Source: an uncultured Sphingomonadaceae bacterium (GTDB lineage Bacteria; Pseudomonadota; Alphaproteobacteria; Sphingomonadales; Sphingomonadaceae). Taken from it: DNA of 64,000 nt. Both the position numbers and the translations under genes were made by a program. This document shows positions 1 through 64,000 of this stretch, in pieces. Where the stretch lies: NCBI GenBank assembly GCA_947493955.1, contig CANLSQ010000003.1, positions 124,001-188,000 on the forward strand, in the 5' to 3' direction. Numbering within the stretch: position 1 is the stretch's first letter; each line of letters starts with the position of its first letter. The notes beneath the pieces are model-generated. The model saw only the letters and a program-made list of their open reading frames with translations, was not told where the DNA came from and did no database searches.

Positions 1-165
1 CTGATCGTTAATGGCTTTGAAGGCGACATTTTTATCCACATGGAAACGCTGCGCAATGCAGGCATCGGTGAAATTATGCCGGGCCAGCATGTTCTGGCAC
101 GCATAGATACCGGTGATCGCGGATATATGGCGGTACAGGTCAGTGTCTCGCCGGTTTCCCAGTAA
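1..165 (+). CDS. Cold-shock protein, C-terminal fragment (partial)
   Basis: The frame is open from the first base and ends at TAA 163-165, giving the last 54 residues of a protein whose 5' end lies outside the window. The residues GDIFIHMETLRNAGI and GQHVLARIDTGDRGYMAVQV match the second half of a cold-shock domain (the FVH-like RNP2 strand and the last two beta-strands). Alphaproteobacteria often carry a two-CSD protein of this kind directly ahead of a DUF192 gene, as here. CSD proteins bind single-stranded RNA or DNA and melt structured mRNA in the cytoplasm. Whether a second CSD lies upstream cannot be seen. Confidence 0.75.
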   Translation: MIVNGFEGDIFIHMETLRNAGIGEIMPGQHVLARIDTGDRGYMAVQVSVSPVSQ

Positions 166-178
166 CGGGTTTTCTAAC

Positions 179-700
179 ATGAACGGATTTATCAAGCAGG
201 CGATCCTGCCCGCCGTGCTGTTGTCGTGCACTGGCATGGTCGGAGGATGTTCCGCTCAGGCGGGGCAAGCCGAGAGCAAGCAAAGTCAACTAGAGCCACA
301 GCAAAATGATAGACTTTCCGAAGCCGGCCTACGTTTGATCCCGCTGACTATCTCGGCTGATGGCGAGCGCCATGATTTTACGGTCGAGCTTGCTGGTACC
401 GCGGCGGAACAGGCGCGCGGTCTGATGTTCCGCACGGAACTGGGGCCAGACAAGGGGATGCTCTTCCCCTTCGACCGGGTGCGCATGGCCAGTTTCTGGA
501 TGAAAAACACGGTGATCCCCCTCGACATTATTTTTGTCCGCAGTGATGGAACGATCGAATCCATTGCCGCCAACACAATTCCCTATTCCCTTGATCCGGT
601 AGAATCTGGTGAACCGGTTGCAGCCGTGCTGGAATTGGCCGGCGGACGGGCAGCGGAATTGAAAATCGGTCCCGGTGATAAGGTAGAATGGCAGCAATAA
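179..700 (+). CDS. DUF192 family lipoprotein
   Basis: A 173-residue protein. The start at 179 was preferred over an upstream in-frame start at 113 because it begins directly with a lipoprotein signal (MNGFIKQAILPAVLLSC, lipobox VGGC). The mature part holds the DUF192 fold: FTVELAGTAAEQARGLMFR, the GMLFPF stretch and FWMKNTVIPLDIIFV are its hallmark strands. The family is small, secreted or membrane-anchored, and of unknown biochemical function. It starts 13 bp after the cold-shock gene, so the two may be co-transcribed. Confidence 0.85.
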   Translation: MNGFIKQAILPAVLLSCTGMVGGCSAQAGQAESKQSQLEPQQNDRLSEAGLRLIPLTISADGERHDFTVELAGTAAEQARGLMFRTELGPDKGMLFPFDRVRMASFWMKNTVIPLDIIFVRSDGTIESIAANTIPYSLDPVESGEPVAAVLELAGGRAAELKIGPGDKVEWQQ

Positions 701-781
701 ACGCACGTTCAGGCCGAAAGCTGTGCTTTCCACGCATTTTTTAATTGCGAACCCCCACCTCGTGGCGCTAAGCGGACGGGC

Positions 782-1183
782 ATGGGAATATTAGGCAAAA
801 TCTTTACCTGGTGGGACGGTGCAACCATTGGCACTGCATTGTTCAGCGCGCGCAAAGGCAAAGCCGTTGGCGAGGATATTTTCGGTAACAAATATTATCA
901 GTCCAGGAATATCGCCAAAGACGGCGATCAACGCTGGGTTATCTATTCCGGAGCCAATGACGCTAGCCGGGTACCGCCGGAATGGCATGGCTGGTTGCAT
1001 AAAAGTTATGATGAAGTCCCTGAAAGCCATTTGCCGCAGCCGCGTATCTGGGAAAAAGAGCCGACCGGTAACCTGACAGGTACAGCCAATGCCTATCGCC
1101 CGGCCGGTGCGCTGGAATCCGGCGGCGTGAGAGCCGCAGCCACCGGGGACTATGAACCATGGAATCCGGCCGAAGCCGAATGA
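782..1183 (+). CDS. NDUFA12-family subunit of NADH:ubiquinone oxidoreductase
   Basis: A 133-residue protein with the NDUFA12 (17.2 kDa, B17.2) signature: WWDGATIGTALFSARKGKAV near the N-terminus, then DIFGNKYYQSR, RWVIYSG and the VPPEWHGWLH block, with the typical proline-rich C-terminal tail. In alphaproteobacteria and mitochondria this is an accessory subunit at the peripheral arm of respiratory Complex I. It lies far from any nuo operon, which is usual for this subunit. Its TGA overlaps the ATG of the DUF2155 gene by 3 bases, suggesting translational coupling. Confidence 0.9.
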   Translation: MGILGKIFTWWDGATIGTALFSARKGKAVGEDIFGNKYYQSRNIAKDGDQRWVIYSGANDASRVPPEWHGWLHKSYDEVPESHLPQPRIWEKEPTGNLTGTANAYRPAGALESGGVRAAATGDYEPWNPAEAE

Positions 1184-1968
1184 TTTCTGTCTGCGGTATC
1201 TCTGCATCTAATAGAAATCGGCTGTTAACTCTATTTGCTGGTGCATTGCTGTTGTCAGGCTGCGGTCTGTTCGGTGATGACATCGGCGACGAGAATACGG
1301 GTCAACCTGCAGAAAAGGCGGAATTGGAAGCGACCGATGATGACGAGTTGGTCCAGCCTGTTAGCGAGCAAATTGGCACGCCGATGGCGGAGCGGGTCGC
1401 AACCCTGGGGTTCCTGAACAAACGCAATGGTTTAACTCGTGATTTGGAGCTGAAGCCAGGGCAGTCGATCCGTATTGGCCGCGCGATGGTTCGTCTACGT
1501 GCTTGCGAACGCACCGCACCGTGGGAATTGACCCCGGAACAGGGCGCTTTTGTGCAGCTGTTCGTTAATGACCGGCCGGCCACGCGTCAGGGCGACGACC
1601 AGTGGCAAAAGGTTTTTTCCGGTTGGTTGTTTCGCGAATCACCGTCACTGAATGTCGTGGAGCACCCCATTTACGATGTCTGGGTCAAAAGCTGTGCGAT
1701 GAACTTTCCCGGCGAAGAAAGTCCGCCAGAGGATTCGGCGAACCCGACCGCGCCGCGCTCATCCTCATCCAATCTTGCCAACAGCCCATCGAGCGCCGCA
1801 AATGACGGCACCGAAACCGAAGCCGATGCTGTCGCGCCTGTGCCAACAACGCCGTCAGTGCCTGTGCCTGAGCCAGTGGAACCTGTTCCTGAGAGTGTGC
1901 CACAGCCCGTACCCGAGTCAGCTGACCCCATTGGCGATTTAATTGCCGAAAATGCTGGTGAGCAATAG
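1180..1968 (+). CDS. DUF2155 domain-containing periplasmic protein
   Basis: A 262-residue protein starting at ATG 1180, which overlaps the upstream TGA (ATGA). An N-terminal lipoprotein-like signal (LFAGALLLSGCGLFG) precedes an acidic linker and the DUF2155 core, recognisable from the block GQSIRIGRAMVRLRACERTA through FSGWLFRESPSLNVVEHP to YDVWVKSC. This family sits beside the NDUFA12 gene in many alphaproteobacteria; its function is unknown. The last ~95 residues are a low-complexity Ser/Pro/Val tail. The same DNA (1671-1968) is also read on the other strand as the C-terminus of aat, so this tail is overprinted. Confidence 0.85.
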   Translation: MISVCGISASNRNRLLTLFAGALLLSGCGLFGDDIGDENTGQPAEKAELEATDDDELVQPVSEQIGTPMAERVATLGFLNKRNGLTRDLELKPGQSIRIGRAMVRLRACERTAPWELTPEQGAFVQLFVNDRPATRQGDDQWQKVFSGWLFRESPSLNVVEHPIYDVWVKSCAMNFPGEESPPEDSANPTAPRSSSSNLANSPSSAANDGTETEADAVAPVPTTPSVPVPEPVEPVPESVPQPVPESADPIGDLIAENAGEQ

Positions 1969-2552
1969 TCCTGCGCCGCGCGCAGCTGCTCAAGATACTC
2001 CGCCTGACTAATCTCAATTGCGCCGAGTGACGCCAGGTGATCGGTCATGAACTGGCAATCGAGCAGCGTGAACCGTCCGACAATCAACCGCGCCACCAGC
2101 CAGGCGAGAGCCACTTTGGATGCATCGCGGGAGCGGGAGAACATACTCTCGCCGCAAAAAGCGCCGCCGATGACCAAACCATATAGGCCGCCGACCAGCG
2201 AGCGAGCACCATTCTCACCAACCAGCCAGCATTCCACGCTGTGGGCCTGACCGCGTCGATGCAGCGTGCAAAAGGCTTCTTCAATATCTGCGTTTATCCA
2301 TGTTTCAAGTCGGTCATTTGCTGACTCGGCACAGATCGAAATCACATCTGCAAATGCCTCGTCACTTGTGATCTGAAAACGGTCAGACCGGATCGTTTTG
2401 CGCAGCGAACGCGACATGTGAAAACCATCGAGCGGCAGAACCGCCCGCGTTTTTGGCTCTACCCAAAATGTCTCTGGATCATCGCGTGCATCGGCCATCG
2501 GGAAAATGCCGGACGCATAAGCCTTCAGTAACAAGTCTATGTCGATCGCCAT
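1671..2552 (-). CDS. aat: Leucyl/phenylalanyl-tRNA--protein transferase
   Basis: Transfers Leu or Phe from charged tRNA to proteins with N-terminal Arg or Lys, creating N-degrons for ClpS/ClpAP in the cytoplasm. The family blocks are all present: LLLKAYASGIFPMA, FWVEPKTRAVLPLDGFHMSR, HSVECWLVG, LVGGLYGLVIGGAFCGESMF, SRDASKVALAWL and LLDCQFMTDHLASLGA (residues 7-177). Homology ends near residue 200, but the frame stays open to 293, adding a Gly/Ser/Thr-rich tail that is wholly antisense to the DUF2155 gene. The start codon overlaps the stop of the upstream OxyR-like gene by one base. The annotated stop is the first in frame, so the extension is either real or a tolerated run-on. Confidence 0.9.
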   Translation of the reverse strand: MAIDIDLLLKAYASGIFPMADARDDPETFWVEPKTRAVLPLDGFHMSRSLRKTIRSDRFQITSDEAFADVISICAESANDRLETWINADIEEAFCTLHRRGQAHSVECWLVGENGARSLVGGLYGLVIGGAFCGESMFSRSRDASKVALAWLVARLIVGRFTLLDCQFMTDHLASLGAIEISQAEYLEQLRAAQDYCSPAFSAIKSPMGSADSGTGCGTLSGTGSTGSGTGTDGVVGTGATASASVSVPSFAALDGLLARLDEDERGAVGFAESSGGLSSPGKFIAQLLTQTS

Positions 2553-3475
2553 TAATGCTCCTGAGGGGTCATCTTATTCAGCAAGATTTTTGCTTCGTCG
2601 GCAATACGGCCCGCGACTGATAGATATTCATCGGCAAAGCCGGCGCCGCTGCGCCAGGCAATACCGATGCTGCGTGATGCTTTCCACCCGTCGACCTGAA
2701 GCAGTGCGATATCATCTCCATGTGTGATTTCAGACTGGACATAGAGTGCAGGCAATATGCCGAGGCCCAGGCCCGATGCAACCATCTGCCGGACACTGTC
2801 GAGGCTGGTGCCTTCATAATCCTGCAAAAGATGCATGCCGTGCGCGTGGCATTGTTCGGTAACGTCGCGGTGCATATGGTGTCTTCGATCGATGCTGAGC
2901 ACGGGCGCATTATATAGGTCCGCTTTATCGACTTTTTTCTGTCCAGCGAGCGGATGATCCGGCGGCGCGACCAGCAACAGCGGCTCGCGAAACAGCGGCT
3001 CGATGGTCAGGTTCTCGCCTTCAATTGGTAACGGGCCAAGCAACATGTCTATTGCACCTTTGACCAGTTCCATTGCCTGTAGGTCTGGGATCCCCTCACG
3101 CATGTAAAAGCGCAGATCAGGCTGCGCGCGGTGTAGGGCAGCGATGACGGGCGGCATTAAATAGGGGCCGAGAGTAGGCGATACGCCGAACCGCAACGTT
3201 CCGGCCAGGCTCTCGCTCGCGCGCTCCGCCAAATCACGAATATCCTTCACCTCTACAAGTACCCGTCTGGCACGTTCGGCAATTTCACGGCCAATCGGCG
3301 ATAGCTCTGCGCCATGGGTACGGCGTTCTACCAGCGTGACACCAAGGCGTGATTCCAGAGCGCGCAGCTGATGGCTTAATGTCGGTTGTGAAGCACCAGC
3401 CGCTTGTGCGGCGCGGCCGAAATGTCGATGATCGGCGACAGCAACGAGATATTGGAACTGGCGTAAAGTTGGCAT
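2552..3475 (-). CDS. OxyR-like LysR-family transcriptional regulator
   Basis: A 307-residue LysR-type regulator: winged HTH at residues 1-60 (RQFQYLVAVADHRHFGRAAQ, QPTLSHQLRALE), then a two-lobed effector domain. The overall sequence, including TSLDSVRQMVASGLGLGILP, follows the OxyR family, which activates peroxide defence genes. By alignment by eye to E. coli OxyR, the peroxidatic Cys199 position is Met (HHM, residues 199-201) while a Cys corresponding to Cys208 is kept (C209). A disulfide switch like that of E. coli OxyR is therefore unlikely. It is transcribed with aat. Confidence 0.85.
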   Translation of the reverse strand: MPTLRQFQYLVAVADHRHFGRAAQAAGASQPTLSHQLRALESRLGVTLVERRTHGAELSPIGREIAERARRVLVEVKDIRDLAERASESLAGTLRFGVSPTLGPYLMPPVIAALHRAQPDLRFYMREGIPDLQAMELVKGAIDMLLGPLPIEGENLTIEPLFREPLLLVAPPDHPLAGQKKVDKADLYNAPVLSIDRRHHMHRDVTEQCHAHGMHLLQDYEGTSLDSVRQMVASGLGLGILPALYVQSEITHGDDIALLQVDGWKASRSIGIAWRSGAGFADEYLSVAGRIADEAKILLNKMTPQEH

Positions 3476-3603
3476 TTGGGGGAACCTTTTTCTATGATAG
3501 ATGTTATCTATTGATTATCCAATTTTCATTCGATTGGAAATATCACCAACCTTTTGCAATATCAAGGTCAACCGAAGCAAAGATGATAAAAACAAGGGAA
3601 GAC

Positions 3604-3771
3604 ATGAGACAATATTTAAACAGTCTGATCCGAAAGCATCGCAAGCTCGATAAACAGATTTCAAAAGCGAAGTGGGATGGGAATCAACTTCGGGCCATGA
3701 AAAAGCTGCGACTGACCTTAAAGGATCGCATATCGCAACTACGACAAGGTGTAATGCACCCCTCTGCTTAG
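3604..3771 (+). CDS. DUF465 (YdcH/SlyX-like) small protein
   Basis: A 55-residue basic, helical protein. The preferred ATG 3604 has the Shine-Dalgarno run GGGAAG 4-9 bases upstream; an in-frame ATG at 3583 would add seven residues. The sequence LIRKHRKLDKQISKA and AMKKLRLTLKDRISQLRQG shows the helix-turn-helix hairpin typical of DUF465, a short coiled-coil family of unknown function found throughout proteobacteria. It is a single gene, divergent from the OxyR-like gene and closed by the hairpin terminator at 3801-3844. Confidence 0.7.
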   Translation: MRQYLNSLIRKHRKLDKQISKAKWDGNQLRAMKKLRLTLKDRISQLRQGVMHPSA

Positions 3772-3800
3772 GCAGCTAAACTCTTTACCCCCCCCGACCT

Positions 3801-3844
3801 GGGGCAGTAGCTTTCCCTCTTTCCGCTACTGCCCCGATTTTTTT
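3801..3844 (+). terminator. Rho-independent terminator after the DUF465 gene
   Basis: The stem GGGGCAGTAG (3801-3810) pairs perfectly with CTACTGCCCC (3826-3835) around a 15-base loop and is followed by GATTTTTTT. It ends the short DUF465 transcript 30 bases after the stop codon, and isolates it from nhaA. Confidence 0.9.
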
Positions 3845-3871
3845 GGGGCTTTTCTATAATTTCACGAAAGC

Positions 3872-5059
3872 ATGTTTATGACTGGAAAAATGCGGACGGC
3901 GTTAGCGGATTTTCTCGCGCGCGAGACCAGTGCCGGTATTGTTCTGTTTGTCGCGGCTCTGCTGGCTATGATTGCCGTGAATAGTGCGTTTAATCCGTAT
4001 TATCTGGCATTTCTCAATATTCCGGTTGTGGCGCAATTCGGTGCGCTGGAAATAGCCAAGCCGCTATCTCTGTGGATCAACGACGGGCTAATGGCGATAT
4101 TCTTTTTCCTTGTCGGTTTAGAGGTGAAGCGTGAGATACTCGAAGGAGAGCTGTCCAGCTTCAACAAGGCGGCTTTGCCGGCCATTGCTGCGGTTGGCGG
4201 CATGGCAATCCCGGCATTGGTATTTCTCTATTTTAACTGGAGCGTACCGGAGAATATCAACGGTTGGGCGATTCCAGCAGCGACGGACATTGCATTTGCT
4301 CTGGGCGTACTGGCCCTGCTTGGCAAACATGCGCCATTGTCGCTCAAGATATTGTTACTCGCCGTTGCGATTATCGACGATATCGGTGCGATCATCATCA
4401 TCGCGCTATTTTACACCGCCGATGTATCAAGCTTTTCGCTGATGCTGTCTGCGGTGGGAATTGCTGTCCTGATCCTGATGAACCGTTTGGGTGTGGTGCG
4501 CGTTGCGCCCTATATTCTGGTCGGTACATTCCTTTGGATATGCGTGCTTAAATCAGGTGTCCACGCGACGCTGGCCGGTGTTATCGCTGCGCTGTCCATT
4601 CCGCTCAATGCCAAAGATGGTAGTTCGCCTCTCAAACATCTGGAGCATATATTGCACCCTTGGACGGCGTTCATGGTGCTGCCTATTTTTGCTTTCGCCA
4701 ATGCCGGAGTTTCTCTTGCTGGTCTTCAGATCAGTGACCTTTTCGCCCCGCTTGCGCTTGGCATTGCTGCCGGTCTTGTCATCGGCAAACAGGTCGGTGT
4801 TTTCGGTTTCATGTTCATTGCGACCAAACTCGGCCTCGTCCGGCGTCCGATGGGGGTTTCGTGGATGCAGCTTTACGGTCTCGCCTGCCTCACCGGCATT
4901 GGGTTCACGATGAGCCTGTTTATCGGCAATCTTGCCTTTGTCGATCCGGCGCAGATTGAAACGGTTAAGCTTGGCGTGATCAGCGGGTCTCTGGTTTCCG
5001 GACTTCTGGGATATTTGATCTTGCGCTTTGCCCGCCCCGCCGGACCTGAGGGGCAATGA
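3872..5059 (+). CDS. nhaA: Na+/H+ antiporter NhaA
   Basis: A 395-residue inner-membrane protein of about 12 hydrophobic segments, the usual size of NhaA. Visible family blocks are LWINDGLMAIFFFLVGLEVK (TM2, with the conserved GLEVKRE), GWAIPAATDIAFALGVLALL (TM4/5 with TDIAF), LLAVAIIDDIGAIIIIALFY carrying the two adjacent aspartates that bind Na+ and protons (IDD), and LTGIGFTMSLFIGNLAF near the C-terminus. It exchanges cytoplasmic Na+ for external H+, serving pH and salt homeostasis. It is followed by a DUF454 gene with an ATGA overlap, so the two form an operon. Confidence 0.95.
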   Translation: MFMTGKMRTALADFLARETSAGIVLFVAALLAMIAVNSAFNPYYLAFLNIPVVAQFGALEIAKPLSLWINDGLMAIFFFLVGLEVKREILEGELSSFNKAALPAIAAVGGMAIPALVFLYFNWSVPENINGWAIPAATDIAFALGVLALLGKHAPLSLKILLLAVAIIDDIGAIIIIALFYTADVSSFSLMLSAVGIAVLILMNRLGVVRVAPYILVGTFLWICVLKSGVHATLAGVIAALSIPLNAKDGSSPLKHLEHILHPWTAFMVLPIFAFANAGVSLAGLQISDLFAPLALGIAAGLVIGKQVGVFGFMFIATKLGLVRRPMGVSWMQLYGLACLTGIGFTMSLFIGNLAFVDPAQIETVKLGVISGSLVSGLLGYLILRFARPAGPEGQ

Positions 5060-5541
5060 ATCACCGGATTTCATCTCCAGCGGGAAATAGATTGCCGAGC
5101 GAGCCGCGATATACGATACCGCAGGCTATGACACGGCATCTCTATCTGGCTGGCGGCTTCACCGCACTGGCACTGGGCAGCATCGGAATTGTGCTGCCGC
5201 TTTTGCCGACGGTGCCTTTCGTCATTCTTGCCGCCTTTTGTTTTGCTCGCAGCAGCCCTCGGCTGGAAGCGTGGTTGCTAGACCATCATGTATTTGGCCC
5301 GCATATCCGCAATTGGCGGGACAGACGGGCCATTACCAAGCGCGGGAAGCGGGCGGCGATCGTGGCGTTTGCAGTGAGCATCGTGATTGCGCTTATATTC
5401 CTGAAAATGCCTTGGAATCTTATTCCCGTCGCGGCCGCGCTGATATGCGGTACATGGATATGGACGCGCAATGAGCCAGATCCTGCTCCGGAAATCGCCC
5501 CCGATCCGGTGGCCGAAAAAGAGTCTCAGCATAAAGAATAG
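5056..5541 (+). CDS. DUF454 (YbaN family) inner membrane protein
   Basis: The start at 5056 overlaps the nhaA stop (ATGA). A second in-frame ATG at 5128 (MTRHLYL) better fits the normal family N-terminus, so the mature protein may be 137 rather than 161 residues. The core LGSIGIVLPLLPTVPFVILA and CFARSSPRLEAWLLDHHVFG is the DUF454 signature, followed by a cytoplasmic loop and two more hydrophobic segments. Function is unknown; family members are small multi-pass membrane proteins. The C-terminal tail is Pro/Asp-rich. Confidence 0.85.
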   Translation: MNHRISSPAGNRLPSEPRYTIPQAMTRHLYLAGGFTALALGSIGIVLPLLPTVPFVILAAFCFARSSPRLEAWLLDHHVFGPHIRNWRDRRAITKRGKRAAIVAFAVSIVIALIFLKMPWNLIPVAAALICGTWIWTRNEPDPAPEIAPDPVAEKESQHKE

Positions 5542-5626
5542 TTTTTCCTGTGCCGGATGATGATAAAAGACCGGCAAATAGGCGACAGTCCTCGCACGCG
5601 ACGTGGATCGCCCGGAGGAGAGCATT

Positions 5627-6847
5627 ATGTCACGGCAAAAATTACTCGAAATGACCCGTTCGCTGGTGAAACATGGCGAAGCGGATACCATGGAACTGGT
5701 CGATGATGTGGTTGCGGTACCGGCTTCCGATTACACGGATGAAGACCGGTTTGAGCAGGAAAAAGAACGCATTTTCAAACGCCTGCCGCTGATGGTCGCA
5801 CCATCTTGTGAGTTGCCGGAACCGGGCTCTTACAAGGCAATGGAAATTGCGGGTATCCCGGTTCTCGTTACCCGTCAGAAAGACGGCACGGCCCAGGCCT
5901 TTCTCAACAGCTGCACCCATCGGGGCAACCCCGTGGCGCAGGGCAGCGGCAAGGCATCGCGCTTTACCTGCGGCTATCATGGCTGGACGTTCAAAAGTAA
6001 TGGTGACCTGCTGGCAGTGGCTTCGCCCAAGGATTTCGGTACTGTCGACAAGGCGGCTTTCTGTTTGAAAAAATTCCCCACACTGGAGCGCGCGGGTTTG
6101 ATCTGGGCGACACTCGATTTGGAAAGCACCCTCGATATTGCCTCTTATCTTTGCGGCTATGACGAGCTGCTGGAGCATTTCGGATTCAAGACCTGGCATC
6201 TTTTTGAACAGCGCACGATCCCCGGTCCCAACTGGAAAACCGCCTATGACGGTTATCTGGATTTTTATCATTTGCCGGTGCTGCACAAGGACACATTCGG
6301 GGCTGATTTCTTCAACCGGGCCAATTATTTTGCCTGGGGTCCACACCAGCGTCTCTCCTCGCCGTCGAAATTCGTCCAGAAGACAGGCAGCGATGAACAG
6401 GTCGACCTTACTCAGATGGACGAAAAAGACTGGCCGATTGACGCCCTGCTTCAGGGTGTATGGACAATCTTCCCGCATATCTCGATTGCCAGCTTTTACG
6501 GCGGTGGCGGTCGCGGAGCGATGATATCACAGCTTTTCCCCGGCAAAACCGTTGGTGAGAGCTTTACCACGCAATTTTACGTGATGGAGTACGAACCGAC
6601 AGACGACGAAGTGCGGCAGGGCGCCCATGACCAGTTCGCGTTTCTGGAGACAGTCGTGGCGGAAGAGGATTATAAGACCGGCAAACGGCAGCATGAATCG
6701 CTACAATCCGGAATGCTCGACAAGGTCTGGTTTGGCCGCAATGAAGGCGGTGGACAGGCTTTCCATCAATGGGTGGACAGACTGATCAAGGCTGACGATG
6801 GCGAGCTGGATGCCATTTTCGTACCGCAGCTGGAGGCTGCTGAATAG
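5627..6847 (+). CDS. Rieske 2Fe-2S aromatic ring-hydroxylating oxygenase, alpha subunit
   Basis: Start ATG 5627 has GGAGGAG six bases upstream; 406 residues. The N-terminal Rieske domain carries C96-x-H98 (NSCTHRG) and C115-x2-H118 (TCGYHGW), which ligate the 2Fe-2S cluster. The catalytic domain has DGYLDFYHLPVLH, giving the bridging Asp212 and the mononuclear-iron ligands His215 and His220. Such enzymes hydroxylate or demethylate aromatic or alicyclic substrates with O2, using electrons from a separate reductase and ferredoxin, neither of which is nearby. The substrate cannot be told from the sequence. A cupin gene converges on it, with one stop codon directly after the other. Confidence 0.88.
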   Translation: MSRQKLLEMTRSLVKHGEADTMELVDDVVAVPASDYTDEDRFEQEKERIFKRLPLMVAPSCELPEPGSYKAMEIAGIPVLVTRQKDGTAQAFLNSCTHRGNPVAQGSGKASRFTCGYHGWTFKSNGDLLAVASPKDFGTVDKAAFCLKKFPTLERAGLIWATLDLESTLDIASYLCGYDELLEHFGFKTWHLFEQRTIPGPNWKTAYDGYLDFYHLPVLHKDTFGADFFNRANYFAWGPHQRLSSPSKFVQKTGSDEQVDLTQMDEKDWPIDALLQGVWTIFPHISIASFYGGGGRGAMISQLFPGKTVGESFTTQFYVMEYEPTDDEVRQGAHDQFAFLETVVAEEDYKTGKRQHESLQSGMLDKVWFGRNEGGGQAFHQWVDRLIKADDGELDAIFVPQLEAAE

Positions 6848-7411
6848 CTAAGCGTTGCGGAAATCCCGGCTTGGCGGCAGGGCTTCTTCCCACTTGGGAC
6901 GCTCGTTGCGCAGCTTCTCGAGCATTTTTTCCCAATAAGCCTCGGTCTTACCTTTAAACTGGATGTTGAAATCCTCCGCTGTACGAAATTCGAGTATTTC
7001 GACGCCTTTTTCACCAATTGTGTAAGAATATGGCGTCTCTGCCGGGAGAAAGAACCCGTCGCCCGGGCCCATTTCTTCGGTGCCCATCCGGATGTCTCCG
7101 GCGATGATGTAATAGAGGCAATCACTGTCATGGCTGTGGAGCGGCAGTGGATAGCCGGGCTTGAACCAGAAATGATGGAGAGAGAAACCAAAGCCGCTGA
7201 ACAGGCAGGTGCCTTTATAGCCATCGGCCACGCCGGCTTCGCCCATCTTGGTCAGTCCATCAAGGATGACCGGCGCATCATCGACATAGGACATGTGCCC
7301 GGCATCGCCAAAATCCTGCGCATCTTCTTTTCGGAAGATACGCAGGACTTTTAGCGGCTCGGGTTTTACGCCTGCCTGGTTGCCTGTTTTCGTGGGGGAG
7401 GCATCTGCCAT
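6848..7411 (-). CDS. Cupin-domain protein
   Basis: A 187-residue protein; ATG 7411 has GGAGAA at proper spacing, and the longer upstream reading is not needed. The conserved double-stranded beta-helix motif is HHFWFKPGYPLPLHSHDSDC (His92 and His94 as metal ligands) followed by YYIIAGDIRMG and GPGDGFFLPAETPYSYTIG. Cupins of this type are metal-dependent dioxygenases or isomerases, or sensors for small molecules. It is convergent with, and immediately adjacent to, the Rieske oxygenase gene, which suggests a shared catabolic theme rather than shared transcription. The substrate is unknown. Confidence 0.8.
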   Translation of the reverse strand: MADASPTKTGNQAGVKPEPLKVLRIFRKEDAQDFGDAGHMSYVDDAPVILDGLTKMGEAGVADGYKGTCLFSGFGFSLHHFWFKPGYPLPLHSHDSDCLYYIIAGDIRMGTEEMGPGDGFFLPAETPYSYTIGEKGVEILEFRTAEDFNIQFKGKTEAYWEKMLEKLRNERPKWEEALPPSRDFRNA

Positions 7412-7472
7412 ATCATTCTCCGGACCAGTTTGGAGACAGGATATAGCATCACAGGCGTGCCGTGGGAACGGG

Positions 7473-7844
7473 TTAGACCGGGATTGATGCGCGGGGCGGG
7501 TAGCTGGAAATATAACGGTCAAGCACAGCCGGGTTCAGCATGTCGCGAAACGCACAGCCGAGGCCGAGGTTGCTACGGTGAATAACTTCTGCTTCCAATG
7601 GAGCAAGGCCGGGCAAAGCCAACCAGCATCTGGTGCCAGGATGTGCCTGTAACAAGGCATCGCAGGCAAAGCCGGCCAGTGATATATTCGCGACTTCCGT
7701 GTCAAAACTGCTCGAACCGGAAAAGCGCATTTTTGCAGGGATCGCGACCTTGTGACGCGGCGCGCAACGGTCTTCCGTCGCTGCGAATGTATAGGGCGTC
7801 ATAGCGGGCTGATTTTTTACATTTTGAGTTTGTACATGAGTCAT
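7473..7844 (-). CDS. PilZ-domain protein
   Basis: A 123-residue protein starting at ATG 7844, preceded by AAGGAG. The c-di-GMP-binding signature is present in short form: RCAPRHKV (the RxxxR motif) and, 30 residues on, VANISLAGFACD (the D/NxSxxG motif), followed by the beta-barrel ending in GLGCAFRDM. Single-domain PilZ proteins bind cyclic di-GMP and act on motility, surface structures or cell-wall enzymes. It is monocistronic by appearance, with its own promoter region at 7845-8098. Confidence 0.82.
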   Translation of the reverse strand: MTHVQTQNVKNQPAMTPYTFAATEDRCAPRHKVAIPAKMRFSGSSSFDTEVANISLAGFACDALLQAHPGTRCWLALPGLAPLEAEVIHRSNLGLGCAFRDMLNPAVLDRYISSYPPRASIPV

Positions 7845-8098
7845 AGGAAACTCCTTCGTAGTTACGATGGCGTATCGATACTTGGGTGTGAATCGACAGA
7901 TTGCTTTTCCCATGGCCGGGTAAACCACCTCTTCTTTCGCTCGGTAAACAGGATTCGAAAAAAATTAACTATGTTTGCGATTCCGAAGGCTGCAGGGCTG
8001 CCGTTTGCAAAGGCCGCAGAATGACGCTTGCTCTTGGCGGCACATATCGCTAATGCGCGGCCATTGGTTGATTCAGACTGGGATTGGCCGGCCTGTGT

Positions 8099-8174
8099 AG
8101 GGGTGTAGCTCAGATGGTAGAGCGTCGGTCTCCAAAACCGAAGGCCCACGGTTCGATCCCGTGCGCCCCTGCCA
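8099..8174 (+). tRNA. tRNA-Trp (CCA)
   Basis: Acceptor stem AGGGGTG (8099-8105) pairs with CGCCCCT (8164-8170), with discriminator G and an encoded CCA at 8172-8174. The anticodon stem TCGGT/ACCGA encloses the loop CTCCAAA with anticodon CCA at 8132-8134. D arm (GCTC...GAGC) and T arm (GTTCGATCC) are intact. In many bacteria this tRNA directly precedes secE; here about 3.9 kb of other genes lie between them. Confidence 0.97.
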
Positions 8175-8204
8175 CTTTTTTCCAAATTATGGCAGTCCCG
8201 CAAT

Positions 8205-8594
8205 ATGACGCAGTTTATCTCCGCTATCTCATTGATTGTACCGGATTATGATCAAGCCATTGCCTTTTATGTTGGCCTATTGGGCTTTGATCTGATTGAG
8301 GATACTGAGCTGTCCGAGGATAAGCGCTGGGTTCTGGTGGCGCCTCCGGGCAGCACGGAAACGCGGCTATTATTGGCCAAAGCCAGCAATGAAGCGCAAG
8401 AAGAAGTCATTGGCGAGCAAGCCGGTAACCGGGTATTCCTGTTTTTGGAAACCTATGATTTTGACACGGATTTCGCTCTGATGGAGCGTGCCGGCGTCGA
8501 TATTATCGAGGAACCGCGAGTCGAAAGCTATGGCAAGGTGGTCGTCTTTCGCGATCCGTTTGGCAACAAATGGGACCTGATCGAGCGGCACTAA
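8205..8594 (+). CDS. VOC-family (glyoxalase/bleomycin-resistance-like) protein
   Basis: A 129-residue single-chain VOC protein. It opens with SLIVPDYDQAIAFYVGLLGF and ends with VVVFRDPFGNKWDLIE, the two conserved beta-alpha-beta edges of the vicinal-oxygen-chelate fold. The family includes metal-dependent lyases, dioxygenases and resistance proteins; nothing in the sequence fixes the reaction. It starts 30 bases after tRNA-Trp and converges on a TetR gene, with three bases between their stop codons. Confidence 0.8.
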   Translation: MTQFISAISLIVPDYDQAIAFYVGLLGFDLIEDTELSEDKRWVLVAPPGSTETRLLLAKASNEAQEEVIGEQAGNRVFLFLETYDFDTDFALMERAGVDIIEEPRVESYGKVVVFRDPFGNKWDLIERH

Positions 8595-8597
8595 AGG

Positions 8598-9224
8598 CTA
8601 TCGCTCAATGTCGAGAGCGCCCGCAATCAAGCCCCAAATCTGATGCGTTAATATGGCTGGATCGGGCCGCGGTTTCATTCCCATTGCATGTATGATGCCG
8701 CTGCGCATGGCGCCGGTGATAGCCGCCCCGGCGATAGCAGGATCGATATGCTGGCCGATATCCCCGCGCTTGATGCCGGAACCGATGTTCCGGGTCGCCA
8801 TTTCGATCATCTCTTCATGGCGCGCTGTCTCGACAGCTGCGACCTGGTTGGTATGGGCCATTTTGCCAAGGATGACCGGGGCCATCGGATCATTGTAGAG
8901 AAACTCTACTGCCGCCATCAGCCGGTCTTTTTCCCGCACGCCCCAGTTTATATCGGGATCGATATACCGGTTCACAACGGCATTATAGCGATCATAGAAA
9001 GCATCGATAATCGCTCCCAGCATGCCTGATTTTGAACCGAAATAGTGATAGGCAAGGCCTACAGAGACTCCGGCCTTCTCGGCCACCTGACTCATTTCCA
9101 GATCGCCTTCGCCTTCCCGCAAGATCGTTTCGGCAGCCGCCAATATCTTTGCCGCGCGCATCACCTTGCGATCAGGTTTTTCTGTTGCTTTTGCCTGTTC
9201 TGACATCTGCTCGCGATCCTTCAT
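8598..9224 (-). CDS. TetR-family transcriptional regulator
   Basis: A 208-residue repressor. The N-terminal HTH runs through ILAAAETILREGEGDLEMSQ and AEKAGVSVGLAYHYFGSK (residues about 26-64), followed by the divergent ligand-binding domain. It is divergent from the phytanoyl-CoA dioxygenase operon, and the intergenic gap holds a perfect 20-bp palindrome (9267-9286). The natural reading is that it represses both itself and that operon until an inducer binds. The inducer is unknown. Confidence 0.85.
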   Translation of the reverse strand: MKDREQMSEQAKATEKPDRKVMRAAKILAAAETILREGEGDLEMSQVAEKAGVSVGLAYHYFGSKSGMLGAIIDAFYDRYNAVVNRYIDPDINWGVREKDRLMAAVEFLYNDPMAPVILGKMAHTNQVAAVETARHEEMIEMATRNIGSGIKRGDIGQHIDPAIAGAAITGAMRSGIIHAMGMKPRPDPAILTHQIWGLIAGALDIER

Positions 9225-9266
9225 CGACCTGCTTGTTCAATCAACAGCATTTGGCCTAAATCATAT

Positions 9267-9286
9267 TTGAATTGAATTCAATTCAA
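9267..9286. promoter_or_regulatory. Perfect palindrome, likely operator of the adjacent TetR regulator
   Basis: TTGAATTGAATTCAATTCAA is its own reverse complement over 20 bases. It lies 43 bp upstream of the tetR start (9224) and 45 bp upstream of the phyH start (9331), the expected place for a TetR dimer operator controlling a divergent pair. Confidence 0.7.
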
Positions 9287-9330
9287 TATTTTATTATCTG
9301 CTAAAGTGAAATTGATTCGCTGAGGAGGCC

Positions 9331-10227
9331 ATGATGAATGTCGCGAGCACAATTGAAACGAACAATGCCGACCTGACACCCTATCTGAATGGACGCAACT
9401 TCGAGGACGCGTGGGAACAGTTTCAGGAAGAAGGCTATGTCATCTTTGAAAACGTGCTGACGCCTGAAGAACTGGAAACACAGCGCCTTGCGCTCAAACC
9501 ATGGATTGACGCCGATATTCGTGGCCGTAATAATTTTGAAGGATCACAATCCAACCGTATCTATGCGATGCTCGACAAGGATCCTGTTTTTGCCGACCTG
9601 ATTTCCCATCCCTTGCAACTGGCTTTTGCCGAACGAGAACTGGGGGCGAGTGTGTTGCTCTATGCCAGCCTGGCGATCAATCTGCATCCGGGTGAAACCC
9701 CGCAACCCTGGCATTTCGACGACAGCCATTGCGGCTTGGCCCGTCCGCGCGAACCTTTATCCATGTCGACATTCTGGTCGATCACGGACACGACTGAGGA
9801 TAATGGCGCCACCGAAATTATTCCGGGCAGCCACAAATGGGGCGATGAACAACCAGATGGCGCCAACAGCGCCAATGATTTTGTGACCGGGCGAATTGAT
9901 AAAGATGGCAAAAGCACGGGCAATCATGGACAAGCTATCAAAGCGATCATGCCGGCCGGGTCGTTGATGATTGCCAAGGGCACGCTGTGGCATCGTGGTG
10001 GTGGCAATGAGTCGGATGCGCCCCGCCTGATCGTCACGCCGCAATTTTGCAAAGGCTGGTGCCGTCCGCTGGAACAGCAGACGCTGGCTGTGTCGCCCGA
10101 CAAAGTGGCCAGAATGCCCAAGCGCGTGCAGGAACTGCTCGGCTATAATATCCATCTGCCCTTCATGGGTTATGTTGATGGCATGCACCCGGCGAAGCTG
10201 TTACAGTCCGGCCGACATGCCAAGTGA
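9331..10227 (+). CDS. Phytanoyl-CoA dioxygenase (PhyH) family Fe(II)/2-oxoglutarate oxygenase
   Basis: A 298-residue protein with AGGAGG just ahead of ATG 9331. The jelly-roll core has the facial triad: His128-x-Asp130 in QPWHFDDSH and His221 in GTLWHRGGGN, with Arg232 (PRLIVTP) placed to bind 2-oxoglutarate. The family hydroxylates acyl-CoAs, alkaloids, polyketides or small metabolites using O2 and 2-oxoglutarate. It is the first gene of a tightly packed set (SnoaL, then two DsbA-like genes) and divergent from tetR. A TetR-regulated catabolic role is inferred; the substrate is not. Confidence 0.85.
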   Translation: MMNVASTIETNNADLTPYLNGRNFEDAWEQFQEEGYVIFENVLTPEELETQRLALKPWIDADIRGRNNFEGSQSNRIYAMLDKDPVFADLISHPLQLAFAERELGASVLLYASLAINLHPGETPQPWHFDDSHCGLARPREPLSMSTFWSITDTTEDNGATEIIPGSHKWGDEQPDGANSANDFVTGRIDKDGKSTGNHGQAIKAIMPAGSLMIAKGTLWHRGGGNESDAPRLIVTPQFCKGWCRPLEQQTLAVSPDKVARMPKRVQELLGYNIHLPFMGYVDGMHPAKLLQSGRHAK

Positions 10228-10672
10228 TCATGAACTGATTCAGAATCTCTATGCCGCTTATTGCTTTGCCGTTGATCGCGGATCAGCCGAAGATATAGCC
10301 GCTTATTTTTGGGATGATTGCTATCTCAATTTTGGTGGAAATATCCATGAAGGGGTGGAGGAAGCACGTATCGGATTTGCCAAATGGATCGCCAAGATGC
10401 GCGAGCCGGTCGAGGGTTTGCGTCATTGTCTATACACACCGCTCATCAAAGTGAATGGCGACCGTGCCGAAGCGGAAGCTTATTATGATGCCGATGGCCA
10501 TGCTGGCCGTAAGGGCAAACCGATACAGCTGCGCGGTCTTTATCGAAGCACTCTGGAAAAGCGCGCGAGCACCAACGGCAAATCCGAATGGCGGTTCCTG
10601 AAACATGAAGTGCAAATATGGAATTCCATCCGCGACCATGCTGCACCCGCCGAGCAGGAGGCGCAGGTTTGA
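10217..10672 (+). CDS. SnoaL-like / nuclear transport factor 2 family protein
   Basis: A 151-residue protein; ATG 10217 overlaps the end of the PhyH-family gene by 11 bases. The cone-shaped SnoaL/NTF2 fold is suggested by the N-terminal helix HELIQNLYAAYCFAVDRGSA and the following DIAAYFWDDCYLNFGGNIHE, with a central VNGDRAEAEAYYDADGHA strand pair. Members include ring-hydroxylating dioxygenase beta-like subunits, cyclases and dehydratases. In this operon it probably acts as a small isomerase, hydratase or dehydratase on the same substrate as its neighbours. Confidence 0.75.
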   Translation: MPSDHELIQNLYAAYCFAVDRGSAEDIAAYFWDDCYLNFGGNIHEGVEEARIGFAKWIAKMREPVEGLRHCLYTPLIKVNGDRAEAEAYYDADGHAGRKGKPIQLRGLYRSTLEKRASTNGKSEWRFLKHEVQIWNSIRDHAAPAEQEAQV

Positions 10673-11361
10673 ACGCGCTCGAAAGTGACGCACCGCTCAT
10701 TGTCTATGTCGACATCAAGAGCCCTTATGCCTTTGCTGCCATCCGGCCAACTCTCGCGCTGGAAAAATCTCTGGGCATGCGTTTCGACTGGCGTCCGTTG
10801 ACGCTCGATATTCCCAGCTATCTTGGTTCCGCGCGTAAGAAAAAGGGCAAAGTCATCAAAAGCACACGCAGTGCCAACCAGTGGAGCTGGGTCAAATATG
10901 CCTATCGCGATGCACGCCGCTATGTCGAGCGGCAGGGATTTATGCTGAAGGGCACTGAGAAGATCTGGGATTCATCCATTCCCAATATCGGGATTTTGTG
11001 GGTCATGCAGACGTCACGGGATCGGCTCGGCGATTATTTCGAAGCCGTCTATCCACCCTTTTGGCGGCGAGAACTGGATATTGAAGATATGGCGGTGGTC
11101 GAAGCTTGTCTGGAAAAGGCTGGAATCGATTCCACCGGATTCTCAGAATTTGCGAAAGGCAAAGGCCGCATTCAACATGACCAACTTCAACCACAGCTAC
11201 ACCCCAGCGGTATTTATGGTGTGCCGACTTATGTGATTGATGGCACCATCCTGTTCGGCCGTGAACACCTGCCTTATGTACGCTGGCACTTGCAGGGACG
11301 GGAAGGGCCTGCGCCCGACATCGCCTATGAGATTGATGACCTTGAGGTGCAGCCATGTTGA
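10669..11361 (+). CDS. DsbA-fold / 2-hydroxychromene-2-carboxylate isomerase-like protein
   Basis: Probable TTG start at 10669, overlapping the previous TGA (TTGA), with GGAGG about ten bases upstream; 230 residues. The N-terminus VYVDIKSPYAFAAIRPTLAL is the thioredoxin-fold entry of the HCCA isomerase (GST kappa-like) family, with Ser-Pro-Tyr in place of the CxxC of true DsbA. The C-terminal IYGVPTYVIDGTILFGREHL is the cis-Pro loop and last strand. HCCA isomerases use glutathione in naphthalene-type aromatic degradation. A paralogue follows with a 7-base overlap. Confidence 0.78.
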   Translation: MNALESDAPLIVYVDIKSPYAFAAIRPTLALEKSLGMRFDWRPLTLDIPSYLGSARKKKGKVIKSTRSANQWSWVKYAYRDARRYVERQGFMLKGTEKIWDSSIPNIGILWVMQTSRDRLGDYFEAVYPPFWRRELDIEDMAVVEACLEKAGIDSTGFSEFAKGKGRIQHDQLQPQLHPSGIYGVPTYVIDGTILFGREHLPYVRWHLQGREGPAPDIAYEIDDLEVQPC

Positions 11362-11930
11362 CGGTCTATATCGATTTCAAATCGGCCGCATCCTATCTGG
11401 CGCTTGAGCCGACATTGGAACTGGCACGCGAAACCGGCATCACCATTGATTGGCGTCCATTCTCGGTGCGCCCTTTTGTTGTTCCGGCGGAGCAGGATGA
11501 GGAAACGGTCGGTGAGCGTCATCGGCGCGTTCGCGCGGCGGCCCAGCGGGATGTTCATGTGCACTATGCGGCGGTGCAAGGGCGGGATATGCATTTTGCC
11601 GATAGGCCGAGCGGCTCTGACGCTGCGTTGGCGGCATTGGCGGTTATGGAAGGTGATCCGGTGCCCTTCATTCGTGCTGCCTTTGCAGCCTATTGGACCG
11701 AGCAGGCGGATTTGGCTGATGAAACAGTGGTTGAAACGCTGCTGCAATCCGTCGGTATGGACCGTGCGGATTGGGAATTGGCGTCCGTGAAACTGGAGTC
11801 CATTCGTTCCAGTGCGGAAGAATCAGGAATTTTTGAAGCGCCCTCCTATCTGATTGCGGACCAGCTTTTTCTGGGCCGTGAACATCTGCCCTGGATACGG
11901 TCGCTTATCCCGGCCGGGCAGAGGGTGTAA
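11355..11930 (+). CDS. DsbA-fold / 2-hydroxychromene-2-carboxylate isomerase-like protein (paralogue)
   Basis: A 191-residue protein starting inside the end of its paralogue. It shares the entry strand (VYIDFKSAASYLALEPTLEL), the DWRPFSVRP segment and the C-terminal FEAPSYLIADQLFLGREHLP with the upstream protein, but the active-site SPY is SAA, so the catalytic serine/proline arrangement is altered. The two may form a heterodimer, or this copy may have a changed reaction. It closes the TetR-controlled operon. Confidence 0.75.
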   Translation: MLTVYIDFKSAASYLALEPTLELARETGITIDWRPFSVRPFVVPAEQDEETVGERHRRVRAAAQRDVHVHYAAVQGRDMHFADRPSGSDAALAALAVMEGDPVPFIRAAFAAYWTEQADLADETVVETLLQSVGMDRADWELASVKLESIRSSAEESGIFEAPSYLIADQLFLGREHLPWIRSLIPAGQRV

Positions 11931-12076
11931 TTTCCCACTCTTTCCTTGCGGAATCGGGAATCACGAGCTAAAGGGCTGGTGCTTTCCGAAATCATGCATA
12001 TATCCGAACCCAGTCGACAGACTGACACCCGGAGTTTATGCCGGGTTTGGGGAAATAGAAATTTAGGAATCGAACC

Positions 12077-12280
12077 ATGGCGAAAGTCAATCCCGGCGAA
12101 TTTATGCGGCAAGTCCGCGCCGAAAACAGCAAGGTGGTCTGGCCGACATGGCCCGACACGGTCCGCACCGCGATCATGGTGTTGATCATGACCACGATTT
12201 TGGCGCTGTTTTTTCTCGCCATTGATTCGGTTTTTAACGGTGTTGTTGGCTGGTTGCTTGGGCTCGCCAAGGGCGGCTAA
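12077..12280 (+). CDS. secE: Preprotein translocase subunit SecE
   Basis: A 67-residue protein with the short bacterial form of SecE: an amphipathic N-terminal helix with VRAENSKVVWPTWPDTVRTA (the conserved KVVWPT) and a single transmembrane helix near residues 33-58. SecE clamps SecY in the protein-conducting channel of the inner membrane. It directly precedes nusG, the canonical order. A small hairpin ACCCGG/CCGGGT at 12027-12046 lies in its leader. Confidence 0.95.
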   Translation: MAKVNPGEFMRQVRAENSKVVWPTWPDTVRTAIMVLIMTTILALFFLAIDSVFNGVVGWLLGLAKGG

Positions 12281-12317
12281 GCGGTCCGAAACGCAATTTA
12301 GAACAGGTTATTTATAG

Positions 12318-12851
12318 ATGGCACGCTGGTATATCATTCACGCTTATTCGGGCTTTGAGCATAAGGTCAAGGAAGCCATTGAGGCGGATGCCAAGCGTTT
12401 GGGTCTGACCCAGCTGGTTGAGGAAATCGAAGTTCCGACTGAAACGGTAACCGAAGTGCGCCGCGGCAAGAAAGTCCAGTCGGAGCGGAAATTCTTCCCC
12501 GGCTATGTGCTCGCGAAATTACAGATGACCGATGATGTTTATCACCTGGTCAAGGATCAGCCAAAAGTCACCGGCTTCCTGGGCACGACTAAGCCGCAGG
12601 CGATTAGCGAAGCGGAAGCCGCGCGCATCCTCAACACCAAAGAGGAAGCCGCCAACGCGCCGAAACAGCGGATCACCGTCAACTACGAAATTGGCGACCA
12701 GATCAAAGTTCTGGACGGTCCCTTCGCCAGCTTCAACGGTATTGTCGAAGAACTGGATTTCGAGAAAAACCGCGTCAAGGTATCGGTATCGATCTTTGGC
12801 CGCGCGACCCCTGTCGAACTTGATTTTGAACAGGTAGAAGTCGCGAAATAA
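12318..12851 (+). CDS. nusG: Transcription termination/antitermination protein NusG
   Basis: A 177-residue NusG of normal length. The NGN domain starts [20 protein letters not shown] and includes [20 protein letters not shown] and TGFLGT. The C-terminal KOW domain is [20 protein letters not shown]. It binds RNA polymerase, promotes elongation, and contacts Rho or ribosomal protein S10 through the KOW domain. It is 37 bases downstream of secE and forms the usual secE-nusG pair. Confidence 0.97.
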
Positions 12852-13012
12852 GAGATTTGGTGGTTTGCGCCACCGGATAAACCCCAGCGGCTTTGAGCCA
12901 CTGGATCACCAATGCGGGAGGCTGGTCTTCGGACCTGCTGTTTGACCGCTTAATTTGATCCTCCTTCGCTCCTGACGGAGCTTCGGCGGAGATAGAATGA
13001 AAGGACAGCCAA
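12852..13012 (+). promoter_or_regulatory. Structured leader upstream of rplK
   Basis: This 161-base gap holds several short hairpins: GGTGG/CCACC at 12859-12874, a GGTC-TTCG-GACC tetraloop hairpin at 12924-12935, and GCTCC-TGAC-GGAGC at 12968-12981. The last is embedded in CTTCG...GGAGCTTCGGCGGA, a form similar to one ahead of acnA (49365-49403). It could be the promoter and leader of rplKA. No defined L1-binding mimic could be drawn with confidence. Confidence 0.3.
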
Positions 13013-13444
13013 ATGGCTAAAAAAATTGATGGCTACATCAATTTGCAAGTACCTGCCGGTATTGCAAATCCATCCCCGCCAATCGGCCCAGCACTGGGTC
13101 AGCGCGGCGTTAACATCATGGAATTCTGTAAGGCGTTTAACGCGGCTACGGACAAGATGGAAAAAGGCGCCCCGATCCCGACCAAGATCACGGTCTATGC
13201 GGATCGCAGCTTCACCTTTGAAACCAAGACACCACCTGCCAGCTACATGATCAAGAAATTGACCAAGCTGAAAAAAGGTTCTCAGGAGCCTGGCAAGGAA
13301 GTCGCTGGTACGATCAAAACGTCGCAGCTGAAAGAAATTGCAGAAGCGAAAATGGCCGATCTCAATGCCAATGACATTGACCAAGCCATGAAGATCATTG
13401 CCGGTAGCGCCCGTTCGATGGGCATCGAAGTGGTGGAGGGATAA
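13013..13444 (+). CDS. rplK: 50S ribosomal protein L11
   Basis: A 143-residue L11. The N-terminal domain has the conserved [20 protein letters not shown] and [18 protein letters not shown], and the C-terminal RNA-binding domain includes the [11 protein letters not shown] motif. L11 is part of the GTPase-associated centre and of the thiostrepton site on 23S rRNA. It is followed by rplA after 3 bases. Confidence 0.98.
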
Positions 13445-13447
13445 GAT

Positions 13448-14149
13448 ATGGCCAAACTCACCAAACGTGCAAAAGCTGCAAACGAAGCTGTTGATCGCGA
13501 AAAGCTCTATGGCATTGATGAAGCGATCAAGGCCATCAAGGCTTTGGCATCGAAATCAAAATTTGACGAAACGCTCGACATTGCGATCAACCTTGGTGTT
13601 GATCCGCGTCATGCTGACCAGATGGTCCGCGGCGTGATTTCTCTTCCTGCCGGTACCGGTAAAGACAGCCGGGTTGCTGTGTTCGCCAAGGACGCCAAAG
13701 CAGACGAAGCGAAAGAGGCAGGCGCAGATGTTGTCGGCGCAGAAGACTTGATGGAAGCGATGCAGGGCGGCGATCTCAACTTCGACCGTGTCATTGCAAC
13801 CCCTGACATGATGGGCGTTGTTGGCCGTCTCGGTAAGGTTCTGGGTCCTAAAGGCCTGATGCCGAACCCGAAACTTGGCACTGTGACCCCGAATGTCGCG
13901 CAAGCGGTCAAGGACGCTAAGGGCGGCCAGATTGAATATCGCGTTGAAAAAGCGGGTATCATCCACAATGGCATCGGTAAGACGAGCTTCAAGGAAGCAG
14001 ATCTGCGTAAGAATTTCGATGCTCTGGTGAATGCGGTTGTCAAAGCCAAGCCAACCGGCGCGAAAGGCAAATATGTCAAGAAAATCGGTCTGAGCTCGAC
14101 CATGGGCCCCGGCCTGAAGATCGATCTCAGCGAGATTGAAGGCGCGTAA
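13448..14149 (+). CDS. rplA: 50S ribosomal protein L1
   Basis: A 233-residue L1 with the typical [20 protein letters not shown] and [20 protein letters not shown] stretches and the C-terminal [17 protein letters not shown]1 forms the mobile stalk near the E site and in many bacteria represses its own operon. The transcript ends 23 bases after the stop in a strong terminator, so rplJ-rplL-rpoBC do not follow here. Confidence 0.98.
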
Positions 14150-14171
14150 TTTAGCGTTTCTCTTGATGATT

Positions 14172-14204
14172 AAAAAAAGGCCGGGATCGCTCCCGGCCTT
14201 TTTT
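14172..14204 (+). terminator. Rho-independent terminator of secE-nusG-rplKA
   Basis: GGCCGGGA (14179-14186), loop TCGC, TCCCGGCC (14191-14198), followed by six T and preceded by seven A. The flanking A and T runs make it usable on both strands, so it can also stop the convergent outer membrane protein transcript. Confidence 0.93.
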
Positions 14205-14235
14205 ATTTCTGCTCTCTATTTAGAAGGCAGTATTT

Positions 14236-15009
14236 TTAGAATTTGGCGCGAACACCAAGACCGACACCGAAAGATTCTGTGTCATCCCGTAAATTGGCGT
14301 TGAAGCCCTCACCGCCGCCAGCCACAAAGCTGCGCGTAAAGTCGCGGCGATAGACTTTGGTATAGCGGCCTTCCGCAAAGATATCGAAGCGTTTGCTGGC
14401 TTTCACGGTTGCGCCAATGGCGCTGAAGGTCACCAGGCCAGTTGGGTTTCCGTCCACTTCAAAAGTCGGCGCGGTCGCGACGCCATTGTTGGGGAAATAG
14501 TTAATGTCCGCATCAACCACACCGATGCCAATACCGCTGCCGAAATAGGGAATGACCTTCTGATTGGGCGACCAGACGATGTCATTATAGAGCGCCGCCG
14601 TTGCCGTGAAACGGTTGATGCTGCCACCAAATGTCTGATTGCCGCCGTTAAACGCGCCGCCGTCCACATCGGCTTCTGCATAGCTCGCTTCCACTTCTAC
14701 GCGGGGTTTCAGAAACGGGATCAGGCCGTTTTTAAACTGATAACCGATCGCGCCTCTCAAGGCGAAGCCTGTGTCATATTCCACATTCACATTGGCGGGA
14801 GCGCCAGCGACTCCGGGAACGCCGGCATCGGGGTTTTGGGTGCCCACAAAGTCACTATCGTTCAAAAATTCTGCGGCTGCGGATGCAGACAGATAAAATC
14901 CTTCTTGTCTGTCGTCTTCAGACTGGGCGAGGGCCTGTCCCGAAAAAAGCAGACCGCTGGCCAAGCCGGCAAGAGCGACAGAATGGCGAAGATTTTTGTT
15001 ATAATTCAT
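14236..15009 (-). CDS. Outer membrane beta-barrel protein
   Basis: A 257-residue protein starting at ATG 15009 with a clear signal peptide (NYNKNLRHSVALAGLASGLL, cleavage after ALA). The mature chain alternates aromatic and small residues (YLSASAAAEFL, GFALRGAIGYQF, VEVEASYAEADV, RFDIFAEGRYTKVYRRDF) and ends with Phe (GVGLGVRAKF), the classical outer-membrane insertion signal. It looks like an eight-stranded OmpA/OmpX-like barrel of unknown cargo, and could equally be called a porin-family protein. Confidence 0.78.
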   Translation of the reverse strand: MNYNKNLRHSVALAGLASGLLFSGQALAQSEDDRQEGFYLSASAAAEFLNDSDFVGTQNPDAGVPGVAGAPANVNVEYDTGFALRGAIGYQFKNGLIPFLKPRVEVEASYAEADVDGGAFNGGNQTFGGSINRFTATAALYNDIVWSPNQKVIPYFGSGIGIGVVDADINYFPNNGVATAPTFEVDGNPTGLVTFSAIGATVKASKRFDIFAEGRYTKVYRRDFTRSFVAGGGEGFNANLRDDTESFGVGLGVRAKF

Positions 15010-15121
15010 GTAAACTATCTTTCTCGGTGCAATCACGCGCACCATTAGAGTTGGGGGACAGAAAGCCTTTCGCGGCGAACCGGTGTCCGGTTACACACGC
15101 GTCAAAATTTATGGAGTGAAC

Positions 15122-15514
15122 ATGCAAGACACGATATATAAAGGTTCCTGCCTCTGCGGCGCTGTAACGATTGCAGTCGAAGGAGACCTGCCCGGACCGA
15201 ACGTTTGCCACTGCTCGCAATGCCGCAAGCAATCCGGTCACTATTGGGCATCCACTGACGTGCCGCGCGACAGGTTGACTGTCAAAGGCGAGGAGAATCT
15301 TCGTTGGTATCAATCTTCCGAAAAAGTTCGGCGGGGTTTCTGTGAAACCTGTGGTTCCTTCCTTTTCTGGGACCCGGTGGGGCGTGAAACAATCGCCGTT
15401 TCTATGGGCACGTTTGACGGACCGACACAGACGAAGCTTTCGGGTCATATTTTTGTAGCGGACAAAGGCGATTATTATGACATTGCCGACGGTTTGCCGC
15501 AGGAAGATCATTGA
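15122..15514 (+). CDS. GFA-family (glutathione-dependent formaldehyde-activating type) zinc protein
   Basis: A 130-residue protein from ATG 15122, which has a GGAGTG ribosome site; a longer reading from 15083 lacks one. It shows the zinc ligands of the Gfa/CENP-V fold: GSCLCGAVT, VCHCSQCRKQSG and RGFCETCGSFLFW. Family members are small cytoplasmic enzymes or adduct-binding proteins, with S-hydroxymethylglutathione formation described for Gfa. The actual substrate here is open. Confidence 0.87.
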   Translation: MQDTIYKGSCLCGAVTIAVEGDLPGPNVCHCSQCRKQSGHYWASTDVPRDRLTVKGEENLRWYQSSEKVRRGFCETCGSFLFWDPVGRETIAVSMGTFDGPTQTKLSGHIFVADKGDYYDIADGLPQEDH

Positions 15515-15621
15515 GGCGACAAAGCGGGGCGTTTGTAAATTCTTCCAGCACTAACCATAACAAATGAATTATATTGCACTGCAACATTGAACATCTGGCC
15601 AGAAGCTCTATGAGGCTGGCT

Positions 15622-17130
15622 ATGTATGATCTGGCGATAATTGGTGGCGGCATAAACGGTGTTGGCATTGCGCGCGATGCAGTGGGCCGGGGATTGAAAG
15701 TCCTGTTGGTTGAGCGCGACGATCTGGCGGCGCACACATCGTCGGCGAGCACCAAGCTAGTGCATGGCGGCTTGCGCTATCTGGAACATTATGAATTCAG
15801 TCTGGTGCGCAAAGCGTTGCAGGAGCGCGAAGTGCTGCTGCGCAATGCGCCGCATATCATCTGGCCCATGCGTTTTGTCTTGCCAGTGGATGAAGGCATG
15901 CGCCCGGCGTGGTTCCTGCGCCTTGGCCTGTTTCTCTACGATCATCTTGGGACGCGGTCGCTATTGCCGGGCACCAAGAGTTTGAACCTGCTCAAGGATT
16001 TTCGCGGGAAGCCACTGCAAAAGCGTTTGAAGAAAGGCTTTGCCTATTCAGATTGCTGGGTCGAAGACGCGCGGCTGGTTTCGTTGACGGCTCGCGATGC
16101 CAAGGAGCGCGGCGCCGATATTCGCATCCAGACGGAATGTGTTGGCATAGAACGAAGCGCAGGGCATTGGACCTTACAGCTTAACGGGCATGATGGCGAA
16201 ACAACTGAGCAAGCCAAAGTGCTCATCAATGCCGCCGGGCCCTGGGTTGATCCGGTAACGGCGCTTTATGACCAGAGCAGCAACGCTGCAAAACTGCGCC
16301 TCGTCAAAGGCAGCCACATCGTCATTGCGCGCAAATTTGAAGGCGATCACAGCTATATCTTCCAGAATAAGGATGGCCGGATCATCTTCGCCATTCCCTA
16401 TGAAGGCGACCACACCCTGATCGGGACGACCGACCAGCCATGGAGCTATGACGAAGGTCCGGCGAAGATCAGCGACAATGAAATCGACTATCTCTGCTCT
16501 GCGGCAAGCGAATATTTTGCCGAACCAGTGACCCGCGACGATGTACAATGGACTTATTCCGGGGTGCGGCCGTTGTTTGATGACCACAGCCAGTCCGCCT
16601 CGACCGTGACCCGCGATTATGTGTTTGACTATAATGACGACGGCGGCGCGCCTGTGCTGTCAGTCTTTGGCGGCAAGATAACGACATATCGGGTCCTTGC
16701 GCGGCAGGCGATGAAGACGCTGAAGGCGGCCTTGCATGTCGAAACCGATGACTGGACCAAAACCGCACCGCTGCCGGGCGGTGATTTTCCCGCAGATGGT
16801 TTTGACGCCTTGGTCGCGGAATTTAGTCAGCGCTGGGCGTTTCTTGACAAAGATGTGATGGTCCGTCTGGTGCGGGCTTATGGCACCGATGTCGCGATCC
16901 TGCTGGGCGATGCCGAAGATGAAGCTGCCCTCGGACGCCATTTCGGCGCCGGTCTCTATGAGATTGAGCTCCGCTGGCTGATGGCCCATGAATTTGCAAC
17001 TACTGCTGAAGACGTGCTGTGGCGCCGGTCCAAACTTGGTTTGCATATGAACGAAGCCGAGAAAGTATCGGTAACCGAATGGTTTGCCGCACGGGCCTTG
17101 AAAACAAAAACGGCCAGCACCGTTTCCTGA
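15622..17130 (+). CDS. glpD: Glycerol-3-phosphate dehydrogenase (FAD-dependent)
   Basis: A 502-residue enzyme; ATG 15622 has GAGG six bases upstream, and upstream in-frame starts would give an unusual N-terminus. The FAD dinucleotide-binding motif is DLAIIGGGINGVGIARDAVG, followed by TSSASTKLVHGGLRYLEHYE, and near the C-terminus the DAO fold closes with FGGKITTYRVLARQAM. It oxidises sn-glycerol-3-phosphate to dihydroxyacetone phosphate and passes electrons to ubiquinone at the inner membrane. It stands alone, without glpK, glpF or glpR nearby. Confidence 0.93.
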   Translation: MYDLAIIGGGINGVGIARDAVGRGLKVLLVERDDLAAHTSSASTKLVHGGLRYLEHYEFSLVRKALQEREVLLRNAPHIIWPMRFVLPVDEGMRPAWFLRLGLFLYDHLGTRSLLPGTKSLNLLKDFRGKPLQKRLKKGFAYSDCWVEDARLVSLTARDAKERGADIRIQTECVGIERSAGHWTLQLNGHDGETTEQAKVLINAAGPWVDPVTALYDQSSNAAKLRLVKGSHIVIARKFEGDHSYIFQNKDGRIIFAIPYEGDHTLIGTTDQPWSYDEGPAKISDNEIDYLCSAASEYFAEPVTRDDVQWTYSGVRPLFDDHSQSASTVTRDYVFDYNDDGGAPVLSVFGGKITTYRVLARQAMKTLKAALHVETDDWTKTAPLPGGDFPADGFDALVAEFSQRWAFLDKDVMVRLVRAYGTDVAILLGDAEDEAALGRHFGAGLYEIELRWLMAHEFATTAEDVLWRRSKLGLHMNEAEKVSVTEWFAARALKTKTASTVS

Positions 17131-17175
17131 TTGACGCGCCGTCATCACGATGGCAATAGGCGCGCTTGGAAACAG

Positions 17176-17249
17176 GCGGGTGTAGCTCAATGGTAGAGCA
17201 GAAGCCTTCCAAGCTTACGACGAGGGTTCGATTCCCTTCACCCGCTCCA
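17176..17249 (+). tRNA. tRNA-Gly (TCC)
   Basis: Acceptor GCGGGTG (17176-17182) pairs with CACCCGC (17239-17245), with discriminator T and encoded CCA (17247-17249). The anticodon loop CTTCCAA carries TCC. D arm GCTC/GAGC and T arm are regular. A 16-base near-copy of its 3' end lies at 20958-20973, beyond the dps-isochorismatase-LysR segment. Confidence 0.97.
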
Positions 17250-17359
17250 AGTTATTGAAAATAAATCATTTTATTTAATCTTGTGGCTGTTGAGGTTAGC
17301 GAGATGACAGAAGTGCATTATAATCTCGCAAAAAAGCCCCGTGAATCAGTCCACCGATA

Positions 17360-17381
17360 TCCGCTTTATCCCGAAAGCGGA
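17360..17381. repeat. Small palindromic repeat, copy A
   Basis: TCCGCTTT (17360-17367) and AAAGCGGA (17374-17381) form a perfect 8-bp inverted repeat around ATCCCG. It shares the TCCGCTTT...GCGGA design with elements at 20867, 24075 and 25009, so it appears to be one member of a dispersed family. The rest of 17250-17487 holds no gene that can be supported. Confidence 0.6.
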
Positions 17382-17487
17382 CACTGGATGAGCGCAAATG
17401 CCGCCCGATATAAGGGAGGGTCAAGGGGTTTATATCGGGCGACTTTGCACGCAACCGGGACGCATTCCCGCGTGCAAACTGGGGAAG

Positions 17488-17916
17488 TCAATTTGTTCGA
17501 AGCGAAGATATTGGGCGTTCGATGCGATGTTCCGCGATCGCAAGCAGCCAAAGCAAGACCGGACGAGATGAGTCGCAAGAGCTTCTTTTTTTGTGAACTG
17601 TATAAAGAATTTCACTGATAAGGTCTGCGCGCATCTGATTGGAAGATTCTGCTGAGAGATAGCCGTCAAGCCATATTTCGAACTCGACCAGCAACCTCCG
17701 ATAGGCCGACTGGCTACCGGCATGTGCTTCGGTCATCAGGCTGTTCCAATTGGGCGGGCTATAATGCGCGACTGACGCCTGATTGTAACCGCTTACAAAC
17801 TCGACGGCGAACCATTTCCTTGCCGGCTTGGTTCTTTGCAGATGGTCCCGCTGCTTGCGGATGAATTCAGATGAATGGGTTAGCGTCTCAGTTGAAGTTG
17901 TCATCATAATGTTCAT
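17488..17916 (-). pseudogene. Truncated ECF sigma factor (region 2 only)
   Basis: From ATG 17916 the frame gives 142 residues. The last ~90 look like region 2 of an ECF sigma factor: WNSLMTEAHAGSQSAYRRLL, then ADLISEILYTVHKKRSSCDS and RPVLLWLLAIAEHRIERPI, the RNA-polymerase and -10 recognition helices. The expected region 4 HTH is absent, and no frame downstream supplies it. The N-terminal ~50 residues are not sigma-like. It is probably a decayed remnant. Alternatively it is a stand-alone region 2 protein able to compete for core polymerase. The frame extends without stops up to 18198, overlapping the end of dps. Confidence 0.6.
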
Positions 17917-18097
17917 CGTTACATTCCCAATATTTTTTGTGTGCGCAAGTGACATGCAATCGGGTTCGAAACACCGTCGTTTGTCTCTTGTCGGTCCGTC
18001 TTTTGTTGCGGGATCTAGAGCCTCGGCCAGCGGGTATCCGTGCGCAATTCCAGTCTCCGCTCGCACCATCCAAGCTAGGTATTTGCTGTGCCCAGTC

Positions 18098-18565
18098 TTA
18101 CTTGGTCGTGGCGCGGAGCATCCATGCCGATTTTTCGTGCAGTGTAATTCTTGGCGTAACGACATCTGCTGTCGCATCATCGCCGATTTCCTCTGCAACG
18201 CGGAGCACTTGCCTTGCAGATTTGGCTACCTCCTGATGTCCTTCAGCCAAATTGGTCACCATCGCTTGCCAATCTGGTTGACCTGCTTCCTCTTTGACCG
18301 AAGAAAGCAGAGCCATTTCTGAATAAGATGAAGGTGCATATTTACCAAGTGCCCGAATGCGTTCAGCGAGTTCATCGACGGCATTCCACATTTCGACATA
18401 TTGCTCCATGAACAAGGCATGCAGTTGTTGAAAGTGCGGCCCTTCAACATTCCAATGATAACCATGTGTCTTTAGGTACAGGGCATATGTATCGGCGAGC
18501 AGCTTCTGGAGCGCATCTGCTGAAAGGGCGCGGTCTCGTGTGGAAATTCCAATGTCTATGTCCAT
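18098..18565 (-). CDS. dps: Dps-family ferritin-like DNA-binding protein
   Basis: A 155-residue mini-ferritin. The ferroxidase motif is in the helix-turn HGYHWNVEGPHFQQLHALFM (His37 onward) and EMWNAVDELAERIRALG (Asp64, Glu68), residues lying at the dimer interface. Dps dodecamers bind DNA, oxidise Fe(II) with H2O2 and protect DNA in starvation or oxidative stress. The short N-terminus has little of the Lys-rich DNA-binding tail. It lies in the segment between tRNA-Gly and its near-repeat, and reads in the same direction as the sigma fragment. Confidence 0.92.
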   Translation of the reverse strand: MDIDIGISTRDRALSADALQKLLADTYALYLKTHGYHWNVEGPHFQQLHALFMEQYVEMWNAVDELAERIRALGKYAPSSYSEMALLSSVKEEAGQPDWQAMVTNLAEGHQEVAKSARQVLRVAEEIGDDATADVVTPRITLHEKSAWMLRATTK

Positions 18566-18678
18566 TTGAGTATTTCATTCTCTGTTTTGAGTGAAGAAAG
18601 TCGTTGGAAGCACCAGAGTGGCAACGACGGATTACGGCAAAAAATCATTTGGGCTGAAGAATTGATAATAGCGAGATA

Positions 18679-18710
18679 GAGAAAGCCGCCTTTTTTGTGG
18701 CGGCTTTCTC
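18679..18710. repeat. Perfect 12-bp inverted repeat between dps and the isochorismatase gene
   Basis: GAGAAAGCCGCC (18679-18690) pairs with GGCGGCTTTCTC (18699-18710) around TTTTTTGT. The hairpin lies between two leftward genes, where a terminator for the isochorismatase transcript would be expected. However, there is no T-run after the stem on either strand; the T-run is in the loop. It may be a processing or attenuation hairpin. Confidence 0.55.
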
Positions 18711-18789
18711 ATTCTTGAAAGCCGAATTAGCAGGACCAGGAACGATTGATATCAATCCCGAACGCCAATGGGGCCATTCGGGGATATCC

Positions 18790-19596
18790 TTATGGGTAGG
18801 CCGCCCGCATCGCTGCGACAGTGGCCTCGGTGTTCTTGACGTCGCTCGCTATCATCCGGAAATTCGTAAGAGCAGCTTCATATCCGTTATAATGCGGTGT
18901 TATCGCACCGGCGGTTGCATTTGTGACCACCATGACTTCAAAACCCTGCTCAACCAACTCGCGCATGTGCGATTCCGTGCACAGATTGGCTGACATCCCA
19001 GCAAGCACGATTTTGGAGATACCGGCCTTACGAAGCTGCAGAACCAGATCGTTGGTTTCCGGGCCGTAGATCTTGTGCGGGCTGGTGACAACAGTCTTGC
19101 CGTTGTTGATGTAAGGCTTGTAGCGCTCCAACCAGTCAGAACCTGAACCATCGAAGCCTGTCAGGTCCAATTGCCCTGCGCGATCGAACATCCCGAGAGA
19201 ATGCATCAGCACCTCAAGTGCGCCTTCATGCTTCCATTTGTGGTCGTGCGGAAAATAATAGTGAGGAGAAATAAACATCGGCATACCAGTGTCGCTTGCC
19301 GTTTTCATGAGCGTTTCGAGATTTTCAACGACCCCGTTTTCCGTCACGTTTTTCCCAACGACACCCCATGTGACGCCATCTTCGGACAGAAAGTCGACCT
19401 GGGGATCGGTGATGACCAGTGCGGTCTTGCCTGGCTCAATTTCAAACCCTGGCAATGGAAGTCCGTCATTGACTGGCGCCTTATGTGCAGTAACAGCTGA
19501 AGAGGCCTCCTGCGCGACAGCATTTACACCAATAGGTGCAAATAAAGAGCCAGTCATTAGCAAGCTTACTGTCATGAATTTAGATAGTTTTTTCAT
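18790..19596 (-). CDS. Exported isochorismatase-fold cysteine hydrolase
   Basis: A 268-residue protein from ATG 19596 (GGGAG seven bases upstream). An N-terminal signal peptide (KKLSKFMTVSLLMTGSLFAP, likely cleavage before QEASS) indicates export, which is uncommon for this fold. The catalytic triad is visible: Asp64 in LVITDPQVDF, Lys175 in SPHKIYGPET and Cys206 in MSANLCTESH. Relatives hydrolyse C-N bonds of amides or cyclic vinyl ethers (isochorismate, nicotinamide, carbamoyl sarcosine). The gene is divergent from a LysR gene with a dyad between them, so it is probably induced by its substrate. The substrate is unknown. Confidence 0.85.
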   Translation of the reverse strand: MKKLSKFMTVSLLMTGSLFAPIGVNAVAQEASSAVTAHKAPVNDGLPLPGFEIEPGKTALVITDPQVDFLSEDGVTWGVVGKNVTENGVVENLETLMKTASDTGMPMFISPHYYFPHDHKWKHEGALEVLMHSLGMFDRAGQLDLTGFDGSGSDWLERYKPYINNGKTVVTSPHKIYGPETNDLVLQLRKAGISKIVLAGMSANLCTESHMRELVEQGFEVMVVTNATAGAITPHYNGYEAALTNFRMIASDVKNTEATVAAMRAAYP

Positions 19597-19733
19597 ATTT
19601 ACTCCCAAATATTATTTATTTACACCAATAATTAGTTTTTTATTATAAAGTTGACAAAGATTAGAGCAATCGTTTGTATGTTGATTGCGGTGCAGCAACT
19701 ACGTTTTTTGCTGCGCTGCTAACAGGTTGAATT

Positions 19734-19752
19734 TGTCATTTCAGAAATGACA
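19734..19752. promoter_or_regulatory. Dyad in the isochorismatase-LysR intergenic region
   Basis: TGTCATTT-CAG-AAATGACA is a perfect 8-bp inverted repeat with a 3-base centre. It ends 22 bases before the lysR start and lies 138 bases from the start of the divergent hydrolase gene. It is a candidate LysR-type binding or autoregulatory site. Confidence 0.55.
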
Positions 19753-19774
19753 TTAGTCATGGATTGGGGGCCGG

Positions 19775-20683
19775 GTGGATACTCTTAGTGATATGAGCGT
19801 TTTTGTAGAAGTGGCTCGGGCGGGCAGCTTCAAAGGGGCAGCTGAAAAGACGGGACTTACTGCGTCAGGAGTAAGCAGAAAAATCGGCCGGTTTGAAGAT
19901 CGCCTTGGAGCGCGGTTGTTTCACCGCACAACCCGGGCAGTTTCGCTGAGCGAGGCCGGAGAAGTGCTTTATGAACGGGGTGAGAAAATCATCGAATCGC
20001 TTCGTGACGCGGAAGATGTCGTTCGCGATCTCAGCGGACGCCCAAGGGGCCAAATGCGCATTGCATCTTCCGCCACTTTCACGGCCAATGTGCTTATTCC
20101 ATTCTTGAGTTCGTTCGCCAAGGAATTCGACGAAATTACCGCAACATTCCTGCAGGCCGATGGCGGGATCGACATCATCGGTGAGCGTGTGGACCTTGCC
20201 CTATTGTTCAAGCAGCCGACCGAGACGACCGTGATCTCCAGCAAGGTTTTCGATGACCCGTGGATCGTTTGCGCATCACCGGAATATATAGAGCGCAATG
20301 GAATGCCGGCCGTGCCGCACGATTTGACTGATCATAAGTGCCTGACCATTCACGCCTCTCGCCAGACCGATGATGAGTGGGACTTCATTGAGAGTGGCAA
20401 GCCCATCACCGTAAGAGTTGAAAGCGTGTACTCCGGCATTGGTCTTGCCATGCGCAAAGCTGCATTGGAGGGTTTGGGCGTGGCGCGGCTGGCTCACTAT
20501 TTGGTGTGCCAAGATGTGCTGGATGGGAAGCTCGTGCCTTTGCTCAGCCAATACTGGCCGAAGTGCGACCGTGCGATCTACGCGGCCTACCCAAATCGGG
20601 AATACTTACCTACCAAGTCTCGGGTCTTTCTCGACCGTCTGCAGGAATATATGCTAAAAACCATGATCAAGGTTGATAATTAG
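19775..20683 (+). CDS. LysR-family transcriptional regulator
   Basis: A 302-residue regulator beginning at GTG 19775. The HTH is MSVFVEVARAGSFKGAAEKT with TASGVSRKIGRFEDRLGARL, and RTTRAVSLSEAGEVLYERG completes the wing. This is the CrgA/DsdC-like class that lacks an obvious redox cysteine pair. The effector domain starts near residue 90 (GQMRIASSATF). It is divergent from the exported hydrolase and very likely controls it. Confidence 0.88.
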   Translation: MDTLSDMSVFVEVARAGSFKGAAEKTGLTASGVSRKIGRFEDRLGARLFHRTTRAVSLSEAGEVLYERGEKIIESLRDAEDVVRDLSGRPRGQMRIASSATFTANVLIPFLSSFAKEFDEITATFLQADGGIDIIGERVDLALLFKQPTETTVISSKVFDDPWIVCASPEYIERNGMPAVPHDLTDHKCLTIHASRQTDDEWDFIESGKPITVRVESVYSGIGLAMRKAALEGLGVARLAHYLVCQDVLDGKLVPLLSQYWPKCDRAIYAAYPNREYLPTKSRVFLDRLQEYMLKTMIKVDN

Positions 20684-20866
20684 CTACGACGTATCTGCGT
20701 TATCGATAGCATTGGCATCATGGATCTCTTTGGACACGGGCGATATGCCTTCATTCATGCAGATGTGCCTTCGTTGGTTTAAGTTGGCATCGCTCTGGAT
20801 GAGATTTGGTGGACCATTGGACGTCTGGAATTGTGCTGGTAGCGCATGTCATTTACTCTATCCATG

Positions 20867-20895
20867 ATGTCCGTTTTTGCGCCCATAGCGGGTAT
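20867..20895. repeat. Small palindromic repeat, copy B (degenerate)
   Basis: ATGTCCGTTTTTGCGCCCAT followed by AGCGGGTAT is a worn copy of the TGTCCGCTTT...GCGGACA element seen at 24075-24099 and 25009-25032. The 393-base gap 20684-21076 contains this, the tRNA-like 16-mer at 20958, and no coding region that can be supported. Confidence 0.5.
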
Positions 20896-20957
20896 AACAG
20901 ATATGTCAGATATCTCACTAAACGAATGTCTTCTCCAAAGGACTATAATAACCAATG

Positions 20958-20973
20958 CCTTTCATCCGCTCCA
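20958..20973 (+). repeat. Near-copy of the tRNA-Gly 3' end (possible attachment-site relic)
   Basis: CCTTTCATCCGCTCCA matches the tRNA-Gly 3' end CCCTTCACCCGCTCCA (17234-17249) at 14 of 16 positions, in the same orientation. Together they bracket the sigma-fragment/dps/hydrolase/LysR segment. No integrase is present between them, so this would be an old, deleted element at best. Confidence 0.35.
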
Positions 20974-21076
20974 GTTTACAAATCCGCAAAACCTAACAAA
21001 AAGTACCCATGTCTGCCTGCGCTAGACATGCCTGTCATCAGCAGTTAGCCTGAAACAAAAAATAGGAGGCTGCCCC

Positions 21077-22690
21077 ATGTATGACGTTGCGCTAACCGAA
21101 TCTTATTTTCCAGCGCAGGGTGGGCCGGAGCCGTCTCCGATGACCGTTGGCGATATGCTCCGCCAGTCGGCGGCGCAGGCGCCCGATCAGCCGGCGCTGA
21201 AAGAGCTGACTTATGAGGGCGCGATTGACCGCTGCTGGACCTATGCTGAACTTTTGAGCGATGCGGAGCGATTGGGCCGGGCGCTTGCCAGTCGCCATGC
21301 GGAGGGTGCAAGGGTCGCGGTTTATGCCAATAATGTGCCCGAATGGGTGCTTCTGGAGCTGGCCTGCGGCCTCGCTGGCGTGACGCTGGTGACGGTCAAT
21401 CCGGCCTATCAGAAGCGTGAGCTGAAATATGTGCTCGAACAGTCGCGTTCCGAGGCAATCTACTATGTCGCAGACTTTCGCGGGAACCCGATGCAGGAGA
21501 TTGCCGACGCGGTCTGCGATGAAATTCCGGCTATCAAACACCGTATTTTGCTGAGCGATCATGATGCGCTTTACGCGGGGGAAGATAGCGGCGCCTTGCG
21601 CGATCCGACGCCGCAAGATGCGGTTCAGCTGCAATATACGTCTGGCACGACCGGTTTCCCGAAAGGCGCAGTGCTTCATCATAACGGCCTCGTCCGCAAT
21701 GGGGTTGATACGATGGCCCGGGGCGGGATGGAACAAGGCGATATCTTCATTCATACCATGCCGCTTTTCCATACAACCGGCTGCGCTATACTGGTGCTGG
21801 GCGGCTTTGGCCGGTGCGGTACTATGTTGCTTGCCCCGATGTTTGACCCGGTGATGATTGCGAATGTTATCGAAAGCGAACGCGCCAAGTTCATCCTCGG
21901 CGTGCCAACCATGCTGGTCGCTCTGATCGATGAAGTGCGCCGATCCGGTCAGGATGTTTCCTCGACGCGGCGGATCATGTCTGGCGGCGCGATGGTCGCA
22001 CCGCAACTGTGCCGCGATGCCAAGGATGTGTTCGGTGCGCCGATCCAGATTGTCTACGGCCAGACGGAAACCTCACCCGTGCTGACGCAGGCATGGTATG
22101 AGGATTCGGACGAGGACCTGACCCAGACCATCGGCCAGCCTGCGGCGCATACGGAAATTTCCATCCGTGATCCGCAAACCAACACCGTCCTTCCGGTCGG
22201 AGAGCAGGGCGAGATTTGCGCGCGCGCCTATAGCGTGATGCTGGGCTATAATGACAATCCCGAGGCCACGGCTGCTGCGATCGATAGCGAAGGCTGGCTA
22301 CACACCGGCGATCTCGGGCGCATGGATGCGCGCGGCTATGTGAAGATTACCGGGCGGGTCAAAGAGATGATCATTCGCGGCGGCGAGAATCTGTTCCCGG
22401 CGGAAATTGAAAATGCGATGCTGGAGCATGACGGGATTGACGAAGTCGCTGTTGTCGGCATTCCAGATGACAAATGGGGTGAGCAGGTTGCCTGTTTCTT
22501 CCGCAGCGGTTCCGGCCAGACATTGCACGCGGACGATCTGAAAGCTTTCATCCGTGATCGCCTGTCGCCGCAAAAGACGCCAGCCTATTGGATCAGTGTA
22601 TCGGAATGGCCGCTCACCGGCTCGGGCAAGATTCAGAAATTCAAACTGGCCGAGGCGTTTGAAGCGGGTGCGTTTGATCTGCTGAGCTAG
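21077..22690 (+). CDS. Acyl-CoA synthetase (AMP-dependent ligase)
   Basis: A 537-residue ANL-superfamily enzyme with AGGAGG ahead of ATG 21077. It has the P-loop-like A3 motif LQYTSGTTGFPKGAVLHHNG, the A5 region IVYGQTETSPVLTQ, the A7 TGDLGRMD segment, GRVKEMIIRGGENLFPAEIE (A8) and the catalytic lysine near the end in GSGKIQKFKL (A10). It activates a carboxylic acid to acyl-AMP, then acyl-CoA. Similarity is to the medium- and long-chain group used in fatty-acid catabolism, but chain length cannot be fixed from sequence alone. Confidence 0.9.
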   Translation: MYDVALTESYFPAQGGPEPSPMTVGDMLRQSAAQAPDQPALKELTYEGAIDRCWTYAELLSDAERLGRALASRHAEGARVAVYANNVPEWVLLELACGLAGVTLVTVNPAYQKRELKYVLEQSRSEAIYYVADFRGNPMQEIADAVCDEIPAIKHRILLSDHDALYAGEDSGALRDPTPQDAVQLQYTSGTTGFPKGAVLHHNGLVRNGVDTMARGGMEQGDIFIHTMPLFHTTGCAILVLGGFGRCGTMLLAPMFDPVMIANVIESERAKFILGVPTMLVALIDEVRRSGQDVSSTRRIMSGGAMVAPQLCRDAKDVFGAPIQIVYGQTETSPVLTQAWYEDSDEDLTQTIGQPAAHTEISIRDPQTNTVLPVGEQGEICARAYSVMLGYNDNPEATAAAIDSEGWLHTGDLGRMDARGYVKITGRVKEMIIRGGENLFPAEIENAMLEHDGIDEVAVVGIPDDKWGEQVACFFRSGSGQTLHADDLKAFIRDRLSPQKTPAYWISVSEWPLTGSGKIQKFKLAEAFEAGAFDLLS

Positions 22691-22814
22691 CTTGGCCGCT
22701 CGCTTCGAATGACAAAACGGTCGGCTGATCGCAACCGGGCAAGCCACCCGGGTGGACTCGCATTGCGGAGCAATTAAGATGCCCTCCGTCATTCTTACCT
22801 GAAAGGAAAAGCCG

Positions 22815-23240
22815 ATGTCTGTGAATGTAATCTACAAAACCAGCGCCACCGCCACGGGTGGGCGAGATGGATCGGCGAAGTCCGATGACGGGTCCGTCGA
22901 TGTGAAGTTAGTCGTGCCGAAAGAAATGGGCGGACCTGGCGGAGTCGGTGCTAATCCCGAAAAGCTTTTCGCCGCCGGTTATTCGGCCTGCTTTCTTGGT
23001 GCGATGAAGGCCGTTTCGGGCAAGGAATCGGTGAAGGTTCCCGACGATTCCACGGTAACAGCAACCGTCGGCTTTGGCCCGCGTGAGGAAGGCGGTTACG
23101 GGATCACAACCGATCTGCAGATCACGATGCCGGGCGTCGATCAGGCCGATGCCGAGCGACTGGTTCACGCAGCGCATGAGGTTTGCCCCTACTCAAACGC
23201 TACGCGCGGCAATGTCGATGTCGGTCTCACTGTCGTGTGA
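22815..23240 (+). CDS. ohr: Organic hydroperoxide resistance protein (Ohr/OsmC family)
   Basis: A 141-residue Ohr. It shows the two active cysteines: C59 in GYSACFLGAM and C124 in HEVCPYSNATRG, and the conserved GGPGGVGANPEKLFAAGY. Ohr reduces organic and fatty-acid peroxides using lipoylated proteins as reductant. No ohrR-like MarR gene is beside it. It follows the acyl-CoA synthetase after 124 bases and is probably separately transcribed. Confidence 0.93.
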   Translation: MSVNVIYKTSATATGGRDGSAKSDDGSVDVKLVVPKEMGGPGGVGANPEKLFAAGYSACFLGAMKAVSGKESVKVPDDSTVTATVGFGPREEGGYGITTDLQITMPGVDQADAERLVHAAHEVCPYSNATRGNVDVGLTVV

Positions 23241-23281
23241 CTTGGTGCCCTGATGGTCGCAGGGAATAGCCGACCTGAGTA

Positions 23282-23887
23282 TCATTCCGCCTGACGAGCG
23301 GAATACCAGACGGCACAACCGGTAAAAAATGTCGCAATGGCCCCGCTTGCTCCGGCCAGCGGCACGGCGCCCAGTCCCATACGCACGGCAGCAATATTCA
23401 GCACAATCGCGACCAGTCCGGTAATCAAACTGACCAGACCGAGGGCCCGGCCGATGGTATCGACACCACGGAACAGCGATAGCCCGAACAATATAGCCGC
23501 GAGTCCCAGAACGACCTTGGCCAGATAATAGAACAGAAATGATCCTGCGAGCACAGTACCCATAAGGGGTGCAAATTCTTCGCCCGCCTGGCTGGCCGGC
23601 AGAAACATGGACAGTCCGATGCCCGACTGGACCATGTTCATCAATCCGGCCACCACCAGCGCCGCCCAACCCAACTGCAGGTTTGGGGACCGGATCAGAC
23701 CAACAAGAGAGGCAATCGCTATGGCGGTGAATATGAGAAGTTCTGCGGTCCAGATTGTGGAACGGAGCGGCCAGCCTTCGACAATTCCGACCCCGCTTAG
23801 CGTCGCCGTATAAACCAGCTGTGATATAACAGTGAGTATCAGCAGGGCTGATACAAATATTGCGATAGGACGCGTCGTCTGTGGCAT
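23282..23887 (-). CDS. Integral membrane protein of unknown function
   Basis: A 201-residue protein with AAGGAGG ahead of ATG 23887. Six hydrophobic stretches are visible, near residues 8-30, 42-64, 72-95, 105-137, 145-167 and 172-196. The segment GLMNMVQSGIGLSMFLPASQ contains the only polar loop of note. I do not recognise a family with a known role; the size and topology fit small uncharacterised membrane proteins common in sphingomonads. It is convergent with ohr. Confidence 0.6.
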   Translation of the reverse strand: MPQTTRPIAIFVSALLILTVISQLVYTATLSGVGIVEGWPLRSTIWTAELLIFTAIAIASLVGLIRSPNLQLGWAALVVAGLMNMVQSGIGLSMFLPASQAGEEFAPLMGTVLAGSFLFYYLAKVVLGLAAILFGLSLFRGVDTIGRALGLVSLITGLVAIVLNIAAVRMGLGAVPLAGASGAIATFFTGCAVWYSARQAE

Positions 23888-24074
23888 GATTCCTCCTTGG
23901 TCTCCTGGGTATCAAAGCTATTCGATCCGGCGGCGCAATTGGTTACACATTAGAAAAAGATGGGGCCGACCTTATGAAGAATAATATGCGAATATGACGA
24001 TTCTGGCCATGGATAAGATCAGTAAGCCAATCCAAAGCCCCGTGGAGGCAATGAAATTTTTGCTTTGTACGAAC

Positions 24075-24099
24075 GTCCGCTTTGGGCGCAGGAGCGGAC
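24075..24099. repeat. Small palindromic repeat, copy C
   Basis: GTCCGCT (24075-24081) and AGCGGAC (24093-24099) pair perfectly around an 11-base loop. It is the cleanest-looking member of the dispersed palindromic family in this window. The gap 23888-24176 holds nothing else that I can support. Confidence 0.6.
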
Positions 24100-24176
24100 A
24101 CTGATTGTTCATCAGCTAATGCCCCACTTGCAGACATTTATGCAGTGCCGTAGCATATTCCGTAATGCGAAGCGTG

Positions 24177-24497
24177 ATGCGTCCTTTCCAGTTGTTTGCA
24201 ATCACGATTGCCGTTGCAGCCTGTACTGCGGAAACGACCGATATTGGAGAACGACAAGTGGAAACCCTTTATATGTTTGCCGGTAGTGACGGGGCGATGG
24301 CATATAGTAGTGATGAGTTAGGCACGAACCTTCCAGAGCAATATGCGCCTTGGCGCTTTCGCCAAGAAATCTCGACCAATGGACCGACTTTTAAGGCAGG
24401 GACTGACAAGAGGGCGTTAGAGGAAGTCGAGACTCAAGGATTTTCGGTTATGATCTTCTCTGCCACAATTGAAAACGCCACATCGGAAGACGAATGA
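24177..24497 (+). CDS. Small putative lipoprotein, unknown function
   Basis: A 106-residue protein from ATG 24177 with a lipoprotein signal (RPFQLFAITIAVAAC, lipobox VAAC). The mature part (ETLYMFAGSDGAMAYSSDEL and onward) is acidic and resembles no family I know. The upstream in-frame ATG at 24165 is less fitting. It is followed after 3 bases by another unknown gene, suggesting co-expression. Confidence 0.55.
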   Translation: MRPFQLFAITIAVAACTAETTDIGERQVETLYMFAGSDGAMAYSSDELGTNLPEQYAPWRFRQEISTNGPTFKAGTDKRALEEVETQGFSVMIFSATIENATSEDE

Positions 24498-24500
24498 AGT

Positions 24501-25007
24501 ATGGCGATACCATCTGACGAAGATCAAAGGCGTTACTGGCGGTTAAACTGGCTCAGTTCTATTCAAGCATTTTCTGATACTGAAGTTCAACAAACACGCT
24601 GGCTGGACCCACAGGAACGTAATCCACATTACTCCTTTGTCGAATGCATGTGTTGTTATTTCGATGATGCCTTTGTGGGTGAGGATAAAGCCTATCAGCG
24701 ACTGATTGAGCGGGGTCATCTGTCCCGAGATGAGGTAGCGGCTGTAGCCGAATTCCACGCGTTGGTCGACACCTATCAAAGTCCGAACAACGACGATTAT
24801 GATAACAAAGCAATCCTTTCTGACCCAGCATGGCAGTCCGTAACAGATGCAGCACAAAGCGCGCGGCGAAGACTCATTTGCTTATTGACCGATCCTAATG
24901 AGCAACGTGCAATTATGTTGCCGCTTCAATGGGAAAAGAAAGGGAACGTATGGAGCTCCAGCTTCGTGCCGTCTTCAGAAACTGACGATAAGTATCACGC
25001 TAGCTAA
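24501..25007 (+). CDS. Conserved-looking hypothetical protein
   Basis: A 168-residue soluble protein. It is rich in aromatic and acidic residues (RRYWRLNWLSSIQAFSDTEV, VECMCCYFDDAFVGEDKAY) with a MCC cysteine pair near residue 51. No signal peptide or transmembrane segment is seen. The family was not recognised; the pattern suggests a helical immunity- or SMI1-like small protein, but this is a guess. It probably forms an operon with the lipoprotein gene ahead. Confidence 0.5.
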   Translation: MAIPSDEDQRRYWRLNWLSSIQAFSDTEVQQTRWLDPQERNPHYSFVECMCCYFDDAFVGEDKAYQRLIERGHLSRDEVAAVAEFHALVDTYQSPNNDDYDNKAILSDPAWQSVTDAAQSARRRLICLLTDPNEQRAIMLPLQWEKKGNVWSSSFVPSSETDDKYHAS

Positions 25008-25008
25008 T

Positions 25009-25032
25009 GTCCGCTTTCGGGATATTGCGGAC
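25009..25032. repeat. Small palindromic repeat, copy D
   Basis: GTCCGC (25009-25014) and GCGGAC (25027-25032) form a 6-bp stem around TTTCGGGATATT, directly after the stop of the hypothetical gene. It shares TGTCCGCTTT with the other copies. The 25033-25227 interval holds only the promoter region of the EF-hand gene. Confidence 0.55.
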
Positions 25033-25227
25033 GCCGCGATACCACCCCAATCCCCATTCCGGTTCTTCCGCAAACTTTCAGCAAAATGAACGGTTTGCCT
25101 GTCTTGATACAATTTGCGACAATTTTGTCCTGTTCTGACAAATTTACGGGACATATCACCCTTAGAAACATGTTCATGGCGGCCATCAAGGACCGCTTGC
25201 CTGAATGAGCAGATAAGGAAGAACAAC

Positions 25228-25845
25228 ATGAAAAAGACAATTTTGATTTCGAGTGCGGCGGCCCTTTTGATTGCAAGCGGTATTGCTATTGCAGCCCCCG
25301 GTGGTGGCGGCGGAAAAGGATGGATGCGGGCGGATGCCAACAATGACAACCAGATCACCCGTGCTGAAATGACCGCGGCGCTGGAACAGCGCTGGACGAA
25401 AATGGATGTCAATCAGGATGGACAGATTTCCAAGTCTGACCGGGAAGCGAGGCGGGCGCAGCGCTTCACCGAGATGGATACAAACGGCGACGGCGGTGTT
25501 TCGCAAGCCGAAATGGAAGCCTATCGCGCAACCCGTAAATCCGAACGGTTTGCCCGCGCCGATGTAGATGGCGACGGCAAATTGAGCCAAGAAGAAATGC
25601 AGAATATGCGCGGCAAGCGTGGTGGCAAAGGCTGGGGCAAACGTGGCGGCAAAGGCAAGCGCGGCGGCATGATGAAGCGCGCCGACACCAATGGCGATCA
25701 GATGATCAGTAAAGCCGAGTTTCAAGCAGCAGCGATGGCACGCTTTAACAAAGCAGATGCCAATGGTGACGGCATAGTGACCGCTGAAGAACGGCAAGCG
25801 GCTCGTGAAGCGCGCCGCGGCGCAAGGAATAAAAGAGGCGGTTAA
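25228..25845 (+). CDS. Secreted EF-hand calcium-binding protein
   Basis: A 205-residue protein from ATG 25228 with an AAGGAAG ribosome site and a signal peptide (KKTILISSAAALLIASGIAI, cleavage before APGGG). Six EF-hand loops are visible, beginning at D36 (DANNDNQIT), D60 (DVNQDGQIS), D84 (DTNGDGGVS), D112 (DVDGDGKLS), D153 (DTNGDQMIS) and D177 (DANGDGIVT). Between loops four and five lies a Gly/Lys/Arg-rich linker (residues 129-151). It is likely a periplasmic calcium buffer or sensor. It is followed by a terminator and then by a two-component system. Confidence 0.85.
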   Translation: MKKTILISSAAALLIASGIAIAAPGGGGGKGWMRADANNDNQITRAEMTAALEQRWTKMDVNQDGQISKSDREARRAQRFTEMDTNGDGGVSQAEMEAYRATRKSERFARADVDGDGKLSQEEMQNMRGKRGGKGWGKRGGKGKRGGMMKRADTNGDQMISKAEFQAAAMARFNKADANGDGIVTAEERQAAREARRGARNKRGG

Positions 25846-25867
25846 TCCCTGAACCACTCTTTTATGT

Positions 25868-25922
25868 GAACGGGTCACCGGCATACCCTCCCGTAACAGC
25901 GCCGGTGATCCGTTCCTTTTTT
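25868..25922 (+). terminator. Rho-independent terminator after the EF-hand gene
   Basis: The 15-bp stem GAACGGGTCACCGGC (25868-25882) pairs with GCCGGTGATCCGTTC (25901-25915), with one G-T wobble, and is followed by CTTTTTT. It leaves only 24 bases before the response-regulator start, so that gene must either be read through this hairpin or use a promoter overlapping it. Confidence 0.9.
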
Positions 25923-25946
25923 ATAAACCTGTGTTAGGTGAGACAG

Positions 25947-26663
25947 ATGTCGGGACAAACGCATATTTTATTGGTCGATGACGAGGCCACGTTGCGTGAA
26001 CCACTGGCCGAATATCTGGTAAAGCAGGGTTTTCGCGTTCAGCAGGCCGGTGATGCCAGTCAAGCGCGTTCGGTAATGAACGCGTTTAACTTTGACATTG
26101 TCTTGCTTGATATCATGATGCCGGGAGAAGATGGTCTCAGCTTCTGCCGCCATGTTCGCGAAACGACGGGAACGCCGGTTATTTTCATCAGCGCGAAAGG
26201 CGAAGAACTGGAACGGATTATCGGCCTGGAACTCGGCGCCGATGATTATGTAACGAAACCCTTTAGTCCGAGAGAGTTGGTAGCTCGGATCAAAGTTGTG
26301 TTGCGGCGAACCAACGGGGGCAATGGGGTGAAGTCCGGCAGCGGGGCGATTTACCAGTTTTCCGGTTGGACGCTCAAAACCGATCAGCGCAGCCTGGTCG
26401 ACAGCGAAGGCGTTGCGGTGCCGCTGTCCAGCGGTGAATATCAAATGCTTCTCGCCTTGCTTTCGCGAGCGGGCCAAGTGCTCAACCGTGATCAGCTGCT
26501 CGATATTACGCAGGGCCGCGAAGCACATGCTTTTGACCGGGCCGTTGACAACCAGATCAGCCGATTGCGCCGCAAAATAGAGGCGGATCCTAAAAATCCG
26601 GAAATTGTCAAAACCGTCTGGGGCGGCGGCTATGTTCTGGCCGGGGACGTTCGGACATTATGA
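25947..26663 (+). CDS. OmpR-family response regulator
   Basis: A 238-residue regulator; ATG 25947 has AGGTGA at 5-base spacing (an in-frame GTG at 25938 is less likely). The receiver domain has the acidic pair D11/D12 (LLVDDEATLREPL), phospho-acceptor D55 (VLLDIMMPGEDG) and K104 (YVTKPFSPREL). The winged-helix output domain ends with DRAVDNQISRLRRKIE and VWGGGYVL. Its TGA overlaps the ATG of the kinase gene, so the two are co-translated partners. Confidence 0.92.
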   Translation: MSGQTHILLVDDEATLREPLAEYLVKQGFRVQQAGDASQARSVMNAFNFDIVLLDIMMPGEDGLSFCRHVRETTGTPVIFISAKGEELERIIGLELGADDYVTKPFSPRELVARIKVVLRRTNGGNGVKSGSGAIYQFSGWTLKTDQRSLVDSEGVAVPLSSGEYQMLLALLSRAGQVLNRDQLLDITQGREAHAFDRAVDNQISRLRRKIEADPKNPEIVKTVWGGGYVLAGDVRTL

Positions 26664-28060
26664 AACGATTGCTGCCCAACAGCTTGATCGGCCAGCTTTT
26701 GGCGCTCGTGGCGGTCACCTTGCTGATAGCGCAGGGGATTAACGTCGCTTTGTTATATCAGGGTGCGCAAAACCAGAAAATGGTGGAGGCGTCGGCTTCG
26801 GCCGTGGCGCGGATCGCTTGGGAAGCGGAAAGAATCAATGAACGCGGCTTTCGCGAGCGGCGATATCGCCGCGATGGCAGTCTGCGCATCCGTCGGAATC
26901 GCCCCAGCACAACCTCGCAAAGCGCGATTGAAGACGGGCAAACTCGATTGCCAAGTGTCGAAGAACGTGCCGCCCGGGCGTTTGACAATCTGGGAATTGC
27001 CTTATTGTCCGTTCAGGCCGCACGCGTTGATAGCCTCCCTGCCAATATGAGAAACAGCGTGATCGGATTGGGCCGTGAACGTCAAAGGATGCGGGCGATC
27101 GCCTATCGCAAAAGGCCCCACAAGATTGATGGCTTCATAATCATGTCTGCGCAAATTGGTGAAGGACGATGGCTTAATATTGCATCGGTCATCCGAGACC
27201 GCAATCCGCGCCTCATCCGTACGCTGTTGTTCCAGACCGCGGTGATATATCTGATATTGCTGATCCCGCTGATCTGGTTGGGACGTTATATATCACGCCC
27301 GCTGAAAGCGCTGACCAAAGGTGCGGAAGATTTCCGGCCGGGAGCAAGCGATCCGATAGCGGAAAGCGGTCCGCCTGATACGAAGCAACTGATCGCCGCG
27401 TTTAATGAAATGAATAACCGTGTCGGCGCGATGCTCGATGAAAAAAATGTCATGCTGGGCGCGATCGGCCATGATTTGCGTACCCCCCTGGCGGCGCTGC
27501 GCGTGCGGGTTGAGAGCGTGGAGGATGAGGACGAACGCGACCGGATGATTGCCGGGATTGATGATATGGACCGGACGCTGGATGACATATTGTCTCTGGC
27601 ACGGCTCGGGCGGTCAAAAGAATCGGCAGAGCCAACCGATATCAGTGCGCTGATCGAGACAGTTGCGGATGAGTTTACCGACATGGGCGCAGCTGTTTCC
27701 TTCACGCGCAGTGGCCGGACAATCGCCAATATCCGGGCGACCCTGATCCGCCGGGCACTCAGGAACCTGATCGGCAATGCCGTGAAATATGGCAAAGAAG
27801 CCGCCATCTCTGTGGACAAAGACGGGGACAGGCTGGTGATTCATGTGGATGATAATGGCCCGGGCATCGCAGAAGATCAAATCGAGGCCATGTTCGAACC
27901 CTTTGCCCGTGCCGAGATTTCCCGCAACCGGGCGACCGGCGGGTCGGGTCTTGGCCTGACACTCGCCCGCGCAATCATGCGCGATCATGGCGGTGATGTG
28001 ACTTTGCAAAACCGGGCAGAAGGCGGCCTTCGGGCATCGTTAATCCTCAGTCTGGATTAG
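26660..28060 (+). CDS. Sensor histidine kinase (partner of the preceding regulator)
   Basis: A 466-residue inner-membrane kinase. TM1 is near residues 8-34 and TM2 near 188-208, flanking a ~150-residue periplasmic sensor region rich in Arg. A HAMP segment follows (RPLKALTKGAEDF), then the DHp helix with H271 (GAIGHDLRTPLAALRVRVE). The ATPase domain has N box RNLIGNAVKYG, G1 VDDNGPGI and GGSGLGLTLARAIMRDHGG. It resembles EnvZ-type kinases. Its end overlaps the end of convergent motB by 14 bases. A link to calcium or to the upstream EF-hand protein is only contextual. Confidence 0.92.
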   Translation: MKRLLPNSLIGQLLALVAVTLLIAQGINVALLYQGAQNQKMVEASASAVARIAWEAERINERGFRERRYRRDGSLRIRRNRPSTTSQSAIEDGQTRLPSVEERAARAFDNLGIALLSVQAARVDSLPANMRNSVIGLGRERQRMRAIAYRKRPHKIDGFIIMSAQIGEGRWLNIASVIRDRNPRLIRTLLFQTAVIYLILLIPLIWLGRYISRPLKALTKGAEDFRPGASDPIAESGPPDTKQLIAAFNEMNNRVGAMLDEKNVMLGAIGHDLRTPLAALRVRVESVEDEDERDRMIAGIDDMDRTLDDILSLARLGRSKESAEPTDISALIETVADEFTDMGAAVSFTRSGRTIANIRATLIRRALRNLIGNAVKYGKEAAISVDKDGDRLVIHVDDNGPGIAEDQIEAMFEPFARAEISRNRATGGSGLGLTLARAIMRDHGGDVTLQNRAEGGLRASLILSLD

Positions 28061-28904
28061 CGACCTTCTGCCACCCAAGGGTGATCGAGATCCTGCGGTT
28101 GCGGGGATCATATATATCATGCGGTGTATAAGGTTCGCGGTCCGCGACGCCCTCAATTTTGAAAAACGCATCAGGGCCTATGCCATTTTGTTGCAAGGTT
28201 TGGCGTGTCGCCTCTGCCCTTGCGGTGGACAGCATCCAGTTGTTCATCGTGCGCCCGGATGAAAAGGGCAGGGCATCGGTATGCCCCCGCACCATGAGCG
28301 GGTTGGGTGCCGGTTTGATTGCGGCCGCGACCTCGGCCAGCAATTTGCGCGCGGGCGCGCGCAGTGTGTCGGTGGCGAGTGCAAACATCGAAAAGTCGGC
28401 CTCGTCGATCAGCTCGATCCGCAGGCCCTCTCGGGTCTCGGTAAAGCGAATGTTGTTGTCGAACCTTTTCAACTCTTCGCTACGTTCAAGCTGCTCCGTG
28501 ATCCGCTGCCTGACCGCGGCAAATTCCTCACGGTCTTTTTGGTTGTGCACTGCGTTGGCAGCGGTGCTGTCTTTCGGAATGGCGAGTGAGCGTTCCCCGA
28601 CCTGGGCGGCGCGGCTGCGGTAATCCTCTTCAGACAATATCGAATCCCCGCCGAAGAAGCTGTCCGCACCGGCGTTGTTCTCCCGCATTTCAACCAGCGT
28701 CGGCGTGAAATATTCGGCCAGCGCCTTGCGTTCCTGTTCATCGGTGGAACTGAGCAGCCACAGCAACAGGAAGAATGCCATCATCGCAGTGACAAAATCA
28801 GCATAGGCGACTTTCCAGGCACCGCCGTGATGGGCGGCCGGGCCGGCGACAATCTTTTTGACGATAATCGGCCTTGGTTCCGGTTCGTTTTTTCCGCGCG
28901 CCAT
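28047..28904 (-). CDS. motB: Flagellar motor stator protein MotB
   Basis: A 285-residue protein. It has a short cytoplasmic N-terminus, one membrane helix with the proton-carrying aspartate (WKVAYADFVTAMMAFFLLLW) and a C-terminal OmpA-like peptidoglycan-binding domain with MVRGHTDALPFSSGRTMNNW, STARAEATRQTLQQNGI and NRRISITLGW. It pairs with MotA, 3 bases away, to form the stator that couples ion flow to rotation. They lie at the left edge of the flagellar cluster. Confidence 0.93.
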   Translation of the reverse strand: MARGKNEPEPRPIIVKKIVAGPAAHHGGAWKVAYADFVTAMMAFFLLLWLLSSTDEQERKALAEYFTPTLVEMRENNAGADSFFGGDSILSEEDYRSRAAQVGERSLAIPKDSTAANAVHNQKDREEFAAVRQRITEQLERSEELKRFDNNIRFTETREGLRIELIDEADFSMFALATDTLRAPARKLLAEVAAAIKPAPNPLMVRGHTDALPFSSGRTMNNWMLSTARAEATRQTLQQNGIGPDAFFKIEGVADREPYTPHDIYDPRNRRISITLGWQKVANPD

Positions 28905-28907
28905 ATC

Positions 28908-29771
28908 TCAGGATCCGCGCATGCCATCAAACACATCGGCAAAGGCCGGCTGGTTGACCTGTATCAGGCCGGATCGCGCGGCTTCGATAACCAGCGGCTG
29001 CGGGTGGCCATAGAGCGAGGCGACGACAATCTGTTTGACGATATGATAGATGGCGCCGTCCGCCTCGATGACTTGCCGGGCGCGAGTGGCCATGGGGCCG
29101 ACAAGGCCGTATGCGAGCAGTACGCCCAAAAAGGTGCCGACCAGCGCAGAACCGATCATCGCGCCCAGTATCTCTGGTGGCTGGTCGATCGCGCCCATGG
29201 TTTTGACGACACCGAGGACCGCCGCGACGATGCCCAATGCGGGCAGAGCGTCAGCCAGATTCTGCAGATCATTGGCAGGGGCAATCGCCTCGTCATGACG
29301 CGTCTTCAGGCTGTTATCCATGACTTCCTCGACCGCATATGGATCAAGCGTGCCCGACGAAACCACCACCAGCCGCAGCGTATCACAGATGAGCGCCATC
29401 AGCTTTTCGTCTGGCAGCAGATTGGGATATTCGGCGAAGATCAGCGATGCATGCGGATCCTCGATATGCGGCTCCAGTGCCAGCGGACCGTCGGCCCGCA
29501 ATATCTTCATCAATTTGGAAACCAGAAAGATGCAGTCGAGGAAATCTGCCTTGCCATATTGTGGGCCTTTAAAGACTTTTGCCACGCCGCCAGCCAGGGC
29601 TTTCAGACCCGCGATATTATGGCCGATGACCAGCCCACCAATGGCCGCCCCGCCGATAATGCCCATTTCAATCGGTAGCGCGCGGAGCACCGCGCCCATG
29701 TCACCGCCCGAAAGAGTGAAAACGCCAAACACCATGACCATGAGAATGACGATACCGATGGCTGCGAACAT
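28908..29771 (-). CDS. motA: Flagellar motor stator protein MotA
   Basis: A 287-residue inner-membrane protein with AGGAAG six bases ahead of ATG 29771. It has four hydrophobic segments: N-terminal MFAAIGIVILMVMVFGVFTL, IIGGAAIGGLVIGHN, and the conserved TM3/TM4 pair with VAAVLGVVKTMGAIDQPPEI and GSALVGTFLGVLLAYGLVGP. The charged cytoplasmic loop that contacts FliG lies between TM2 and TM3. It forms the stator with the next gene, motB. Confidence 0.93.
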   Translation of the reverse strand: MFAAIGIVILMVMVFGVFTLSGGDMGAVLRALPIEMGIIGGAAIGGLVIGHNIAGLKALAGGVAKVFKGPQYGKADFLDCIFLVSKLMKILRADGPLALEPHIEDPHASLIFAEYPNLLPDEKLMALICDTLRLVVVSSGTLDPYAVEEVMDNSLKTRHDEAIAPANDLQNLADALPALGIVAAVLGVVKTMGAIDQPPEILGAMIGSALVGTFLGVLLAYGLVGPMATRARQVIEADGAIYHIVKQIVVASLYGHPQPLVIEAARSGLIQVNQPAFADVFDGMRGS

Positions 29772-29860
29772 AAATGCTTCCTGTCATAGATTATGGCCGG
29801 AATTCTGCGCCCTTGCAGCCGCCCGCTTCTGTTCGTAAAACGGATGGAGAAAATCGACTT

Positions 29861-30676
29861 TTAGCGGATTTGGTCAAATAGCGACGATTGCTCGATCCGC
29901 GCATAGGCCGCCTGTGCTGCCTCCAGGCTGATCAGCAGTTTCTGGACTTCGGAGATAGCCAGTGTGATGTCGGTTTCTTCCAGAGACGCGCGATATTCGC
30001 TGACATCAATCTTGCGATCTTGCAGCCGCGCTGCGCCTTGCAACAGTCGGTCATTCTCTATCCCGTGGTTGCCCAGAATGTTCGCCGCAATATCGCTTTG
30101 CAGGCGCAGGGGATCAAGCAGGGCGCTGCGTTGATCGGCATCACCGATACGGATGGTATTTGCGATATTGGCGATCAGCGGATCGAGCGCATTAAAGCCG
30201 TCCCGTGACGGTGCGGCAATGACGACCATGTCGTCATCAATCGGGATCTCCAGCGGCGGGCCAACAACAAATAAGGGCCTCCCAAATCCATCGTCCTGAT
30301 CCAGCATGTCCGCAATTGTCCGGCCAATGCCTTCGACTTCCTCCGCAATGGTTTCCCGGTCCACCGGCGAAATCGTCTCGTTACTTGCCTGCACCAGCAG
30401 TTCGGTGGCCCTGGCCAGTTGGCTGTTAATCTCACTCATCGCGCCGTCGGCCTGTGCGGCGATGGACAGGCCGCGATCAATATTGCGCAGCCACGCATCC
30501 ATATTGGCCTGCACCTTGGCAATGCTGGAAATTTCGGACCAGGCGGCCGGATCATCGGACGCCCTGTCGATGCGGCGGGTCGTGGCGATTTGCTGTTGAC
30601 GCTCGGCGATGTTCTGCGCCAGCTCTTGCTGCAGAACTATATCACTGGACGGGCGGGTACGGTTGACGGATTGCAT
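29861..30676 (-). CDS. flgL: Flagellar hook-filament junction protein FlgL
   Basis: A 271-residue protein from ATG 30676 (GGAG nine bases upstream). It has a flagellin-like N-terminus (LQQELAQNIAERQQQIATTR, RIDRASDDPAAWSEIS) and C-terminus (ISEVQKLLISLEAAQAAYAR), the coiled-coil D0/D1 parts that polymerise between FlgK and flagellin. The position directly after flgK supports the call. It is shorter than enterobacterial FlgL (about 317), with a reduced central domain. Confidence 0.88.
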   Translation of the reverse strand: MQSVNRTRPSSDIVLQQELAQNIAERQQQIATTRRIDRASDDPAAWSEISSIAKVQANMDAWLRNIDRGLSIAAQADGAMSEINSQLARATELLVQASNETISPVDRETIAEEVEGIGRTIADMLDQDDGFGRPLFVVGPPLEIPIDDDMVVIAAPSRDGFNALDPLIANIANTIRIGDADQRSALLDPLRLQSDIAANILGNHGIENDRLLQGAARLQDRKIDVSEYRASLEETDITLAISEVQKLLISLEAAQAAYARIEQSSLFDQIR

Positions 30677-30695
30677 GGGAAATGGCTCCAGATTT

Positions 30696-32027
30696 TCAGA
30701 ATATCGCGAGGATGCTCTGCATGGTTTCACGGGCGACCTGAATGACGCGGGCAGAGGCATTATAGGCCTCCTGAAAGCGCAGCAGATCGGCGGCCTCCCG
30801 GTCGAGATCAACCGAGGAGAGGCGGTCGCGGGTGTCGCGGGCGGCCTGATGCTGTGTCGCTGCTGCCGCATTTTCGCTTTGTGCAGCGGCCGTGGTTATC
30901 GCCTGTGCGCCGATGATATTGGTCCAGACCTGCTCAACCCCGGCGGGACCTCTAAGGGTGGGTAAATTCGCGATATTGCCATTGGCCGGGCCACCCGGTG
31001 CGGCAAGGGCGAGATCGGCCGGATCCTGGGTCAACATAGTGAGTGCAGCGGCACCACCAGCTGCGTTAAGAAACGGCGGCCCCACCCCACCGCCATCGGT
31101 TTCACCTGCTGCCTGCCAGCCATTCAGGTCGGCAGCAAACTGGACGGCGAGGTCATCGAGTTCGATGCGCCTTTCTATGGTCGTCGCGGCGCTGGATACC
31201 ATTGCGGCCAGCGACCCGCGCGACGGAGCGGTCAGGTTCACCGCATTGGAGACAAGCCCGATACTGTCATCCGCCCCGGCCAGGACTGAAAGAGAGTTGA
31301 CCTCACCGATGTCGACCAGCGACTGGCCGTCATAAGTAATATTGGCGATACCCTTGTCCCCAAAGCTGATCGTCACATCCATCCGCTCGCTGAGCACTGC
31401 CAGTGCCGTGTCCCGCTGGTCGAGGAGCGCGGCCTGTTTAGGGGTGCCATCAGCCGCAACGCGCAGGGCGAGATTGGTTGTCGCCAGATTGTCCAGCGCG
31501 GCGTTAAAGGTGGCCACTTCCTGTTCGGCCGAACTGATCAATTGATCGGAAACATTGGCGAGATCATTGGCGGTGCGGTTGATTGCCGAGACGGCGGCAT
31601 CGATGTCGTTGATAAACTGGTTGCGCAGGATGTTGCTGAACGGGGAGCCGGCCAGCTCCTCACCCATGGCAAACAGTTTGGCCAATCTGGCGCCAACGCC
31701 ATGTTCGGTATCGGCCAGCGCGGTTTCGGTGTTTTCCATCCAGCGTGCCCGCGTTTCCGCGCCGTAAAGGGACGCGCCGGTCAACCGGACATTGGCTTCC
31801 AGAAAAGGGTCTGATGATCGCGCTACGCCGTCAATATCCACCCCGGCAAAATTGATCTGGTGGATGAAATAGGGGTTGATTGCGCTGGTCGTGCTGAGCT
31901 CGCTGAGCCGCAGGTCCCGGCGCACATAATTGGGGTTTTCAGCATTACCTATGTTCGATGAAACGGTCGACAGGGCTTGCTGGTAGGCCCTTATGCCCGA
32001 CAGGCCGATGGAGAAAATATCCGTCAT
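30696..32027 (-). CDS. flgK: Flagellar hook-associated protein FlgK
   Basis: A 443-residue protein from ATG 32027, which overlaps the flgJ stop (ATGA). Its N-terminus DIFSIGLSGIRAYQQALSTV and SSNIGNAENPNYVRRDLRLS is the canonical rod/hook-family start. The C-terminus RFQEAYNASARVIQVARETM forms the matching helix. FlgK is HAP1, the first junction zone on the hook tip, exported by the flagellar type III apparatus. Confidence 0.93.
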   Translation of the reverse strand: MTDIFSIGLSGIRAYQQALSTVSSNIGNAENPNYVRRDLRLSELSTTSAINPYFIHQINFAGVDIDGVARSSDPFLEANVRLTGASLYGAETRARWMENTETALADTEHGVGARLAKLFAMGEELAGSPFSNILRNQFINDIDAAVSAINRTANDLANVSDQLISSAEQEVATFNAALDNLATTNLALRVAADGTPKQAALLDQRDTALAVLSERMDVTISFGDKGIANITYDGQSLVDIGEVNSLSVLAGADDSIGLVSNAVNLTAPSRGSLAAMVSSAATTIERRIELDDLAVQFAADLNGWQAAGETDGGGVGPPFLNAAGGAAALTMLTQDPADLALAAPGGPANGNIANLPTLRGPAGVEQVWTNIIGAQAITTAAAQSENAAAATQHQAARDTRDRLSSVDLDREAADLLRFQEAYNASARVIQVARETMQSILAIF

Positions 32028-32299
32028 AATTTGCCTTTCCATTGCGCAACCAAAAGATCGGCGATGCCCAAGCCGTTGTTTTGAACCATCTCGTCGGCGA
32101 GACGGTCATCCATCATGTCGCGAAATTCTGTGCTGCCGCTATTGCCCATCAGATCGTCACCCAGACTGGCCTTTCGCATCACTCCGATCATGTCGCGCAG
32201 GAAGATCGCCTCGAAAGCCTGTGCGGCCTGTTGAAGCTGTTGGCTATCGGCCGCAGCGGGCGGCTCGCTATTTTGCGAGAGGGAAAGGGCCGGTATCAT
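32024..32299 (-). CDS. flgJ: Rod-binding protein FlgJ, N-terminal-type (CheL-like)
   Basis: A 91-residue protein corresponding to the rod-binding half of FlgJ: QLQQAAQAFEAIFLRDMIGV, then GNSGSTEFRDMMDDRLADEM and GLGIADLLVAQW. The C-terminal muramidase domain of enteric FlgJ is absent, as is typical of alphaproteobacteria, where a separate lytic enzyme is used. Its start overlaps the flgI stop and its stop overlaps the flgK start (both ATGA). Confidence 0.88.
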   Translation of the reverse strand: MIPALSLSQNSEPPAAADSQQLQQAAQAFEAIFLRDMIGVMRKASLGDDLMGNSGSTEFRDMMDDRLADEMVQNNGLGIADLLVAQWKGKL

Positions 32300-33429
32300 T
32301 GAATCAATAACTCCGCTTTCATCGCCCCGGCCTGTTTCAGTGCCTCCAATATCGCGACGAGATCGCCCGGGGTGGCACCGACCGCGTTGATTGTTTCGAC
32401 AATCTCGGCCAGCGATGCGCCGCGATCAAAGGCGAACATCGGCGCATCTTTTTCTTCCACGCTGATTGCGCTACTCGGCTCCACCGCAGTCTCGCCGCGG
32501 CTGAACGGGGCCGGCTGCACGACCAGCGGGTCTTCCTGAATTTTCACGGTGAGCTTGCCGTGGCTGACCGCTGCTGGTGTGATGCGGACCATGTCGTTAA
32601 TCACCACCGTACCGGTGCGCGCGTTGACGATGACCCGGGCCGCGGCCTTGGCGGGCGTGACCGCGATATTTTCGATCAGGCCCATTTGCACGATACGGCT
32701 GGCAGCGCCTCGATCGGTGCGAATCTGGATGGAGACGGCATCAATCGCCTCGGCCATTCCGGATCCCACTTTGCCGTTAATGGCATCGGCTACGCGCAGG
32801 GCGGTGGTCAAATCCGGCTCTGCCAGATTGAACGTCAGATACGGTGTGTCGGCAAAGCCGGTTCCGACGCTGCGCTCCACTGTTGCGCCGCCGGGTATGC
32901 GGCCAGCGCTGGGAATATTGACCAGCGTGCGTGAGCCATCGGCTGCCTCGATGCCCAGACCGCCAACCGCCAGATTGCCCTGTGCCATCGCGTAAATCTG
33001 ACCATCGGCTCCGCGCAGGGGCATCATCACCAATGTGCCGCCGCGCAAGGATTTGGCCTTGCCCAGCGCGGACACGGTGATGTCCAGTCTCTGGCCCGGT
33101 TTGGCAAAGGGCGGCAGCTCTGCAGTAACGATCACGGCCGCGGCGTTTTTGAGCGACGGATTGACGCCCGGCGGCAGTGTCAGGCCAAAACGGGAAACCG
33201 TGCCTTTCACCCCCTGCGTGGCATATTCCAGATTATCATCGCCCGTTCCTGCCAAACCAACCACCAGGCCATAGCCAGTCAGCTGGTTGGTGCGCAGGCC
33301 CTGAAAGCTGCCAATATCCTTGATCCGTGTGGCGCTGGCTGGAGCCGTCCAAAGCAGGGCAGCACCCAAAGCGATGCCGGTGAGCAGCTTGGAGAAATAG
33401 GAAAACAGGGTGAGTTTCATCGCCATCAT
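32296..33429 (-). CDS. flgI: Flagellar P-ring protein FlgI
   Basis: A 377-residue periplasmic protein. Starts at 33429, 33426 and 33420 are all in frame; 33420 begins exactly on the signal peptide (KLTLFSYFSKLLTGIALGAA, cleavage after ASA). Conserved blocks are ATRIKDIGSFQGLRTNQLTG, GYGLVVGLAGTGDD, PGQRLDITVSALGKAKSLRG and RTGTVVINDMVRI. It forms the bushing in the peptidoglycan layer around the rod, with FlgA as assembly chaperone. Confidence 0.94.
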   Translation of the reverse strand: MMAMKLTLFSYFSKLLTGIALGAALLWTAPASATRIKDIGSFQGLRTNQLTGYGLVVGLAGTGDDNLEYATQGVKGTVSRFGLTLPPGVNPSLKNAAAVIVTAELPPFAKPGQRLDITVSALGKAKSLRGGTLVMMPLRGADGQIYAMAQGNLAVGGLGIEAADGSRTLVNIPSAGRIPGGATVERSVGTGFADTPYLTFNLAEPDLTTALRVADAINGKVGSGMAEAIDAVSIQIRTDRGAASRIVQMGLIENIAVTPAKAAARVIVNARTGTVVINDMVRITPAAVSHGKLTVKIQEDPLVVQPAPFSRGETAVEPSSAISVEEKDAPMFAFDRGASLAEIVETINAVGATPGDLVAILEALKQAGAMKAELLIQ

Positions 33430-33433
33430 CCGG

Positions 33434-34093
33434 TCAGAAAGGTGATATGGTCGAGAAGAATTTCTGCAACCATCCCTGCTTGCTGGCGCGGGCAATTTCC
33501 CCTGATCCGGCATAGCTGATCTGCGCATCCGCCACCCGTGACGACAGCACCCGGTTATCCGTGCTGATATCGGCTGTGCGCACGATGCCGGTCATCTGGA
33601 TATATTCCTCACCGCGGTTCAGGTTGATCACTTTTTCGCCCCTCACTCTCATCGTGCCATTGGGATAGACCTGCGCAATCGTGACACTGATTTCACCGAG
33701 CAGGCTGTTGGTCTGCGCTGCCCGTCCTGAACCAGAGAACGACTGATCGCCGCCAATATTTATGTCGCTGGGGTCAAAAAGGGCTAGTGGCCCGGTGGCC
33801 GGCGGTGTCAGGCCGAAATCACTACTCTTGCTGGTGGACGCGCTGTTGGTCTTGCGCGCAATGGTCCGCTCGACCAGCTCTATCGTCAGGACATCACCAA
33901 CCATTGCCGCGCGTGTCCCGCTGGTCAGGGCAGCATAGCCATTGGTGGCCTGAAATATCGCGCCATTGCTTTGTGTCTTTGCCATGTTGATCGGCGGCAT
34001 GGTCGGTTCAAATCCAGACTGCGGACCGCCGTTGATGCCGCCAAAACAGGCCGATAAGGCGCAGGTCGCCAGAATGATGGAAACGGTTCTCAT
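33434..34093 (-). CDS. flgH: Flagellar L-ring protein FlgH
   Basis: A 219-residue lipoprotein from ATG 34093: signal MRTVSIILATCALSAC with lipobox LSAC. A GTG at 34108, overlapping the flgG stop, is an alternative start. Typical blocks are GDVLTIELVERTIARKTNSA, NSLLGEISVTIAQVYPNGTM and VRGEKVINLNRGEEYIQMTG followed by RTADISTDNRVLSSRVADAQ. It forms the outer-membrane L ring. Confidence 0.94.
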   Translation of the reverse strand: MRTVSIILATCALSACFGGINGGPQSGFEPTMPPINMAKTQSNGAIFQATNGYAALTSGTRAAMVGDVLTIELVERTIARKTNSASTSKSSDFGLTPPATGPLALFDPSDINIGGDQSFSGSGRAAQTNSLLGEISVTIAQVYPNGTMRVRGEKVINLNRGEEYIQMTGIVRTADISTDNRVLSSRVADAQISYAGSGEIARASKQGWLQKFFSTISPF

Positions 34094-34104
34094 CGCGCAT
34101 CCGG

Positions 34105-34893
34105 TCACAGCTGCTGGTTCACAAATTGCAGCATTTCGTCGGTGGCAGAGATCATCTTGCTATTGACCTCATAAGCGCGCTGAGTCTCGATCATGTCGAC
34201 CAGTTCCTCGACAATATTGACGTTGGACTGTTCCAGCGCACCGGCTCGCAAGGTGCCGCGCCCTTCCTCGCCAGCCCCGCCAACTTGGGGATCACCGCTG
34301 GCTTCGCTTTCGATGAGCAGATTGTCGCCCAGCGGCTTGAGGCCAGCCGGGTTGACGAAAGATGCGGTTTCTATCTGTCCCAATATCGTGATTTCTGTCT
34401 CGCCCGCCAAGGCTGCGGAAATGGTGCCGTCACTACCAACCGTGATGCCGGTTGTACCTTCGGGAATCTGGATTTCGGGGATGAGCGGCAAGCCGCCTGC
34501 GGTTACAATCGCGCCTTCCGAGGTGCGGCTGAAATTGCCGGCTCTGGTATAGCCAATCTGTCCATCGGGCATTTCCACCTGAAAATAACCGGGACCTTCA
34601 ATGGCGATATCCAGCGCGTTGCCGGTTGTTTGCAATGCGCCCTGAGTTTCAATGCGTGCCGTCCCTTGCAGCGCGACGCCGGTGCCCAGGGATAATCCGA
34701 CAGCATATTGGTTCTGCGCATCTGCTGGTGCCCCTGGGGTGATGTTGTGCTGATAGGCCAGCGTTTCAAAACTGGCGCGCTGCCGCTTGAAGCCATTGGT
34801 GTTCACATTGGCAAGGTTGTTCGCGATCACGCGCATCTTGGTGTTTTGCGCATCCAGTCCGGTACGGGCGACTTGCAGGGCTCCGTTACTCAT
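34105..34893 (-). CDS. flgG: Flagellar distal rod protein FlgG
   Basis: A 262-residue protein, the size expected of FlgG. It has the rod/hook N-terminal motif ALQVARTGLDAQNTKMRVIA and NNLANVNTNGFKRQRASFET, a central D1 region (DIAIEGPGYFQVEMPDGQIG), and the C-terminal ALEQSNVNIVEELVDMIETQ. FlgG is the distal rod that passes through the P and L rings. It lies between flgF and flgH in the usual order. Confidence 0.95.
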   Translation of the reverse strand: MSNGALQVARTGLDAQNTKMRVIANNLANVNTNGFKRQRASFETLAYQHNITPGAPADAQNQYAVGLSLGTGVALQGTARIETQGALQTTGNALDIAIEGPGYFQVEMPDGQIGYTRAGNFSRTSEGAIVTAGGLPLIPEIQIPEGTTGITVGSDGTISAALAGETEITILGQIETASFVNPAGLKPLGDNLLIESEASGDPQVGGAGEEGRGTLRAGALEQSNVNIVEELVDMIETQRAYEVNSKMISATDEMLQFVNQQL

Positions 34894-34906
34894 GGGCTAT
34901 TCCTTT

Positions 34907-35653
34907 CTAATTGTTCGGCAATTGCATCAGGCTGGCGCCGCTGCTGTCGATATCCTTGGCGGTGGACAGCAATTTGACCTGAGTTTCCCAGGCGCGGCTG
35001 GCTTCGATCATGTCGACAAGCGCGGCCGTCATGTTGACGTTCGATCCTTCGAGCGATCCGGAGGTCAACCTCGCGTCGGCATCGGCCGGCAAAGCGCCGC
35101 CATCCCGGACGCGGAACAGGTTGTCCTGGCCTTTGACAATATCGCTGCCGGTGAAGGACACCAGCGCCAGCCGGTCAATCTGCTGCATCTCGCCGGTTGT
35201 ATCGCCTTGCGGCAGGATCCAGACGCCGCCATTTTTGGCGATGCTGATCCGGTCGGCAGGCGGGATGATCAACGGCCCGCCTTCGCCCAGCACGGGATCG
35301 CCTGCGCCGGTGGTGACCAGCCTGGTTTCCCCGATCTGCAGATCACCGCGCCGTGTATAGGCCGGTTCGCCATCGCGTCCCTGCACGGACAGCATCGCGT
35401 CGCCATCCAGCGCAATGTCGAGTGGCCGGCCCGTGGTGGCCACGGATGCAGCGGTCAGGTCGGCGGCCAGCACGCGTTCATGGGCCATGGCCCGGCTGTC
35501 CAGTTCGGCGCTGCTGAGGTGCTTTGCCTTGGCGCTCACAATCTCGGCACGAAAACCGGTTGTGCTGGCATTGGCCATATTGTTCGCAATCGCCGTCTGC
35601 CGGGCCATTATACCCTGCATCGCGGACAGGCTGCTGTGGATCATCTTATCCAT
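34907..35653 (-). CDS. flgF: Flagellar proximal rod protein FlgF
   Basis: A 248-residue protein with the rod-family N-terminus (SAMQGIMARQTAIANNMANA, TGFRAE) and C-terminus (SLEGSNVNMTAALVDMIEAS). It is shorter and more divergent than its neighbour FlgG, consistent with FlgF. The gene order flgE-flgF-flgG supports it. Confidence 0.92.
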   Translation of the reverse strand: MDKMIHSSLSAMQGIMARQTAIANNMANASTTGFRAEIVSAKAKHLSSAELDSRAMAHERVLAADLTAASVATTGRPLDIALDGDAMLSVQGRDGEPAYTRRGDLQIGETRLVTTGAGDPVLGEGGPLIIPPADRISIAKNGGVWILPQGDTTGEMQQIDRLALVSFTGSDIVKGQDNLFRVRDGGALPADADARLTSGSLEGSNVNMTAALVDMIEASRAWETQVKLLSTAKDIDSSGASLMQLPNN

Positions 35654-35677
35654 TTTTCAGGCCTCCTTCGGGCTTTG

Positions 35678-36508
35678 TCAGACCTGCAGGTTGATGATCG
35701 TCTGGGTCAGCGTATTGGCGGTTTCGATTGCCTGGGCATTGGCCTGAAAATTCCGCTGGGCACCGATCAGGGAGACCAGCTCTTCGGTCAGATCAACATT
35801 GGCGCGCTCCAGCATACCGGACCGCAACTCACCCATCGGGCCAGCTCCAGCGGCATTGATTTGCGGATCACCGCTCTCACCGGTCGCCTGCCAGTGCGCA
35901 TCACCAATCGGGCGCAATCCTTCGACGTTGGTGAAGGAGGACATAGCGATGGAACCCAGATTTTCGGTATTGCCATTGGCGTAGGTCGCGGTGACTAGTC
36001 CGGCCGTGTCGATCGATATATTGGCGAGTACGGCCGCGGGATCCGCTGGATCAAATTCGGGCAGGACAAAGCCTGTCATGTCGCCAATCGCTGTCGAGGT
36101 CACCACACCGTTCACGTCGACCGGCAACAGCTGCACAATACTGCCTAGCGTATCGACGACTTCGCGGTCGGAATTAATACCGAACGCACCATTGCGGGTG
36201 AAGCTGAGTTCCTCGGCCGGGGGCTGTCCGCGCACTGCGAAAAAACCCTCGCCGGCAATCGCAAGATCAAGCGTCTTGCCGGTGGATTCCAGCGTGCCTT
36301 GCGCAAATTGCTGGGTGATCCCGTTCAGCCGTACACCTTGACCGGCGACAGTCTTGGTCGACTGGGTCGGTGCAGCGGCGAACAGGTCGCCAAATATCGC
36401 GCGGCTGCGTTTGAAGCCGACGGAGCCGGCATTGGCGACATTGTTCGATATGGTCGACAGATCGGTTTGCGCACCTTTGAGGCCCGACAGGGATGTGTAG
36501 AAAGACAT
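35678..36508 (-). CDS. flgE: Flagellar hook protein FlgE (short form)
   Basis: A 276-residue protein from ATG 36508, which has a GGAGAA ribosome site. It opens SFYTSLSGLKGAQTDLSTIS and NNVANAGSVGFKRSRA, contains LDLAIAGEGFFAVRGQ, and ends ERANVDLTEELVSLIGAQRN. Placement after flgD identifies it as the hook subunit. Enteric FlgE has about 400 residues, so the outer D2 domain is largely missing here, giving a hook subunit barely larger than a rod protein. An alternative is a FlgG-like rod paralogue with the true hook gene elsewhere. Confidence 0.85.
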   Translation of the reverse strand: MSFYTSLSGLKGAQTDLSTISNNVANAGSVGFKRSRAIFGDLFAAAPTQSTKTVAGQGVRLNGITQQFAQGTLESTGKTLDLAIAGEGFFAVRGQPPAEELSFTRNGAFGINSDREVVDTLGSIVQLLPVDVNGVVTSTAIGDMTGFVLPEFDPADPAAVLANISIDTAGLVTATYANGNTENLGSIAMSSFTNVEGLRPIGDAHWQATGESGDPQINAAGAGPMGELRSGMLERANVDLTEELVSLIGAQRNFQANAQAIETANTLTQTIINLQV

Positions 36509-36537
36509 GAAATTTCTCCGTAGAAAGGAATGATTTT

Positions 36538-37170
36538 TTAGCTGAGACGGACAGCGTCGGAGAGCCAATAGTCTCCACGCGGTGTGACAAGGCGTGCATT
36601 GCCGCCATCGGTTGGCGACTGCACCGCATCGACGGTGGTCCATGATGACAGTCCGGATATCGCCCCGCCATTGACCCGTATCTTAAGCGCGCCCAGGTCA
36701 AGCGGATGGCCATCGCCGTCCAGCGCATCCCATTCAAAGGCGATTGTTCCAGCCTCCTGTTCGCCCAGCTCGATCGCCTGGACAATCTGGCCGCTATTGT
36801 CGAGAAAATCGATCGACAGATCAGATGCAGGCGCGTTGAGCATGAACTCCCCGGCATATTGACCGGTCTCATTCGGCACCGCCATGTTGCCGGGCAGCAG
36901 AACATTGCGCCCCAGCCAGCTTGATGCATCGCCGATCCGGTTCGCGTCATTGAGCTGCCGCAGCGATGCGTTCATTTCCTCAATTCCCGCAACGGTTGAA
37001 AATTGTGCCATCTGGCCCACCATTGCGTTGCTATCCAGTGGTTCGAACGGGTCCTGCATTTTGAGCTGCGCTGTCATCAGGCGCAGAAACGCAGCCTGAT
37101 CGAGATTATTGCCCGAGACGTTTGAAGCAGCCCCTGTGGTCGCCGGGTCTATGCTGTTGATAATAGTCAT
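36538..37170 (-). CDS. flgD: Flagellar hook-assembly scaffold FlgD
   Basis: A 210-residue protein. The conserved N-terminal export and capping part reads NLDQAAFLRLMTAQLKMQDP and FEPLDSNAMVGQMAQFSTVA, and the C-terminal FlgD Tudor/Ig-like region includes IAFEWDALDGDGHPL. FlgD caps the growing hook and is discarded when the hook is complete. It abuts flgC (1-base overlap). Confidence 0.93.
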   Translation of the reverse strand: MTIINSIDPATTGAASNVSGNNLDQAAFLRLMTAQLKMQDPFEPLDSNAMVGQMAQFSTVAGIEEMNASLRQLNDANRIGDASSWLGRNVLLPGNMAVPNETGQYAGEFMLNAPASDLSIDFLDNSGQIVQAIELGEQEAGTIAFEWDALDGDGHPLDLGALKIRVNGGAISGLSSWTTVDAVQSPTDGGNARLVTPRGDYWLSDAVRLS

Positions 37171-37574
37171 TATTTCCCCATCCTTACGGTTTCCAATATG
37201 AGTGATTTGGCGGTCTGAAGGACCTGCACGTTATTCTGATACTGCCTGGCGGTTTCGATCATCTCGACCATCTCGGTTGCTTCATCGACGCCCGCTTCCC
37301 AGACATAGCCATCGGTATCGGCCATCGGATGGGCGGGATCATGACGCTTTTTCGGCTGGGTATCGGACTGCACGATGCGCTCGACATCGACCGTGGCCAT
37401 GTCCGGGCTATCCACATAGGTACGAAAGACGGGTTTGAGAGCACGAAACGCTTCCGCTTCGCTGCTCGCCACCGACCGGGCATTGGCCATGTTCGAGGCG
37501 GTGGTGTTCAGCCGCGTGAGCTGCGCCGCCATGGCGCGACCGGCGACGTCAAATATGTTCATCGCTTCTGCCAT
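37170..37574 (-). CDS. flgC: Flagellar proximal rod protein FlgC
   Basis: A 134-residue protein; ATG 37574 overlaps the flgB stop (TGATG), and a second in-frame ATG at 37562 begins the usual MNIFDV. Conserved features are AAQLTRLNTTASNMANARSV and the C-terminal EATEMVEMIETARQYQNNVQ, the FlgC hallmark. It builds the proximal rod with FlgB and FlgF. Confidence 0.93.
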   Translation of the reverse strand: MAEAMNIFDVAGRAMAAQLTRLNTTASNMANARSVASSEAEAFRALKPVFRTYVDSPDMATVDVERIVQSDTQPKKRHDPAHPMADTDGYVWEAGVDEATEMVEMIETARQYQNNVQVLQTAKSLILETVRMGK

Positions 37575-37918
37575 CACTCGCCCTTCATCGCGCGGCGCAA
37601 GGTACCGATGCGGCCATCAAGAAAAGACAATGTTGTGCGATACTGGACCGCATTTTCGGCGAAGAGCGTCTGTTCGGTAGAAAGCTCCACCGTGTTGCCA
37701 TCCAAGGAGGGCTGGAGCGGGACGCGGTATCCGATATGCCGATCCGCGCTGTCGCTCCACGTCTCGCCGTCGACAATAGAAGCCATGGCTTTGCCGAAGT
37801 CGAGATCGCGCGCCTTGTAATTGGGCGTGGCGGCGTTGGCGATATTCGACGCCAGCATGCTCAGCCGCTGCGCATGCAACGCCAGAGCATCTCCATAGAT
37901 ACCGAAAATCCTGTCCAT
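37574..37918 (-). CDS. flgB: Flagellar proximal rod protein FlgB
   Basis: A 114-residue protein from ATG 37918 (RIFGIYGDALALHAQRLSML, ASNIANAATPNYKARDLDFG), the classical FlgB start with short middle and C-terminal TLSFLDGRIGTLRRAMKGE. It is the first gene of the leftward flgBCDEFGHIJKL run and has a sigma-54 promoter about 100 bases upstream (38019-38033). Confidence 0.93.
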   Translation of the reverse strand: MDRIFGIYGDALALHAQRLSMLASNIANAATPNYKARDLDFGKAMASIVDGETWSDSADRHIGYRVPLQPSLDGNTVELSTEQTLFAENAVQYRTTLSFLDGRIGTLRRAMKGE

Positions 37919-38018
37919 AGCCGGAACCAATGCTCCTTTCTCGCAAGGGTAAACATGCCTCCGCGTCATCCGTTTTGATGGGCAGAGAGCCAATTTCCTT
38001 TTCTTCTCCCTCTACTCC

Positions 38019-38033
38019 GCAAAGGGTGTGCCA
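38019..38033 (-). promoter_or_regulatory. Sigma-54 (-24/-12) promoter of the flgB operon
   Basis: Read on the minus strand the site is TGGCACACCCTTTGC: the -24 GG and -12 GC are separated by exactly ten bases, as sigma-54 requires. Only the base after TTGC (G rather than A/T) departs from consensus. Transcription would start about 90 bases before flgB. Confidence 0.78.
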
Positions 38034-38165
38034 AAGTCCAAATGTCCCGCAATTCCGACATTTTCCTGAAACGAACACAGCAAAGCGTCAAAAAACTGCG
38101 CCAATTTTTTGGCGTTGCGCGACAATTATTTGTCACAACTGGCTCGCCAGTGATGGGAGGCCTCG

Positions 38166-38837
38166 TTGCAAGCAATAGTTGAACTGTTCGATCCGTTGGT
38201 GCTCGCGATCGTCTGGCTGGGTGCGATTGCCGTTGTCGGCCTTCAGGAAGGCAGCGGCGGTTTGATCCGCAGTTTTACGGCATGGCATGTCCTGCTGCGC
38301 GCCGACCCGGTTCGCGATGCCCAAATGGCGCGCCAATCCCTGCATCAGGTCGAGGCGGTGATGGATGGCAAGGGCCTGCAATGTGTTGACCAGGTCGATG
38401 CCAAAAGCGCTTTCGTTGCACGCGCCGCGGCTTGTCTTGCCAGACATGAGGATATACGCGCATTCTCCCGGTGGGCGGGCGCTGACCTGAATGACCGGGA
38501 GGCACGGCATAATAGCGTGATCCGTTTCTGGATGGCAGTGGCCGATGTCGCTCCGGCCATCGGGATGGTCGGGACGATCATCGGGCTGGTGCGAATGTTT
38601 CAGGATTTGAACGACGCGGCCAATCTGGGATCGGCCATGGCGCTGGCGCTGCTCACCACTTTCTATGGCCTAATCCTGTCCAACCTGATTGCAGCACCGA
38701 TAGCGCAGCGTTTCCTGCGCCTGTCCACGGAAGAGCTGAAGTGGCAGAGGATATTGACGGACAGGCTGATTGCTCTGGTCCAAAAAAGCCAGACCCGTGG
38801 TCGCCATGCGCTTGGTCAGAGGCCGATATGCGCCTGA
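38166..38837 (+). CDS. MotA/TolQ/ExbB-type proton channel protein (second stator A)
   Basis: A 223-residue membrane protein. TTG 38166 is chosen because GGGAGG lies five bases upstream. It opens with a membrane helix (LFDPLVLAIVWLGAIAVVGL) and has the paired TM3/TM4 motif VADVAPAIGMVGTIIGLVRM and AMALALLTTFYGLILSNLIA typical of MotA/PomA and ExbB/TolQ. It is clearly different from the MotA at 28.9 kb. Together with the next gene it forms a candidate alternative stator within the flagellar cluster; coupling to protons or sodium cannot be told. Confidence 0.8.
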   Translation: MQAIVELFDPLVLAIVWLGAIAVVGLQEGSGGLIRSFTAWHVLLRADPVRDAQMARQSLHQVEAVMDGKGLQCVDQVDAKSAFVARAAACLARHEDIRAFSRWAGADLNDREARHNSVIRFWMAVADVAPAIGMVGTIIGLVRMFQDLNDAANLGSAMALALLTTFYGLILSNLIAAPIAQRFLRLSTEELKWQRILTDRLIALVQKSQTRGRHALGQRPICA

Positions 38838-39346
38838 TACCGGCCAATCGCTGGTCGTTGGCCTTTGCTGATCTCACTTTGTTGATGCTGGGGTTTGTGG
38901 TCCTGTCTTTTGTTCGGCCAGCGCCGCCGGCGGATCGGGTGGATGCTGACGTGATTTTGCCAGCGATCGAGTTTGCGTGGCCGGCTTCTGTGCTCTTTGA
39001 ACCCCGCGAGGCTATGCTTACTGCCATCGGCAGGGAAAAAGCCAGCGAGGTTGCGGGGACAGCAGTTGCTGGCGCACGCCAAATTAACGTATCGATGACG
39101 GGACGTTCTGACGCTTCTGCCCGGCTCGATCAATGGGAATTATCGGCCGCGCGGATGGCAGCTTTCGCACGCGGGTTAAAGGCATCGGGCGTCGATGAAT
39201 CAGCCATAGTGATCGGTGGGCAAAGCCAAGTGATAGATGATGGGTCACAGCATCTAATAGTTACGATCAGGACATCATCGTCCGTTGTTGCTCCGGCCAA
39301 TGGCACGGCCCTTGCTTCTCAAATTACTGATAATTTGGAGGAGTGA
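38828..39346 (+). CDS. MotB-like protein with OmpA-like tail (second stator B)
   Basis: A 172-residue protein from ATG 38828, overlapping the MotA-like gene by 10 bases. One N-terminal membrane helix has the ion-binding aspartate in the expected context (RWSLAFADLTLLMLGFVVLS). After a linker comes a short OmpA-like domain (ELSAARMAAFARGLKASGVD). The peptidoglycan-binding consensus is weak compared with MotB at 28.0 kb, so anchoring may differ. The end of this gene contains a perfect sigma-54 promoter for flgA. Confidence 0.75.
   Translation: MRLIPANRWSLAFADLTLLMLGFVVLSFVRPAPPADRVDADVILPAIEFAWPASVLFEPREAMLTAIGREKASEVAGTAVAGARQINVSMTGRSDASARLDQWELSAARMAAFARGLKASGVDESAIVIGGQSQVIDDGSQHLIVTIRTSSSVVAPANGTALASQITDNLEE
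39301..39316 (+). promoter_or_regulatory. Sigma-54 promoter for flgA, inside the preceding gene
   Basis: TGGCACGGCCCTTGCT matches the TGGCACG-N4-TTGCW consensus at every fixed position with correct GG-N10-GC spacing. It lies within the last codons of the MotB-like gene, 33 bases before ATG 39349, so the predicted transcript has a ~22-base leader that still includes the TTTGGAGGAG ribosome site. Confidence 0.75.
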
Positions 39347-39348
39347 AT

Positions 39349-39858
39349 ATGCAGAAATTACATAAAATGGGTGGAGTTGTGGCGGTATTATGCTGGTTGC
39401 TTAGTTCTCCGGCACAGGCGCAGACCCTCGAAAGCCTTCCCGGTCTGGACAAGCAACTGGCGGTGTTCCTCGGCAATGAGCAAGGTGCAGTGGGCGGCGC
39501 GCATCGAGCGATTGATCGGCGGTTGAAACTAAGGAAATGCCCCGAAGCATTGCAGATGGAAAAACGGAGCAAAGGCCTCGCGATCGTAAAATGCCCATCG
39601 CTGAACTGGCGCATTTCTGTGCCTCTGATGCAGAAAGGTCATGGTGGTCATCGCGTGCGCCAATCACAGATGATGGTCAAGCGCGGCCAACCCGTTTTGC
39701 TGGTCGCGCGAAAAAGCGGCTTTCTGGTCTCTCGGCAGATGCAGGCGGATCGTGGCGGCCGTCTTGGCGAGATCATTCCGGTTCGTGCGACCCGAAAATC
39801 CCGCCCGATATTGGCGGAGATAGTCGGTCAGGGGCGCGTTGCCCTGCCGGTTTTCTGA
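39349..39858 (+). CDS. flgA: Flagellar P-ring assembly chaperone FlgA (SAF domain)
   Basis: A 169-residue exported protein from ATG 39349 (TTTGGAGGAG upstream). Signal peptide QKLHKMGGVVAVLCWLLSSP ends at AQA. The C-terminal SAF domain is seen in SQMMVKRGQPVLLVARKSGF and RGGRLGEIIPVRATRKSRPI. FlgA delivers FlgI subunits in the periplasm. Two cysteines (C52 and C70, residues KCPEAL and VKCPSL) probably form the family's disulfide. Confidence 0.85.
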   Translation: MQKLHKMGGVVAVLCWLLSSPAQAQTLESLPGLDKQLAVFLGNEQGAVGGAHRAIDRRLKLRKCPEALQMEKRSKGLAIVKCPSLNWRISVPLMQKGHGGHRVRQSQMMVKRGQPVLLVARKSGFLVSRQMQADRGGRLGEIIPVRATRKSRPILAEIVGQGRVALPVF

Positions 39859-39920
39859 TTTTTCCTAAACCCGCTGTCCGGGAACCCGTTTTAACAGGCG
39901 GGCATGCTTAAGGAGACGTC

Positions 39921-40223
39921 ATGATAGACAAGATGAGTGCGTTTTACGGCCGGGCAATCGGTCCGGGACAAAGCGATCCGGTCCGGCCAACGGATAGGTC
40001 GGACGCCATGCAAAGCGCCGGCACCGACAAGGCCAGAAGCTCTACAGAGAGCGGCGGCTTGGCCAGCGCCATAGATCATATGGTGCAGCAGGGCATGCCC
40101 GTTGACAGTGCGCGCATTCAGGTCATTCGTCAGGCCATAGCCGACGGTCAATACCCGGTTGATCCGATGAAAATCGCCGAAAATATGATCGACTTCGACC
40201 GGTCCGGCGGCGACTTTTCATGA
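39921..40223 (+). CDS. flgM: Anti-sigma-28 factor FlgM
   Basis: A 100-residue protein with AAGGAG before ATG 39921. The N-terminal half is polar and disordered-looking (GPGQSDPVRPTDRSDAMQSA). The C-terminal half has the sigma-binding helices (GMPVDSARIQVIRQAIADGQ, VDPMKIAENMIDFD). FlgM holds FliA until it is exported through the completed hook. fliA lies 2.6 kb downstream, in the same direction. Confidence 0.88.
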   Translation: MIDKMSAFYGRAIGPGQSDPVRPTDRSDAMQSAGTDKARSSTESGGLASAIDHMVQQGMPVDSARIQVIRQAIADGQYPVDPMKIAENMIDFDRSGGDFS

Positions 40224-40528
40224 CGGGGGACTTGCTGAGCAATCTTGAGCAAGGCTTTGAAGCTTTAGTGGAGGCGCTCGATGGACAGGACCCGGACCAG
40301 ATTATCGCGGCGGCGGCAGCCATAAGGCCTTTGGTGGCGGCGGTCGATCAAACCGGTGTCTGGCGTCAGAGCGACGCCCTCAAAAACCGTGTGCTGGCCC
40401 TGTCAAAACTGATCGAGGCGGCCCGGTTCCGAGTCAATAAATTGACGAATTTGAACCAGCAGCGCGCCATTAATTTGTCACATGCATTGGGTGCGGGTAT
40501 CGCGCCCACCTACGACAGGTCTATATAA
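40220..40528 (+). CDS. flgN: FlgN-like flagellar export chaperone
   Basis: A 102-residue helical protein whose ATG overlaps the flgM stop (ATGA). It has the long amphipathic helices of FlgN (LEQGFEALVEALDGQDPDQI and LKNRVLALSKLIEAARFRVN) followed by NLNQQRAINLSHALG. FlgN escorts FlgK and FlgL to the export gate. Assignment rests on size, helix pattern and the flgA-flgM-flgN order. Confidence 0.75.
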   Translation: MTGDLLSNLEQGFEALVEALDGQDPDQIIAAAAAIRPLVAAVDQTGVWRQSDALKNRVLALSKLIEAARFRVNKLTNLNQQRAINLSHALGAGIAPTYDRSI

Positions 40529-40580
40529 GCTGTTGAATATAATGTAAAATTATAGGAAATTCCAAACTCCTTTGAACGAC

Positions 40581-40596
40581 TGGCACGGGCTTTGCT
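40581..40596 (+). promoter_or_regulatory. Sigma-54 promoter of flhA-fliA
   Basis: TGGCACGGGCTTTGCT is a perfect TGGCACG-N4-TTGCT site. It lies in the 143-base gap between flgN and flhA, with a predicted start near 40607 and a ~65-base leader. Confidence 0.85.
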
Positions 40597-40671
40597 CATC
40601 TGATCCCAAATAATTTTGGGACCTGTCATGACGCAAAGCCACATTTTCCGACATCTTGGTGCACGGCCCGG

Positions 40672-42819
40672 ATGCTAGCCTTTCTCTCGTCTCATCAGGC
40701 GCGTCTGGGTGATACAGCGCGGGCAGGCATATTGCCCATCGCGACCCTTTTGCTGGTCATCTTCATGGTGCTTCCGGTTCCGGTGACGGTGCTGGACATC
40801 GGCTTCATTGCGAATATCACGATTGCGTTGGCGGTTCTTATGGTCGCGCTGAACGCCGCCAAGCCTCTCGACTTTTCCAGCTTTCCCACCGTGCTGCTGT
40901 TTGCGACCCTTTTGCGGTTGGCGCTTAACGTGGCGTCTACCCGTGTGGTGCTGGTCGAGGGTCATGCCGGGCCGCATGCGGCGGGACAGGTGATCGAGGC
41001 GTTTGGCAACTTCCTGATCGGCGGTGATTATGTGGTCGGGATATTTGTCTTTACGATTCTGATGATCATCAATCTGGTGGTGATTACCAAGGGTGCCGGG
41101 CGCGTATCCGAGGTCACGGCGCGGTTCACGCTTGATGCAATGCCGGGCAAGCAGATGGCGATTGACGCGGATCTCAATGCTGGCCTGCTCTCGCCCGAGG
41201 AAGCCAAGGAGCGGCGTCAGGAAGTGGCAACGGAATCCGATTTTTACGGTTCCATGGACGGCGCGTCCAAATTTGTGAAGGGCGACGCGGTTGCCGGCGT
41301 GCTGATCCTGATCATCAACATATTGGGCGGCATGATCCTGGGCATAGTCAGTCACGATATGGCCGTGGGTGATGCCGCCCAAACCTATGTTTTGCTCGCT
41401 GTTGGTGATGCTTTGGTCGCGCAGGTACCGGCTTTGCTGTTGTCCATCGCGGCGGCGGCGATCGTGACCCGTGTGGCCTCACCGATGGACCTGTCGGGGC
41501 AGATTGGCAGCCAGTTTGGTAATCCCAGGGCGTGGATACCGGTCGCTGCGATCCTCGCCATTATCGGACTGCTGCCGGGCATGCCGCATTTCATCATCCT
41601 GCCCATTGCCGCGATGGCCGGGTTTTTTGCATGGCGGATGCTGCGACGCGATCAGGCCGCAGCTGCTCCGCCACCAGTGCAGACACCGGAACAGACCAAC
41701 CATATTGCGTGGAGCGACGTTACTGATGGCGCGGTACTGAATATTGAGATCGGCTATGCGCTGGTGCCACTGGTCGATGATCGCAAGGGCGCGCCGCTAA
41801 TGCAGCGGCTGACCGGCATCCGGCGGCAATTGTCGCGCGAACTGGGCTTCGTGGTGCCGCTGGTCCGGGTGAAGGACAATATGGCGCTCGCTCCCAATGC
41901 CTATCGTATTCAGATCAGCGGCGTGACGCTGGGCGAGGATGAGGCGTGGCCAGAGGATCTGCTGGCGCTCGACAGCGGCGACATTGATGGCATGGTAGAA
42001 GGCAAGGCGTGCAAGGATCCGACCTTCGGGCTCGATGCGCTTTGGATTTCACCGGACAAGCGCAGTGAAGCGGTGGTGGCTGGCTATACGGTGGTCGATG
42101 CGTCCACCGTCATCGCGACTCATTTCAATCATCTTGTCGGGCTGGGCGCTGCTGAACTGTTCGGCATGGATGAGGCGCAGGGCCTGCTCGACAATCTCAA
42201 GGAACGCGCGCCGCAGCTGGTCGAGGGGCTGACCCCGAAACCGCTGAGCCTCTACCAAGTGACCGCGATCTGCCGCGCGCTGCTGGGCGAGGGCGTGCCG
42301 CTGAAGGATTTTCGCCGGCTTGCAGAAGCAATGGTGCAGGCGGCGGCGGATGATGCGGCCAATGATATGGAGCGCGAGAGGCCGTTGCTTGACGCTATTG
42401 TCGATGGCGTGCGGCGACGGATCGGACCGCTGATCATCCAGGCGCTGGTGCCGGTCAACATGCCGCTGCCGGTGATCACGCTGGGCGGGGATCTGGAGAC
42501 ATTGCTTGCCGAGGCGATTGAGGCAGGCGCTGGTGCCTCCCACCCGGTGGAGCCGGGGCTGGCGCAGAAAATCATCGCGTCGGTCGAGGAGGCTGCCCGG
42601 CCGATCATGGCGGAGGCGCGGCGCTTTGCGATTGTTACTTCGCCGACCGCGCGGCGGACATTGCTTCGTCTGCTGCGACCCCATCTGCCGGAAACGCCGG
42701 TGCTGTCATTCGAGGAACTGCCCGATGACAAGGCGGTCGAGGTGGTCGCGGTTGTCGGCGGGCGCCCGGCCACGCTGCCGGATAGCGAACCGACCGAAAC
42801 AGCAAAGGACCCCGCATGA
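40672..42819 (+). CDS. flhA: Flagellar biosynthesis protein FlhA
   Basis: A 715-residue export-gate protein. The N-terminal half has about eight membrane helices, and includes the FHIPEP-type cytoplasmic loop (FPTVLLFATLLRLALNVAST, RVSEVTARFTLDAMPGKQMA, DADLNAGLLSPEEAKERRQE). The C-terminal cytosolic domain binds chaperone-substrate complexes (YTVVDASTVIATHFNHLV). FlhA forms the nonameric ring of the type III export apparatus. The fliA start overlaps its stop by 4 bases. Confidence 0.96.
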   Translation: MLAFLSSHQARLGDTARAGILPIATLLLVIFMVLPVPVTVLDIGFIANITIALAVLMVALNAAKPLDFSSFPTVLLFATLLRLALNVASTRVVLVEGHAGPHAAGQVIEAFGNFLIGGDYVVGIFVFTILMIINLVVITKGAGRVSEVTARFTLDAMPGKQMAIDADLNAGLLSPEEAKERRQEVATESDFYGSMDGASKFVKGDAVAGVLILIINILGGMILGIVSHDMAVGDAAQTYVLLAVGDALVAQVPALLLSIAAAAIVTRVASPMDLSGQIGSQFGNPRAWIPVAAILAIIGLLPGMPHFIILPIAAMAGFFAWRMLRRDQAAAAPPPVQTPEQTNHIAWSDVTDGAVLNIEIGYALVPLVDDRKGAPLMQRLTGIRRQLSRELGFVVPLVRVKDNMALAPNAYRIQISGVTLGEDEAWPEDLLALDSGDIDGMVEGKACKDPTFGLDALWISPDKRSEAVVAGYTVVDASTVIATHFNHLVGLGAAELFGMDEAQGLLDNLKERAPQLVEGLTPKPLSLYQVTAICRALLGEGVPLKDFRRLAEAMVQAAADDAANDMERERPLLDAIVDGVRRRIGPLIIQALVPVNMPLPVITLGGDLETLLAEAIEAGAGASHPVEPGLAQKIIASVEEAARPIMAEARRFAIVTSPTARRTLLRLLRPHLPETPVLSFEELPDDKAVEVVAVVGGRPATLPDSEPTETAKDPA

Positions 42820-43568
42820 CCTATCATGATCCCGATCTGGCCGAGCTCAGCGCCAAACTCACTTATGGCGCCAGTCCGGCGACGACCGATCAGGAACAGC
42901 TGATCGCCAGCCATCTGCCGCTGGTGCGCAAGCTGGCGTGGCATGTCCATGACCGGATGTCGACGATGATCGAGGTGGAGGATCTGCTGCAAATCGGCAT
43001 GGTTGCGCTGGTCGAGGCGGCGCAGAGCTATGAGGATCGCGGGCTCGGCTTTACCAACTATGCCAAGCTGCGCGTGCGCGGCGCGATGATTGACCAGCTG
43101 CGCAAGGCGAGCCATGTCAGCCGCTCCGCCATGGCGTTTCAAAAGAAACTGCGCACCGTGCAGGCGGAGCTGGCGCAGCAGCTGGGCATGGCGCCCAATG
43201 AGGCGGCGCTGGCAAAGGCGATGGGCATGGACGCAGGCAGTTTTCGCGCTGCGATGGACCATGCGGAGGCGGTGGACCTGCAATCGATGGACGAGGTCTA
43301 TTCCGACCAGAATATCTGGTTTGCCGACACAGAGGAAACCGCCGACGCGCGGGTCGAGCGGCACCAGCGCAAGGCACAGCTGGCCGCGGCGATTGACACC
43401 CTGCCGGAACGCGACGCGATGATATTACAGCTTTATTTTATCGAGGAAATGAACCTGGAGGAGATTGGCCAGACGCTCGACATCGGCGCGGCGCGTGTGT
43501 GCCAGATCAAGAAGGCGGCGCTGGAAAAGCTGCACGACATGCTCGCGCCCAATCAGGGCCCCGCTTAG
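42816..43568 (+). CDS. fliA: RNA polymerase sigma-28 factor FliA
   Basis: A 250-residue sigma-70-family factor. Region 2 is YEDRGLGFTNYAKLRVRGAM with IDQLRKASHVSRS, preceded by VEDLLQIGMVALVEAAQ. Region 3 follows, and region 4 is ERDAMILQLYFIEEMNLEEI with GQTLDIGAARVCQIKKAALE. It directs late flagellar genes (flagellin, chemotaxis) and is held by FlgM. flhF and flhG, which lie between flhA and fliA in many gammaproteobacteria, are absent here. Confidence 0.95.
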   Translation: MTYHDPDLAELSAKLTYGASPATTDQEQLIASHLPLVRKLAWHVHDRMSTMIEVEDLLQIGMVALVEAAQSYEDRGLGFTNYAKLRVRGAMIDQLRKASHVSRSAMAFQKKLRTVQAELAQQLGMAPNEAALAKAMGMDAGSFRAAMDHAEAVDLQSMDEVYSDQNIWFADTEETADARVERHQRKAQLAAAIDTLPERDAMILQLYFIEEMNLEEIGQTLDIGAARVCQIKKAALEKLHDMLAPNQGPA

Positions 43569-43575
43569 GGTCCCG

Positions 43576-44421
43576 TCATCCCCGTTCCGGGCCTTCGCCC
43601 CCGGGACATTGGGCGAGAAACTCTGCCTTGGCCTGTTCAAACTTTTCCGGGGGCAGCCATTTGAACCTGTCGGGCAGCATCACCGGGCCGCCGGCGACAA
43701 AGCGCTGGACCGCCTCGACCACTTCGTCGGTCATGCCCTGACCCGTGCGCAGGTTGATGTTGCGGCTGCCCAGCCGTCTAAGATTGTCGCCGATTTTCTT
43801 GAGCTTTTCCTCCAGAGTATCCTCAGGCTCTGTCGGGTCCGGCGGCGGCAGGCTGACCCATTTGGGATAGATTGTCCGGCCCGCCACCGTCGTGGGCTCA
43901 TCCACGTCCGGATATTGCGGCCCGGGATGTGCCCCGTCATGAACTTCCTCATCACCCGCCCCATTCACTCCCGCCGGCGCAAAGCGGCCCTGCGCGTCGC
44001 GACCGGCGCCGTTGGTGTCATGCTGATAGAGCAGGCGCAGCAGGTCATTGGCATATTTGGTCCGCTGACCCACGACCTTGCCATGATACCAGACATCCTC
44101 CTCCACGCCCTCGACCGCGCGCTGCCACGTGACTTCGCCAATGGTCGTCTCTGACCGGCGCAGCGCGAGGGCCCAGCGTTCGGCAAAGGCCGGGCTGCGC
44201 TTGCGATGGCGATAGGCGCTGTTCCAGCTGATCCCCGCCATGCGGCTGGCGTCCCGCACGCAGCGCGTCTTGGCCAGCGATTCAATAAAAATATTCTGCC
44301 GCTCCGCCGTCCAGCCATCATGGCGTACCCGATAGGGTTTTTCGCGCGGCGGCGGCGCCTCTTCGCTGGGGACGGGCAGGTTGGCGGGAGGGGACCTGTC
44401 ATCAGACGGATCATTTTCCAT
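43576..44421 (-). CDS. HTH (terminase-small-subunit-like) protein of unknown function
   Basis: A 281-residue protein from ATG 44421. A Pro-rich start is followed by a helix-turn-helix-like region (WTAERQNIFIESLAKTRCVR, DASRMAGISWNSAYRHRKRS, residues 37-76) like that in small terminase subunits and related DNA-binding proteins common in sphingomonads. After a Gly-rich linker comes a charged region (PEDTLEEKLKKIGDNLRRLG). Function is unknown. It converges on fliA with 7 bases between. Its first 18 codons and upstream DNA are duplicated at 45936-46069. Confidence 0.6.
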   Translation of the reverse strand: MENDPSDDRSPPANLPVPSEEAPPPREKPYRVRHDGWTAERQNIFIESLAKTRCVRDASRMAGISWNSAYRHRKRSPAFAERWALALRRSETTIGEVTWQRAVEGVEEDVWYHGKVVGQRTKYANDLLRLLYQHDTNGAGRDAQGRFAPAGVNGAGDEEVHDGAHPGPQYPDVDEPTTVAGRTIYPKWVSLPPPDPTEPEDTLEEKLKKIGDNLRRLGSRNINLRTGQGMTDEVVEAVQRFVAGGPVMLPDRFKWLPPEKFEQAKAEFLAQCPGGEGPERG

Positions 44422-44501
44422 GGGGGAGCGGCCCTTTCGTTCCTGATTTGTTCCTTTGATTCGGGCCGGTGTATCAAAGACAAGGGGTTGTAGGAAAGGG
44501 G
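44368..44501. repeat. 134-bp direct repeat, copy 1
   Basis: This stretch (first 18 codons of the HTH gene plus 80 bases upstream) recurs at 45936-46069 with a constant offset of 1568 bases and about eight mismatches. The unit between the copies holds a membrane protein gene and the SRAP gene. Confidence 0.9.
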
Positions 44502-44545
44502 GTTTTGCGTTTGCCAACGCGCGATCCGTCCGATAGCCAAGCGCC

Positions 44546-45094
44546 ATGTATTATTTCTGGTTTATCGCGCTGTTGCTTGTGGGAATATATTGCATAACCC
44601 GTGCGGTGTTAGATTTTCGGACAAAAAAATATGTATGGGCTGTGTTCGGTCTGGTGTGCGGGGGCCTAATCCTGACTGTGCCGATTAAGATGAATGCGGT
44701 GAAAATCGACTTACCAGTTCCATCCTCAGAATTTGCCGAACAGCCGTCCATGCAGATAGAGATATTTGCTGGTGAGAATTTGATCGGCCATAGTTATTTG
44801 ACCACACTCGCTCCGGGGCTTGGTCTCGCCTCTGGTTCATTTGTTCCAACGGAGGCCTATGACCGAAAGGTGCATGCCAAACTGTTCGAACGCGATCATA
44901 TCGACGATCCAAGCAAAATGCTGGTGATCCAATCCAGTGATTATGGCCGGATCGCATGTGATATTGTTAAGATAGAGGATTATTCTGAAGATTTAGGGGA
45001 AATTGACATCGTTTTGGCCGATATACCAGATCCGGAATTTGAAAGGCTTTTCTCCAAGCATGAACAATACCGGGCATATTATGGTTTGGATTAG
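44546..45094 (+). CDS. Hypothetical membrane-anchored protein
   Basis: A 182-residue protein. The N-terminus has two hydrophobic helices (YYFWFIALLLVGIYCITRAV and YVWAVFGLVCGGLILTVPIK) and then a ~130-residue soluble domain, probably extracytoplasmic, rich in acidic residues (ERDHIDDPSKMLVIQSSDYG). No family was recognised. It is divergent from the HTH gene and lies inside the segment bounded by the 134-bp repeats. Confidence 0.5.
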   Translation: MYYFWFIALLLVGIYCITRAVLDFRTKKYVWAVFGLVCGGLILTVPIKMNAVKIDLPVPSSEFAEQPSMQIEIFAGENLIGHSYLTTLAPGLGLASGSFVPTEAYDRKVHAKLFERDHIDDPSKMLVIQSSDYGRIACDIVKIEDYSEDLGEIDIVLADIPDPEFERLFSKHEQYRAYYGLD

Positions 45095-45121
45095 GATGAT
45101 TGGTTCTAATTAGTAAACTGT

Positions 45122-45170
45122 CACCGTAATTCCACCGTAATTCACCGTAATTCCATGTCACCGTAATTCC
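45122..45170. repeat. Short tandem-like repeats CACCGTAATT
   Basis: Four units of CACCGTAATT start at 45122, 45133, 45143 and 45159. The first two junctions are close-packed and the last is interrupted by CCATGT. They fill the gap between the ends of two convergent genes. The regularity is striking for so short an interval, but no function is apparent. Confidence 0.7.
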
Positions 45171-45181
45171 AAATGAGTTTC

Positions 45182-45856
45182 TCACTCGCATGACAGCGGC
45201 GCTAATAATTCCGGTCCATTATTGCGGACATTGCCCACGGCATTGGAAATCGCCGCCGTGTTGAGCGCTCCAGCATAGGGCGTGAGCAGATCGCGCGCGG
45301 CATCCCATTCGCCGGTCAGCCACAGGTCCAGCTGGTCTGGCTCCAATATCGCGGGCAGCCGGTGGTGGAGCGCGGCAAAATCGGGCGTGGCGGCGGTGGT
45401 GACGACCGTATAGCTTTCGAGGTTCAGCGCATCATTGCGGGTCCATAGCCCGGCGAGCAACATCGGCCGCCTATCGCCCCGCTCAATCTTATGCGCCTGT
45501 TTATCCTTGCCAGATGGACCCAGCCCGCGCTGCCATTCATAAAAGCCGGAGACCAGCACGGCGCAGCGGCGCGATTGCAGCAGCGGCCGAAAGCTCGGTT
45601 TCTCCTCCAGCGTTTCGGACCGCGCGTTGATCATGCTGCCCGCCTTTTTCGCATCCTTGGCCCAATGCGGTACCAGCCCCCAATGAAGCGGCGACAGGCT
45701 GTCGCCCGCTTCGCTTTTGCGAAAGGCCAGCACCTGATGGGTCGGCGCGATATTATAATTGGGCGCCAGGTTGGACGGCTGGTCCGGAATGATATTCAAA
45801 ATCTCACGATATTCCGCCCAAGTGAGTTCCTCACTCGCATATTTGCGCCCACACAT
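45182..45856 (-). CDS. SOS response-associated peptidase (SRAP; YedK/HMCES family)
   Basis: A 224-residue protein from ATG 45856. The catalytic Cys is residue 2, exposed after Met removal (CGRKYASEELTW). Other conserved pieces are LAPNYNIAPTHQVLAFR, HWGLVPHWAKDAKKAGSMIN with ARSETLEEKPSFR, SGFYEWQR and TVVTTAATPDFAALHHRLPA. The family forms a covalent thiazolidine link with abasic sites in single-stranded DNA and protects them. It lies within the repeat-bounded segment. A 20-bp near-identical sequence occurs at its beginning and at its end. Confidence 0.9.
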   Translation of the reverse strand: MCGRKYASEELTWAEYREILNIIPDQPSNLAPNYNIAPTHQVLAFRKSEAGDSLSPLHWGLVPHWAKDAKKAGSMINARSETLEEKPSFRPLLQSRRCAVLVSGFYEWQRGLGPSGKDKQAHKIERGDRRPMLLAGLWTRNDALNLESYTVVTTAATPDFAALHHRLPAILEPDQLDLWLTGEWDAARDLLTPYAGALNTAAISNAVGNVRNNGPELLAPLSCE

Positions 45857-45917
45857 ATTGCCCCCGTTCCCCATCGTGAGCGGCGGTTATGGCAATCTTT
45901 ACAGTGCTGTGCACCTG

Positions 45918-45989
45918 TTAGTTTTTGGGAGCGGCGGGGACGGGCAGGTTGGCGGGAGGTGGCGTGTCATCAGACGGATCATTTTCCAT
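45918..45989 (-). pseudogene. Duplicated N-terminal fragment of the HTH gene
   Basis: Within repeat copy 2 the start codon corresponding to ATG 44421 is preserved at 45989 and reads MENDPSDDTPPPANLPVPAA, then runs into PKN and a TAA at 45918-45920. Only 23 codons remain, so it is a truncated relic showing that the duplication included the beginning of a gene. Confidence 0.75.
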
Positions 45990-46069
45990 GGGGGAGCGGC
46001 CCTTTCGTTCCTGATATGTTTCTTTGGTTCGGGCTGGTGTATCAAAGACAAGGGTTTGTAGGAAAGGGG
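45936..46069. repeat. 134-bp direct repeat, copy 2
   Basis: The partner of 44368-44501, about 94 % identical by eye. It marks the left edge of the AT-richer cassette that starts near 46.1 kb. A small perfect dyad TCATCA-A-TGATGA follows at 46081-46093. Confidence 0.9.
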
Positions 46070-46128
46070 TTAGGAAAAATTCATCAATGATGACTTATTG
46101 TAACAAATAGATATTTCTTTACCTTGCC

Positions 46129-47343
46129 TTGATAGCACGTTTATATCTTGCTCAATTCGTGAAATGCATCTCTGAGGGAGTTTTGGCCATCACCGACGAT
46201 AAAGTCGACAAAGCAGTTGCGCGAAACGCAGAGCCAATGCCTTTGGAGCAGTTGCTACTAGACAGCGAAAACCCGAGATTCGGAGGGCTCGCCGATAATA
46301 AAGCCGCTCAAAGCGTGATCTTAGACCACATTGTTAAAACTTTTGGTGTGAGAGATGTCTTAAGCTCTTTAGCGGTCAACGGATTTTTCCAATCTGAACC
46401 TCTGGTTGGGCGGCTTGATGAAGGATCGGACAAAGTAACTATCGTCGAAGGTAACAGGAGGTTGGCTGCCTGTTTAATCCTAACCGGTGATGCTCGCGCC
46501 ACCAACCAACCCGCATTGACTGAGGAGTTTAAAGAGCTTTGGGATCAGCATAACAACCTTCCAGTAGACCCTGTACCTGTGTTGATATTTGGCCCTGAAC
46601 ATGACCAAAAATCACTATTGTCATATCTTGGGGTACGACACATAGCAGGGTCCCAAACTTGGGATAGCTATGCAAAGGCTGCTTGGGTGTCGAAAGTCGT
46701 GGAAGCCAATGATTTAGACGTGATTGATGTTGCAAAGATGATTGGTGATCAACATCGAACGGTAGCTAGATTGCTTGAAGGGTACTATTTTATTCAACAA
46801 GCTCAGGTGACTGGTAACTTTAGACCTCAAGATAGTGTTCGCTCTGGGCGAGGGAGTGTAACAGATTATCCATTTTCATGGGTCTATACGTTGCTTGGAT
46901 ATGCAACGGCACGCCAGTTTTTGCACTTAGATGATGAGGGGCCGAGAGTTAATCCCGTTGCTGACGAATATTTGGAACGATCGGGAATGTTAACTCGGTT
47001 CATGTTTGGCGATAAATCAAAAGGCCTTAATTCGTTAATAGATGATTCTAGAGAACTGGGGGATTTGGCCTCTGCTCTGGCAAGCAGTGAAAAGGTAGCG
47101 CTCCTGGAACAGGGCAATACCGTCAAAGAAATTGTTAGGTTGACTAGGCCGATCGGTGACCGGTTGCGAATAGGGCTTGCTGAAGTGCGGTCTGTTCAAA
47201 GTGAGATATTACAGGGATTAGCCGAAGAAGTAGTGTCGGAAGAAGTGGCGTCAGAAAATGTGCAAGCTGCTTCGATTAACAGAAGGTCTTCCACAGATAT
47301 CGAGAAGAAAATTAAAGAGATAATTATTCCAGATGGCGACTGA
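46129..47343 (+). CDS. ParB/Srx-domain protein, first gene of a putative R-M/defence cassette
   Basis: A 404-residue reading from TTG 46129. GTG 46159 or TTG 46183 (with GAGGGAG very close upstream) are alternative starts. The ParB N-terminal fold is seen in LLLDSENPRFGG (residues 42-53), the Q-x-E-P-L-V segment (FFQSEPLVGRL) and VTIVEGNRRLAACLIL (103-118), followed by RHIAGSQTWDSYAKAAW. ParB-like domains bind CTP or cleave DNA and ATP-like ligands. No partner ParA is present, so a plasmid-partition role is unlikely. The gene is AT-rich compared with its surroundings and overlaps the next gene by 11 bases. Confidence 0.7.
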   Translation: MIARLYLAQFVKCISEGVLAITDDKVDKAVARNAEPMPLEQLLLDSENPRFGGLADNKAAQSVILDHIVKTFGVRDVLSSLAVNGFFQSEPLVGRLDEGSDKVTIVEGNRRLAACLILTGDARATNQPALTEEFKELWDQHNNLPVDPVPVLIFGPEHDQKSLLSYLGVRHIAGSQTWDSYAKAAWVSKVVEANDLDVIDVAKMIGDQHRTVARLLEGYYFIQQAQVTGNFRPQDSVRSGRGSVTDYPFSWVYTLLGYATARQFLHLDDEGPRVNPVADEYLERSGMLTRFMFGDKSKGLNSLIDDSRELGDLASALASSEKVALLEQGNTVKEIVRLTRPIGDRLRIGLAEVRSVQSEILQGLAEEVVSEEVASENVQAASINRRSSTDIEKKIKEIIIPDGD

Positions 47344-48295
47344 CCCGCACTCGGTTAGGCATGCCGAGCAGAGATCGATAACTAATACGGATCAGGTGGA
47401 AATCGATGCGATCAATAATAAATCTGCCGTGATAACTGCAGGTATATACGATGAGCGGCTCTCTGGGGAAATTGACGATATCGATGCTGGAGATACGAAC
47501 CGGGAAAGTTGGCATATTGAAGATGTAGTTTTGGATGATGAAGCCGGACCTATTCGGGATGAAATTGTTAGGCGAATTGGCATACTTGGCAAGCGCTATC
47601 CATTTGAGATACAAGGCAATAGTCTAGTTCACTTACCCTCAAAAAGTAAATTCTACGAGTACTGCTTAGGGATTTGTCATTCGCCAACGATCACTCGCCT
47701 TCCGCATGCTGAACTCCCAAGGACTTTTGAACGAGTCACGGCACTCATAGTGAAACTTTACTTGGGTAATCATTCCGGATCATTCCATACTGGTGCGCCA
47801 AGAGACCATGAAAATGGAAAAACTTTTATGCAAGCGATGGAAAAGCTGTCCGAGGTTTCATCTGCGAACAGAGAATGGAAGTGGAATCCTGACCCAACTA
47901 GACCCGCAGCACCTTCAACGGTTGGCGACGAAGGGATAGACTTCGTCGTATGGAAGAATTCGCTCGATGACCGCATTGGTCAAATCTTTATCGCCGGGCA
48001 ATGCGCTTGCGGTAATGATTGGAGCGACAAATTCAATGATCTCAATGAAGATAGACTCGAGCCTTGGTTACGAAAGCCGTCGTTGGTTCCGTTTACTAGA
48101 TGTTTCGCGACACCTTTTTTGATGTCAGACGGAAACTTTAATGTTGCACATCGACAAGCTGGCTGGACACTAGACCGGATCAGATTGACGGCGATGGCTG
48201 AGGCAGCGGTTGACGATGATGAATACATACCATGGATTACCCAATTAAATCAGTTGTTTGAAGTCTCTCAGCAACCAATCGTGAAGGCTGCGTAA
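47333..48295 (+). CDS. Probable PD-(D/E)XK-like nuclease of the cassette
   Basis: A 320-residue protein starting inside the ParB-domain gene. Its C-terminal two thirds carry what looks like a restriction-nuclease core: an N-terminal helix with Glu (ELPRTFERVTALIVKLYLG, residues 127-145), then GDEGIDFVVWK (Asp203) and a strand with IFIAGQCACGNDWSDK (218-233), where a Gln-Cys pair takes the place usually held by Glu-x-Lys. This D...QC(A/T)CG..W arrangement is one I associate with uncharacterised nucleases beside C5 methyltransferases. That assignment is inference, not a family match. Confidence 0.5.
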   Translation: MATDPHSVRHAEQRSITNTDQVEIDAINNKSAVITAGIYDERLSGEIDDIDAGDTNRESWHIEDVVLDDEAGPIRDEIVRRIGILGKRYPFEIQGNSLVHLPSKSKFYEYCLGICHSPTITRLPHAELPRTFERVTALIVKLYLGNHSGSFHTGAPRDHENGKTFMQAMEKLSEVSSANREWKWNPDPTRPAAPSTVGDEGIDFVVWKNSLDDRIGQIFIAGQCACGNDWSDKFNDLNEDRLEPWLRKPSLVPFTRCFATPFLMSDGNFNVAHRQAGWTLDRIRLTAMAEAAVDDDEYIPWITQLNQLFEVSQQPIVKAA

Positions 48296-48337
48296 AATTA
48301 GCTGGCCGACGTCAGTTTTTTTTTATATTATAGACCA

Positions 48338-49285
48338 ATGAAAACGGCTGTTTCTCTTTTTTCTGGTTGCGGTGGGAGCGACCAAGGTCTCCACGACGCT
48401 GGGTTCGAAATTCTATTTGCAAATGATGTGCTAAAATATGCTCGAGATGTGTATCGAGCAAATCTGCCAGAAACCGAATATTCTTTGGATGATGTCTCGA
48501 CCATCAAAAGCTTTCCAAAAGCGGATGTTCTTGTCGGCTGTTACCCTTGCCAAGGATTTAGTCAGGGTGGTAAAAGAGTAGCGGACAACAAACTGAATTT
48601 TCTTTATAGAGAATTTGACAGGGCATTACGCCAAATCAAGCCTAAAGCATTTATCGTAGAAAACGTTTCCGGTATGAAACGCGCCGACAATGTACACCTT
48701 CATCAAAATCAGGTAATTAGATTTCGATTGGCGGGTTATCGGGTGAAATCTCAGATGTTAGACGCACGTCAATTTGGCGTTGCACAACATCGACAGCGGC
48801 TCTTTATCGTTGGAATAAGAAGTGATTTGGGAGCGGAATATGAATTTCCTAACCCCACCCACTATTATGATAAGCCGGTTGAAGGTTTGAAATCCTGTCC
48901 AACTATAAAGGACAAGATTGGAGATATGCCCCTTTGGCCCGAAGGTGAATATGATACTCAAGATTTTCATTGGTACTATTTGTCGAGAAACCGTTACCGT
49001 GGTTGGGATGATCAAGCAAAAACCGTCGTAGCGAACAGTCGCCACGCAAACCTTCATCCAGTAAGTCCCCCCCTAGAGCGGATACATACAGACAAATGGG
49101 TGTTTTCTTCAGATGATCCGGCTCGGCGTCTATCATATCGAGAGTGTTCTAGACTGCAGGGGTTCTCAAACGACTTCGTTTTCCCGGATGGCGTTGGAAT
49201 ACAACAAAAGTATAAAGTGGTTGGAAATGCGGTTCCGCCTCCATTGTTTGAACAAGTGGCTAAGGCGTTGCCAGACGTTTTTTAG
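48338..49285 (+). CDS. DNA (cytosine-5-)-methyltransferase
   Basis: A 315-residue m5C methyltransferase with all core motifs in order: I (SLFSGCGGSDQGLHDAGFE), IV with catalytic Cys71 (LVGCYPCQGFSQGG), VI (IVENVSG), VIII (QFGVAQHRQRLFIVG), IX (RRLSYRECSRLQGF) and X (KVVGNAVPPPL). A short target-recognition region lies between motifs VIII and IX (residues 175-250). It transfers a methyl group from S-adenosylmethionine to cytosine C5 in a specific sequence. Its position right after the nuclease-like gene makes it the likely self-protecting partner. AT-rich codon use suggests transfer. Confidence 0.9.
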   Translation: MKTAVSLFSGCGGSDQGLHDAGFEILFANDVLKYARDVYRANLPETEYSLDDVSTIKSFPKADVLVGCYPCQGFSQGGKRVADNKLNFLYREFDRALRQIKPKAFIVENVSGMKRADNVHLHQNQVIRFRLAGYRVKSQMLDARQFGVAQHRQRLFIVGIRSDLGAEYEFPNPTHYYDKPVEGLKSCPTIKDKIGDMPLWPEGEYDTQDFHWYYLSRNRYRGWDDQAKTVVANSRHANLHPVSPPLERIHTDKWVFSSDDPARRLSYRECSRLQGFSNDFVFPDGVGIQQKYKVVGNAVPPPLFEQVAKALPDVF

Positions 49286-49387
49286 TCTCGCTTCCCCTTC
49301 CACAAATCCAACAGTTGGTCTAAAGCGCTCCCGAACATCGATTCATTCGCTGGAATTCCTGCTCCCCTCCGCCTTTGCTAAAGCTTC

Positions 49388-49403
49388 GGCGGACAGGTCC
49401 GCC
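49388..49403. repeat. Palindrome in the acnA leader
   Basis: GGCGGAC-AG-GTCCGCC is a perfect 7-bp inverted repeat. It is preceded by CTCCGCC...AAGCTTCGGCGGAC, similar in design to an element in the rplK leader (12962-12990). These are probably two members of a small REP-like family. Confidence 0.55.
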
Positions 49404-49436
49404 CGGCAATAAATTTTTATACGGAGCTACGCTTTT

Positions 49437-52115
49437 ATGACAACAACAGGACAAGACTCGCTGGGCACACGCTCGACCCTCTCGGTTAACGGCACCAACT
49501 ATGCCTATTATTCGCTCGCCAAGGCGGCGGCGAAGCTGGGGGATATCGAACGGTTGCCCTACACGCTGAAGGTCTTGCTGGAAAATATGCTGCGCTTTGA
49601 AGATGGCGGCCACACGGTGGCGGCTGGTGATGCGCAGGCGGTGGTTGACTGGCAGAAAGAGGCCAAGTCGACGGCGGAAATTCAATATCGCCCGGCCCGC
49701 GTGCTGATGCAGGATTTTACCGGTGTGCCGGCCGTGGTTGACCTCGCGGCGATGCGCGACGGGATTAAATCGCTCGGCGGTGATGCACAGAAGATCAACC
49801 CGCAGGTGCCGGTGCATCTGGTGATTGACCACTCGGTCATGGTTGATGAATTCGGCACGCCGCAGGCTTTCGAAAATAATGTGGCGCTGGAATATCAGCG
49901 CAATATGGAGCGCTATGAATTTCTGAAATGGGGATCGAAGGCGTTTGACAATTTCTCCGTGGTGCCTCCCGGAACCGGAATCTGCCATCAGGTGAATCTG
50001 GAGAATATCGCGAAAGCCGTCTGGTCCTCGAAAGATCAGAATGGCGAGATGGTCGCCTATCCCGACACCTGTGTCGGCACGGACAGCCATACGACGATGA
50101 TCAACGGTCTGGGCGTGCTCGGCTGGGGCGTGGGCGGGATTGAGGCGGAAGCCGCGATGCTGGGTCAGCCGGTATCGATGCTGATCCCCGAAGTGGTGGG
50201 CTTCAAGCTCACTGGCGAGCTGGCCGAGGGTATTACCGCGACGGACCTTGTTCTCACCTGCGTACAGATGCTGCGCGAAGTGGGCGTGGTCGGGCGCTTT
50301 GTTGAATTTTACGGACCGGGCGTGGCGGCACTGTCGCTGGCGGATCGCGCGACGATCGCAAACATGGCACCGGAATATGGCGCGACCTGCGGTTACTTCC
50401 CGATTGATGACAAGACGCTGGATTATCTGCGCCTGACGGGTCGCAGCGAAGCGGATATTGCTCTGTGTGAAGCCTATAGCAAGGAGCAGGGTTTCTGGCG
50501 CCATGATGACGAGGTTGAGGCGATCTATACCAAGACGCTGGAGCTCGACATGACCAGTGTTGTGCCGTCGCTGTCGGGGCCAAAGCTGCCGCAGCAGCGC
50601 GTGTCGATGGCCGATCTCGACGAGAGCTTTAACAAGGATATTGTCGATGTGTTCAGCAGCACCGAGCCCGACAAGCGGGTGCCGGTGGAAGGCGTGGACC
50701 ATGATCTGGGCCATGGCGATGTGACGATTGCGGCGATTACGTCGTGCACCAACACGTCCAACCCGAGCGTGCTGATCGCCGCCGGTCTGGTCGCGCGCAA
50801 GGCGCGGGAGCGGGGCCTGCAGCGGAAACCTTGGGTGAAATCGTCGCTGGCTCCGGGATCGCAGGTGGTGACGGATTATCTCGACAAGGCGGGGCTGAGT
50901 GCGGATCTTGATGCGCTGGGCTTTAACCTGGTGGGCTATGGTTGCACGACCTGTATCGGTAACTCCGGGCCTTTGCCGGCGCCGATTTCCAAGGCGATTA
51001 ACGACAATGATCTGGTCGCGGCGTCCGTGCTTTCGGGCAACCGCAACTTTGAAGGCCGGGTGTCTCAGGATGTGCGGGCCAATTATCTCGCGAGTCCTCC
51101 ATTAGTGGTGGCCTATGCGCTGAAAGGCACGGTGCGTGAGGATATGTACGAAACGCCGATCGGGCAGGGCAGCGATGGCGAAGATGTCTATCTGCGCGAT
51201 ATCTGGCCGACCAATGATGAGGTCAATGCGGCCATGGGCGGCGCGGTGTCTCGGGAGATGTTCGAGAGCCGCTATGCGGACGTGTACAAGGGCGACGCGG
51301 CCTGGCAGGATATCGACGTGACCGGGGGCGACACCTATCAGTGGCGTGCGGGTAGCACTTACGTGGCCAATCCGCCTTACTTTGATGGCATGACCATGAC
51401 GCCGGAGCCTGTCGGTGACATTATCGATGCCAAGACACTGGCATTATTGGGCGATTCGATCACGACCGACCATATTTCGCCGGCCGGTGCGATCAAGGAA
51501 GACTCGCCAGCCGGTGAGTATCTGCGCGACCATCAGGTGGCCAAGCAGGACTTCAACAGCTACGGCTCCCGCCGCGGAAATCACGATGTCATGATGCGCG
51601 GAACCTTCGCCAACATCCGCATCAAGAACGAAATGGCCGACGGCAAGGAAGGCGGTTACACCAAATATAATGGTGAGATCATGCCCATCTACGACGCCGC
51701 CATGCGCCACAAAGCGGACGGCAATGACCTGGTCGTTATTGGCGGGGAACAATATGGTACCGGCTCGTCGCGCGACTGGGCTGCGAAAGGCACGAACCTG
51801 CTGGGCGTGCGCGCTGTGATCGTGGAAAGCTATGAGCGTATTCACCGCAGCAACCTGGTAGGAATGGGCGTATTGCCGCTGCAATTTGCGGAAGGCGTTG
51901 ATCGCAATAGCCTGAACCTTGATGGCAGTGAGAGCTTCACCATCAAGGGTGTCGCAACGCTGGATCCGCGCCAGACGGTTGAGGTTGAAATGACCCGCGC
52001 TGATGGCTCGACGGAAACATTCGAAACGCTCTGTCGGATCGATACCGCCAACGAGATGGAATATTTCCTCAACGGCGGCATCCTGCATTACGTGCTGCGC
52101 AATCTGGCAGGCTAG
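49437..52115 (+). CDS. acnA: Aconitate hydratase A
   Basis: An 892-residue aconitase of the AcnA/IRP type. The three 4Fe-4S cysteines are seen as one in [17 protein letters not shown] and two in [14 protein letters not shown]. Substrate-binding segments include [16 protein letters not shown]-type [20 protein letters not shown] and [20 protein letters not shown], and the C-terminal swivel domain has [13 protein letters not shown]. It interconverts citrate and isocitrate in the TCA cycle. The gene is monocistronic or shared with the small gene that starts 4 bases after its stop. Confidence 0.97.
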
Positions 52116-52119
52116 AAAT

Positions 52120-52962
52120 ATGGTAGATGAGCGCAACAATGGTTTGAAAACCATTGTTGCGCTCATACTGCTGCTTGCATTCATCGGCATTTCGACGAAT
52201 TCGGTGAACGGACAAGCCAATGTCCATGCACATTCCGACGTTAACACTGAGAGGCAGATTGTAACCGACCGAGCGGAACGTTTCCTGTCTCTGGTGATAA
52301 GCGGCGACAATGAATCCCTTGCAGATGAAGGCCTTGTATCGGGAGAGCTTGCAGAACCAGCGTTTCAGGCGCGAGAGCTGCGCTCGGAAATCGACAAGGT
52401 TATCATGATCTCTACCTCAAAGGCTGTTGCCAGGCGGACGGTGCCTTCTGGCGTTTCCAATGACTATTTCTATCTGCAGAAACCAAAGGATCAATGGCAA
52501 GTATATGCAATCCGATCTTTGGCGCTTCCTGGCTTCATTTGGGAAATGAAACGTGAGATGGCGGGGCGGTCTGATCTTACACCCGATTTGGAAGCAACCT
52601 ATCAGAATATTTTACTTACAACTCTTTCCGATTCCGAATTGCGATCTTGGTTTTACGATCACAAAGCAGAGCTTGAGGAAATGCGTCTGCTGAAACCGGT
52701 ATATGATCGCTCTATGAAAGAATTGGACGTGAATGCTGTTTTCAAGTCAGATCAGCCGCGCGTAAATGAACTGGTTGAAAAGCTACATCTCAACTACGCG
52801 GAACAAAAAGACGATATGTTTGTGGTTAGTATCGGCGGCATATTGGATAATAGCGTTGGCTTTTTGCACGCTGCGCCTGAACACGTTCCGGAAATCTCCA
52901 CGTTCCACTATATTTGGATCGAACCGTTGGGTGATGGGTGGTATCTATATAAAACAACCTGA
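52120..52962 (+). CDS. Hypothetical protein with N-terminal membrane anchor
   Basis: A 280-residue protein from ATG 52120, 4 bases after acnA. An N-terminal hydrophobic helix or signal (LKTIVALILLLAFIGI) precedes an exported domain without recognised family, with VTDRAERFLSLVISGDNESL and a C-terminal GILDNSVGFLHAAPEHVPEI. Codons 3-16 are written within a perfect 19-bp inverted repeat. No function can be proposed beyond a periplasmic location. Confidence 0.55.
   Translation: MVDERNNGLKTIVALILLLAFIGISTNSVNGQANVHAHSDVNTERQIVTDRAERFLSLVISGDNESLADEGLVSGELAEPAFQARELRSEIDKVIMISTSKAVARRTVPSGVSNDYFYLQKPKDQWQVYAIRSLALPGFIWEMKREMAGRSDLTPDLEATYQNILLTTLSDSELRSWFYDHKAELEEMRLLKPVYDRSMKELDVNAVFKSDQPRVNELVEKLHLNYAEQKDDMFVVSIGGILDNSVGFLHAAPEHVPEISTFHYIWIEPLGDGWYLYKTT
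52127..52166. repeat. Perfect 19-bp inverted repeat at the start of the gene after acnA
   Basis: ATGAGCGCAACAATGGTTT (52127-52145) is followed by GA and then its exact reverse complement (52148-52166). The stem starts 12 bases after the acnA stop and would form a very stable hairpin in the mRNA. It has no T-run after it. It could stabilise the acnA 3' end, attenuate the next gene, or hide that gene's translation start region. Confidence 0.85.
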
Positions 52963-53030
52963 CCGGGCGTTGTAGTTCCTGCTTTCGCTGGAATGACGAT
53001 GGTGTTAGCTTCCGTGCATAGGAGAAACCC

Positions 53031-53684
53031 ATGCCCCGACTGCGCGAAATATCTCGGTCTGAAGTGACGGATGATTATGTTCTGAAACTTTATCAGGCCC
53101 TGTTCGGGGATCGCGATCCGGTTGCAGAGCCAGGCACGGCCACGGGCACGCCCGGCAATTGGTGGACTGTTTTTGCGCAAGTTCCCGACGCTTTCAAACA
53201 CACGACCGAGGGCTTTGGATTTTATCGGTCACCTAATCGCAAGCTGGACCCCAAGCTCCGAGAACTTGGCCAGATCCGTGCGGGCTATGCTGTGGGGTCG
53301 CAATTTGTCTATTCGCAGCACAGCAAGGCCATGCGCTTTGAAGGCTTTTCCGAAGAACAGGTTAAAGCCATTCCCAACTGGTCCACGGCAGATTGTTTCA
53401 ATGAAGTCGAACGCGCTGTACTGGCTTATACAGATTGCCTGGTGTTGGAGCGAGGCCGTGTGCCAGACGGTGTTTTTGACGCGCTGAAAAAACATCTCGG
53501 TGAAGTCGAAATCATAGAGCTGACCTACATCACCTGCACCTACATGATGCACGCGGTGATGAGTCGGGCGCTGCGGCTTGAATTTGATGATGTCGATGAG
53601 CGAGTTGTCGAAGTACCCGCACCGGAAGGCGCTACGGCAGATGTCATGGGCATGGTCGACAAACGGAAGGGTACGAGCAAATGA
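53031..53684 (+). CDS. Carboxymuconolactone decarboxylase (AhpD-fold) family protein
   Basis: A 217-residue all-helical protein. The CMD motif region is RELGQIRAGYAVGSQFVYSQ followed by HSKAMRFEGFSEEQVKAIPN and NEVERAVLAYTDCLV. The redox CxxC of AhpD is missing (FVYSQH in its place), so it is more like gamma-carboxymuconolactone decarboxylases than like peroxidase partners. A coupled VOC gene follows with a 4-base overlap, suggesting a two-step catabolic function on an unknown ring-cleavage product. Confidence 0.8.
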   Translation: MPRLREISRSEVTDDYVLKLYQALFGDRDPVAEPGTATGTPGNWWTVFAQVPDAFKHTTEGFGFYRSPNRKLDPKLRELGQIRAGYAVGSQFVYSQHSKAMRFEGFSEEQVKAIPNWSTADCFNEVERAVLAYTDCLVLERGRVPDGVFDALKKHLGEVEIIELTYITCTYMMHAVMSRALRLEFDDVDERVVEVPAPEGATADVMGMVDKRKGTSK

Positions 53685-54211
53685 GCTATCACCATCTTGC
53701 TTTAGCGGCGAAAGACATGGCCGCCATTCATGAATTTTATGAAGGGATTATGGGCTTTGAACTGGTGAAGGTCGAGGTCGCACCCGTCATGGGTGGCGGT
53801 TGGGGCAAGCATTTTTTCTACCGTATGGACGGCAATGACAGCAGGTTTATCGCTTTCTGGGAACTGAACGATACACCGGGTCAGGATGACTACGCTTACG
53901 ATCTCAACGAAGCGGCAAAAACGCCGCAAGGTACCAATCACTACAGCTTTTCGGTAGACACACCTGAAGAGCTGGAGAGTTGGCGCAAGAAATGGAATGC
54001 TGCGGGCCTCGACGTGCTGGAAATTGACCATAATTGGTGTCATTCCGTTTATACCCGCGACCCCAATGGCAATATGGTTGAATTCTGCCTGACAACAGGA
54101 AGCTTTACAGAAGCGGATCGCGAACGGGCTCTGGCTGCGCTGGACGAGCGGGAAATGAAGGCATCTCCACCACCGGCCAAAATGCAACAATGGCTGGCGA
54201 AAGATTCCTGA
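53681..54211 (+). CDS. VOC-family dioxygenase/glyoxalase-like protein
   Basis: A 176-residue protein coupled to the CMD-family gene (ATGA). It reads SYHHLALAAKDMAAIHEFYE with the first putative metal ligand His at 3-4, then RDPNGNMVEFCLTTG near residue 126, a terminal Glu ligand of VOC enzymes. The HYSFSVDTPEELESWRKK segment supplies a middle His. It may be an extradiol-like dioxygenase or isomerase. It is convergent with the permease gene, with 8 bases between. Confidence 0.78.
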   Translation: MSYHHLALAAKDMAAIHEFYEGIMGFELVKVEVAPVMGGGWGKHFFYRMDGNDSRFIAFWELNDTPGQDDYAYDLNEAAKTPQGTNHYSFSVDTPEELESWRKKWNAAGLDVLEIDHNWCHSVYTRDPNGNMVEFCLTTGSFTEADRERALAALDEREMKASPPPAKMQQWLAKDS

Positions 54212-54219
54212 CGGCCGCC

Positions 54220-55002
54220 TTAGAACAGCTTGAACAAAGCAAAGCCCGCCGCGACACCGAGTAGCAGGATCACAAAACCACGCCATATCGGTTCCGATAC
54301 ACTACCGAAAAATTTCGCACCCAAATGATTGCCGCCGATCATCAACGGACAGGCCAGCGCGCTGAGTATCAGAACCTCTCCATCGATCATTCCGCGGCAG
54401 AACGCGATCACAGTTGCCACGGTGGCGGCAGCAAAGAATATTGTGATCATTGATCCCCTTGCGACAATGGGAGGCACCCCTTTTCGAACGAAATGGAGAA
54501 TGACGGGAGGCCCCGGCATCGCGGCAAAACCATTGAGCAAGCCCGACATGCTGCCGACCAACAGGATATGCAGCGGTGCTTCGTTGAGCTGTGGCGGACG
54601 TTTCATCATGAATGCAAGGAAACTGCCAATCGCAATGGTTGTGATAATCAGCCTGGCGATATCTGTACTGACAATATCGAGCATCCAAAGGCCGGCGGGG
54701 GTGAACAGACAGGACAGGGCTGCGATTTTTGCCACCATCGGAATATTGATGACTTTTACGGCCGGACGGATGCCGAAAGGTCCGATAACCAATTGCATCA
54801 ATATCGCCATGACCACCGCGGTAACAGGCGGTGCGACCAGACTGACCAAGGGCACAGCGAGTATCGCATAACCGAAGCCAGTCAAACCGCGGAAAAAGGC
54901 CGCTCCAAAGACGATGAAGCAGACTATTGAAAAGGACAAAAGGGATAGGCCGATATGGGCGTTCAGCCAGATATTGGCCCAATCATTGGCAGCGTTGATC
55001 AT
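54220..55002 (-). CDS. TauE/SafE (TSUP) family permease
   Basis: A 260-residue membrane protein with about eight hydrophobic helices. TSUP-family repeats are seen at GAAFFRGLTGFGYAILAVPL (first half) and VGSMSGLLNGFAAMPGPPVI (second half), each with the Gly/Pro-rich turn of the family. Members export sulfite, sulfoacetate or similar anions. The substrate cannot be assigned here. It reads away from a TetR gene on the same strand, 71 bases downstream of it. Confidence 0.85.
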   Translation of the reverse strand: MINAANDWANIWLNAHIGLSLLSFSIVCFIVFGAAFFRGLTGFGYAILAVPLVSLVAPPVTAVVMAILMQLVIGPFGIRPAVKVINIPMVAKIAALSCLFTPAGLWMLDIVSTDIARLIITTIAIGSFLAFMMKRPPQLNEAPLHILLVGSMSGLLNGFAAMPGPPVILHFVRKGVPPIVARGSMITIFFAAATVATVIAFCRGMIDGEVLILSALACPLMIGGNHLGAKFFGSVSEPIWRGFVILLLGVAAGFALFKLF

Positions 55003-55072
55003 GCAGGCTCTTTGCCGATTTCACGGGATAGAGCAATAGGTCATTCCCATAGCTATGGCAGTGGCAGGCACT

Positions 55073-55711
55073 TCAGCCGGCGATATGGAGTTTCGTCTTT
55101 TTCGGTGCCTCTTCATTATGCGCTTTCAGGCCCGTCAGGATCGTGTCTATGACCTGGCGCAGACGGTCTTCATCGGCAAGGTGCATCATGTTCATCATCA
55201 AGTTGGGATTGCAGAAAGGCTGCACCATCGTGTTGACGAGCGAAACAATCTTGTCGAGTTCAAGGCCCTCAAAATAGCCTTCTTCCATCGCTTCAGCGAG
55301 AATGATTGCCATATAGTGGTCTGTCAGATCGACATAGCCCCGGATCACTTCAAAATGCTGGTCGCCCAGTTCCATATAGGACCGGAACAGATCGGGGTCT
55401 TCCTCAAAACGGGTTCGCTTGATGGTCAGACGTCGTGCAAAAAACTCGTAAAGTTTTTGCTTTGCAGGCATGTCAGCCTCGATCAGATCTTCTATAATCG
55501 TAATCAGTTCTGCAAACCAGCGACCTGCCATGGCCTCGGCCAGTTCGTCTTTGTTTTCAAAGAAACGATAGACGTTGGACTGGGACATTCCGGCTTCAGC
55601 AGCCAGATCTGTGATAGTGAAGTTGATCGCGCCGCGTTCGCGGATAATCACTTCCGCTGTTTGGATCAATTTTTCTCGGCCGGCTTCAATATCGGTTTCG
55701 GGACGGGGCAT
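55073..55711 (-). CDS. TetR-family transcriptional regulator
   Basis: A 212-residue repressor from ATG 55711 (GGAG upstream). The HTH is AINFTITDLAAEAGMSQSNV with YRFFENKDELAEAMAGRW. The C-terminal region resembles AcrR/RutR-type ligand-binding domains. It is likely to control the permease gene downstream, the divergent DUF389 gene, or both. An imperfect ATCT...AGAT dyad (55738-55754) lies 27 bases before its start. Confidence 0.85.
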   Translation of the reverse strand: MPRPETDIEAGREKLIQTAEVIIRERGAINFTITDLAAEAGMSQSNVYRFFENKDELAEAMAGRWFAELITIIEDLIEADMPAKQKLYEFFARRLTIKRTRFEEDPDLFRSYMELGDQHFEVIRGYVDLTDHYMAIILAEAMEEGYFEGLELDKIVSLVNTMVQPFCNPNLMMNMMHLADEDRLRQVIDTILTGLKAHNEEAPKKTKLHIAG

Positions 55712-55867
55712 CGGAAATCTCCTGCTTGGCTCCACGTATCTGTAGTATATAGATGAGACGGTTTTATGATAAAAGATATTTTTTTTTATTTTTCAATTAC
55801 CCGCAACGTAATGGCCTGATGTCGTTTCTATATTGTCGTCGCTGCTGCCGACGGACTATAGAAAACC

Positions 55868-57442
55868 ATGACTGAAAATTCGCAAGCAGAGGCAAACTCG
55901 CCCGCATCTGAACCGGAAAAAGAGCCCGGCCCTTTCCAACCGGTAACCGGAAGCATCCTGCTATTCCGTCGCTGGTGGAAAGTTGTCGTATGTTCCGGCG
56001 TGGATCAGCCGGCCGTTATCGCCAAGGTCAAAGAAGATAGCTATTTCAACCCGCGCTACGCATTTATGACCTGTATGTCGGCCGGTATCGCGATATTGGG
56101 CTTGCTGCTATCATCTCCAGCGGTTGTTATTGGAGCCATGCTGCTGTCCCCGCTTATGGGACCGATTATGGGCGCGGGGTTCGCGCTTGCCATTGGCGAT
56201 TATGCCTGGCTGAAGGGAAGCGCAAAGGCACTGATTCTTGGGACTTTGGTGGCGGTCCTGTTTGCTGCCCTGGTGGTCGCGCTGTCGCCGTTGCAGACGG
56301 TGACTACCGAAATCGCGTCTCGCACGCGGCCTAATTTGTTTGACCTTGCGGTCGCGCTATTTTCTGCACTGGCTGGCGCCTATGCGATGATTCGCGGGCG
56401 CATGGGCACGATTGTGGGTGTGGCGATCGCAACTGCATTAATGCCGCCTTTGGCCGTGGTGGGTTTTGGCCTGGCGACGCTCAACATGTCGGTATTCGGT
56501 GGTTCGCTATTGCTGTTTTTCACCAACTTGATGACGATAGCCCTTACTGCTGCCGGTATGGCGCGGCTCTATGGTTTTCGCTCCAGCTTGTCTGAGCGGC
56601 AGTCGCAGTTTCAGATCGGTGCTATGGTGATCATATTTGTGGGACTGGCTATCCCGCTTGGCTATTCGCTGCAGCAGATTGCATGGGAAGCGAATGTTTC
56701 GCGTCAGGCCAATGGCTATATCAAGGATCAGTTTGGCAGTCGTGCAAGGGTTTCACAGATTGACATTGACTGGGATGCCGAGCCGATTCTGGTGAGTGCA
56801 TCTGTTTTTACGCCAAAAATTGTCGGTGATGCGGAGCAGCAAAGCGCCCGTGTGTTAAGCCGCACCTTCAATCGTCCGATTGATGTAGCGATCGAGCAAT
56901 ATCGGGTGGAAACCGGAAGCGATGCCATGACGGCCGAACTCACCGCCGCACGTGCCCAACAACAGGCACAGGAGGCCGAAATCCGGGTCGTCAAATTGCG
57001 TGAAAATCTGGCGTTGGTCGCTGGAGTATCGGTCGATGACGTGACAATTGACACGACAAAGCGCCGCGCCATCGTATCAGCGAAACCGCTGCAAGGGGCC
57101 ACACTTGATACTTATTACGCATTGGAAAAGCGGATCGCAGATCAGGCCAAGGACTGGGCAATCGAGATCAAGCCTCCGGCGGTGACGCTACCATCTCTGC
57201 AGGTGACAGACGGCGCAATTACCGAAAAATCAACTGCGCAGCTTCCCTTGATTGGTTGGGCCGCTGCGCGTGTCCAGTTGCCAATGGGGGCCTATGGATC
57301 ATCCAATGATATCGAGGTTGCGCGAAAAACACTCTTTGATGCCCATGCAACGACCATCAGTGCCGCCGGACCAGGCGATGCGGCTGGAACCGTGCGTCTT
57401 CGCTGGTTGTCGCCTCAAGAGACGGCACAAGCCTCAGAGTAG
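55868..57442 (+). CDS. DUF389 family membrane protein
   Basis: A 524-residue protein. The DUF389 core (residues ~55-240) includes YAFMTCMSAGIAILGLLLSS, AVVIGAMLLSPLMGPIMGAG, a loop with LSPLQTVTTEIASRTRPNLF and the TALMPPLAVVGFGLATLNMS helix. The C-terminal ~250 residues form a soluble region with a coiled-coil stretch (ELTAARAQQQAQEAEIRVVK). The family is widespread and of unknown function; a role in channel or envelope stress has not been shown. Divergent from tetR. Confidence 0.85.
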   Translation: MTENSQAEANSPASEPEKEPGPFQPVTGSILLFRRWWKVVVCSGVDQPAVIAKVKEDSYFNPRYAFMTCMSAGIAILGLLLSSPAVVIGAMLLSPLMGPIMGAGFALAIGDYAWLKGSAKALILGTLVAVLFAALVVALSPLQTVTTEIASRTRPNLFDLAVALFSALAGAYAMIRGRMGTIVGVAIATALMPPLAVVGFGLATLNMSVFGGSLLLFFTNLMTIALTAAGMARLYGFRSSLSERQSQFQIGAMVIIFVGLAIPLGYSLQQIAWEANVSRQANGYIKDQFGSRARVSQIDIDWDAEPILVSASVFTPKIVGDAEQQSARVLSRTFNRPIDVAIEQYRVETGSDAMTAELTAARAQQQAQEAEIRVVKLRENLALVAGVSVDDVTIDTTKRRAIVSAKPLQGATLDTYYALEKRIADQAKDWAIEIKPPAVTLPSLQVTDGAITEKSTAQLPLIGWAAARVQLPMGAYGSSNDIEVARKTLFDAHATTISAAGPGDAAGTVRLRWLSPQETAQASE

Positions 57443-57476
57443 CTTTTAGCCTGCTGTGTGACGGTGCGGTGCGTGA

Positions 57477-57908
57477 CTATCCTGGCTGTACAATGGCTGG
57501 AGATGTGCTGGCGTCTGTGACGCTGAAATAAGGGATTGCAATTGCGTAACCACCGAGCCCCAGCATGACAAGCAAAGTCAGAATTGTACCGACCGTCCGG
57601 CCTTTGCCAAGCTTGCCGCCATCCATACCAAGGCCGTGAGCAACGCGCCCAAGCATATATAATCCGCCGACAATCCAGAGCCAGGTAGGAGAACCGCTAG
57701 CCAGCTCTATGATAGCGATCAGGATCAATACAATGGGCAGGCTCTCACCGTAATTGGCGTGCGCACGCATGCGGCGGATGACCTTTTCATTGCCGCCGTC
57801 ACCAACGCTGACTTTTTCTGACGTACGGACCTGTCCGACCCGAATCATCAACCAGATGTTGACCAGCGCGGCCGCGCCGGCAATCGTGAGAGTTATTGGC
57901 AAAATCAT
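57477..57908 (-). CDS. MAPEG-family membrane protein
   Basis: A 143-residue protein from ATG 57908, with four hydrophobic helices. The conserved pattern MRAHANYGESLPIVLILIAI (arginine and asparagine of the MAPEG signature) and LYMLGRVAHGLGM are present. Relatives are glutathione-dependent enzymes in eicosanoid and detoxification metabolism. In bacteria they are small inner-membrane proteins with glutathione-transferase-like activity in a few cases. It is convergent with the DUF389 gene. Confidence 0.88.
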   Translation of the reverse strand: MILPITLTIAGAAALVNIWLMIRVGQVRTSEKVSVGDGGNEKVIRRMRAHANYGESLPIVLILIAIIELASGSPTWLWIVGGLYMLGRVAHGLGMDGGKLGKGRTVGTILTLLVMLGLGGYAIAIPYFSVTDASTSPAIVQPG

Positions 57909-58125
57909 GGTTTCCCCCAAGAGCTTTGTGAATTTATCCGCTGCCTATAGAAGCACAATGCTTGCAACGCACAGGAAAATCGTTATAGCCGCCCCTTCGC
58001 GTGCAATTGGCTATCGCATGAGTCGGGTGATTCTCTTTGTTTTGCAGAGGTTCGCTTGCTCAAAACGGGTATTTGGCTTATTGCACACATATAAGAAATT
58101 TGAAATTTAACGAACAGGCTTAGCA

Positions 58126-58305
58126 ATGGCTGTCCCTAAACGAAAAACTACGCCGTCCAAGCGCGGAATGCGCCGTTCTCATGATGCTTTGAAGGTCGAA
58201 GCCTATCAGGAATGTCCCAATTGCGGTGAATTGAAGCGCCCTCACCATATGTGCGGGGCTTGCGGTCATTATAATGGCCGTGAAGTAATGGCTGTCGATC
58301 TATAG
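58126..58305 (+). CDS. rpmF: 50S ribosomal protein L32
   Basis: A 59-residue protein, short enough to be missed by length filters. It reads [20 protein letters not shown] and then the four-cysteine zinc ribbon [20 protein letters not shown]. It precedes plsX and fabH, a very common bacterial arrangement that links ribosome and membrane-lipid synthesis. It lies in the 57909-58366 interval, otherwise promoter region. Confidence 0.97.
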
Positions 58306-58366
58306 TCTTTTGAACTGTAGTCGACTAACGTCACGCCATCACACAGCTAATCAAGGGGAATAACCG

Positions 58367-59416
58367 GTGGGGATGAGGCCGCGAATCGCAATTGACGCGA
58401 TGGGCGGCGATATCGGTGCGCGTGTTATGGTCGCTGGAGCCGCTCTGGCCCGGCATCGGCATGAAGGTTTTCAATTCCTGTTTGTCGGTGATGAAGCACA
58501 AATCAAAGAAGCGCTGAAAAGCCACCCCAATCTTAGCGCCGCTTCCGAAATATTGCACGCCGAAGATATTGTTTCCGGTGATGCAAAACCCAGCCAAGCG
58601 TTGCGCGGCTCCAAGAAAACATCAATGGGCATGGCCGTTGGTGCCGTGAAATCTGGTGAAGTAAGTGCGGCGGTCAGCGCTGGCAATACTGGCGCGCTAA
58701 TGGCGATCTCGAAACTGGCGCTGCGAACTATGTCCGGCATTGATCGACCCGCTTTAGCGGCTTTGCTGCCGACTATGAAGGACAGCGATGTTGTGATGCT
58801 GGACCTCGGCGCCAATGCCGAATGCGATAGCCGCAATCTGGTGCAATTCTCCGTAATGGGCGCCGCCTATAGCCGGATCATGCACGGTTTTGAAAAACCT
58901 ACTGTGAAGCTACTCAATATCGGTACCGAAGATGGCAAGGGTACCGGAACCTTGCAAAATGCTGCAGATGCGCTGAAAAATGCCGATGGGCTGGCGATGA
59001 ATTTTCAAGGCTTTACGGAGGCGGACAAAATATCGACCGGCGATGTCGATGTGATTGTTACGGACGGATTCTCTGGCAATATCGCCCTGAAGGCTCTGGA
59101 AGGGACTGCACGTTTTGTGACGGATCTTTTAAAGCGCAGCTTTTTAAGTTCCCTACGATCCAAAATCGGATTTCTGATCTCCCGACCAGCGACAGAATTG
59201 CTGAGAGAGCATCTCGACCCCAATAATCACAACGGTGCGGTTTTTCTGGGTCTGAACGGTGTGGTCGTAAAAAGCCATGGCAGTGCCGATGAAAAAGGCG
59301 TAGCCAATGCTGTGGAAGTCGCTGCCCGGCTCGTAGAGGATAGTATCTTGGAACGCATAAGCGAAGACTTGGAAAAAATCAGCACATCAGCCCCGCTGGA
59401 GGCAACAGCGAAATGA
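58367..59416 (+). CDS. plsX: Phosphate acyltransferase PlsX
   Basis: A 349-residue protein; GTG 58367 is taken as start because of AAGGGG upstream, with ATG 58373 as the alternative. Family blocks are [40 protein letters not shown] and [20 protein letters not shown], with [19 protein letters not shown] later. It makes acyl-phosphate from acyl-ACP for phospholipid synthesis. The fabH start overlaps its stop (ATGA). Confidence 0.97.
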
Positions 59417-60384
59417 GTGTTGCGACCGCCCGCCGTGCGGTCATCAAAGGGACCGGTTCCGCCTTGCCGCGGACCAGAGTGTCGAACGCTGAGCTTGCAA
59501 AGAAAGTGGATACGACCGACGAATGGATCGTTGAGCGGACAGGTATAAAATTTCGCCATATTGCAGAGGATGATGAAACGACATCCAGTCTGGCGACGGA
59601 AGCTGCAAAAAATGCCCTCGACGCGTCCGGACTATCGGCACAGGATATTGATCTTATCGTATTGGCAACAGCGACGCCGGATCAAACCTTTCCTGCAACG
59701 GCCACTATTGTGCAGCATGAACTGGGGTGCAACGGATGCGTCGCTTTTGATGTCGCGGCGGTCTGTTCCGGCTTTCTATATGCTCTGTCAGTAGCGGAAA
59801 GCATGATTCGTGCCGGCAGTGCGCAAAATGCTATCGTAATCGGCGCAGAGACGTTCAGCCGCATTCTGGATTGGGAAGACCGGGCAACATGTGTGCTTTT
59901 CGGTGATGGCGCCGGGGCGATTATCTTGTCTGGCGAAGAAACCGAAAAAGGTGTTCTGGCCACTCGGTTGCATGCGGATGGCGAACATAACCAGCTGCTT
60001 TATGTTGATGGTGGCGCCGGTACGACGGGCACGGTTGGCAAACTGCGGATGAAAGGGCGTGAAGTCTTCCGCCACGCGGTCGTCAACCTGTCATCCGTCT
60101 TGAATGAAGCCTTGGATGAAGCGGGTGAAAAAATTGAGAATATCGATTGGGTTGTACCGCATCAGGCCAATGCCCGGATATTGGACGCAACAGCGAAGAA
60201 GCTGAGTCTGGCTCCTGAAAAAGTGATCAAGACCGTTGACCAGCATGCCAATACATCGGCGGCCTCTGTGCCTCTGGCGCTTGACAAGGCGGTTCGGGAT
60301 GGCCGGATTAAAATCGGTGACCTGTTGGTCCTCGAAGCAATGGGCGGCGGTTTTACCTGGGGGGCAAGCGTCATTCGCTTTTGA
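59413..60384 (+). CDS. fabH: 3-oxoacyl-[acyl-carrier-protein] synthase III
   Basis: A 323-residue KAS III. Catalytic triad: Cys118 ([14 protein letters not shown]), His in [10 protein letters not shown] (~249) and Asn in [16 protein letters not shown] (~279). The N-terminus [20 protein letters not shown] and [14 protein letters not shown] are the classical FabH start. It condenses acetyl-CoA with malonyl-ACP to begin fatty-acid synthesis. ihfA, which often follows fabH in related genomes, is not here; an AraC-type gene follows instead. Confidence 0.97.
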
Positions 60385-60527
60385 AGCCGTCGGACCTATC
60401 TGAAGGCATCTGCTTTGCTGCATAACCGCATAGGCGATACTGAACATCACTGACATGTTCGTCGCCAATTTTACTTCTTCGTCGAAAGTGCGTTGAGCTT
60501 CGGAATACTGTAGTCCTAGCTAGTTCG

Positions 60528-61718
60528 ATGGGGCGCTTGAATACAGATAACACCAGTGTTTCGTCACAACTGCTATTTCAGGTTTTTCGTGGCTGCCAGG
60601 AGCTGGGCGCTAGAAAGCCGGTGCTTCTGTCCGCTCTTGATTTGACTGATGCTCAGTTACGCGATCCGCGGGCGAGATTTTCTGCGCGGGCAATTACGAT
60701 CCTTTCTGAGGCAGCCGCGCGGGAGCTTGGGCGCGATGATATATTCGCGGATATTGGCGGAGCCATGACGCCTACCGGTTTTTCGGATGTTTGCTACACA
60801 GCCCTGTTTGAAGAAACCGTAGGGGATGTATTGCAAGCTGCTGCGGCAGCGATGTTAGCCGGCACCGACAAGCCGCTTCTGAGATGGGAGCAATCGAATT
60901 CGGTTTGCCGGTTGGTAGCCGATTCGAATTCCTGTGTGACCAATGAATTGATTTTCATTATTTTTTCGACCCTTTCGTACATCGGTCAAATCGTGACCGA
61001 TGACGATGTTCAACCGGTCAAATCAGCCAGTTTCACGTATAGAACATCCTTTGACCGTAGCGCTTCAATGACACTGGTGAAGGAAGATGGCCCCCCGGTT
61101 CCGTGTCTCTTTAATCAGCCGGACACATATCTGGAACTCCATAAGCAAGTTGTCGACTTTCCCAATCCGTTTGCGAATCGCAATCTGGTGAATATGGGCC
61201 AACAGCAGTTGAACCGGTTTCAGATCAACGGAGCGAAATCCGTCACTTTGGCCAGCCTTAGCTATAATTACCTGTTTTATCTGCTCGATAAATCAGGGTT
61301 AAGCCTTGATGCTGCTGCTGAAACCTTTGGTATAGCAGAACGGACCCTGCGGCGGAAACTGGTGGCGGAGGGAGCATCGTTTCGCCAGATATTGGAGCAG
61401 GTTCGTCGAGACACCTGCCAGCTATATTTTCTGGAGGGCACGCGGTCCCTGTCAGACATTGCTACAAAATTGGGTTATAGTGAATTGAGTGCTTTTACCC
61501 GCGCATACACGGCTTGGCATGGCCGCTCGCCGAGCCGTGATATGGCCGCCCAAATCGCGGTCAATTCTTCACAAAAACCAAAGTATGCTAGAAAAATGGT
61601 GGGCGTAGAGAGAGTTGAACTCCCGACCCCTTCGATGTCAACGAAGTGCTCTACCACTGAGCTATACGCCCACGCTGCAGGCCGTCTAGCCAGCCACTTG
61701 GCGGGGTGCAAGACTTAA
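60528..61718 (+). CDS. AraC-family transcriptional regulator
   Basis: Frame of 396 residues. The N-terminal two thirds resemble the arabinose-binding-like (OruR/ArgR-type) sensor domain of this class (VFRGCQELGARKPVLLSALD). The C-terminal HTH pair is seen in LDAAAETFGIAERTLRRKLV and TRSLSDIATKLGYSELSAFT followed by RAYTAWHGRSPSR. Functional homology ends near residue 345. From 61597 on the frame runs antisense through tRNA-Val, giving the tell-tale VERVELPTPSMSTKC. It then ends at 61718, overlapping the end of cpdR. The true end may be an artefact of an absent stop. Confidence 0.85.
   Translation: MGRLNTDNTSVSSQLLFQVFRGCQELGARKPVLLSALDLTDAQLRDPRARFSARAITILSEAAARELGRDDIFADIGGAMTPTGFSDVCYTALFEETVGDVLQAAAAAMLAGTDKPLLRWEQSNSVCRLVADSNSCVTNELIFIIFSTLSYIGQIVTDDDVQPVKSASFTYRTSFDRSASMTLVKEDGPPVPCLFNQPDTYLELHKQVVDFPNPFANRNLVNMGQQQLNRFQINGAKSVTLASLSYNYLFYLLDKSGLSLDAAAETFGIAERTLRRKLVAEGASFRQILEQVRRDTCQLYFLEGTRSLSDIATKLGYSELSAFTRAYTAWHGRSPSRDMAAQIAVNSSQKPKYARKMVGVERVELPTPSMSTKCSTTELYAHAAGRLASHLAGCKT
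61597..61671 (-). tRNA. tRNA-Val (GAC)
   Basis: On the minus strand, acceptor GGGCGTA pairs with TACGCCC, with discriminator A and encoded CCA at the plus-strand end 61597-61599. The anticodon stem CTTCG/CGAAG encloses TTGACAT with anticodon GAC. It is embedded antisense within the 3' part of the AraC frame, and directly downstream of cpdR in the same direction, so it may be co-transcribed with cpdR. Confidence 0.97.
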
Positions 61719-62092
61719 TTGAGTTCGCCGATACTATCGGGTTCAAATAGCCGTTGCACTTCCAGAACGAGATCCTTCAGGTGGAAAGGCTTAGACAGAA
61801 TCTTGGCCTTTGGAACGGACTCCCCCGCACGCAGGGTAACGCCGGAAAAACCGGTAATAAACATCACCTGCGTGTCAGGCGATACCTTGGCGCAGTGTTG
61901 AGCAAGCTCGATCCCGTCCATTTCCGGCATGACGATATCGGTCAACAGAAGATCAAATTTTTCCGATTCAAGATGGGGAAGTGCCGCGGTCCCGCGGTCC
62001 ACAGCAACTACCTCGTAGTTTGATTTCTGCAGCGCACGCGTAAGGTGATCACGCATTGCCTGTTCATCTTCCGCAAGGAGAATTTTAATCAT
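61715..62092 (-). CDS. cpdR: CpdR-type single-domain response regulator
   Basis: A 125-residue receiver-only protein. It has ILLAEDEQAMRDHLTRALQK, phospho-acceptor D52 (LLLTDIVMPEMDGIEL) and the conserved Lys in KILSKPFHLKDLV. In Caulobacter, unphosphorylated CpdR delivers substrates to the ClpXP protease at the cell pole, under CckA-ChpT control. The neighbourhood (tRNA-Val downstream, divergent N-formylglutamate amidohydrolase) is the one I associate with CpdR in sphingomonads. Confidence 0.88.
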   Translation of the reverse strand: MIKILLAEDEQAMRDHLTRALQKSNYEVVAVDRGTAALPHLESEKFDLLLTDIVMPEMDGIELAQHCAKVSPDTQVMFITGFSGVTLRAGESVPKAKILSKPFHLKDLVLEVQRLFEPDSIGELN

Positions 62093-62233
62093 GTGCCGGG
62101 CTATTCCCTGTGTATATCGTCCAAATATAAGGCGGCTTATATGCCGGGTTTCGATTATAGGCGCAAATCCCTTAACATTTTGGTTCTGTTGACCCTATTT
62201 TTGGGATATTCGATATGGAACGAATGGAATCCT

Positions 62234-63133
62234 ATGACAGATGGCATCACTGAAAGTTTGACAGACCCGCGCCTCCATGAGTTCCATGAGGAGCCTTTTT
62301 CATCATATAATGTTGATGATATACAATTTCCGCTGCTGATCAGCGTTCCACATGCCGGACGTGTCTACCCAAAGGAAATATTGGATAACCTGGCGGTTCC
62401 CGCCTCCCATTTGCTGCGTCTGGAAGACCGCTACGCAGATCGCCTTGCCAGCGCGGCGATAACTCGGGGATTTGCAGCCATTATCGCTCACAAACCACGA
62501 GCATGGGTCGATTTGAACCGAGGACGGTCGGAAATTGATGCGGATATTGTCGACGGCCTATCACGCTCTCAATTGCCTATGCCGAGTCGAAAGGTGCGCG
62601 GCGGACTAGGCGTCGTCCCGAGTCGCTTGCATGGGATTGGTCACTTGTGGCGGCGAAAATGGCAGTGGGATGACATTAATGGCCGGATGGACAGCTACCA
62701 CGAGCCGTATCATCGCAGCATTACCGAGATATTGGACCGTATGCGTTTAAAATTTGGTGGAGCCATCTTGCTGGATTTACACAGTATGCCGCCGTTAGAT
62801 CAAGAACAGGGCCGTGTTGATGTGGTAATTGGCGACCTTTTCGGTCGCAGTGCGGGCTCTCGCTACTCAGAGCTGTCCATGTCTTTCTTGCAACAATCTG
62901 GTATTAACGCTCGGCTTAACCACCCATATTCAGGCGGATATATCCTGGATCGGCACAGTGAGGTCGAAAGGGATGTGCATGCTCTTCAACTGGAAGTTGA
63001 TCGTCAATGTTACCTGGATGAAGCTCTGCGGGAACCCGGTTCACAATTGCCGATGCTGAGCGAACATGTTGCGAATCTGGCTGCAAAGCTGGCTGATCAG
63101 ATAGGGAGTCAGTTTTTGCTCGCTGCTGAGTAG
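62234..63133 (+). CDS. N-formylglutamate amidohydrolase family protein
   Basis: A 299-residue protein; ATG 62234 gives the normal family length, while the frame extends upstream without clear ribosome site. Conserved blocks are PLLISVPHAGRVYPKEILDN, LRLEDRYADRLA, IAHKPRAWVDLNRGRSEIDA and LLDLHSMPPLD. Zinc is bound by the His/Asp/Glu of the PHAG, EDRY and DLHSMP elements. It hydrolyses N-formylglutamate (histidine catabolism) or related N-acyl amino acids. No hut genes are nearby. Confidence 0.85.
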   Translation: MTDGITESLTDPRLHEFHEEPFSSYNVDDIQFPLLISVPHAGRVYPKEILDNLAVPASHLLRLEDRYADRLASAAITRGFAAIIAHKPRAWVDLNRGRSEIDADIVDGLSRSQLPMPSRKVRGGLGVVPSRLHGIGHLWRRKWQWDDINGRMDSYHEPYHRSITEILDRMRLKFGGAILLDLHSMPPLDQEQGRVDVVIGDLFGRSAGSRYSELSMSFLQQSGINARLNHPYSGGYILDRHSEVERDVHALQLEVDRQCYLDEALREPGSQLPMLSEHVANLAAKLADQIGSQFLLAAE

Positions 63134-63148
63134 GTGGTGGGTTTTTCG

Positions 63149-63182
63149 AAAAAAAAACCACCTCGCCGTTATGGCGAGGTGG
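63149..63182 (-). terminator. Rho-independent terminator for leftward transcription
   Basis: CCACCTCGCC (63158-63167) pairs with GGCGAGGTGG (63173-63182) around GTTAT. The run of nine A's at 63149-63157 becomes a U-run on the minus strand, so it terminates transcripts coming from the right. It can end the candidate small RNA or the SapC transcript. Confidence 0.88.
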
Positions 63183-63285
63183 CCAAGGTTCAGGGAGGTG
63201 GCATTCAAAGAATGCCTGTGCTGATCCAATCGGGGGATGTGGATCTGCACTACTGTTAATGTGGTCTCTTGTGTAACGAGTTGCA
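63149..63285 (-). ncRNA. Candidate small non-coding RNA
   Basis: The minus strand from about 63285 to the terminator at 63149 has no supported reading frame but looks structured: a GATCC/GGATC stem (63223-63245), a perfect hairpin GGCATTC-TTT-GAATGCC (63200-63216), then an unpaired CACCTCCCTGAACC with an anti-Shine-Dalgarno CCTCC, and finally the intrinsic terminator. Size and order fit a trans-acting sRNA. The 5' end and promoter are not defined, and the Rfam family was not identified. Confidence 0.4.
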
Positions 63286-63469
63286 AGACCCAATCGCGAA
63301 ATTATTGATCCGATTCTGATCTATTGACAGACAGGGTTATCAAAAATGCCTGTTGGTACCCCGCCGGGCAGCATCCGGCGGAAAAACCAAATTGGTCCAA
63401 AAATCATGTGTTGGAAGGGAGTTTAAGTGAAATGCGGCCGGACCGATATCCGCAATGATTAGGTCTCGG

Positions 63470-63518
63470 TGGCCCAGTGAAGCAATATTTCTGCGTTGAT
63501 ATATGCTTCACTGGGCCA
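63470..63518. repeat. 15-bp inverted repeat downstream of the SapC gene
   Basis: TGGCCCAGTGAAGCA (63470-63484) and TGCTTCACTGGGCCA (63504-63518) pair perfectly around a 19-base loop. It lies 29 bases beyond the SapC stop codon on its transcript and probably serves as its 3' hairpin, although no T-run follows. A further small dyad CCGCCGG/CCGGCGG is at 63361-63381. The rest of 63286-63546 shows nothing coding. Confidence 0.65.
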
Positions 63519-63546
63519 TGATGTCTGATGTTATTTGATTGATAAT

Positions 63547-64000
63547 TTATACAGTGGGAGCCTCTGTCACCTGAGGTACTTTGCCGGCTTCTACTTGTTT
63601 TGCGAATACTTCCCGCATGATTTGCAACGAAAATAGATGTGCATATATCAGAGGTAGCATACCATTTTGGTTGATTTTTCTTAACTCATCGCCGCGCAAT
63701 TCGCGCAATTTTTCTTCGTTCACCATCTGGAAACCACGATAAACAAAAGGTTTTTCCACGCCTGTTTGTTGAATCGAAACTTCACCGTCCATCAGCAAGT
63801 CCATTTTTTTGAGTTCGTCTACAAACTGACCCGTGCGTTGACCGGCCTGTTCAAACTGCTCGCAAAATTGCAAAATATTCTTGGTTTTTTCGGTCGGCTG
63901 GTCTTTCTCAAATAGTGGGTCGCCCTCTTTATAATCACCGATCGCGCCAGTTGTGGGATCGAAGCAGAGCGAGAGCTCATCAGCATCTGGTTGCAGTTTT
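63547..64000 (-). CDS. SapC-family protein (partial, 5' end outside window)
   Basis: The frame is open from the window edge and ends at 63547, giving about 150 residues. It reads DELSLCFDPTTGAIGDYKEG, PLFEKDQPTEKTKNILQFCE, then FVYRGFQMVNEEKLRELRGD and the C-terminal MLPLIYAHLFSLQIMREVFA. This pattern matches the SapC-related family (PF07277), named for its distant link to S-layer/peptide-resistance proteins; it is cytoplasmic and of unclear role, often found beside tryptophan halogenases and TonB receptors. The first Met-like codon in the window is not its real start. Confidence 0.75.
   Translation of the reverse strand, partial: KLQPDADELSLCFDPTTGAIGDYKEGDPLFEKDQPTEKTKNILQFCEQFEQAGQRTGQFVDELKKMDLLMDGEVSIQQTGVEKPFVYRGFQMVNEEKLRELRGDELRKINQNGMLPLIYAHLFSLQIMREVFAKQVEAGKVPQVTEAPTV

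What the first reader, a model, noticed from the sequence alone, without database searches (positions are those of the whole stretch)
46129..49285. Three-gene ParB-domain / putative nuclease / m5C methyltransferase cassette
Seen: three co-oriented genes, the first two overlapping by 11 bases, with AT-richer codon use than both flanks. They encode a ParB-fold protein without ParA, a protein with an E133...D203...QCACGNDW pattern resembling a modified PD-(D/E)XK core, and a complete C5 methyltransferase. Known: C5 methyltransferases are normally paired with one type II endonuclease. Inferred: here the restriction part seems split between a ParB-type (CTP- or nuclease-active) protein and a PD-(D/E)XK-like protein. 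That would be a non-standard restriction-modification or anti-phage system, possibly nucleotide-gated.
Basis: partly seen in the sequence, partly recalled or inferred. Interest (0 to 1): 0.78.

Follow-up and report, generated by a model that had tools for sequence, protein, structure and literature searches.

The report
ParB–nuclease–methyltransferase restriction-like gene cassette
Three neighbouring genes form a mobile cassette, found in phages and in unrelated bacteria, that looks like an undescribed DNA-protecting and DNA-cutting defence system in which the cutting part is split between a ParB-like switch protein and a nuclease-like partner.

Summary
Three co-oriented genes (A 46129-47343, B 47333-48295, M 48338-49285) lie in the lowest-GC 3.2 kb of the window, in a chromosomal hotspot whose cargo differs in six relatives. 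A is a ParB-fold protein: Foldseek's first 19 PDB hits are all ParB, Noc or KorB. B has no placing match in Pfam, PADLOC or PDB sequences. Its model and profile point, moderately, to an Mrr/MspJI-type nuclease core: aspartate 203 and glutamine 223 are invariant in 38 of 38 homologues. Lysine is at 233 in 37 of 38; the exception has it at the canonical QxK place. M is a HaeIII-like cytosine methyltransferase, probably GGCC-type.

In 33 of 38 A-B loci a DNA methyltransferase is the next gene, of at least three classes. A and B diverge together (r 0.95), while M is exchanged: two E. coli prophages share M at 98% but B at 23%. The trio lies in P2-like phages such as Wphi; about 4% of complete E. 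coli genomes carry its methyltransferase. I read it as a restriction-modification-like system with a two-protein restriction unit, a sibling of PD-Lambda-5 but not a member. Cleavage, nucleotide use and defence are untested. I found no description in the sources searched.

The parts
46129..47343 (+). Gene A: ParB-fold protein with helix-turn-helix, proposed sensor/specificity subunit (404 aa as annotated; the start may be TTG 46183 or ATG 46237)
   Evidence: pLDDT 85.4; first 19 PDB Foldseek hits all ParB/Noc/KorB, best E 1.0e-4, prob 1.00; hhalign to ParB proteins E 1.2e-6, prob 90.8; PHROG 3694 E 3.9e-77
47333..48295 (+). Gene B: Mrr/MspJI-like putative nuclease, D203 / Q223 / displaced K233, proposed effector
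   Evidence: pLDDT 84.4; MspJI E 3.7e-3, prob 0.97, low TM-score; viral 'Restriction endonuclease' models at ranks 1, 3, 4, 5, 8; hhalign to Mrr_cat E 7.6e-4, prob 25; 38 homologues; PHROG 14650 E 1.1e-58
48338..49285 (+). Gene M: C5 cytosine DNA methyltransferase, M.HaeIII-like, proposed protection at GGCC or a related site
   Evidence: PF00145; M.HaeIII 1dct E 8.2e-53 over nearly the full length; target-recognition residues in 26 of 26 orthologues
48300..48317 (+). Terminator-like hairpin followed by a T run between B and M, with GGCC in the stem; may separate A-B transcription from M
   Evidence: consensus match only: 7 terminator-like sites found in the scanned region, 3.0 +/- 1.6 in shuffles; GGCC is in the B-M gap of 3 of 5 co-directional trios examined
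45936..46069 (.). Second copy of the 134-nt hotspot border, just upstream of A
   Evidence: 94% identical to 44368-44501; the original lies in the border gene found in relatives
44368..44501 (.). Original copy of the 134-nt border repeat, inside the 5' end of the border gene
43576..44547 (-). Left border gene of the hotspot (no Pfam family)
   Evidence: found next to the interval in 6 of 6 same-genus genomes fetched (5 by blastn; L044 by tblastn, 33% over 217 aa, E 1.9e-23)
49437..52115 (+). Right border of the hotspot: aconitase-like gene (named from its sequence, recalled; not scanned)
   Evidence: (matched in 16 of 20 genomes, the own one included)

Best explanation
The trio is a mobile restriction-modification-like anti-invader system. 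M (shown: a C5 methyltransferase by sequence; inferred: methylates GGCC or a close relative) marks the host's own DNA. A (shown: ParB fold with helix-turn-helix by model and profile; inferred: binds a nucleotide and scans or binds DNA, recognising the unmethylated site) and B (shown by model and conservation: Mrr/MspJI-like core with aspartate, glutamine and a displaced lysine; inferred: metal-dependent DNA cleavage) form one obligate restriction unit. When unmodified DNA enters, A loads at the site, possibly with a ParB-like nucleotide switch, and recruits or licenses B to cut it. The A-B unit is portable: in other genomes it pairs with Dam-like or N4/N6-type methyltransferases. Steps shown here are the gene set, folds, conserved core, co-divergence and partner exchange. 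Cleavage, site, nucleotide and defence are inferred.
For: Recurrence: of 38 A-B loci (35 distinct at <80% B identity), 33 have a DNA methyltransferase gene next to the pair: 26 orthologous to M, 1 other C5, 4 Dam-like, 2 N6/N4. Co-divergence: in 20 non-redundant trios Mantel A-B r 0.948 (0 of 5000 permutations reach it), and B is less conserved than M in 190 of 190 pairs. Exchange: L003 and L078 share M at 97.8% but A at 31.7% and B at 23.3%. E. coli: Wphi-type B in 103 of 5426 genomes and M at >=99% in 103; second B type at >=99% in 36 and M at 90-95% in 36; 4 of 4 annotated loci opened hold the trio between P2 portal and replication genes. B core: D203 38/38, Q223 38/38, K233 37/38; the exception, L022, has lysine at Q+2. 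Fold: MspJI prob 0.97, viral restriction endonucleases, Mrr profile E 7.6e-4 against 0.61 and 0.44 for two controls. A: ParB/Noc/KorB. Vsr, the usual companion of C5 methylation (recalled), is beside or near 4 of the 26 M-type trios (L049, L051, L057, L061). Hotspot setting with other, partly defence-like cargo (defence role recalled) in six relatives.
Against: No activity is shown. The B fold evidence is moderate: no PDB or viral-model hit at E <= 0.001, TM-scores about 0.2, Mrr profile probability only 25. Without the QxK lysine B may be catalytically dead and act as a DNA-binding or regulatory partner; the lysine-migration argument rests on one exceptional sequence. Five of 38 loci lack a directly adjacent methyltransferase: L048, L060, L062 (contig end) and both pairs of L001. 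PADLOC does not list B. Two HaeIII contacts to the target position (S219, Q244) are not conserved in M, so GGCC is uncertain. The ParB ENxQR motif is not conserved in A. M's independence is not complete: within the 16-trio window-type clade M distances follow A and B (r 0.546 and 0.513).
Confidence: 0.66

Rival explanations
1. RM plus abortive infection, as proposed for PD-Lambda-5: A senses unmethylated or phage-altered DNA and B is a lethal, non-specific nuclease that kills the infected cell, rather than a site-specific restriction enzyme.
For: A shares its N-terminal domain with PD-Lambda-5_A (best E 1.8e-12). PD-Lambda-5 was said to appear to be a compacted RM+Abi system (PMC9519451, passages). 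A-like ParB domains are also fused to an AAA/OLD-like ATPase (PDC-M38A), so the sensor swaps effectors.
Against: B has an Mrr/MspJI-like core rather than a known toxin fold. M is conserved with its target-recognition residues, as expected of site-based self/non-self marking.
Confidence: 0.2
2. A modification-dependent (type IV-like) pair, A-B, that attacks modified phage DNA, with M present for another reason, for example to protect the carrying phage from host HaeIII-type enzymes.
For: The closest PDB fold to B is MspJI, an enzyme of modified DNA (PMC12707154 passages). GmrSD also pairs a ParB-fold NTPase with a nuclease (PMC4619093 passages).
Against: M would modify the host's own DNA. No reader domain was found in B by Pfam. 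The linkage of A-B to a methyltransferase (33 of 38) fits protection better.
Confidence: 0.08
3. An epigenetic or maintenance module: a ParB-like regulator plus partner using M-methylated sites for prophage or hotspot gene control, without restriction.
For: ParB fold with helix-turn-helix; many copies are in viral contigs or prophages.
Against: No ParA recognised next to it; no TIGR00180 match at E <= 1. It does not explain B, the methyltransferase class swaps, or the presence in a chromosomal hotspot with partly defence-like cargo.
Confidence: 0.06

Closest known systems
PD-Lambda-5 (Vassallo et al. 2022, PMC9519451; PADLOC PD-Lambda-5_A/_B)
   Same: ParB-type N-terminal domain next to a DNA methyltransferase; the published system protects against phages and is described as a prophage RM+Abi version.
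   Different: PD-Lambda-5_A models are longer (428-613 positions but for one short model) and A matches only about their first 160-170 positions. Its methyltransferase is Dam-like, whereas here it is a HaeIII-like C5 enzyme. In the two PD-Lambda-5 loci read here no gene B was found (tblastn with nine B proteins, best E 0.17).
GmrSD / DUF262-HNH restriction systems
   Same: ParB/Srx-fold NTPase partner plus a nuclease in one restriction unit, as one or two proteins (PMC4619093 passages).
   Different: Type IV, acting on modified DNA; DGQQR motif instead of EGNRR; HNH nuclease instead of an Mrr-like core.
Mrr/MspJI-type endonucleases
   Same: Asp...Gln-x-Lys core (MspJI: PD-QxK, PMC12707154 passages); B fold and profile match weakly to moderately.
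   Different: B lacks the QxK lysine in 37 of 38 sequences and has one at 233 instead; it comes with A and M; no reader domain was found.
Type II R-M of the HaeIII kind (GGCC)
   Same: M aligns to M.HaeIII over residues 4-312 of 315, E 8.2e-53.
   Different: No single-protein endonuclease recognised; a two-protein A-B unit takes its place.
ParB-methylase-HEPN operons (HEPN survey 2013, PMC3710099)
   Same: ParB-type gene with a DNA methylase in one operon (passages).
   Different: The effector there is a HEPN protein; here it is a restriction-endonuclease-like protein.

Membership tests
C5 cytosine DNA methyltransferase (M) | PF00145 domain with PCQ and ENV motifs | tested here: met
   (E 3.4e-64); PCQ at 70 and ENV at 108
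GGCC (HaeIII) specificity of M | Target-recognition contacts S224, R225, R243 and S219, Q244 (PMC11879396 passages) | tested here: inconclusive
   S216, R217 and R235 match S224, R225 and R243 (26 of 26 orthologues carry SRNR and RH); S219 and Q244 are replaced by histidine in the window protein
ParB partition protein (TIGR00180) | Family-model match and a ParA partner | tested here: not met
   No TIGR00180 match at E <= 1; no ParA-like ORF recognised by eye among the neighbours
ParB fold with HTH (wider superfamily) | N-terminal ParB/Srx fold with GxRR motif and following HTH | tested here: met
   EGNRR invariant in 21 of 21
ParB-type CTP switch | CTP binding and hydrolysis; GERR and ENxQR motifs (motifs recalled) | tested here: inconclusive
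   GxRR kept, ENxQR not; binding not testable here
Mrr/MspJI-type nuclease (B) | REase-like fold with D...QxK core | tested here: inconclusive
   Fold 0.97 prob to MspJI but E 3.7e-3, profile E 7.6e-4 with prob 25, D and Q 38/38, lysine relocated in 37/38
PD-Lambda-5 | Full-length PD-Lambda-5_A protein | tested here: not met
   Matches stay within residues 31-208 of A; a true member matches full length, E 2.5e-174
PD-Lambda-5 | PD-Lambda-5_B Dam-like methyltransferase | tested here: not met
   No PD-Lambda-5_B among M's listed PADLOC hits (25 of 63 shown); M is PF00145, while PD-Lambda-5_B matches Dam-like enzymes of L026, L027 and L029
Druantia (DruM) | DruM with the other Druantia genes (recalled: helicase-type DruE and others) | tested here: not met
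   M is closest to a DruM2 model (E 9.4e-118), but no such gene was recognised by eye among the neighbours
GmrSD | DUF262 with DGQQR plus HNH (DUF1524) | tested here: not met
   EGNRR motif; GmrSD_N matched 1 of 21 A homologues at E 0.034; no HNH family in A or B
Type II restriction-modification | Cleavage of the site that the methyltransferase protects | not testable with these tools
   Needs biochemistry or phage assays

The most novel reading that the evidence does not exclude
A nucleotide-gated restriction system: a ParB-type clamp (A) loads on DNA at unmethylated GGCC-like sites, switches with CTP or another NTP, slides or spreads, and licenses an Mrr-like nuclease (B) with a relocated catalytic lysine. 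The A-B unit is a portable restriction cartridge that pairs with different methyltransferase classes, and A-type ParB domains are a general sensor that swaps effectors (Mrr-like B, OLD-like ATPase, PD-Lambda-5 C-terminus).
Probability: 0.35. Interest if true: 0.82.

Novelty: new variant of a known kind. Interest (0 to 1): 0.62.

Why it matters
If true, the ParB NTP switch, known from chromosome segregation, is also the control element of a restriction system whose nuclease half is a separate, fast-evolving protein. That would place a gene set annotated only as 'ParB N-terminal domain-containing / hypothetical / DNA cytosine methyltransferase' among defence systems; its methyltransferase has matches in 225 of 5426 complete E. 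coli genomes. A laboratory-accessible copy exists in phage Wphi of E. coli W, so the question is directly testable.

Tried and rejected
Rejected: chance neighbourhood (recurrence, and others); partition function (no TIGR00180 match; no ParA recognised); plain PD-Lambda-5 membership; E133 as catalytic residue (31 of 38). Considered: Druantia, because M hits DruM2, but no other Druantia gene was recognised. A HEPN domain in the C-terminus of PD-Lambda-5_A (suggested by PMC3710099 and by eye) was not confirmed by Pfam in 2 of 2 proteins. My first co-divergence count (22 trios: A-B r 0.962, A-M 0.380, B-M 0.425, the last two reached by 1 of 5000 permutations each) held one duplicate pair (L066 and L080, B identical) and close kin; without L066 and L080 A-M and B-M fall to 0.126 and 0.137 (621 and 494 of 5000), while A-B stays at 0.948.

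Led nowhere: PDB sequence search with the B profile (best E 0.018, a Pvc16-type/cap protein) and with the A profile (Rep68 and coiled coils at E >= 0.011). Pfam on 23 B and 21 A homologues gave no convincing B family and only weak ParB_N for A. Promoter scan: 3 sites, below the shuffle mean of 5.0. GGCC in the B-M gap is not conserved (3 of 5). Other phyla than Pseudomonadota were not surveyed by genome search.

Literature searches for a description of the trio; one search found no paper, and in the other listings I recognised none that describes it (titles and abstract starts only). Of the listed papers I read PMC9519451 (section 7 and passages) and passages of PMC10799925, PMC12824646, PMC12839542, PMC10853773, PMC3710099, PMC11879396, PMC12707154, PMC2771037 and PMC4619093. 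The library holds only openly licensed papers, so this is not proof of absence.
Full report
Observation. The window holds three co-oriented genes at the stated place: A 46129-47343, B 47333-48295 and M 48338-49285, with an 11-base A/B overlap. The cassette is 45.4% GC against 55.0% elsewhere, and the five lowest-GC windows of its length all overlap it. The window is G000:C3:124001-188000 of a 3.4 Mb genome, and B is found once in that genome.

Setting. The cassette lies between a border gene (43576-44547) and an aconitase-like gene (49437-52115). Of 20 genomes of the genus searched with the start of the latter gene, 16 matched, the own one included; I fetched the upstream region of 6 of the 15 others. 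The border gene is there in all six (5 by blastn; L044 by tblastn, E 1.9e-23), and the cargo between the borders differs in each: a KAP NTPase; a C5 methyltransferase with a GHKL-type ATPase; a protein kinase with a protein that looks like a PP2C phosphatase by eye; an FRG protein; an AAA_21 ATPase; HARE-HTH plus HEAT. B was not found in any of the five other same-genus genomes listed. A 134-nt piece of the border gene is repeated (94%) just upstream of A, as if the hotspot had received two loads; SRAP (45182-45874) and a small ORF (44546-45094) form the other. This is a cargo hotspot.

Protein A. No Pfam or NCBIfam match on its own. An AlphaFold2 model from 21 sequences has mean pLDDT 85.4. 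The first 19 PDB hits are all ParB, Noc or KorB structures (best E 1.0e-4). Profile comparison with nine ParB-type proteins from relatives, found with TIGR00180, gives E 1.2e-6, probability 90.8, over the ParB domain and into the helix-turn-helix. EGNRR, the counterpart of ParB GERR, is invariant in 21 of 21; the ENxQR motif (recalled as the third CTP motif) is not kept. Nucleotide binding is therefore plausible, but its identity is open.

Protein B. No match in Pfam, NCBIfam or PADLOC at E <= 1; PHROG families of unknown function match. Model pLDDT 84.4. The best PDB fold is MspJI (E 3.7e-3, probability 0.97, TM-score 0.24/0.18; nothing at E <= 0.001). In the viral library, five of the first eight hits are named restriction endonucleases (best E 1.2e-3). 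Profile comparison to five Mrr_cat domains gives E 7.6e-4, probability 25, and aligns DxGxD...Q to Mrr's DxGxD...QxK; two control comparisons gave 0.61 and 0.44. Over 38 homologues D203 and Q223 are invariant, and 37 have lysine at 233; the remaining one (L022) has lysine at the canonical Q+2 position; the same holds in the 35 that remain below 80% identity. I read this as a displaced catalytic lysine. It rests on one exception and could also mean a different role.

Protein M. PF00145, E 3.4e-64; match to M.HaeIII over residues 4-312, E 8.2e-53. R217, R219 and R235 align to HaeIII R225, R227 and R243 and are kept in 26 of 26 orthologues. PMC11879396 (passages) gives R225 as contact to the first base and needed for its readout, S224 to the second, R243 to the fourth, S219 and Q244 to the third. 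The last two differ here, so GGCC is likely but not certain.

Abundance. B was found in 4 of 385 genomes of the class and 3 of 298 of the family (profile A1) and in 6 of 398 of the phylum (profile A6), the own genome included each time; one of the six is a 71-residue fragment at a contig end. Among 5426 complete E. coli genomes, the Wphi M has matches in 225: 103 at >=99%, 36 at 90-95%, 86 at 60-80%. B of the Wphi type is in 103; B of a second type is in 84, 36 of them at >=99% and 48 at 60-80%. The equal counts (103/103, 36/36) were not checked genome by genome. Four annotated loci opened all hold ParB, hypothetical protein and C5 methyltransferase between the P2 portal and replication genes; in one (L080) the whole cassette is inverted. 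A further kind of M in the listing (H123, 68% over 75% of the query) was not opened.

Evolution. In 20 non-redundant trios the median pairwise identity is A 40%, B 33%, M 63%; B is less conserved than M in 190 of 190 pairs. A and B distances correlate at 0.948 (0 of 5000 permutations); A-M is 0.126 (621 of 5000) and B-M 0.137 (494 of 5000). Within the 16 trios of the window's own A-B clade, M does follow (A-M 0.546, 0 of 5000; B-M 0.513, 1 of 5000). The clearest case of exchange is L003 and L078: M 97.8% identical, A 31.7%, B 23.3%. A and B behave as one unit; M is inherited with it for a time and exchanged between distant units. That two very different A-B units live with nearly the same M suggests that both respect the same methylation. 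The faster divergence of B fits a restriction component.

Known relatives. PADLOC matches A to PD-Lambda-5_A only in its N-terminal part. PD-Lambda-5 loci read here (L027, L029) have a longer ParB-type protein next to a Dam-like PD-Lambda-5_B, without B (tblastn best E 0.17). [quoted passage not shown] Another candidate family, PDC-M38A, proves to be an A-like ParB domain fused to an AAA/OLD-like ATPase. A-type ParB domains therefore look like a sensor that swaps effectors; this cassette is the version with an Mrr-like partner. ParB-methylase-HEPN operons are noted in PMC3710099 (passages).

Mechanism and verdict. Best reading: M protects; A recognises unmodified DNA and licenses B to cut it. 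Shown: gene set, folds (A well, B moderately), conserved core, co-divergence, partner exchange, mobile setting. Inferred: DNA cleavage, site, nucleotide switch, phage defence. Rivals are an abortive version of the same logic, a modification-dependent nuclease and an epigenetic regulator. I found no description of this trio, which cover open-licence papers only. I class it as a new variant of a known kind.

Noticed in passing
window 44368-44501 and 45936-46069: A 134-nt, 94% identical direct repeat: a second copy of the hotspot border, which suggests that two cargo loads were stacked by recombination.
   Followed up: partly
window 43576-49437; L041-L046: A chromosomal cargo hotspot between the border gene and the aconitase-like gene, with different cargo in each of six same-genus genomes (KAP NTPase, C5 methyltransferase with GHKL-type ATPase, kinase, FRG, AAA_21, HARE-HTH).
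   Followed up: partly
L026 5402-6349: A protein related to the window's border gene (33% over 154 aa, E 3.1e-12) lies beside the A-B-Dam cassette of another genome of the family, so the same kind of border may guide insertion there.
   Followed up: partly
window 45119-45191 and 45818-45840: Short TCACCGTAATTCCA repeats and a 23-nt direct repeat (91%) at both ends of the SRAP gene; may be a small mobile or REP-type element.
   Followed up: no
L082 3662-5836, L083 3686-5863, L084 3789-5984: PDC-M38A type proteins are an A-like ParB domain joined in one gene to an AAA_15/AAA_21 (OLD-like) ATPase; Pfam was run on the L082 protein only. L083 and L084 show a 290-299 aa partner gene.
   Followed up: partly
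[not shown]
   Followed up: no
L048 8440-12975; L060 8045-11965: A-B pairs beside larger islands with Vsr and a different C5 methyltransferase (in L048 also a helicase-like gene and a second ParB-like gene; in L060 a gene that looks like TniQ by eye).
   Followed up: no
L010 8312-8905 and window 45182-45874: An SRAP gene lies near the trio in both the window and a related viral contig (25.9% identical); possibly coincidence.
   Followed up: no
G000 whole genome: No Mrr_cat (PF04471) match at E <= 0.001 in the host genome, so an Mrr-type attack on M's methylation is not expected from that family.
   Followed up: no
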